Below, one piece after another: positions 1 to 22,899 of a DNA stretch of 22,899 bases. Location of the stretch: positions 1-22,899 of the IMG/VR virus record IMGVR_UViG_3300043313_000386; one strand, 5' to 3'. The notes beneath the pieces were generated by a model. It did no database searches. It was not told the origin of the DNA and worked only from the letters and a program-made list of their open reading frames with translations. Position 1 is the stretch's first letter. Each line of letters starts with the position of its first letter. Source of the stretch: a virus. The position numbers were made by a program, and so were the translations under genes.

Positions 1-1
1 C

Positions 2-112
2 GGCGAGCAGATCGATCATGCCGTGGGCGAAGTGCGAAACGCGCTGGAAAATCTGGAAGACGCGATGGACAAGAACCGAGCAGCGCGTGTGGAGTCCCTC
101 CCCCATGCGTGA
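2..112 (+). CDS. 3' end of an upstream gene (partial)
   Basis: An open frame enters from the left edge and stops with TGA at 110-112, encoding about 36 C-terminal residues. They include a charged helical stretch (EVRNALENLEDAMDK) with leucines spaced like a coiled coil. The stop overlaps the ATG at 105 in an ATGCGTGA junction, the same kind of tight junction found throughout the operon, which is the main reason to call it a real gene end. The function cannot be judged from this fragment. A longer reading of the next gene from ATG 18 would run across this whole tail and is less likely. Confidence 0.6.
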   Translation, partial: GEQIDHAVGEVRNALENLEDAMDKNRAARVESLPHA

Positions 113-1343
113 ACAGACCCTGAACCAACTCTGCGGAGCGATTCACGGCTCGACTGGCGCACGGTGCGAAAAGCCTGTGGAACATCTAGAGAACCATATC
201 GGCCAGTTCCTTCACGGCACTGTCCAGTGGCCGAAAGAGGAGTCCTCACGTCTGCCAACTGATGCCGAGATCAATCGTCTGGAAAAGGCTGCATGGGACG
301 CTGGCGTCGATCAGGCGCTGGTCTATCTCCGCGACGAACGAGACACCCTCACCGCACGGTGCGAGGCGCTGGAGGCTGAAGCCGAAACAGAACGCATCAA
401 GCTTGCGGCCTGCACCACGGCGGCATTTGGTAACACGCCCGACCGAGTTGCGGAACGCCTCGCGCCGGGGCATCCCTACTGGTCGGCGTCCTACGGTGAC
501 GTGTGTGGAGCCGTGGATCGTGAAATGGCCCTTCGTGTGCGGTGCGAAGCGCTGGAGCAGGAAGTCGCGCGGTCGGTTGGCGATGAAGACCACACGTCAG
601 CACTATTGCAATCGGTCCTTCAGATGCTGGGCGTTCCTGCGTTCTCCAAGGACTACTTCACCGAAGATAGGCGCTGGAACTGGACGCCGATTCGTGCGCT
701 CATCGATAAACACCGGGACGAGAAGAAATCGGTTGCGGCACGGTGCGAGGCGCTGCAACTTCGCTTCGATACCGCCAGAACGGCAGTCAATGAGGAACGA
801 GAACTGCGGCAACAGGCTGAAGCACGGTGCGAGGCACTGGAGAAGCAGGCCGCAGAGTTCAAACGCATTGGGCAGGACTTTGAGCGGGATTACCGCAACA
901 CCTTTGAGCAGTCCTGTAAGAATCTGGAACGCGCCGAGAAGGCGGAGAAGCGCTGCGCGTCGTTGGAGCAGGAGCGGGACCAAACGAAGCTCGATCATGT
1001 TCACGCCTGCCAGACCATCGCCCAGATGCACGCCGTGGCCGTGGGCGAAGTCACCGGCCCGAAGCGCGGCGTTGTGGAAGATGTAGCCGACCTCCGTGCC
1101 CGCTGCCAGCACCTAGAGCAGGCCGTGCGAGACATCGTCGCTGCAGACTTCCTTCAAGTTGCGGGCGTCAGGCAACCAATCTGGGTGCGCTGGAACGAAG
1201 CCCTACGCATTGCCAATGCCGCCCTCGCCTCACTCCTCCCCTCCCAGGATGAGACACCCAGAACAGACGAGAATCGGGTATCATTCGCCGCAGGCTACAC
1301 CGCGGCGTTAGATGACGCCCTGAAAGGCAAGACGCATGATTGA
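105..1343 (+). CDS. Coiled-coil protein with repeated RCEALE motif and N-terminal zinc-type motif
   Basis: 412 residues of unrecognised family. The N-terminus has Cys10, Cys21, His27 and His31 in a C-x10-C-x5-H-x3-H arrangement, resembling small zinc-binding motifs common in phage proteins. The rest is largely charged, heptad-like helix in which a hexapeptide close to RCEALE recurs six times, starting at residues 85, 146, 213, 241, 283 and 333. The segment around residues 110-145 and the C-terminus (from about 345) are less repetitive and may be globular. I start at ATG 105 because it overlaps the preceding stop; ATG 18 is in frame but would overlap the previous gene by about 95 bases. It could be an elongated structural, tether or regulatory protein; no function is assigned. 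The 3' end overlaps the next gene (ATGATTGA). Confidence 0.8.
   Translation: MREQTLNQLCGAIHGSTGARCEKPVEHLENHIGQFLHGTVQWPKEESSRLPTDAEINRLEKAAWDAGVDQALVYLRDERDTLTARCEALEAEAETERIKLAACTTAAFGNTPDRVAERLAPGHPYWSASYGDVCGAVDREMALRVRCEALEQEVARSVGDEDHTSALLQSVLQMLGVPAFSKDYFTEDRRWNWTPIRALIDKHRDEKKSVAARCEALQLRFDTARTAVNEERELRQQAEARCEALEKQAAEFKRIGQDFERDYRNTFEQSCKNLERAEKAEKRCASLEQERDQTKLDHVHACQTIAQMHAVAVGEVTGPKRGVVEDVADLRARCQHLEQAVRDIVAADFLQVAGVRQPIWVRWNEALRIANAALASLLPSQDETPRTDENRVSFAAGYTAALDDALKGKTHD
357..1118 (+). repeat. Six dispersed copies of the RCEALE-coding motif
   Basis: Copies lie at 357-374, 540-557, 741-758, 825-842, 951-968 and 1101-1118. The first four are nearly identical in DNA as well as protein, and the last two are diverged (RCASLE, RCQHLE). 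The 11-base string GCACGGTGCGA occurs at 159, 354 (approximately), 738 and 822, once in the zinc-type motif and three times in the coiled coil. Spacings between motifs are 61, 67, 28, 42 and 50 residues. This suggests internal duplication of a coiled-coil unit or recombination between copies. Confidence 0.75.
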
Positions 1344-1509
1344 GCTGATTCTCGGCCTCGCGCTGTTCGGTTTGCTCGTCTGGCTCGTTATTACGTTCAT
1401 CCCCATGCCGGCGCCGTTCCCGCAGATCATCGTCGTCATCGCGGTGATCTGCCTGATTTTGTATCTCGTCAGACTCTTTGGGTTTGACATGCCCATTCCA
1501 CACCGATGA
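1336..1509 (+). CDS. Small two-span membrane protein, holin-like
   Basis: 57 residues. Two strongly hydrophobic helices, about residues 3-22 and 30-49, are separated by a short turn rich in proline (PMPAPFP). A basic tail (LVRLFGF...PHR) follows. The size and layout suit a small phage membrane protein such as a holin or spanin-associated peptide, and also the small two-span proteins of unknown function widespread in bacteria. No endolysin is recognised beside it, so the holin idea is only a guess. ATG 1336 overlaps the upstream stop (ATGATTGA), and its own TGA overlaps the next ATG (ATGA at 1506-1509), so it is probably translationally coupled on both sides. Confidence 0.75.
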   Translation: MIELILGLALFGLLVWLVITFIPMPAPFPQIIVVIAVICLILYLVRLFGFDMPIPHR

Positions 1510-2117
1510 AACTCCCATCCGCCGTCCTGGCGACTAGAGACCGCTACGTTGCGGCCTTTCCCCTCTGGAATGTGCCAGTCGAGCAAGCGGACGACACCGC
1601 ACGTCAGTGGACGTTGGGCCTCATCGCCCAGTTTGTCTGGGAACATCCGAACCAGGGCTACGGCTCCAAGCGCGCCGACGCCGGCCGGCCCTTGAGCAAG
1701 GACAGCGTGGCTCAGAAAGTCGGGGCGCAGATCCTCAACTGGGACATGCTCTCAGGGACCGGCACCGGACATCCGACGCTCGTCCTGAACCCCGACAGCC
1801 AGGACATCTCAGACCAGATTTGGGAGTTCGTGCAAGGCCGGGACATCATCGGTGGTCACCCTGTTCCCCCGGAGCCCACGCCTGTGCCGCCACAACCAGG
1901 AACCTGCCCACCTTACGACGATGCTCAGGCTGTGACCTTCGGCAAGGGCTGCAATGACGTCTACAACCAGACGACCTCACCCATCGACCCCGGCATGATT
2001 GCCGTGCAGTCCATGCGCTGTCAGTGGGATGTCTGCTGCGGAGGACTCTCCTTCGAGCAGTCCTACAAGAAGCACATCAACGAACTCAGAGCCGTCTACG
2101 GCCTTCCTCCGGTATGA
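1506..2117 (+). CDS. Two-domain hypothetical protein with proline linker and Cys-rich C-terminus
   Basis: 203 residues. An N-terminal domain of about 115 residues contains the distinctive stretch GYGSKRADAGRPLSKD near residues 55-70. A proline-rich linker (about 117-133) follows, then a short domain with five cysteines (CPPYDD, KGCNDVY, MRCQWDVCCGG). I do not recognise a family. The linker shows two separately folded parts, and the clustered cysteines, including an adjacent pair, could bind metal or form disulfides if the domain sits outside the cytoplasm. No signal peptide is visible. It overlaps the membrane miniprotein upstream and the small gene downstream by ATGA junctions, so the three probably form one translational unit. 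A lysis-associated or membrane-partner role is possible but unsupported by any catalytic motif. Confidence 0.8.
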   Translation: MKLPSAVLATRDRYVAAFPLWNVPVEQADDTARQWTLGLIAQFVWEHPNQGYGSKRADAGRPLSKDSVAQKVGAQILNWDMLSGTGTGHPTLVLNPDSQDISDQIWEFVQGRDIIGGHPVPPEPTPVPPQPGTCPPYDDAQAVTFGKGCNDVYNQTTSPIDPGMIAVQSMRCQWDVCCGGLSFEQSYKKHINELRAVYGLPPV

Positions 2118-2341
2118 CTCGCGAAGAGTTCTTGAAACAGCGCGCGATTCAGCATTTTGAACGCACTATTGGCGTTACGAAACTCCCAGCACAGCCGATC
2201 CCAGACCAGCCCGTGTTCAGCGGTCGAAGGAGGACCAGCGGTGTGCTGACGAACGCAATGCATAGAATGACTGGACACTGCGTGGATACCGATACCGGGG
2301 ATGCCACGCCTGTGCAATCTCAGCGCATCAGAAACGCCTAA
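2114..2341 (+). CDS. Small hypothetical protein
   Basis: 75 residues of no recognised family. The first 20 residues (MTREEFLKQRAIQHFERTIG) look helical and amphipathic; the remainder is proline-rich and then polar, without a clear motif. An in-frame upstream ATG at 2024 would bury the first 30 codons inside the previous gene, whereas ATG 2114 overlaps that gene's stop in the usual ATGA manner, so 2114 is preferred. It sits directly before the terminase genes, but nothing in the sequence ties it to packaging. Confidence 0.65.
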   Translation: MTREEFLKQRAIQHFERTIGVTKLPAQPIPDQPVFSGRRRTSGVLTNAMHRMTGHCVDTDTGDATPVQSQRIRNA

Positions 2342-2348
2342 CTCAGCC

Positions 2349-2756
2349 ATGAAACACGCGCCTCGCGGACCAGTTAAGGCGAAAGACCCCTCGCAAAGTG
2401 GAGACACCTTGCAAAAGGTCATGCTCGCTCCAGGGGCCGCTCGCTGCACCGCGAAGAGTAAACGTAGCCAGAAACCTTGCAACAACCCCGCAATCATGGG
2501 CGCGACCGTCTGTCGAATGCACGGAGGCAGCGCCCCACAGGTGCAAGCCAGCGCGCGGGAGCGCCTGATGGCCCTGCAACCTCTCGCGATTCAGACGATG
2601 CACAACCTGATGAACCGCGACGAGTATCCCACTGTGCAACTCGGAGCCGCTCGAGACGTTCTGGACCGCACGGAAGGCAAGCCGAAGGAGACGATGGCCC
2701 TGACCGGGGCTGAAGGCGGGCCATTGGTCGTGAGTTGGAAGTCGCGGAAAGACTAG
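2349..2756 (+). CDS. terS: Putative terminase small subunit with zinc-type Cys/His cluster
   Basis: 135 residues. Residues 33-60 carry Cys33, Cys44, Cys55 and His58 (C-x10-C-x10-C-x2-H) followed by GGSAPQV, a pattern I recall from phage proteins encoded just before large terminases. The second half is helical, and the segment VQLGAARDVLDRTEGKPKE resembles the end of small terminase subunits. A small terminase would recognise packaging DNA and pass it to the large subunit. Its position 31 bases before the large terminase fits. An in-frame ATG at 2301 lies within the preceding gene, so ATG 2349, seven bases after that gene ends, is chosen. It could instead be another DNA-binding accessory protein. 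Confidence 0.65.
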   Translation: MKHAPRGPVKAKDPSQSGDTLQKVMLAPGAARCTAKSKRSQKPCNNPAIMGATVCRMHGGSAPQVQASARERLMALQPLAIQTMHNLMNRDEYPTVQLGAARDVLDRTEGKPKETMALTGAEGGPLVVSWKSRKD

Positions 2757-2771
2757 GATAAATGGCACCTC

Positions 2772-2784
2772 TCCACCGTGTGGA
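2772..2784 (+). promoter_or_regulatory. Short inverted repeat just before the large terminase start
   Basis: TCCAC-CGT-GTGGA forms a perfect 5-bp stem with a 3-base loop ending 3 bases before ATG 2788, where a ribosome binding site would normally be. No good Shine-Dalgarno is visible. The stem is short and may be chance. Confidence 0.3.
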
Positions 2785-2787
2785 TAC

Positions 2788-4071
2788 ATGCCAGTCATAG
2801 AGATCGACTACTGCCCTCGCGAACAGCAGGAACAGATTCACGACGGGCTGGATACGCATCGTTTTGGGGTGGTGGTCGCCCATCGCCGGATGGGCAAGTC
2901 GGTGGCGGCGGTCAACCATCTCCAGCGCGCCGCCCTGACGTGCCAGCGTGAGCGCCCCCGATACGCCTACCTCGCCCCAACCTACACGATGGGAAAATCC
3001 ATCATCTGGGATTACCTGCGCCACTTCAGCGCCCCGATTCCTGGCGTCGATGCCAAAGTCTCCGAACTGATGGTGACTTACCCGAACGGCGGGCAGGTGC
3101 GGATCTTCGGCGCGGACAACCCGGACAGCCTCCGCGGCCTCTACTTTGATGGGGTGGTGCTGGACGAGTTCGGGATGATGCCGCCGCGCATCTTCTCGGA
3201 AGTCCTGCGGCCGGCGCTCTCTGATCGGCAAGGGTGGGCCTTGTTCATGGGCACCCCCGCCGGCAAGAACCAGTTCTACGATGTGGTGCAGCAGGCTCGG
3301 ATGGACCCCGACTGGTTCCTGGCGGAGTTTAAAGCCTCAGAGACGGGCATCATCGACAAGGATGAACTCGCCGCGGCTCGCAAAGACATGACCGAGGACG
3401 AGTATGCCCAAGAATACGAGTGCTCGTTTGAAGCCTCCGTCAAAGGGGCCATCTACGCGGGTGAGCTTACGATGGCTCGATCAGGTGGACGTATCTGCAA
3501 CGTTCCAGTCGATCCCATCCTCCCTGTGGACACCGACTGGGATCTGGGAGTGGGTGATAGCACTGCCATCTGGTTTAGTCAGTCGCTCAGAAGCGGAGAA
3601 GTCCGCATCATCGACTACTACGAAGCCAGCGGCGAAGGCCTCCCGCACTACGCGCAAGTCCTGACGAACAAGGGCTACACCTACGGCCAGCACTGGGCAC
3701 CCCATGACATCCAGGTGCGCGAGCTGGGGTCTGGCCGCTCGAGGCTAGAGACCGCCGCGAGTCTGGGCATCAAGTTCCAGACCTGCCCGAACATCCCGAT
3801 TGAGGACGGCATCCACGCCGCTCGGATGCTCCTCCCTCGGTGTTACTTCGATGAAGCGAAGACGTCGAAGGGACTCGAGGCGCTGCAGCACTATCGACGG
3901 GACTACAACACGCGGCTGAACGAGTTCAAAGAGACGCCGGTTCATAACTGGGCGAGTCACGGGGCGGATGCGTTCCGGTATCTGGCGACACGGCAGCAGG
4001 CGCCGAAGGACAAGCCGAAGTTGATGAATGCCCACAAGCCGCCGATGGGGCAGCATGGGTGGCTCAGTTGA
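2788..4071 (+). CDS. terL: Phage terminase large subunit (ATPase and nuclease)
   Basis: 427 residues, a full-length packaging motor that would move DNA into the prohead through the portal and cut the concatemer. The N-terminal ATPase has a Walker A at residues 31-38 (AHRRMGKS), Walker B at 123-127 with Asp126-Glu127, and a coupling motif MGTPAG at 154-159. The RNase-H-like nuclease follows, with Asp248, Asp250 and Asp252 in DTDWDLG, the PHD segment common in this domain, and the usual end motif HGADAFRYLA holding Asp394. These support an intact, active enzyme. ATG 2788 is the first suitable start and lies 31 bases after the putative small subunit. The C-terminus is shorter than in P22 gp2, about 500 residues. 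Confidence 0.95.
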   Translation: MPVIEIDYCPREQQEQIHDGLDTHRFGVVVAHRRMGKSVAAVNHLQRAALTCQRERPRYAYLAPTYTMGKSIIWDYLRHFSAPIPGVDAKVSELMVTYPNGGQVRIFGADNPDSLRGLYFDGVVLDEFGMMPPRIFSEVLRPALSDRQGWALFMGTPAGKNQFYDVVQQARMDPDWFLAEFKASETGIIDKDELAAARKDMTEDEYAQEYECSFEASVKGAIYAGELTMARSGGRICNVPVDPILPVDTDWDLGVGDSTAIWFSQSLRSGEVRIIDYYEASGEGLPHYAQVLTNKGYTYGQHWAPHDIQVRELGSGRSRLETAASLGIKFQTCPNIPIEDGIHAARMLLPRCYFDEAKTSKGLEALQHYRRDYNTRLNEFKETPVHNWASHGADAFRYLATRQQAPKDKPKLMNAHKPPMGQHGWLS

Positions 4072-4298
4072 GCGAGCAAGCCACATTCGTCCATGACGGC
4101 ATCTCGATGCGCCTGCGCTGGCCCGATGGCGTCGAATCGACCAGTCACCATATCTCGGGGCACTTCGTGGCGCAGTATCTCCTTGACCTGCACAACCTCG
4201 GGGATGACGTGACGATTCTCTGGTTGGAGTGGTCACCATGGATTAGCCAGTTTAACGACGCCATCCGGCCGAATCGGAAGTGGATGGCTGTGAAGTGA
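4059..4298 (+). CDS. Small hypothetical protein after terminase
   Basis: 79 residues from GTG 4059, overlapping the end of the terminase by 13 bases. GGGG at 4047-4050 could serve as a weak ribosome site. A TTG at 4068, overlapping the terminase stop, and an ATG at 4107 are alternatives. The protein has a His-rich stretch (STSHHISGHF) and an aromatic segment (ILWLEWSPWISQF). I recognise no family. Its stop overlaps the next start in a GTGA junction, which supports it as one member of a coupled set of small genes between terminase and portal. Confidence 0.6.
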   Translation: MAQLSEQATFVHDGISMRLRWPDGVESTSHHISGHFVAQYLLDLHNLGDDVTILWLEWSPWISQFNDAIRPNRKWMAVK

Positions 4299-4411
4299 GA
4301 ATCTACCGCTGCCCTACCTGTCAGAACGAGTTCGCGGCCATCGAGACGACGTTCACGCGCTGTCCGTATTGCGGCTCGCGGTCGTTTATACTCGTCAAAG
4401 TATTGAAATGA
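4295..4411 (+). CDS. Zinc-ribbon miniprotein
   Basis: 38 residues starting at GTG 4295. Two Cys-x2-Cys knuckles, Cys6/Cys9 (CPTC) and Cys23/Cys26 (CPYC), are separated by 13 residues, the pattern of a complete zinc ribbon with almost nothing else attached. A short hydrophobic tail (FILVKVLK) ends it. It is locked between two genes by GTGA (4295-4298) and ATGA (4408-4411) overlaps, which makes an accidental frame unlikely. Zinc ribbons of this size usually contact nucleic acid or protein partners; the partner here is unknown. Confidence 0.75.
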   Translation: MRIYRCPTCQNEFAAIETTFTRCPYCGSRSFILVKVLK

Positions 4412-4638
4412 ACGCAAGGCTCTGTCATCGGTGTCGGAAGCCGGTCTATGCTGATCCCGCGCCAGTCATCAGTTGGCCTCTGAATCCGCAGAGCAATAAG
4501 ACGCGTCGGTTTTACCATGTGAAATGCCTCCCTCCGGTGGCGTATCACGCATGGCAAGAGCATCTGGGGATAACAGGGACGCCTGCCCCAGCACGCGCGG
4601 CGACTCCACTGGTTTCGTCCCTGTCGAAACGTCCCTGA
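4408..4638 (+). CDS. Small zinc-finger-like protein
   Basis: 76 residues. Cys6-x2-Cys9 (CHRC) and His37-x2-Cys40 (HVKC) form a probable four-ligand zinc site of treble-clef or LIM-like spacing. The tail after residue 60 is Ala, Pro and Ser rich and probably disordered. ATG 4408 overlaps the preceding stop (ATGA); an in-frame start at 4369 would lie inside the zinc-ribbon gene. It is the second zinc-type protein in a row, and both sit between terminase and portal genes. The function is unknown; nucleic-acid binding is one possibility. Confidence 0.7.
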   Translation: MNARLCHRCRKPVYADPAPVISWPLNPQSNKTRRFYHVKCLPPVAYHAWQEHLGITGTPAPARAATPLVSSLSKRP

Positions 4639-4693
4639 CCGATGGTCAGCACCTTCGTCAGCACATTCCATGACCGCCGCGCGTGGAAATAGT

Positions 4694-4727
4694 TTGACAG
4701 CGTCACACGCATGGCTCAGACTGAGCC
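4694..4727 (+). promoter_or_regulatory. TTGACA box and perfect hairpin in the 98-base gap before 4737
   Basis: The gap 4639-4736 holds TTGACA at 4694-4699. Seventeen bases downstream is CAGACT, only a three-of-six match to a -10 box, so the promoter is doubtful. GGCTCA-GAC-TGAGCC at 4713-4727 is a perfect 6-bp inverted repeat with a 3-base loop, ending 9 bases before ATG 4737. There is no T-run after it, so it is not a standard terminator; an operator or a translation-start hairpin fits better. Confidence 0.4.
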
Positions 4728-4736
4728 GCACACCGC

Positions 4737-5153
4737 ATGAGCGACTATCAGCGTCTTCCTGACCTCCCGAACGCGGGTTTTCAGACGCCCGTTCAGCGTG
4801 AGCTGTCAGACGCCATGATGTTCCTGATCCGGGGTCTGGAACGTGACCGCTACCTGTTACTCGAGACCGTCATCAAGGGCCAGAAGATCTGGCGGAAGCG
4901 ATTCAAATCGGCGTTTCGTGCGATCAAGGCTGATGACGAGTTCGCGGATGCCGTGTTCGGCTACCTAGTGCTGATGGCTGGCCCGAATCCTGACGAGCAG
5001 AAGGCGCGGCTCGAGTTGATGCACACCCAGCAGTCGGTGACGAGCTGGGATAAGCGGCTGATGACGAAGCTGCGACTCGCGCGGGACCGAAAAGACCTCG
5101 AAATGGACATTCTTCGGGAATCGCTGAAGCCGCGAAAGGTCTATAGCCACTGA
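4737..5153 (+). CDS. Hypothetical protein upstream of portal
   Basis: 138 residues, mostly charged helix with many Arg, Lys, Glu and Leu residues and no transmembrane segment. Residues about 20-60 and 85-125 look like amphipathic helices (RGLERDRYLLLETVIKG; RLARDRKDLEMDILRESL). I do not recognise the family. It follows a 98-base gap with a hairpin, and its TGA overlaps the portal ATG (TGATG at 5151-5155), so its translation is probably tied to that of the portal. A packaging accessory or portal partner would suit the position, but no motif shows it. Confidence 0.8.
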   Translation: MSDYQRLPDLPNAGFQTPVQRELSDAMMFLIRGLERDRYLLLETVIKGQKIWRKRFKSAFRAIKADDEFADAVFGYLVLMAGPNPDEQKARLELMHTQQSVTSWDKRLMTKLRLARDRKDLEMDILRESLKPRKVYSH

Positions 5154-7417
5154 TGGCCGATTCTGTCGCCCTCGCGGTCAAAGACGCTGCGGAACCCCTC
5201 GCCCGTTCGCGAGATGCCGACAACTCGCCTGTCGGCGTCAATCCCATCATTGCCGAAGCTCGTCGCCGCTGGCAGAAATGCCAGGAAGCGGAAGACGCCC
5301 AGCGAAAGAGCATCCTTGAAGCGAAGAAGTTCCGCGCTGGTGACCAGTGGCCGGAGGCCATCAAGATCCAGCGGCAAGGCTCGAGCGCCATTCAGGGTAT
5401 CGCGGCACAGCCTGCGCGACCCTGCCTGACCATAGACCGCCTCTCCCAGCCCATTCGCCAGCTCTCTAATCAGATCAAGCAGGCGGCATTTAGCATCGAC
5501 GTGCTGCCGAACGGCTTCGGCGCGGATCAGGAGACTGCGGAGATCCTGCAGGGCTACCTGCGTCGGGTGCAGAACAACGCGAGGACCGAAGGGCCGATTG
5601 AGTGGGCGGCGGACGGCGCGATTGAGGGCGGCATCGGGTGGTTTCGGATTCGGACGGACTACGTCTACGAATCATGGGACGGCGACCCGATGGACCCTGC
5701 GGCGTATGACCAGGAACTGAAGCTGGACCGCATCACGAACAATCTGACGGTCTACTGCGACCCGTCAGCGGTGAAGCCGACACGCTCAGACGCGCTGTTC
5801 ATGCTGGTCACGGAAGACCTCGACCGCGACGAGTTCTCGAGCCGCTGGCCTGATGCGGACGTTGCCAGCATCGACGACTTCGTGACGACGGGCGATCTCG
5901 CGGATTGGGCGAGTCAGGACACCATCCGTATCGCGGAGTATTGGCGCATCACCTTCACGGACGAGAAGATCGAGGACGGCCAGCAGAGCCGCGTGGTTCG
6001 CCGGCCGAAGGTGGAAGGCTTCAAGATCACCGCGACGGAGATCCTTGAGCAATGGGACTGGCTCGGCTCACGGATTCCGCTGATTCCCATCCTCGGCGAA
6101 GAACTGAACATCGACGGCAGGCCGGTGTTGCGTGGCGTCATCAACGAAGGCATGGACGCCCAGCGGATGGTGAATTACACCTATTCCGGGGCGATGGAGA
6201 TCTTCGCGCTCGCGCCGAAGTCGCCGTTCATTGCGGCCGCGGGCCAGATCGACAACTACCTGGACATGTGGAAGACCGCGAATACGTTCAACTATGCGTA
6301 TTTGCCGTATGACCCCGTCTCGATTGGTGGCGATGTCCTGCCGCCGCCCCAGCGCAACAACGCGGAGCCGCCGATTCAAGCCGCGGTGATGCTGATGCGG
6401 ACCTCGGAAGAGGCGATCAAGGCCTCGACGGGTGTCTACGATCCGGCGTTGGAATACAACAACCCGCGAGAGCATAGCGGGAAGGCCATCCAGAGCCTGC
6501 AGGCCCAGTCGGAGATCACCGCCAGCAACTACCCGATGCACGTGCAGCGGGCGCTGATCTATGCCGGCGAACTGATGGTGGAGATCATCCCCAAGATCAC
6601 CCGTCCAGGTCAGGTCATCCAGATCATGGGCGCCGACGAGGAACCGGAGCAGGTGATGGTCGGCGTGCCGTTCCAGAAGGGGCCGGATGGTCAGCCGCAG
6701 CCAGCCGCGCAGCACCAGCCGGACCTGACCGACTTCTATGACTTCAAGAAGGGCAAGTATGCCGTCACGGTTACTGTCGGCAAAGGATCTGCGACCCGTC
6801 GAGAGGAGGGTGCGGCTGCGCTGGCCGACCTCATCCCGCATCTTCCGCCTGAGATGGCCGCTGTGGCGACTCCTGACTACGTTGAACAGCTATCTTTCCC
6901 TGGTGCCCATAAGATCGCGGAAAAGCTAAAGCGTGCGCTCCCGCCGCAACTCCAGGATCAGCCCGAAGGTGGGCCAGACCCGGAGAAGCAGCAGATGCAG
7001 GGCATGATTCAGCAACTCCAGCAAGCCCTCCAAGGCAAGCAGATGGAGGAGCAGGCGAAGCAGCAGGGCGCACTCCAGAAAGCCCAGCTCGACGCCCAGA
7101 CGTCCCTCCAGCAGACGCAGATGGAGATCCAGAGCCGCGAGCGGATTGCGCTGATTCAAGCCTCGACCACGATGAATGTGGCGCAGGGGAAGATCGACGC
7201 CGAAGATGCGCGGACGTTCGTGGATGCGATGGAGAACCGCGTCGCGGGCTTGCTCGAGCTGCACATGGCGAAGTTGGGCAAGGTGCATGAAGCACTGGCC
7301 CAACAGCAGGATCAGGTGCATGAAGTCGGATTGACGGCGATGCAGCATCAGCACGAAGCGGATCAGGCGGAACGGGCCGCGCAGCAGATGGCCGCTCAGC
7401 CGGACGAGGCGGTATGA
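5153..7417 (+). CDS. Portal protein, P22 type
   Basis: 754 residues, close to the 725 of the P22 portal. Twelve copies would form the ring at one capsid vertex through which DNA is packaged and ejected, and to which terminase and neck proteins dock. The N-terminal half has stretches typical of P22-like portals: FRAGDQWPEAIK near 62-73, the segment PCLTIDRLSQPIRQLSNQI, GGIGWFRIRTDY, and YCDPSAVKPTRSDA. The last 150 residues (from about 607) are a long Gln- and Ala-rich helix (QLQQALQGKQMEEQ; MENRVAGLLELHMAK), matching the helical barrel that P22 portals extend into the capsid. The start overlaps the upstream stop (TGATG), and the stop overlaps the next ATG (ATGA). Confidence 0.93.
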   Translation: MADSVALAVKDAAEPLARSRDADNSPVGVNPIIAEARRRWQKCQEAEDAQRKSILEAKKFRAGDQWPEAIKIQRQGSSAIQGIAAQPARPCLTIDRLSQPIRQLSNQIKQAAFSIDVLPNGFGADQETAEILQGYLRRVQNNARTEGPIEWAADGAIEGGIGWFRIRTDYVYESWDGDPMDPAAYDQELKLDRITNNLTVYCDPSAVKPTRSDALFMLVTEDLDRDEFSSRWPDADVASIDDFVTTGDLADWASQDTIRIAEYWRITFTDEKIEDGQQSRVVRRPKVEGFKITATEILEQWDWLGSRIPLIPILGEELNIDGRPVLRGVINEGMDAQRMVNYTYSGAMEIFALAPKSPFIAAAGQIDNYLDMWKTANTFNYAYLPYDPVSIGGDVLPPPQRNNAEPPIQAAVMLMRTSEEAIKASTGVYDPALEYNNPREHSGKAIQSLQAQSEITASNYPMHVQRALIYAGELMVEIIPKITRPGQVIQIMGADEEPEQVMVGVPFQKGPDGQPQPAAQHQPDLTDFYDFKKGKYAVTVTVGKGSATRREEGAAALADLIPHLPPEMAAVATPDYVEQLSFPGAHKIAEKLKRALPPQLQDQPEGGPDPEKQQMQGMIQQLQQALQGKQMEEQAKQQGALQKAQLDAQTSLQQTQMEIQSRERIALIQASTTMNVAQGKIDAEDARTFVDAMENRVAGLLELHMAKLGKVHEALAQQQDQVHEVGLTAMQHQHEADQAERAAQQMAAQPDEAV

Positions 7418-7644
7418 CAAGCGAGGCTATCTATGGCGTCTCGGCGTTTTGTCCGAAGTGCGGTCAGGGCGCGACTTACGAGCAGCCGATCAAGATCGCC
7501 ACGAACCCGATTCGTTACGAGATCGACGTGGACCGTGCTTTGGGTGACGTGCGCGGGAGTTGGACGGTGAAGTGTTCTGTCTGCGACTGGGTGGGCATCG
7601 GACAGAGGGCGATTGAGCGTCCTCGCGTTATGGGGTTGTTCTGA
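7414..7644 (+). CDS. Small zinc-ribbon protein
   Basis: 76 residues. Cys13-x2-Cys16 (CPKC) and Cys54-x2-Cys57 (CSVC) make a zinc-ribbon-type site with a 37-residue loop between knuckles. The loop contains alternating polar and hydrophobic residues suggestive of beta strands (IRYEIDVDRALGDVRGSWTVK). It starts in the portal stop (ATGA at 7414-7417) and ends in the next start (TGATG). It is the third small protein with paired Cys-x2-Cys or Cys/His knuckles between terminase and scaffold. Its role is unknown. Confidence 0.75.
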   Translation: MTSEAIYGVSAFCPKCGQGATYEQPIKIATNPIRYEIDVDRALGDVRGSWTVKCSVCDWVGIGQRAIERPRVMGLF

Positions 7645-7835
7645 TGACGCTGGAGGACTTCGTGGCTGAGATGCGCGCGACAGCCCCGCAGACGCCTGAC
7701 ATCGCGGTGATTGACCCGTGGCTGGCCGAGAAGCAGGCACAAGCGGTAAGTTACGGTCTCGACTGGCAGGAGATTATCGAGATGATTCGGGACCAACAGG
7801 CGGCATCGGTGCGGAAGGCAGCAGAGACGCCATGA
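7644..7835 (+). CDS. Small hypothetical protein
   Basis: 63 residues, acidic and helical, without cysteines or membrane segments (TLEDFVAEMRATAP; WQEIIEMIRDQQAASVRKA). No family is recognised. The start lies in TGATG with the previous gene and the stop in ATGA with the next, so it is probably translated by coupling. Overlap at both ends is the strongest support for its being real. Confidence 0.65.
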   Translation: MTLEDFVAEMRATAPQTPDIAVIDPWLAEKQAQAVSYGLDWQEIIEMIRDQQAASVRKAAETP

Positions 7836-8317
7836 GCCATCAGGACCGCCGCGATCCACTCCCGGCTGAGTATCAATACCAACCGTGGCAGCACGACGGA
7901 CGAGTATTGAAACAAGGCGAGGAGATGTTAGCCATCTGGGCTGAGTATCGGACGCTTGAAGAGGCTCTGGCTGGAATGAGCGCCGTGAAGGCTCAACTGA
8001 CGGCTGATGCTGCCGCGAAAGGACTCGCACTCGCTGGGCATGGCCCTTATCCTGGTGGCGCGTATTCCTGTCGCATTGAAGATGGCGTCCGGCTCGCCGT
8101 GGTCGATGGACCGATAGAGAAAGACAACTACGTCGCGTACGCCTCGGCCTTTTACGTACCGAAAGTGACACACGGCGTGGACTGCGACTGTCCACCGTGT
8201 CGGAATCAATTCATACGTGTGGCTTGCGATCTGTGGTCTGAAGTGGTCGAGGTGAAGAACATCGACCGAACCTATCAGGATCACTTCGAGAAACCAGCTT
8301 ACGGCTGGGGAGTCTAA
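7832..8317 (+). CDS. Hypothetical protein with CDCPPC cluster
   Basis: 161 residues from ATG 7832, which overlaps the previous stop. An in-frame start at 7718 would lie wholly inside the previous gene. The N-terminus is polar and Pro/Gln/Tyr rich, followed by a helix (TLEEALAGMSAVKAQL, about 41-56). A Cys cluster has Cys118, Cys120 and Cys123 with His114 and Cys132 nearby, a possible metal site. Otherwise the second half looks beta-rich (VAYASAFYVPKV). No family is recognised. It ends in a TAATG junction with the next gene. Confidence 0.75.
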   Translation: MSHQDRRDPLPAEYQYQPWQHDGRVLKQGEEMLAIWAEYRTLEEALAGMSAVKAQLTADAAAKGLALAGHGPYPGGAYSCRIEDGVRLAVVDGPIEKDNYVAYASAFYVPKVTHGVDCDCPPCRNQFIRVACDLWSEVVEVKNIDRTYQDHFEKPAYGWGV

Positions 8318-8508
8318 TGCCCGCGAAAAACCAACGGCAAGCGAATCTCATGCGAGCCGCGGCACACGGCGCCTCATTCCCGATGGCTCAGAAGGTCCGC
8401 AGTTCCATGTCCCTGAACCAGATCAAGGACTTTGAGACGGTTAAGCCGAAGCACAATCCCGCGGCCAATCTCGGCAAATATCATCATCCGCCCAAGTCAA
8501 AGCGTTGA
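8317..8508 (+). CDS. Small basic phage protein of the MPAK...SMS...KDF type
   Basis: 63 residues, strongly basic. The opening MPAKNQRQANLMRAAAHG and the later SMSLNQIKDFETVK match, from memory, a widespread family of small phage proteins placed near capsid genes, whose members begin MPAK and carry a SMS...LKDFA motif. Their function is not established. The C-terminus is Lys, Pro and His rich. It begins in a TAATG overlap and is followed by a 37-base gap with a promoter-like sequence. Confidence 0.75.
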   Translation: MPAKNQRQANLMRAAAHGASFPMAQKVRSSMSLNQIKDFETVKPKHNPAANLGKYHHPPKSKR

Positions 8509-8533
8509 CACCACTGGGTCATCTGTAGATACT
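8505..8533 (+). promoter_or_regulatory. Candidate sigma-70 promoter before scaffold gene
   Basis: TTGACA at 8505-8510 (perfect -35), a 17-base spacer, and GATACT at 8528-8533 (four of six -10 matches). The expected transcript start, near 8540, is only about 6 bases before ATG 8546 and falls after the GGAG ribosome site. A transcript from here would be almost leaderless for this gene, but would serve the scaffold-capsid segment downstream. Confidence 0.45.
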
Positions 8534-8535
8534 GT

Positions 8536-8539
8536 GGAG
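8536..8539 (+). promoter_or_regulatory. Ribosome binding site fixing the scaffold start
   Basis: GGAG lies 6 bases before ATG 8546 and supports that start over the in-frame start at 8432, which lies inside the previous gene. Confidence 0.55.
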
Positions 8540-8545
8540 CATTCC

Positions 8546-9499
8546 ATGTCCGAAGCGGTCGCAGTCGATCCGAACACTCAGGTTTCGCATGAGGTTGACG
8601 GACGCACGTTGACCGGCGTCGGCGTCTCTGCCGAATCCCTGGCGGAGACGATGGACCGGCACACGCCTGACATCGAGGCGCCTGCCGAGACTTCCGCACC
8701 AGCATCCCAGCAGTCTGAACCGGCGGTCAAACAGACCCGGGGCCAACGTCGGTTTGACGAACTGACCCGCGAACGTGAAGAGGCGAGGCGGGAAGCCGCG
8801 GATGCCAAGCGTGAGCGGGACGAACTTCGCGCGCGTCTGTCTGCGCCTGTGGAGCGCCCGCCTGCGGAACCCCCTTCTCGACAGGCGGAAGCGCCCCAGT
8901 CTGCGGTGTCGCGCGCGAAGCCGACCGAAGATGAGATCGGCGTCAAGTATCAGTCCTACGGCGACTTCGTGGAAGACCTCGCGGATTGGAAGACGGAACA
9001 ACGTCTCGCCGCGCTCGACCTCGATACCCGATTCCGGCAGAGCATCGAAGCGGATCGGGCCTCTCGCAGCCATGCGGATCTCGTCCAGACCGTCTGGAGC
9101 CGGGGCCGTGAGGCCTACCAGGACTTCGATGCCGTGATCAACGCCCCGCACATGACGGCGAACAACTGGCCGCCTGAGAAGGTCACAGCCATCGCCAAGT
9201 TGCAGGCGCCGGAACAGATTCAATACGTCCTCGGGAAAGACCCCGCGTTGGCGGAACGGCTCCGAGTGGCCGATCCGGTGACGTTTGGGATGGAACTCGC
9301 ACAGTTGCTCGCTCCGCAGGGTGTCGCCAGACAGGCCTCGACCCCCGCGGCTGTCGTTCCTGCTCCTTACTCGCCTGTGGGTTCGGGCAGTCGCACCTCT
9401 GTGGTGACGTCGTCAGAGATTCCCCATAAGTTTGGGTCTGACTTCGACCGCAGTGGTTACCGTGAAAAGCGCGCCCGCGAGCGTGGCTTGAAGCGGTAA
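8546..9499 (+). CDS. Scaffolding / capsid assembly protein (putative)
   Basis: 317 residues, close to the 303 of P22 scaffold. It would direct coat assembly and then leave the prohead. The first 60 residues are acidic and low in complexity; residues about 64-100 form a strongly charged coiled coil (ELTREREEARREAADAKRER), and another helical region follows near 140-230. The last 20 residues are very basic (SGYREKRARERGLKR), like the basic C-terminal helix by which P22 scaffold grips coat protein. Direct placement before the capsid gene supports the call. The start is set by GGAG at 8536-8539 before ATG 8546. A true homology to P22 gp8 is not shown; the identification rests on position, length and architecture. 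Confidence 0.8.
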   Translation: MSEAVAVDPNTQVSHEVDGRTLTGVGVSAESLAETMDRHTPDIEAPAETSAPASQQSEPAVKQTRGQRRFDELTREREEARREAADAKRERDELRARLSAPVERPPAEPPSRQAEAPQSAVSRAKPTEDEIGVKYQSYGDFVEDLADWKTEQRLAALDLDTRFRQSIEADRASRSHADLVQTVWSRGREAYQDFDAVINAPHMTANNWPPEKVTAIAKLQAPEQIQYVLGKDPALAERLRVADPVTFGMELAQLLAPQGVARQASTPAAVVPAPYSPVGSGSRTSVVTSSEIPHKFGSDFDRSGYREKRARERGLKR

Positions 9500-9520
9500 G
9501 TTTCGGCGGTTCGCACTTGG

Positions 9521-9545
9521 CCTGCGCGATTCCCGGCATCGCAGG
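9521..9545 (+). promoter_or_regulatory. Hairpin in the capsid gene leader
   Basis: CCTGCG (9521-9526) pairs with CGCAGG (9540-9545). With a two-base bulge the stem extends by AT/AT to 8 bp around a 7-base loop. The sequence after it (GGGTGCTCTTGGTTT) is only weakly T-rich, so at most it would be a weak terminator. It directly precedes the possible stem at 9547-9614. Confidence 0.45.
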
Positions 9546-9546
9546 C

Positions 9547-9614
9547 GGGTGCTCTTGGTTTCGTCGTCAACCCTATTTAGCCGGTAGGGGGAGGCGCACA
9601 GAACAGGAGCACCC
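9547..9614 (+). promoter_or_regulatory. Inverted repeat able to sequester the capsid ribosome binding site
   Basis: Bases 9547-9557 (GGGTGCTCTTG) can pair with 9604-9614 (CAGGAGCACCC) in an 11-bp stem with one G-T wobble; the central 8 bp are a perfect inverted repeat. The 3' arm contains the whole AGGAG Shine-Dalgarno (9605-9609). The 46-base loop can form a second small hairpin, CCCTA (9571-9575) with TAGGG (9585-9589). This would make a structured leader that controls access to the capsid start. Confidence 0.5.
9605..9609 (+). promoter_or_regulatory. Ribosome binding site deciding the GTG start of the capsid gene
   Basis: AGGAG ends 7 bases before GTG 9617. It is among the strongest ribosome sites in the window and fixes the non-ATG start of the capsid gene. 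Confidence 0.75.
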
Positions 9615-9616
9615 TT

Positions 9617-10855
9617 GTGCCCGCTAACACATTTCTCACAAACGACATCATCACGTATGAGGCTCTCGATGTGCTCGAGAACACCTACAACGCGATGATC
9701 CACATCAACAGCGAGTATTCCGACCAGTTCGAGTTCGGCGGCACCGTCCTCGGCCAGACGCTCTCCATCCGCAAACCGCCACGCTATGAAGGTCGTCTCG
9801 GTCAGGCCGCCGTCGTCGAAGCGATCACCGAGACGTTCGTGCCGCTCACGCTCTCGTATCAGCGCGGGGTGGATACGCAGGTCTCCTCGCAGCAGCTCAC
9901 CCTCGACATCGACAACTACCGCAAGCGTGTGCTGGAACCCCAGATCGTGCGGCTGTCGAACCTGATCGACCAGGACGTCTGCAACTTGGCGCAGGGTCTC
10001 AACAACTTCGTGGGCACCCCCGGCACCACGCCGACCACGCTCTCGACGTTCCTGGCGGCCAAGACGAAGCTGGACAACCAGGCGGCTCCGATGGACGGGG
10101 GGCGCTGCATGTTCCTCAATCCGGCGGCCGAGTCGTCCATCGTGGACAACCTGAAGGGACTCTTTCAGGCGGCGAACGAGATCCGCGAACAGTATCTGTC
10201 GGGCATGATGGGACGGTCCATCGGCTTCGACTGGTATATGGATCAGAACATCTACGTGCATACCGTGGGCACGCTGGGTGGGACGCCGACGGTCACGACC
10301 TCGCCCTCGAGCGGGGCGACGAGCATCGTCACGGGATCGTGGACGAGCACGACCCTGAACGCCGGCGATGTGGTCTCGTTCTACTCGGCCTCGGTTCCGG
10401 TGAACAGCGTGAATCCCCAGTCGTATCAGACGACCGGCCAGATCGCGCAATTCGTCGTCACCGCGACCGTCTCGGACTCGACCGGCACCATCACGATTCC
10501 CGTGGCGCCGGCGATGATCTCGAGCGGACAGCTTCAGAACATCACCAACATGCCTCCGGCGAGCGCGGCGGTCTACGTGTTCGACACCGCGGCGGCGAAC
10601 TTCGCGACGATCTCGGCCAAGGCCTCCCCGCAGAATCTCGCAGTTCACAAGGACTTCGGGACGCTCGCGATGGTGGACATGCCGCTCCCCGGTGGAACGG
10701 ACAAGGCGTATCGCGCGGCCTCGCGGAAGTCGGGTAAGTCGATCCGCGTCATTCGCGACTACGTGGCGACCTCAGATCAGTGGATTCAGCGGCTGGACGT
10801 CCTCTATGGCGTGGCCGTGCTGCGGCAGGAACTCGGCTGCAGGGTGGGAGGCTAA
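9617..10855 (+). CDS. Major capsid protein, P22 coat family
   Basis: 412 residues, near the 430 of P22 gp5, and expected to form the icosahedral shell. Typical coat-family stretches are GTVLGQTLSIRKPPRYEGR near 44-62, the helical YRKRVLEPQIVRLSNLIDQD, GGRCMFLNPAAE, and a C-terminal RLDVLYGVAVLRQEL. Residues about 215-320 are Thr, Ser and Gly rich with beta character (TGSWTSTTLNAGDVVSFYSA) and sit where P22 coat carries its insertion domain. The start is GTG 9617, chosen from the strong AGGAG. Unlike its coupled neighbours, this gene has a 117-base leader of its own, as expected for a protein needed in hundreds of copies. Confidence 0.9.
   Translation: MPANTFLTNDIITYEALDVLENTYNAMIHINSEYSDQFEFGGTVLGQTLSIRKPPRYEGRLGQAAVVEAITETFVPLTLSYQRGVDTQVSSQQLTLDIDNYRKRVLEPQIVRLSNLIDQDVCNLAQGLNNFVGTPGTTPTTLSTFLAAKTKLDNQAAPMDGGRCMFLNPAAESSIVDNLKGLFQAANEIREQYLSGMMGRSIGFDWYMDQNIYVHTVGTLGGTPTVTTSPSSGATSIVTGSWTSTTLNAGDVVSFYSASVPVNSVNPQSYQTTGQIAQFVVTATVSDSTGTITIPVAPAMISSGQLQNITNMPPASAAVYVFDTAAANFATISAKASPQNLAVHKDFGTLAMVDMPLPGGTDKAYRAASRKSGKSIRVIRDYVATSDQWIQRLDVLYGVAVLRQELGCRVGG
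10847..10851 (+). promoter_or_regulatory. Ribosome binding site for the gene at 10860
   Basis: GGAGG ends 8 bases before ATG 10860 and overlaps the last codons of the capsid gene. It decides this start over the in-frame start at 10692, which lies inside the capsid gene. Confidence 0.7.
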
Positions 10856-10859
10856 GCGC

Positions 10860-11477
10860 ATGGCTCTGTCAACGACGTATGCATCGGGCGCAGTCAGCGC
10901 CACATCGAACATCGTGGGGGTGAACGCCTTCACGAATCCAGCGGTCTCCGCGGCGGTCTCGCCCAAGACGCTGCTCCGGTTCGCCACGGGCGAGTATTGC
11001 CTCGTCACGGGCGCCATCGGCACGTCCCTCCAGGTCGTGCGAGGCTACAACGGCTCGCAGGCCGTGGCGCACAGCGCGCTGGAAGGCATCCAGTATGGGC
11101 TGACGTCTGACGGCTCCTGGCCGGCGGCGAATGCGACCGTGCAGGTCATCGCGCCGGTTACCAAGACCAACGCGCAGGAAGTCACCCTCACGGGTTCGAC
11201 CGGCACGGATGCGGCGATTGTCACCGCGCCTCCCGGCGCCATCCTGAACTGCTCGGGTGCGAGCGGTGCGGGCGTCAATCTGCCGGTCCCGACGGTGGGG
11301 ATGTCCTACGTGGTAAAGAACTCGTCCAGCGGGACGATGAAGATTTACTGCGTCGGAGGCTCGCTCAATGGGACGACCGGCACCACCGCCGTGAGCATGA
11401 CCACGACAGGCGCGACCGGCGACTTGTTCTGGTGTGCGACGGCTGGGGCATGGCTCGGCGCGCCGACCTCGGTCTAG
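10860..11477 (+). CDS. Putative capsid-associated or decoration protein
   Basis: 205 residues, Gly, Ala, Thr and Val rich, with a beta-strand pattern throughout. Residues about 39-75 carry a motif seen in many phage virion proteins (YCLVTGAIGTSLQVVRGYNG followed by AVAHSALEG). The C-terminal half (ILNCSGASGAGVNLPVPTVG and later repeats of GTTGTT) resembles short beta domains at the ends of phage surface proteins. It follows the capsid gene by four bases with its own strong ribosome site, a common position for abundant decoration proteins. No enzymatic motif is visible. A fibre-like role is the alternative. Confidence 0.65.
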   Translation: MALSTTYASGAVSATSNIVGVNAFTNPAVSAAVSPKTLLRFATGEYCLVTGAIGTSLQVVRGYNGSQAVAHSALEGIQYGLTSDGSWPAANATVQVIAPVTKTNAQEVTLTGSTGTDAAIVTAPPGAILNCSGASGAGVNLPVPTVGMSYVVKNSSSGTMKIYCVGGSLNGTTGTTAVSMTTTGATGDLFWCATAGAWLGAPTSV

Positions 11478-11481
11478 TGCG

Positions 11482-12546
11482 ATGACGACACACCGGGTGC
11501 ATCTGCTGTCCACGCCGAACGTCCAGCCCGTTGCGGCAGACTATTTGGACGTCTTCAGTGGGTTCACCCGGCGTTTCTCTGAACTCTTGACAGAGATGGG
11601 CCACACGGTGTTCCTCTACGGATCAGAGGACACCGACACGCCCTGCCACGAACTGGTCACCTGTATCAGCAAGCAGGATCAGGCGCGGTTCATGGGTGAG
11701 GAGCCATATCACAAGGCGTGGTATGACGGCAGCAATCCCATGTTCGTGCATTTCAATGTGCGCGCGGCGGCTGGGATTCAGGCCCGGAAAGAACAAGGCG
11801 ACGTCATCGCCACGATTGCCGGCACCGCGCAGTTGTTCGTGTCGCAGCAGCATAGCGATCTGACGTTTCTCGAGTATTCGATTGGGTATCGTGGCGTGTG
11901 TGCCCCGAACCGCATCTACCAGAGTCATGCGTGGCGGCATGTCGCGCACGGCTACACAGGGCTGGAATACGGACGGACGACGGACGACGTGATCTATCAC
12001 TGGTTCCATGAGGATGAATTTCCTACGAAACCCGTCGAGGATTACGTGCTGTATGTCGGCAGGTTGACCTCAGTCAAAGGTATCCGCACGGCCTGTCGGG
12101 CAGCGGAAGCGGCGGGGGTTAAGCTGTTCCTGATTGGCGACGGTGACCCGGATCTCGTCACGTATGGCGAGTATCTCGGGCACATGCCGCCGAGTGAGCG
12201 GAACAAGTGGATGGCTGGCGCGACCGCGCTCCTGGCCCCGACCGAATACATCGAACCCTCGGCGTGTGTCTGCACGGAGGCCCAGTTGTGCGGGACACCT
12301 GTTATCGCGTCACCGTGGGGCGGGTTTACGGAATACATCGAGCACAACGCGACGGGGTATCTGTGCAAGTCGCCGCAGGAATTCGTGGACGCGATCAAGA
12401 CCGTGGGCTATCTCGACCGACACTACGTGCGCGCTCGAGCGCGACGACTCTATGGCTGGGAAGCGGGCAGGGACGCCTATACGGCGTATTTTGACCGTGT
12501 GCTGCAGACGCGCCCCGTGGCTGAACCAGCCCTGACGGCGCAGTAA
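11482..12546 (+). CDS. GT-B fold glycosyltransferase (GT4-like), phage-encoded
   Basis: 354 residues. The C-terminal nucleotide-sugar domain has LYVGRLTSVKG with Arg194 and Lys199 at donor phosphate-binding positions, FLIGDGDP, and the E-x7-E motif from Glu258 to Glu266 followed by LCGTPVIASPWGGFTEYIEH, all typical of GT4 enzymes. The N-terminal half (HLLSTPNVQP...GFTRRFSELL...GHTVFLYGSED) fits the acceptor domain of phage-borne relatives as I remember them. It should transfer a sugar from a nucleotide donor, in the cytoplasm. The motifs look intact. ATG 11482 lies five bases after the upstream gene; an in-frame start at 11434 lies inside it. Substrate unknown; virion proteins encoded on both sides are obvious candidates. 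Confidence 0.85.
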   Translation: MTTHRVHLLSTPNVQPVAADYLDVFSGFTRRFSELLTEMGHTVFLYGSEDTDTPCHELVTCISKQDQARFMGEEPYHKAWYDGSNPMFVHFNVRAAAGIQARKEQGDVIATIAGTAQLFVSQQHSDLTFLEYSIGYRGVCAPNRIYQSHAWRHVAHGYTGLEYGRTTDDVIYHWFHEDEFPTKPVEDYVLYVGRLTSVKGIRTACRAAEAAGVKLFLIGDGDPDLVTYGEYLGHMPPSERNKWMAGATALLAPTEYIEPSACVCTEAQLCGTPVIASPWGGFTEYIEHNATGYLCKSPQEFVDAIKTVGYLDRHYVRARARRLYGWEAGRDAYTAYFDRVLQTRPVAEPALTAQ

Positions 12547-12550
12547 AGGA
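12546..12550 (+). promoter_or_regulatory. Ribosome binding site for the gene at 12557
   Basis: AAGGA starts in the stop codon of the glycosyltransferase and ends 6 bases before ATG 12557. Confidence 0.6.
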
Positions 12551-12556
12551 TTACTC

Positions 12557-12952
12557 ATGGCTGTCACGACACTCACGAAAGTCGGCGCGTTCACGGATGA
12601 CCTCGCCACGCAACTGAACGACAACTTCGCCTATCTCGGTAGTTCGACCGCGGGCGGGACGTTGACCAATGGCTACCTGCTGATCGGCAACGGCTCCAAC
12701 GTCGCCACAGCCGTGCAACTGTCGGGTGATGTCACCACGACCAATGCCGGCGTGACCGCCATCAAGACGAGCGTCTCGCTGACGACGCCCGCCATCGGTG
12801 CGGCCACAGGCACCAGTCTTGTGCTGACCGGCAATTGCCGTGCGGCGACCTTCAACGCAGGCGCGGTGGCTGGCGCGACGGCGGGACCGTTCACGGTCGT
12901 TAGCGGGATTCAGACCATCGGCGGGATCGTCACGGTCCTCACGGGGTCGTAG
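12557..12952 (+). CDS. Small fibre-like virion protein
   Basis: 131 residues. After a short helical start (FTDDLATQLNDNFAYLGSS) the sequence becomes Gly, Ala, Thr and Val rich with NGYLLIGNGSNVATAVQLSG and SGDVTTTNAGVTAI, segments also found in the long fibre genes at 19410 and 20207. The C-terminal stretch FTVVSGIQTIGGIVTVLTGS is a beta end often seen in phage structural proteins. The gene has a good AAGGA site. A minor virion or fibre-adaptor role is likely but unproved. Confidence 0.7.
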   Translation: MAVTTLTKVGAFTDDLATQLNDNFAYLGSSTAGGTLTNGYLLIGNGSNVATAVQLSGDVTTTNAGVTAIKTSVSLTTPAIGAATGTSLVLTGNCRAATFNAGAVAGATAGPFTVVSGIQTIGGIVTVLTGS

Positions 12953-13107
12953 TGGCTGGTCGGACCCTCGACGCGATCATCATGGAGACCCTTGGGATCA
13001 AGGAGATGGTGATTGCTCGTCTCCAGTGGCAGATCGAAGACTTAAAGGCGCAGGTGGAAGCCCTCCAGCAGGGCGAGGCGCCACAGAAAGAACAGGAACC
13101 GACATGA
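12952..13107 (+). CDS. 51-residue coiled-coil miniprotein
   Basis: Starts with GTG 12952 in a TAGTG overlap and stops in an ATGA overlap at 13104-13107, so it exactly fills the space between two genes. The middle is a single long helix with heptad-like leucines and isoleucines (IARLQWQIEDLKAQVEALQQ), followed by a polar Glu/Gln-rich tail. It probably self-associates as a coiled coil; the role is unknown. Support is the precise fit, the start and stop overlaps and the helix pattern. Confidence 0.65.
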   Translation: MAGRTLDAIIMETLGIKEMVIARLQWQIEDLKAQVEALQQGEAPQKEQEPT

Positions 13108-13565
13108 GTGCTGATGGACGTTCGCCGCATCGCCAGCGCCAGTTGCATGACCTCCGGCTGATGCCGACCGCCACGGACCCGCGCCCGATGTTTGTCTGGA
13201 GCGCGGAGGGCGACCGGGACACGCCGATCACCCAAAACGAGTATCCAAAGCTCCTCTGGCACGGCGAGACCAATCTGGAAATTGCTGTGCGTAGCAAGCA
13301 GGAAGAGACCGAGAAGGTCGAACAGGGGTTCGTGTTCCTGCCCGCGACGACGACCGCGGCGAGTGCGGTGGAAGACCTCACAGCCGCGTTTGCGGGTCTC
13401 AGCGACGACGAGAAGCATCTGATCCTCGAAGCACAGGCGAAGCAGCGCCGGGACGCGATCACCGCGAAGCTCGCAGAACTCTCACCGGAGGCGCTCGAGC
13501 GGCTGCTGGCGGGGAGTGCAGAGCCTGTCGCGAAGAAGCGGGGCCGTCCGGCCAAGGTCGCCTAA
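13104..13565 (+). CDS. Hypothetical protein, phage structural region
   Basis: 153 residues, unrecognised family. The N-terminal part has a beta-like segment (RQLHDLRLMPTATDPRPMFV; KLLWHGETNLEIAV). The C-terminal part is helical, with a short block (LSDDEKHLILEAQAKQRRDA; LAELSPEALERLLAG), and ends with a basic tail (KKRGRPAKVA) that resembles DNA- or nucleic-acid-contacting tails. It starts in the ATGA overlap with the miniprotein and abuts the gp4-like gene (TAA directly followed by ATG). A minor head or neck role is plausible from position only. Confidence 0.75.
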   Translation: MSADGRSPHRQRQLHDLRLMPTATDPRPMFVWSAEGDRDTPITQNEYPKLLWHGETNLEIAVRSKQEETEKVEQGFVFLPATTTAASAVEDLTAAFAGLSDDEKHLILEAQAKQRRDAITAKLAELSPEALERLLAGSAEPVAKKRGRPAKVA

Positions 13566-14309
13566 ATGGCGACGGTGCGCGCGATTTGCGTCGATGCGCT
13601 CCGCGAGATCGGGGTGCTGGGCGAAGACGAGGCCATGACCGCGGCGCAGGGCGCATTTGCCTTGCTGCGCTTTCAAAACCAGATCGATGCATGGGCGGCT
13701 GATCGTCTCACGCTGTCGGTCCAGTCGCGCACCGCGATTACGTGGCCCTCGAGCACCTCGACGCAGACCATCGGGCTGGTGGGCGCGGACATCACCGACC
13801 AGCGGCCCGTCTGGATCAACACGATGACCTACGTCAATCCGGGGTCATCGCCCGCGGTCGAAGTGCAGATGGGTCCGATGGATCAGGACAGCTATGCGCT
13901 GCAGACCATCAAGGAACTGCAGAGCGGGCTTCCGCAGCAGTATTTCTACCAGACCAGCATCGACACGCTGCTCGGCTCGATCTTCATATGGCCGCAGCCG
14001 ACGCAGCAGTTGACGCTCTATCTCTACGCCCCGCAAGCGGTGGGTGTGCCGCCGACCCTCGACAGCATCCTCCTCGGGCCTCCGGGCTACCAGGATGCGT
14101 TCATGTATCAACTCGCGAAGCGGCTCTGTCGGCCCTTTGGTCGTCCGGTGACACCGGACCTGTTGAAGGACGCACAGGAGGCGTGGGCGGTGATGAAGCG
14201 GCCCAACGTCGAACCGGGGTTGCTCGGCGTCGATGCGGCGCTGACCATCGGCAATCAGGCTGGCTACAACATTTTGAGCGACAGTCAATCATCGCCCGGA
14301 GGGCGCTAG
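13566..14309 (+). CDS. P22 gp4-like head-tail adaptor (neck) protein
   Basis: 247 residues. In this family the protein binds beneath the portal ring as a first tail-assembly factor. The opening (ALREIGVLGEDEAMTAAQGA, then LLRFQNQIDAWAADRLTL) is the common signature of gp4-like adaptors, which start with a Leu-rich helix pair and a W-x2-(D/E)R-L motif. The middle is beta-rich (YFYQTSIDTLLGSIFIWP), followed by a helical C-terminus. P22 gp4 is 166 residues; many environmental relatives are longer. It starts immediately after the preceding TAA. The nearby gp10-like gene supports the call. Confidence 0.8.
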   Translation: MATVRAICVDALREIGVLGEDEAMTAAQGAFALLRFQNQIDAWAADRLTLSVQSRTAITWPSSTSTQTIGLVGADITDQRPVWINTMTYVNPGSSPAVEVQMGPMDQDSYALQTIKELQSGLPQQYFYQTSIDTLLGSIFIWPQPTQQLTLYLYAPQAVGVPPTLDSILLGPPGYQDAFMYQLAKRLCRPFGRPVTPDLLKDAQEAWAVMKRPNVEPGLLGVDAALTIGNQAGYNILSDSQSSPGGR

Positions 14310-14312
14310 GAG
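14308..14312 (+). promoter_or_regulatory. Ribosome binding site for the gene at 14319
   Basis: AGGAG, partly inside the previous TAG stop, ends 6 bases before ATG 14319, an optimal spacing. Confidence 0.65.
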
Positions 14313-14318
14313 TTTCGC

Positions 14319-14570
14319 ATGGCACAACCGGCGGTGATCTACAACAAAGGGGTCGCGATTACGAAGTCGGACACGCTCAACATCGTTGGCCCGAAGCCGC
14401 TCACCGATGCGATTTTCGTGGGGGCCACGGGCGTGATGATCGTGGTGTGGCAGGACGATACGACCTCCGCGTTTACCTGTGCGGTCGGAGAGATCGTGCC
14501 GGTGGCGGCGAAGAGGGTGAACAGCGGCTCGACCACGGCTGACCTGATGGTTGCGCTCTATCAGGTCTGA
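14319..14570 (+). CDS. Small virion-associated protein
   Basis: 83 residues with an all-beta pattern. The stretches LTDAIFVGATGVMIVVWQDD and VGEIVPVAAKRVNSGSTTA match, from memory, a common small phage protein encoded beside neck or head genes and probably built into the virion. There is no membrane segment and no enzyme motif. It has its own AGGAG. Its stop lies 4 bases before the next ATG. The exact place in the virion is unknown. Confidence 0.7.
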   Translation: MAQPAVIYNKGVAITKSDTLNIVGPKPLTDAIFVGATGVMIVVWQDDTTSAFTCAVGEIVPVAAKRVNSGSTTADLMVALYQV

Positions 14571-14574
14571 TGGT

Positions 14575-15705
14575 ATGTCGGTCTACCCAGGTTTTATCGG
14601 GCCAACCAATAACCTCGCCAGTCCATCCGTGGACAGCGAGGAGACGCGCAACTGGTTCCTTGAACTGTCGGCGCCGGGAACCGGGAAGGCGCCCGCATGG
14701 CTGGCTCCGGTTCCCGGCCTCGAGCCATTCGTTGTCCTGAACGACGGCCCCGTGCGGGCGTTGTTCTCGCAAGATGGCCGGTGCTTCGCGGTTGGAGCGA
14801 CAGGCTTTTACGAGATCAATTCGACGCATACGGCGTCGCTCCTCGGCACCGTCGCGCTCGACGGACGACCGGCGACGATCTGCTCCAATGGGTCAGCAGG
14901 GCATCAACTGTTCATCACGTCAGGTGGATTTGGCTACACATTCGACCTCATCACGAACCTCCTGACGCCGATCACCGATCCGAACTTCCCAAACCCCTGC
15001 ACGATGGGGTGCTTCATCGACGGGTATTTCCTCGCCTTACAGGGGCAGAGCAACACATTCTTCTGGAGTTCGCTGGAAGACGGGACGACGTGGAGCGGTC
15101 TCGACGTCGCGCAACTCTCGCAGAGTTCCGACTACATCTTGAGCATGTTCCCGGTCTACGGCCAGTTGTGGCTCCTCGGGTCCAAGACGGGCGTCGTCTG
15201 GGCTGACATTGGCGGCTCGAGTATCTTCGCGCCGATTCCCGGTTCGCTCATGCAGGTCGGGACGCGCGCCCCGTTCTCCTTCTGGGTGGGCGATAACGCG
15301 GCCTTCTGGCTCGGTGGCAACGATCAGGGTGACGGGATTGTGTTCCGCGGCACTGGAGTCGGGTCTGCTCCTGCGCGCATCTCCACCCATGCGATTGAAT
15401 ACCGCTTGAGCCAGTCGAACCGGCTCGCGGATACGCTGGGATGGGGCTACCAGGAGAATGGGCACACCTTCTACAGCCTGCTCGTCCCTGACTTGGACAC
15501 GACCTACACCTACGATGCCGCCACGCAGCAGTGGCACTCTCGCGACCTCTGGGATCCCGTCGCACTGGTGACGATTCCCGATGTAGTGCGGTGTCACACG
15601 TTCTGCTTCGGGCAGCATCTCGTCGGAGACCGGGAATCTGGCGCGGTCTACGTGCAGGACTACAACCTCGCGACGACGACGCTCGTCCAGATGGGCGCTG
15701 GGTAA
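14575..15705 (+). CDS. P22 gp10-like packaged-DNA stabilisation protein, lacking the C-terminal module
   Basis: 376 residues. In P22, gp10 closes the portal after packaging. Family features are GFIGPTNNLASPSVDSEETR near the start, LAPVPGLEPF, GPVRALFSQDGRCFAVG, repeated Trp/Gly-rich strands like propeller blades, TYDAATQQWHSRDLWD, and HTFCFGQHLVGDRESG at the end. P22 gp10 has 472 residues, and relatives I remember continue from this point into a RRLRRAP...DGG-x-TW...VFE...DPV module. Here the protein stops at TAA 15703-15705, and the module appears instead at the end of the next two genes. ATG 14575 is chosen over in-frame TTG 14551, which lies inside the previous gene. TAA is followed directly by GTG 15706 in the same frame. 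Confidence 0.8.
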   Translation: MSVYPGFIGPTNNLASPSVDSEETRNWFLELSAPGTGKAPAWLAPVPGLEPFVVLNDGPVRALFSQDGRCFAVGATGFYEINSTHTASLLGTVALDGRPATICSNGSAGHQLFITSGGFGYTFDLITNLLTPITDPNFPNPCTMGCFIDGYFLALQGQSNTFFWSSLEDGTTWSGLDVAQLSQSSDYILSMFPVYGQLWLLGSKTGVVWADIGGSSIFAPIPGSLMQVGTRAPFSFWVGDNAAFWLGGNDQGDGIVFRGTGVGSAPARISTHAIEYRLSQSNRLADTLGWGYQENGHTFYSLLVPDLDTTYTYDAATQQWHSRDLWDPVALVTIPDVVRCHTFCFGQHLVGDRESGAVYVQDYNLATTTLVQMGAG

Positions 15706-17787
15706 GTGGCGACGATCCTCGTCCACGCTGGCGACGATCTGCAAGCCGCAATCGACGCGGCAGTGGCGGGGGATATTCTGGTCTTGGACGCCTCCGCGAC
15801 ATTCACCGGCAATTACACCCTCCCGGTGCATACCGGCGGCGAGATCATCATCAAATCCGCAGGGAGTTTGCCGTCTCCGGGTGTGCGAGTCACCCCCGGC
15901 ACGGCGTCCGCGTTTGCGAAGATCCAGCCCGATACGGGCGGTGGGCCTGCGTTCGCCACGATTCCAGCCTGTCATGACTGGACCCTGCTGGGGTTAGAAC
16001 TCCTCGCGACACCGACCGGCGACAACGATATTCTCGTCCTCGGTGATGGCTCGAGCGCCCAGAACAGTCTGGCTGACGTGCCGTATAACCTTGTCGTAGA
16101 CCGCTGCTACATCCACGGTGATGCGACCTACGGCATGAAACGTGGCATCTCGCTGCAGTCGGCTGAGACGACCATCAAAAACTGCTACATCAGCGACATC
16201 AAGAAGACCGGACAGGACGCGCAAGCGATAGCAGGCTGGAACGGGCCGGGACCGTGGACGATTGACAACTGCTACCTGGAAGCGACGACCGAGAACTTCC
16301 TCGTCGGTGGCGCCACGATCCAGATTCCCGACCTGCTGCCGACCGACATCACGTTCACGAACAACACCGTCACGAAGCTGGAGGCGTGGCGCGGAGCGGG
16401 TTACAACATCAAGAACCTGCTGGAGCTGAAGACGGGTGTCAATGTCCTGATCGACAGCAACACCTTCTCCTACAACTGGGGCGGCGAAGGCCAGAGCGGC
16501 TATGCGCTCGTCTTCACGGTGCGGAATGAAGAAGGTGACAATAACTGGGCAACCATCCAGAACGTCACCTGCACGAACAACACGATCACGCACAGCGGAT
16601 CGCTGTTCAACATCCTCGGCAAAGATGACCGGCCTGTCGCCTCCATCGAGATGAACAATCTCGTCATCCGCGACAATGTCGCCTATGACATCGACGGCGG
16701 AACATGGAACGGAGCGGGGCATTTCGCACAGATTCACAGCGGTAACGCCATCACGCTCGACCACAACACGGTCATCAACAGTGGTGGCGTGTCGATCTAC
16801 TTCGTGGATGCGCCGAATACGAACTTCACGCTGACGAACAACATCTTTTACGACAACGGGCTGGCGATTTTCGACACGTTGGGCAACCTCGGCACGGCGG
16901 CGCTCGATGCCTTCGCCTCGCCGTATTCGATGCTCAAGAACGTCCTGATTCTGGGGGCGTTTGAGTCGAGCTATCCGGCTGATAACTTCTTCCCGGCGAC
17001 CGAAGCCGAAGTCGAGTTCACAGACAGCGCAGCGAACGACTACGAACTGCTGGTGTCCTCGCCGTATCACAACGCCGCGACGGACGGCGACGACATCGGC
17101 GCGCGATTCGGGTCTGCGCCTCCTGTCACGCTCCCAGGTGCGCCAACGACACCCAGCCCTGCGGATGGCGCGATTGATGTCGCGCTCGACACGGACATGA
17201 CGTGGGTGTCGGGCGGCAATACCGACACGTATAACGTGGCGTTCGGGTTCACTATCTCGCCGCCGACTGTCTCGCTGGCTCAAGTCGGCACGACGTATAC
17301 GTTCCCGTCGCTGCTGATTGCAGGCCGCACCTATTACTGGCGCATCACCGCGAACAACGACATCGGATCGACCTCGGGACCGCTGTGGAGCTTTACCACG
17401 CTCGCGGCTGAACCCACCCCGTCGCCGGTCTATCACCTGCGCGATGTGGTCCGCAGACGACTGCGGCGAGCGCCGATTGTCTGGAAGGAAGACAAGGGCA
17501 TCCAGACCCGTGTGCGGGTCAATCTCTTCGCTGTGGATGTCCAACCTGGGGTCGGCACGGCTGGCTCGCCTGACCCTGTGGTCATGGTGCGAGCCTCGCG
17601 AGACGGAGGACGGACATGGGGCACCGAACGTCAACTCGCCGCAGGACGAGTCGGGCGCTACGTCCAGCGGTTGAATGCGTGGCAGTGGGGCAGTGGACGC
17701 CAGTGGGTGTTTGAGATCGCCTGCACCGATCCGGTGCTGTGGAATGTGGTCGGAGCTTATCTGGACGCCGAAGGCGGCATATCGTGA
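15706..17787 (+). CDS. Beta-helix / fibronectin-III surface protein ending in a gp10-type module
   Basis: 693 residues with three parts. Residues about 1-465 are a right-handed beta-helix, seen as repeated Asn-rich turns (FTNNTVTKLEAW, IDSNTFSYN, CTNNTITHSG, LDHNTVINSG, LTNNIFYDNG), a fold common in phage tailspikes and polysaccharide-acting proteins. Residues about 475-570 form a fibronectin-III-like domain (PSPADGAIDVALDTDMTWVS; YYWRITANNDIGS; LWSFTTL). After a Pro-rich linker, residues 575-693 are the module shared with the next gene. A host-surface-binding or depolymerising role is likely, with the module as virion anchor; no catalytic residues can be assigned. GTG 15706 follows the gp10-like TAA with only a weak GGG upstream. 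The start of the next gene overlaps its stop (GTGA). Confidence 0.8.
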   Translation: MATILVHAGDDLQAAIDAAVAGDILVLDASATFTGNYTLPVHTGGEIIIKSAGSLPSPGVRVTPGTASAFAKIQPDTGGGPAFATIPACHDWTLLGLELLATPTGDNDILVLGDGSSAQNSLADVPYNLVVDRCYIHGDATYGMKRGISLQSAETTIKNCYISDIKKTGQDAQAIAGWNGPGPWTIDNCYLEATTENFLVGGATIQIPDLLPTDITFTNNTVTKLEAWRGAGYNIKNLLELKTGVNVLIDSNTFSYNWGGEGQSGYALVFTVRNEEGDNNWATIQNVTCTNNTITHSGSLFNILGKDDRPVASIEMNNLVIRDNVAYDIDGGTWNGAGHFAQIHSGNAITLDHNTVINSGGVSIYFVDAPNTNFTLTNNIFYDNGLAIFDTLGNLGTAALDAFASPYSMLKNVLILGAFESSYPADNFFPATEAEVEFTDSAANDYELLVSSPYHNAATDGDDIGARFGSAPPVTLPGAPTTPSPADGAIDVALDTDMTWVSGGNTDTYNVAFGFTISPPTVSLAQVGTTYTFPSLLIAGRTYYWRITANNDIGSTSGPLWSFTTLAAEPTPSPVYHLRDVVRRRLRRAPIVWKEDKGIQTRVRVNLFAVDVQPGVGTAGSPDPVVMVRASRDGGRTWGTERQLAAGRVGRYVQRLNAWQWGSGRQWVFEIACTDPVLWNVVGAYLDAEGGIS
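17428..17784 (+). repeat. gp10-type C-terminal module, copy A
   Basis: Codes for 119 residues matching copy B at 19050-19406 without gaps: 88 of 119 identical by my count. The core motifs RRLRRAPIVW, LFAVD-x-QPGVGTA, DGG-x-TWG, NAWQWG and VFE-x-ACTDPV are kept in both. Confidence 0.85.
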
Positions 17788-19409
17788 GAGCCAAGGTCGG
17801 CACCTTTCAGATTCCCGCCACGCCAACGGCTATGAAGACCGTCACGGGGGTGGCTGACGCGGATGGCGACATCACGGCGGAATATCTGTTCTTCTTCGGC
17901 GGCTACACCTGGAACGGCCTGAATGCCGTGTCCTACGAGGATGCCTTCTTACATGGCTCGACGCTGTTTGATTACGGCGCGGACTTCATCGGGCTTGGAC
18001 AAGCGACCTCGACGGGCGTGGGTGGTGAGAATACGCCGTTCGCGTTCGCCGTGATCTGCGGCGGCGTCGGTCAGGGTTATTCCCTGATCGACATCCGACC
18101 GCAGTTGTCCTTCGGCGGGGAAAATCAACTCCTCGGGTATGTGTCGGCGGTGAGTGCTGGCACGTTTACGCTGACACTGGATCGGAACTCCCGCGGCAGC
18201 GATTACTACATGTATCTGGCGCTGTCGGATGTCACCATCGACCTTCCCACGTCACCGCCCGATCCGGCCCTCATCAGCAACGGCACGTTCACCGCGAGTG
18301 GGTATCCCGTTGGCGTGATCAACTTCCCCGCCAATACGGGATTCGCGGCGCATGGCACAGGCCAAGCGACGGGTGCGGGTGGTTCATATAACGGCATCGG
18401 CTGGTCGGCTCGCGACAGCAATCAAGGGGCCGCAGTCGGACGCATCGAGGGACAGCATTTCGAGACGCGCGTTGGCGTGACGCTCACGGATCGCTGCGCG
18501 GCGGGATTGGATACATCGGGAGTGCTGCTGACCCCAGCGCCCACCATCACCTGGGATGCGTTGGGGTTTACGGTGACGGGCGCAGCAAGTCCGCTGAACT
18601 ACATCCCGTTTATCTTCAGCGGCACAGACATCGTCGCGCGGGCAGGGTCGGAGGCCCAACCGATTACAACCGGCACCCAAACCATTGACCTCGATTGCGA
18701 GGCCACATGGGTGATCATGGTGGGCGAGGGCGTGGTGGACGGGGCTGGCGTCGGGACGCGCTACGATTTCAGTCTCGGCCTGACGGATGGGATCAGTCAG
18801 ATCAATTTCTGGACCGGCCAAGCCGGGAACGGAGACGGCAGCGGGGCGCGCTGGATCGGGGATGCGGCCCTCCTGCGATTCGGGGCGGCGAACGGTGTCA
18901 GCACGACGTTTCCCAACGTGATGGAGTTTGTCTCCTTGGTCGGCAGCACGTTGACCGTGGACTGGACTGCGGTGGACGGCACCGCGCGGCAATGGCTCTG
19001 GTATGCGATGGGGCCATCCGATGTCCCACCACCACCACCGCCGACCCCGGTCTATCGCACGCGGGAAGTGGTCCGACGACGGCTCCGTCGCGCTCCGATT
19101 GTCTGGAGCGAGAAGGGCGGGCTGCAGACACGGGTCCGCATCAACCTCTTTGCGGTGGATATGCAACCGGGCGTCGGGACGGCTGACACGCCTGACCCGC
19201 TGGTGATGATTCGGTGCTCGAAAGACGGCGGATTTACGTGGGGGAATGAGCGACGTCTGACGGCTGGGCGCGTGGGGGAGTTTTTCGAGCGCATCAACGC
19301 ATGGCAATGGGGACAAGGCCGGGACTGGGTATTCGAGGTTGCCTGCACTGATCCTGTGACTTGGAATTTATTGGGTGCATACCTCGATGCGGAAGGCGGC
19401 GAGAGCTAG
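17784..19409 (+). CDS. Triplicated beta-domain surface protein ending in a gp10-type module
   Basis: 541 residues from GTG 17784, which overlaps the previous stop; an in-frame start at 17739 lies inside the previous gene. Residues about 5-149, 166-280 and 297-410 look like three diverged copies of one beta-rich domain, each with a hydrophobic strand near the start, a Gly-rich middle and a closing strand pair (GTFTLTLDRNS...YLALSD; LGFTVTGAASP...FIFSG; STLTVDWTAVD...WYAMG). The first copy resembles a domain I remember from phage fibre proteins. A run of six prolines then leads to residues 423-541, the second copy of the gp10-type module. It is probably a virion surface or host-binding protein paired with the beta-helix protein before it. 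Confidence 0.75.
   Translation: MRAKVGTFQIPATPTAMKTVTGVADADGDITAEYLFFFGGYTWNGLNAVSYEDAFLHGSTLFDYGADFIGLGQATSTGVGGENTPFAFAVICGGVGQGYSLIDIRPQLSFGGENQLLGYVSAVSAGTFTLTLDRNSRGSDYYMYLALSDVTIDLPTSPPDPALISNGTFTASGYPVGVINFPANTGFAAHGTGQATGAGGSYNGIGWSARDSNQGAAVGRIEGQHFETRVGVTLTDRCAAGLDTSGVLLTPAPTITWDALGFTVTGAASPLNYIPFIFSGTDIVARAGSEAQPITTGTQTIDLDCEATWVIMVGEGVVDGAGVGTRYDFSLGLTDGISQINFWTGQAGNGDGSGARWIGDAALLRFGAANGVSTTFPNVMEFVSLVGSTLTVDWTAVDGTARQWLWYAMGPSDVPPPPPPTPVYRTREVVRRRLRRAPIVWSEKGGLQTRVRINLFAVDMQPGVGTADTPDPLVMIRCSKDGGFTWGNERRLTAGRVGEFFERINAWQWGQGRDWVFEVACTDPVTWNLLGAYLDAEGGES
17796..19013 (+). repeat. Three diverged tandem beta domains within the 17784 gene
   Basis: Approximate units are 17796-18230, 18279-18623 and 18672-19013. 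The similarity is by pattern (starting GTF or GTQT strand, Gly-rich centre, closing aromatic strand) and not by long identity, so boundaries are rough. Confidence 0.5.
19050..19406 (+). repeat. gp10-type C-terminal module, copy B
   Basis: Second copy of the 119-residue module at 17428-17784. It follows a proline linker, as copy A does (PTPSPVY in A, PPTPVY in B). The 31 differences are spread evenly and many are conservative (V/I, K/R, L/V), so both copies look functional. Confidence 0.85.
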
Positions 19410-20207
19410 ATGCCGACGAATTACCCGCCACTGAACAACCCACCGCTGACCAAGGACGGTAATTGGACCGTCCCGTGGGCGATGTATTTCGCCTCGTTGT
19501 TTGCTGAAGGTGGTGGCGTCGCCCCGACTGACGCGGAATACCTCCTCGGCGTGGCGAACGGGTTACTCCCTGATGCGCGCGTCGTCACGAACAGCAACAG
19601 CAACGTCTGGAACCTCGCCGTCGCAGGGCAGGCGTCCGTCTCTCGAGCGGCCCTCTCGGGTGACATCACGGCTCCATTTGATGGCAACGTCACGACGCTC
19701 TCCACGACGGGGGTGGCGGCTGGCACCTACGGAGACGCCACACACGTCGGGCAGTTCACCGTGGACGCCAAGGGGCGGCTGTCCTTTGCGGCGGATGTCG
19801 CGATCAGTTTCCCGGCTGGTGGTATCACGCAACTCACCGGGGATGTCACGGCAGGACCGGGGTCTGGTTCGCAAGTCGCCACACTCGCCAATAGCGGCGT
19901 CACGGCTGGGAGCTATACCAACACCGACCTGACGGTCGATGCGAAAGGCCGCATCACGGCGGCGTCGAACGGCTCGAGCGGTAGTAGCGCCACGGTCATT
20001 GGTCTGGATCGGTCTGTGGGGGATGGCGCGACGACGGACTTTTACCTGCCTGATCTCGCGGAATACGTGGTGAACGTGAGCGACAACGGTGCGATAGTAG
20101 ACCCGACGCTCTACAGTTTGGGCAGCGCCTTTGACCTGGTCTCGTTCACGACGGCCCCGACTGCGGCCCATGTGTTGACGTTTGAATACGTGATGGCGAC
20201 TGCCTAA
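19410..20207 (+). CDS. Tail fibre protein with repeated DAKGR motifs
   Basis: 265 residues. The N-terminus (YPPLNNPPLTKDGNWTVPWA) is a common start of phage fibre-type proteins and may be the virion attachment segment. Two copies of a short fibre repeat follow, GTYGDATHVGQFTVDAKGRL and GSYTNTDLTVDAKGRITAAS, each after a SGD(I/V)T or TGDVT stretch. The C-terminal 75 residues are a small beta domain (DRSVGDGATTDFYLPDLAEY). It would form part of a trimeric fibre. It abuts the previous stop (TAG then ATG) and ends in a TAATG overlap with the second fibre gene, suggesting matched production. Confidence 0.8.
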   Translation: MPTNYPPLNNPPLTKDGNWTVPWAMYFASLFAEGGGVAPTDAEYLLGVANGLLPDARVVTNSNSNVWNLAVAGQASVSRAALSGDITAPFDGNVTTLSTTGVAAGTYGDATHVGQFTVDAKGRLSFAADVAISFPAGGITQLTGDVTAGPGSGSQVATLANSGVTAGSYTNTDLTVDAKGRITAASNGSSGSSATVIGLDRSVGDGATTDFYLPDLAEYVVNVSDNGAIVDPTLYSLGSAFDLVSFTTAPTAAHVLTFEYVMATA

Positions 20208-21373
20208 TGCCGAACACTGCGCTGAATCGCACGACGCAAGTCCTGCTGACGAATAAGTCGGGCGGGAATCTCTCTTATGGCGATGTCGTTGTCCTCGACA
20301 ACACGAACACGAACGGGTTCACCACCACGACGACGGCAGGCCTCTCAACGCGCGGCCTCGGGGTGATCCTCGAGCCATCGGGCATCGCGAATAATGCCAG
20401 CGGGATGGTGGCGGTTGGGGGGTGGTGTCCTAAGGTCAACCTGAACACCGCTGCGGCCATCGGGCAATTCATCAAGACACACACCGTGGCCGGCCAAGGC
20501 ACACCCCATGCCTCCCCCCAGGTGGAGGGCGACTTCGCCGTGGCGTTGAGTGCGAGCGCGACGCCGCCCTGTAGCCTCTTTGGCAGTCCGAATGGACCGC
20601 TCGCTGGTGGCGCTGGGACGGTGACGAATACCGGCACCCTGACCAGTGGGAAAACCATCATCGGCAACGGGTCCGCCGACGTCACAGTCAGCAGTCTCAC
20701 GGCGCAGTTTGTGGGTTCCTCGTCAGGGACGGCCGCCGCCGCCTCGATGACGACGGCGCGACTACTCGGGCGGACAACGGCGAGCAGTGGTGCGGTCGAA
20801 GAAATCACGGTCGGGACCGGATTGACGCTCTCGGCGGGTTCCCTGACAGCCTCCGCGGGGCAGGTGCTACTGGAACAGCACACGGCGTCTTCGTCGGCCT
20901 CGCTGGACTTCACGAGCTCTATCAGCGGCACGTATGACGACTACCTGATCCGCGTCGTCAATATCGTTCCCGCCACGAATGGCGCGAATCTCGCGATGCG
21001 GCTCTCTACGAATGGCGGATCCAGTTACGACAGTTCGGCCATTTATGACTGGGGCGGCGTCTATGGCTACACAGGCGGGAGTGGCGCACTCGGCGCGACG
21101 AATCAAACGAGTTGGCCGCTCTCTGGTGCGTCGAGTAACTCCGCGAACTACGGGATCATCGGCACGCTGAATCTGATCGACCCTGCGCGCACCTCTGGCT
21201 ACAAGCTCGCACGGATGGAACGCGGCTTTTTTGACTCAGGTGTCTCTGCTCTGCTCTGGAATGGTGCGAATTATGCCTATCGTAGTGCGACGGCTGTGAA
21301 TGCTTTTCAGTTCTTCATGTCAAGCGGCAACATTACCAGCGGTGTGATTCGCGTGTATGGCGTGGCGAAGTAA
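20207..21373 (+). CDS. Tail fibre / receptor-binding protein
   Basis: 388 residues. Residues 1-125 form a beta-rich head domain (VLLTNKSGGNLSYGDVVVLD; GMVAVGGW). Residues about 130-220 are a Gly/Ser/Thr-rich shaft (TGTLTSGKTIIGNGSADVTV; LLGRTTASSGAVEEITVG). Residues about 220-388 are a terminal domain of a type I know from many phage fibres (HTASSSASLDFTSSISGTYD; LAMRLSTNGGSSYDSSAIYD; FQFFMSSGNITSGVIRVYG), expected to touch the host receptor. The start overlaps the preceding TAA. Receptor binding is inferred from the domain's usual place at fibre ends. Confidence 0.82.
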   Translation: MPNTALNRTTQVLLTNKSGGNLSYGDVVVLDNTNTNGFTTTTTAGLSTRGLGVILEPSGIANNASGMVAVGGWCPKVNLNTAAAIGQFIKTHTVAGQGTPHASPQVEGDFAVALSASATPPCSLFGSPNGPLAGGAGTVTNTGTLTSGKTIIGNGSADVTVSSLTAQFVGSSSGTAAAASMTTARLLGRTTASSGAVEEITVGTGLTLSAGSLTASAGQVLLEQHTASSSASLDFTSSISGTYDDYLIRVVNIVPATNGANLAMRLSTNGGSSYDSSAIYDWGGVYGYTGGSGALGATNQTSWPLSGASSNSANYGIIGTLNLIDPARTSGYKLARMERGFFDSGVSALLWNGANYAYRSATAVNAFQFFMSSGNITSGVIRVYGVAK

Positions 21374-21520
21374 ATGGCGGATTCCTGCGATGAGGATGGC
21401 CTCTCGGACGGGGAAAGCCGCTATGAGGCGTGGGTCTTCATCGGCACGCTCATCGCGATGGGGATCATTGCGGTGACGCTCGGCATCTGGACGTGGCTCG
21501 CGTGGACGGGAGTGCGGTAA
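21374..21520 (+). CDS. One-span membrane miniprotein
   Basis: 48 residues. An acidic N-terminus (MADSCDEDGLSDGESRYEAW) is followed by one hydrophobic helix, about residues 21-44, and a short basic end. It abuts the fibre gene (TAA then ATG) and ends 2 bases before the next ATG. The layout is like that of small phage membrane proteins, including single-span holins or antiholins, but no lysozyme is nearby. It could also act in DNA ejection, given the neighbouring genes. Confidence 0.65.
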   Translation: MADSCDEDGLSDGESRYEAWVFIGTLIAMGIIAVTLGIWTWLAWTGVR

Positions 21521-21522
21521 CT

Positions 21523-22575
21523 ATGGCGAAGACCTTCGACCCCTCGAAACTCTCGGCTGGCGATCAGGCCGCCTTCTCGCAGTGGCAGCAGCGGCTGCAG
21601 GCATACGTCGCGCAGAACGGCGGGGGGATTCCTGCGCCGGTCTCCTATGCCCTCGCGCATCCTGAGTATCTCGGCCAACATCCCGAACTGCAGCGCGACT
21701 ATGAACTCGTCTCGGGAGCGATGTTGCCGTCAACGGCGCGGGAGCAGTTGAGGGACTACAACCCTGCGTGGGGCAACGCCAGAGGCGAGGGTGGCGTGGG
21801 GATGCAGAAGAAGTCAGGGCTGTTCGACAAGTGGGAGACGTGGCTCCAGCTTGGCCTCGGCGCTGCCGTCGCGGCTCCTGTGGCGCTCCCGGCGCTCGGA
21901 GTCGGCGGTGCGGCTGGTGGTAGTAGCGCGGCGGCTGGCGGGGCAGCGGCGGGGGCTAGTGCGGTTCCTGCGCTGGAAGGCGGGGCGACACTCGCGGCCA
22001 ATCTTGGAGGCGCGGGGGCACTCGGAGCCGGTGGGGCCGCGGCAGGGACGGCTGGAGCGGCCTCTACAGCCTCGCAGTTCTGGGACAAAGTCCTCGGGAA
22101 GTCGAAGGCCGACAAGATCCTGACCGGCGTCGGACTCGCTGGGAACCTCGCCGGGAAACTCTACCAAGGCCATCAGATCGACAAAGCCACGCAGGCGCAG
22201 ATCGACGCCGCTAACAAGGCGCTGGAACTCCAGAAGCAGGTCTACGGCCAGCAGCGAGCGGACCTCGCGCCCTATCGCAACATCGGGTCAGGCGCGGTGA
22301 ACCTGTTGACGCTCGGGATGGGGATTACACCAGGAGCGGACACGACGACACCGTATTTTCAGCAGCAGGCGCAGCAGAACACCGCCGCTGCCGCACCGCC
22401 GCCGCAGCGCAGTACGACACCGACACCCGGACAGGCTGTGCCACGGGACGCCTCGCTCTCGACGCTCAGTCAGCAACCCGGATTGGTCAACATGGTAAGT
22501 CCTGATGGACGCCCCGCTCGCGTCCCACAGAATCAAGTGCAGGCGGCGATTCAAGCCGGTGGGAGGATGGCGTAA
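21523..22575 (+). CDS. Putative internal virion / DNA-ejection protein
   Basis: 350 residues. Residues about 1-95 look soluble and helical. Residues about 107-183 are an Ala/Gly-rich hydrophobic region (LGLGAAVAAPVALPALGVGG and onward) that could insert into a membrane. A helix then has the signature QIDAANKALELQKQVYGQQR followed by ADLAPYRNIGSGAVNLL, which I recognise from ejection-protein-like genes of short-tailed phages. The C-terminal 90 residues are Pro, Gln and Thr rich. In P22 such proteins (gp7, gp16, gp20) leave the capsid and help DNA cross the envelope. ATG 21523 is chosen because an in-frame start at 21430 lies inside the membrane miniprotein. It ends in a TAATG overlap. Confidence 0.7.
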   Translation: MAKTFDPSKLSAGDQAAFSQWQQRLQAYVAQNGGGIPAPVSYALAHPEYLGQHPELQRDYELVSGAMLPSTAREQLRDYNPAWGNARGEGGVGMQKKSGLFDKWETWLQLGLGAAVAAPVALPALGVGGAAGGSSAAAGGAAAGASAVPALEGGATLAANLGGAGALGAGGAAAGTAGAASTASQFWDKVLGKSKADKILTGVGLAGNLAGKLYQGHQIDKATQAQIDAANKALELQKQVYGQQRADLAPYRNIGSGAVNLLTLGMGITPGADTTTPYFQQQAQQNTAAAAPPPQRSTTPTPGQAVPRDASLSTLSQQPGLVNMVSPDGRPARVPQNQVQAAIQAGGRMA

Positions 22576-22899
22576 TGGGACGTTACAAGATGGGGCCACA
22601 GGGCGGCTACTACGACCCGAACGACAGCGGGCCGGATCAGTTCACGCCGACACCAGGGCAGCAAGTGCCGGGGATGCCGCAACCTCAGGCTCCTCCGCAG
22701 CAGTCGGGAGGCTTTCAGCCGCCGATAGACTTCCCTCAGTTTCCGCGCACGCCTCCGGGGCCATCTCCAAATGGCTGGTGGGATCACGCCGGGGAGAACG
22801 ACATTCCCGGCTATGACCCGAACAATCGGACGCCGCACGAAATGCAGCCGTGGCAGGGACAGCCTCCGGTCATGTCAGAGTCGATGCCGGACCGCGAGG
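22575..22899 (+). CDS. Pro/Gln-rich protein, 5' end (partial)
   Basis: About 108 codons from ATG 22575 to the window end with no stop. The sequence is very rich in Pro, Gln and Gly with repeated aromatic/Asp/Asn motifs (GGYYDPNDSGPDQF; PGYDPNNRTPHEM; NGWWDHAG), looking disordered. The start overlaps the previous TAA (TAATG). Given its place it may be the N-terminus of another internal or ejection protein, but the informative part lies outside the window. Confidence 0.7.
   Translation, partial: MGRYKMGPQGGYYDPNDSGPDQFTPTPGQQVPGMPQPQAPPQQSGGFQPPIDFPQFPRTPPGPSPNGWWDHAGENDIPGYDPNNRTPHEMQPWQGQPPVMSESMPDRE

Follow-up and report, generated by a model that had tools for sequence, protein, structure and literature searches.

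In short-tailed phages, gp10 closes off the DNA channel and ranks with the best-conserved proteins of the tail. In its family, the nozzle is a hexamer that sits beneath the adaptor ring and is plugged by a needle. The closest described nozzles, those of P22 (gp10), Sf6 (gp8), Pan3 and Pam1, share the family, fold and gene position of the protein considered here (PHROG 578, "head closure Hc3", the P22 gp10 family; profile of 486 columns), and each is one polypeptide of 442-472 residues. T7 gp12, reported to have no significant sequence similarity to P22 gp10, likewise has a propeller and a platform domain that touches the adaptor; its platform is made of the C-terminal domain and of strands from the first 45 residues (PMC6702177). 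In SU10, the platform is also built from N- and C-terminal parts and touches the adaptor (PMC9509320). Here, we analysed 22,899 nt of a short-tailed phage (virus record IMGVR_UViG_3300043313_000386, positions 1 to 22,899, hereafter the window), in which the gp10 gene ends early and the missing part stands twice downstream.

The window contains a P22-type gene cluster, with P22_portal (5153-7417), P22_CoatProtein (9617-10855) and a gp4-like head-tail adaptor (13566-14309; PHROG 12985, E 8e-25; PHROG 637, head-tail adaptor Ad3, E 5e-6), to which the nozzle platform would be expected to bind. The adaptor gene, like every part of the gp10 locus described below, is on the plus strand and is followed by gp10; it is likewise found upstream of gp10 in contigs L002, L004 and L009. 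The gp10 gene (14575-15705), whose product P0001 we call gp10N, sits syntenically between adaptor and ejection genes and encodes 376 residues, with a TAA stop at 15703-15705. It comprises the N-terminal strands and the beta-propeller and matches columns 13-362 of PHROG 578 (E 6e-62); according to this profile, gp10N ends where the C-terminal domain should begin. A PHROG profile search gave no second gp10 match in the window record, and promoter and terminator counts showed no excess over chance. Two neighbouring genes deserve mention. A glycosyltransferase gene (11434-12546; PF00534, PHROG 3408) lies between the coat protein and adaptor genes. Just before gp10, an 83-residue ORF (14319-14570) matches PHROG 12296 (tail fibre protein) and is 59% identical to the C-terminus of a 694-residue protein of L003 (5451-7535) that has a weak GDSL/SGNH-like match; this is another instance of a small C-terminal module that occurs both behind a large front part and on its own.

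The C-terminal (platform) domain of gp10 is present at 17428-17787 (module 1) and at 19050-19409 (module 2), stop codons included. Both copies match columns 382-473 of PHROG 578, with E-values of 1e-11 and 5e-11, and carry an Asp-box (SRDGGRTW and SKDGGFTW, respectively). The profile is covered by the two kinds of chain together (13-362 and 382-473) and by neither alone, which makes the split point objective. A sequence-only reading of this DNA had claimed that the C-terminal module of gp10 is missing from P0001 and occurs twice downstream; the profile columns confirm this, and the positions it gave for the gp10-like protein and both modules are correct on translation. Its figure of 88 identical residues between the two 119-residue copies (17428-17784 and 19050-19406) was reproduced (89/120 with the stop). 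The copies agree at 94/120, 103/120 and 48/120 of codon positions 1, 2 and 3, and their dN/dS is 0.13. The detached module retains the full domain, including the N-terminal RRRLRRAP stretch. Matches of the module profile to sialidases in the PDB are due to the shared Asp-box and do not indicate a sialidase. In both modules, GAAGGCGG lies within the codons of the conserved DAEGG end (17763-17787 and 19385-19412), a few bases upstream of the following start codon, and may serve there as ribosome-binding site for the next gene.

Each module is preceded by a cassette. At 15703-15708, the TAA stop of gp10 is directly followed by the in-frame GTG start of cassette protein 1, and the junction is the same in L001 and L002; it differs in L003, where gp10 ends in TGA and the ORF that follows lies in a different frame. 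Cassette 1 (15706-17427) consists of a right-handed beta-helix (~16255-16848), a putative Ig/FnIII-like domain and a proline-rich linker. Of the beta-helix/FnIII architecture first proposed, the beta-helix stands (PF13229, 37.6 bits against a cut-off of 25.9), whereas FnIII was not recognised by Pfam, the last ~100 residues giving Big_5 at E 0.05, below cut-off. Cassette protein 2 is read in a different frame from a start of its own, which overlaps the stop of module 1 in a GTGA read directly in the sequence (17784-17787); this arrangement points to translational coupling. Cassette 2 (17784-19049) is an all-beta, adhesin-like, fast-evolving region, 32-38% identical to its counterparts in L001 and L002, with a proline-rich linker (PPPPPPTP) before the module. 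In the comparison with typical receptor-binding folds such as the beta-helix it gave no match, and its profile found nothing in the cassettes of the N-terminal-split phages described below. We claim no fold for it, since AF2 of cassette protein 2 with four homologues gave a mean pLDDT of 37.6. The triplication that had been proposed for this region is seen as marginal profile matches only, at E 2e-4 between domains 1 and 3 (global mode) and E 0.005 between domains 1 and 2.

The split was found in four contigs, the window, L001, L002 and L003, and is therefore not an assembly error. L001 and L002 share the window's order of three ORFs and its two cassettes, their gp10N being 94% and their cassette 1 87-91% identical to those of the window. 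L003 has a gp10N of 61% identity, a single cassette (31%, related to cassette 2) and a single module. In the gp10 tree, the four contigs form one clade (support 100/100) that is nested among fused gp10s and has the fused pair L046/L052 as sister (96/92). This nesting supports the insertion of a cassette inside a gp10 gene, as the sequence-only reading had supposed. The seven detached modules likewise group together in the module tree (100/99), and the module 1 copies cluster with one another. A single split would have been followed either by duplication in the window lineage or by loss of one cassette (cassette 1) in L003; the tandem duplication advanced earlier fits the one-cassette L003.

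Within the two-cassette trio (window, L001, L002), gp10N has a dN/dS of 0.04-0.09 (0.04-0.05 for the window against L001 and L002) and cassette 1 one of 0.09-0.14; the values are 0.04-0.06 in module 1 and 0.04-0.12 in module 2. By these ratios, purifying selection acts strongly on both parts of gp10. Cassette 2, 32-45% identical in the trio, has a dN/dS of 0.36-0.52, which is near saturation and is used only for its contrast with the other parts. At the DNA level, the window and L001 are 83% identical through gp10N, cassette 1 and module 1, and 79% from module 2 onward, with no blastn match from ~17820 to 19028. Nucleotide identity here follows the pattern expected when a cassette has been exchanged between conserved flanks. 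Between the window and L001/L002, a conserved module 2 (86-92%) is thus joined to a variable cassette 2 (32-38%), an architecture like that of tailspikes and adhesins. The beta-helix, the linkers and the divergence suggest that the cassettes bind receptors, and the module would be their virion anchor.

We then placed this locus among its relatives, using 251 distinct gp10 loci (the best 80 loci per scan of viral contigs and prokaryote genomes, duplicates removed). The N part and the module form a single ORF in 225/251 distinct loci among the matches listed, prophages included. Hence, intact homologues do not end near residue 376; had they done so, this would have spoken against the sequence-only reading. 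The fused gp10 that this reading had proposed to look for in related phages is indeed found. Among GenBank phage records, 39 have a match to the N part and 31 to the module; in the annotated regions opened, the two are one gene, the module directly behind the N part, with fused gp10 in isolates including PBR31, P26218 and VvAW1. In the phage isolates examined, the module is the gp10 C-terminus and was not found in unrelated fibres; the second outcome named as counting against the reading, a module common in such fibres and never at a gp10 end, is therefore not what was seen. A first module-profile scan of genome contigs had found no relative. The other 26/251 listed loci are splits, broken ORFs, contig edges, masked sequence, weak relatives and one truncated gene. 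Not counted as splits were L187 and L199 (masked stretches), L215 and L219 (a stop within an otherwise giant ORF), L234 (overlapping frames without insert), L174, L205 and L213 (contig edges) and, likewise, L237, L242 and L104. Overall, the C-terminal domain is kept somewhere in almost every gp10 relative with usable flanks; the exception is the truncated gene, L138, which stops inside an insert and whose missing end was not found on the fragment.

Gp10 is also opened at other places. At site 1, eight contigs (L041, L043, L045, L047, L055, L078, L114, L120) carry gp10 residues 1 to ~55 at the N-terminus of a separate upstream ORF, followed by a beta-rich, adhesin-like extension (~300-540 residues for this ORF; DUF11 in L047 and L055). 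PHROG 578 recognises the 55-residue piece in 5/5 of these ORFs tested. The rest of gp10 restarts at an ATG, with an ATGA stop/start overlap in the six junctions read. Six of these contigs are in the tree, where they form one clade (100/100) on the sister branch to the fused L009/L037 (99/95), apart from the window clade. At site 3, a loop of the C-terminal domain, inserts of 40-212 residues occur in many fused gp10s, and ten Gluconacetobacter prophages (L214, L216, L217, L220, L221, L224, L225, L228, L230, L232) have giant one-ORF gp10s of ~1200-1280 residues with about 700-730 residues inserted in the C-terminal domain; in L215 and L219, a giant ORF of this type is interrupted by a stop. Site 3 is split in L170:5731-7919 and L223:5923-9080, where the ORF ends after a long insert and the last 74-80 gp10 residues form a small coupled ORF (stop/start overlaps TAATG and TGATG). 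Among the loci listed, the window clade alone is broken between propeller and C-terminal domain (site 2), and alone has a duplicated piece. Recurrent breaks of this kind support a scheme in which a cassette enters gp10 and the piece behind it persists as a chain of its own. In addition, the propeller itself contains an in-frame insert of ~70-160 residues in L244:5998-7983 and L202:5986-7866, at N-profile column ~120-180; this further region of insertion can be compared with the nozzle domains of SU10. Finally, the last 67 of the 595 columns of PHROG 19101 correspond to the same gp10 module end, while its front 510 columns, unlike the cassettes here, match the GTA TIM-barrel protein PF13547 (found on L334:1501-3135 with E 2e-156). 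This family, known only via its profile, is perhaps a GTA TIM-barrel/gp10-end chimera and another carrier of a detached module.

Because the gp10N stop and the cassette 1 start are adjacent and in frame, the two parts can be modelled as one read-through chain of 1070 residues, obtained by translating the window sequence itself with Gln at the TAA. The AF2 alignment held 34 sequences. pLDDT was ~90 for gp10N (residues 50-360; lower for residues 1-40), ~54-73 for the module core, and below 50 for the first 50 residues of the module and most of the cassette. The superposition on P22 gp10 that the sequence-only reading had called for (8eap_D, VIA-align) covers 441/471 residues with an rmsd of 2.4 and a Z of 36.4, model residues 2..1066 aligning on 2..472. 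Fits to the nozzles of Pan3 (9vyg_M, 428/445 residues, rmsd 2.2, Z 37.2), Sf6 (gp8, 7sg7_S, Z 33.8) and SU10 (7z4b, Z 24.6, model 2..1070 on 2..1004) agree with it. Since gp10N has only 376 residues, at least 65 of those aligned to 8eap_D lie outside it; as the aligned range ends in the module, the model has the module where gp10 carries its C-terminal domain. Given that fused homologues were in the alignment and that gp10N and module were covalently linked through the read stop, this fit is consistency, not proof. Going by the platform architecture of T7 and SU10, the module probably corresponds to the C-terminal half of the platform domain that binds the adaptor, which gives the virion-docking role first suggested for it a more precise form.

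We therefore think it likely that the detached module completes the platform of each nozzle subunit in trans and carries an adhesin with it, two adhesins using the same sockets and one cassette being exchangeable. A P22-type gp10 gene would have been opened between propeller and C-terminal platform domain when a host-recognition cassette was inserted. The phage would make a truncated gp10, with N-terminal strands and propeller, and two adhesins each ending in the missing domain, all encoded in ORFs that adjoin (TAA then GTG) or overlap (GTGA). The missing domain would join the truncated gp10 in trans in a presumed hexamer and rebuild the platform under the adaptor ring, locking the adhesin between propeller and adaptor; completion of the nozzle and mounting of the receptor-binding arms would then be one step. 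With two paralogous, 74%-identical modules, the six sockets could be shared by both adhesins, and recombination in the conserved borders that flank the cassette would permit its exchange.

In many phages, tailspikes have docking domains of their own that hold them on the nozzle (PMC13243795, PMC12692247), and the module could be a mere fibre docking tag outside the nozzle fold, gp10N working without a C-terminal domain and the adhesins binding elsewhere on the tail. In the AF2 model, gp10N is indeed predicted with high confidence while the module is not tightly constrained. However, both parts are strongly conserved by selection, almost all gp10 relatives keep the domain somewhere (not L138), and retention of the full domain with its RRRLRRAP stretch is not expected of a detached tag; we regard this possibility as unlikely. 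The in-frame ORF directly after the TAA in the window, L001 and L002 raises another one, that the stop is read through, or the parts otherwise joined, in a fraction of gp10, which would then be a single chain with internal cassette 1, free gp10N remaining the majority. Such a chain can be modelled as a nozzle with the cassette looped out, and the one-piece Gluconacetobacter proteins carry a ~700-residue cassette within the C-terminal domain. Yet L003 has a TGA and a change of frame, cassette protein 2 has a frame and start of its own, the splits at sites 1 and 3 use overlapping stop and start codons and hence yield separate chains, and TAA followed by G is to our knowledge no leaky stop context, which makes this improbable. 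That gp10N, truncated relative to its family, is a decaying remnant and that another protein forms the nozzle is very improbable, given its 94% protein identity and dN/dS of 0.04-0.05 against L001 and L002, its synteny, and the lack of any other gp10 match in the record.

Completion in trans leads to a wider proposal, which we put forward tentatively: a two-chain nozzle with six sockets filled by either adhesin, virions carrying mixed sets, and the opening of gp10 at one of three sites, each a domain boundary or a loop, as a recurrent route of adhesin gain and exchange in short-tailed phages. If true, gp10, broken at three places that each lie beside an adhesin-like insert, would be a scaffold for host-range evolution and not only a plug. 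The split protein would covalently join receptor binding to the ring that has to open before the DNA can leave, and its defined parts would offer a way to study how adsorption signals ejection. A split gp10 may also explain PHROG 19101, to which no function is assigned, and the very large "gp10" proteins of prophages.

No description of a split nozzle was found in the literature searched, subscription journals lying mostly outside its reach. Compared with the P22-type nozzles, the locus described here has two chains instead of one, adhesins on the second part, and a duplication of that part. The SU10 nozzle resembles it in having extra domains within the nozzle chain, a platform made of the N- and C-terminal ends, and fibres on the nozzle, but its inserts lie between propeller blades 2 and 3 of an unsplit chain and its fibres are separate trimeric proteins held by a short-fibre dock loop (PMC9509320). 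In T7 gp12, the fibre-dock domain is located at the propeller-platform junction, the very place of the cassette here; however, gp12 is a single chain and the fibre protein gp17 is separate (PMC6702177). Podovirus tailspikes (P22 gp9, Pam1, Klebsiella phages) likewise place an exchangeable receptor-binding part on a conserved anchor. In these tailspikes the nozzle- or adaptor-binding domain is N-terminal, whereas here the anchor is C-terminal and homologous to part of the nozzle itself.
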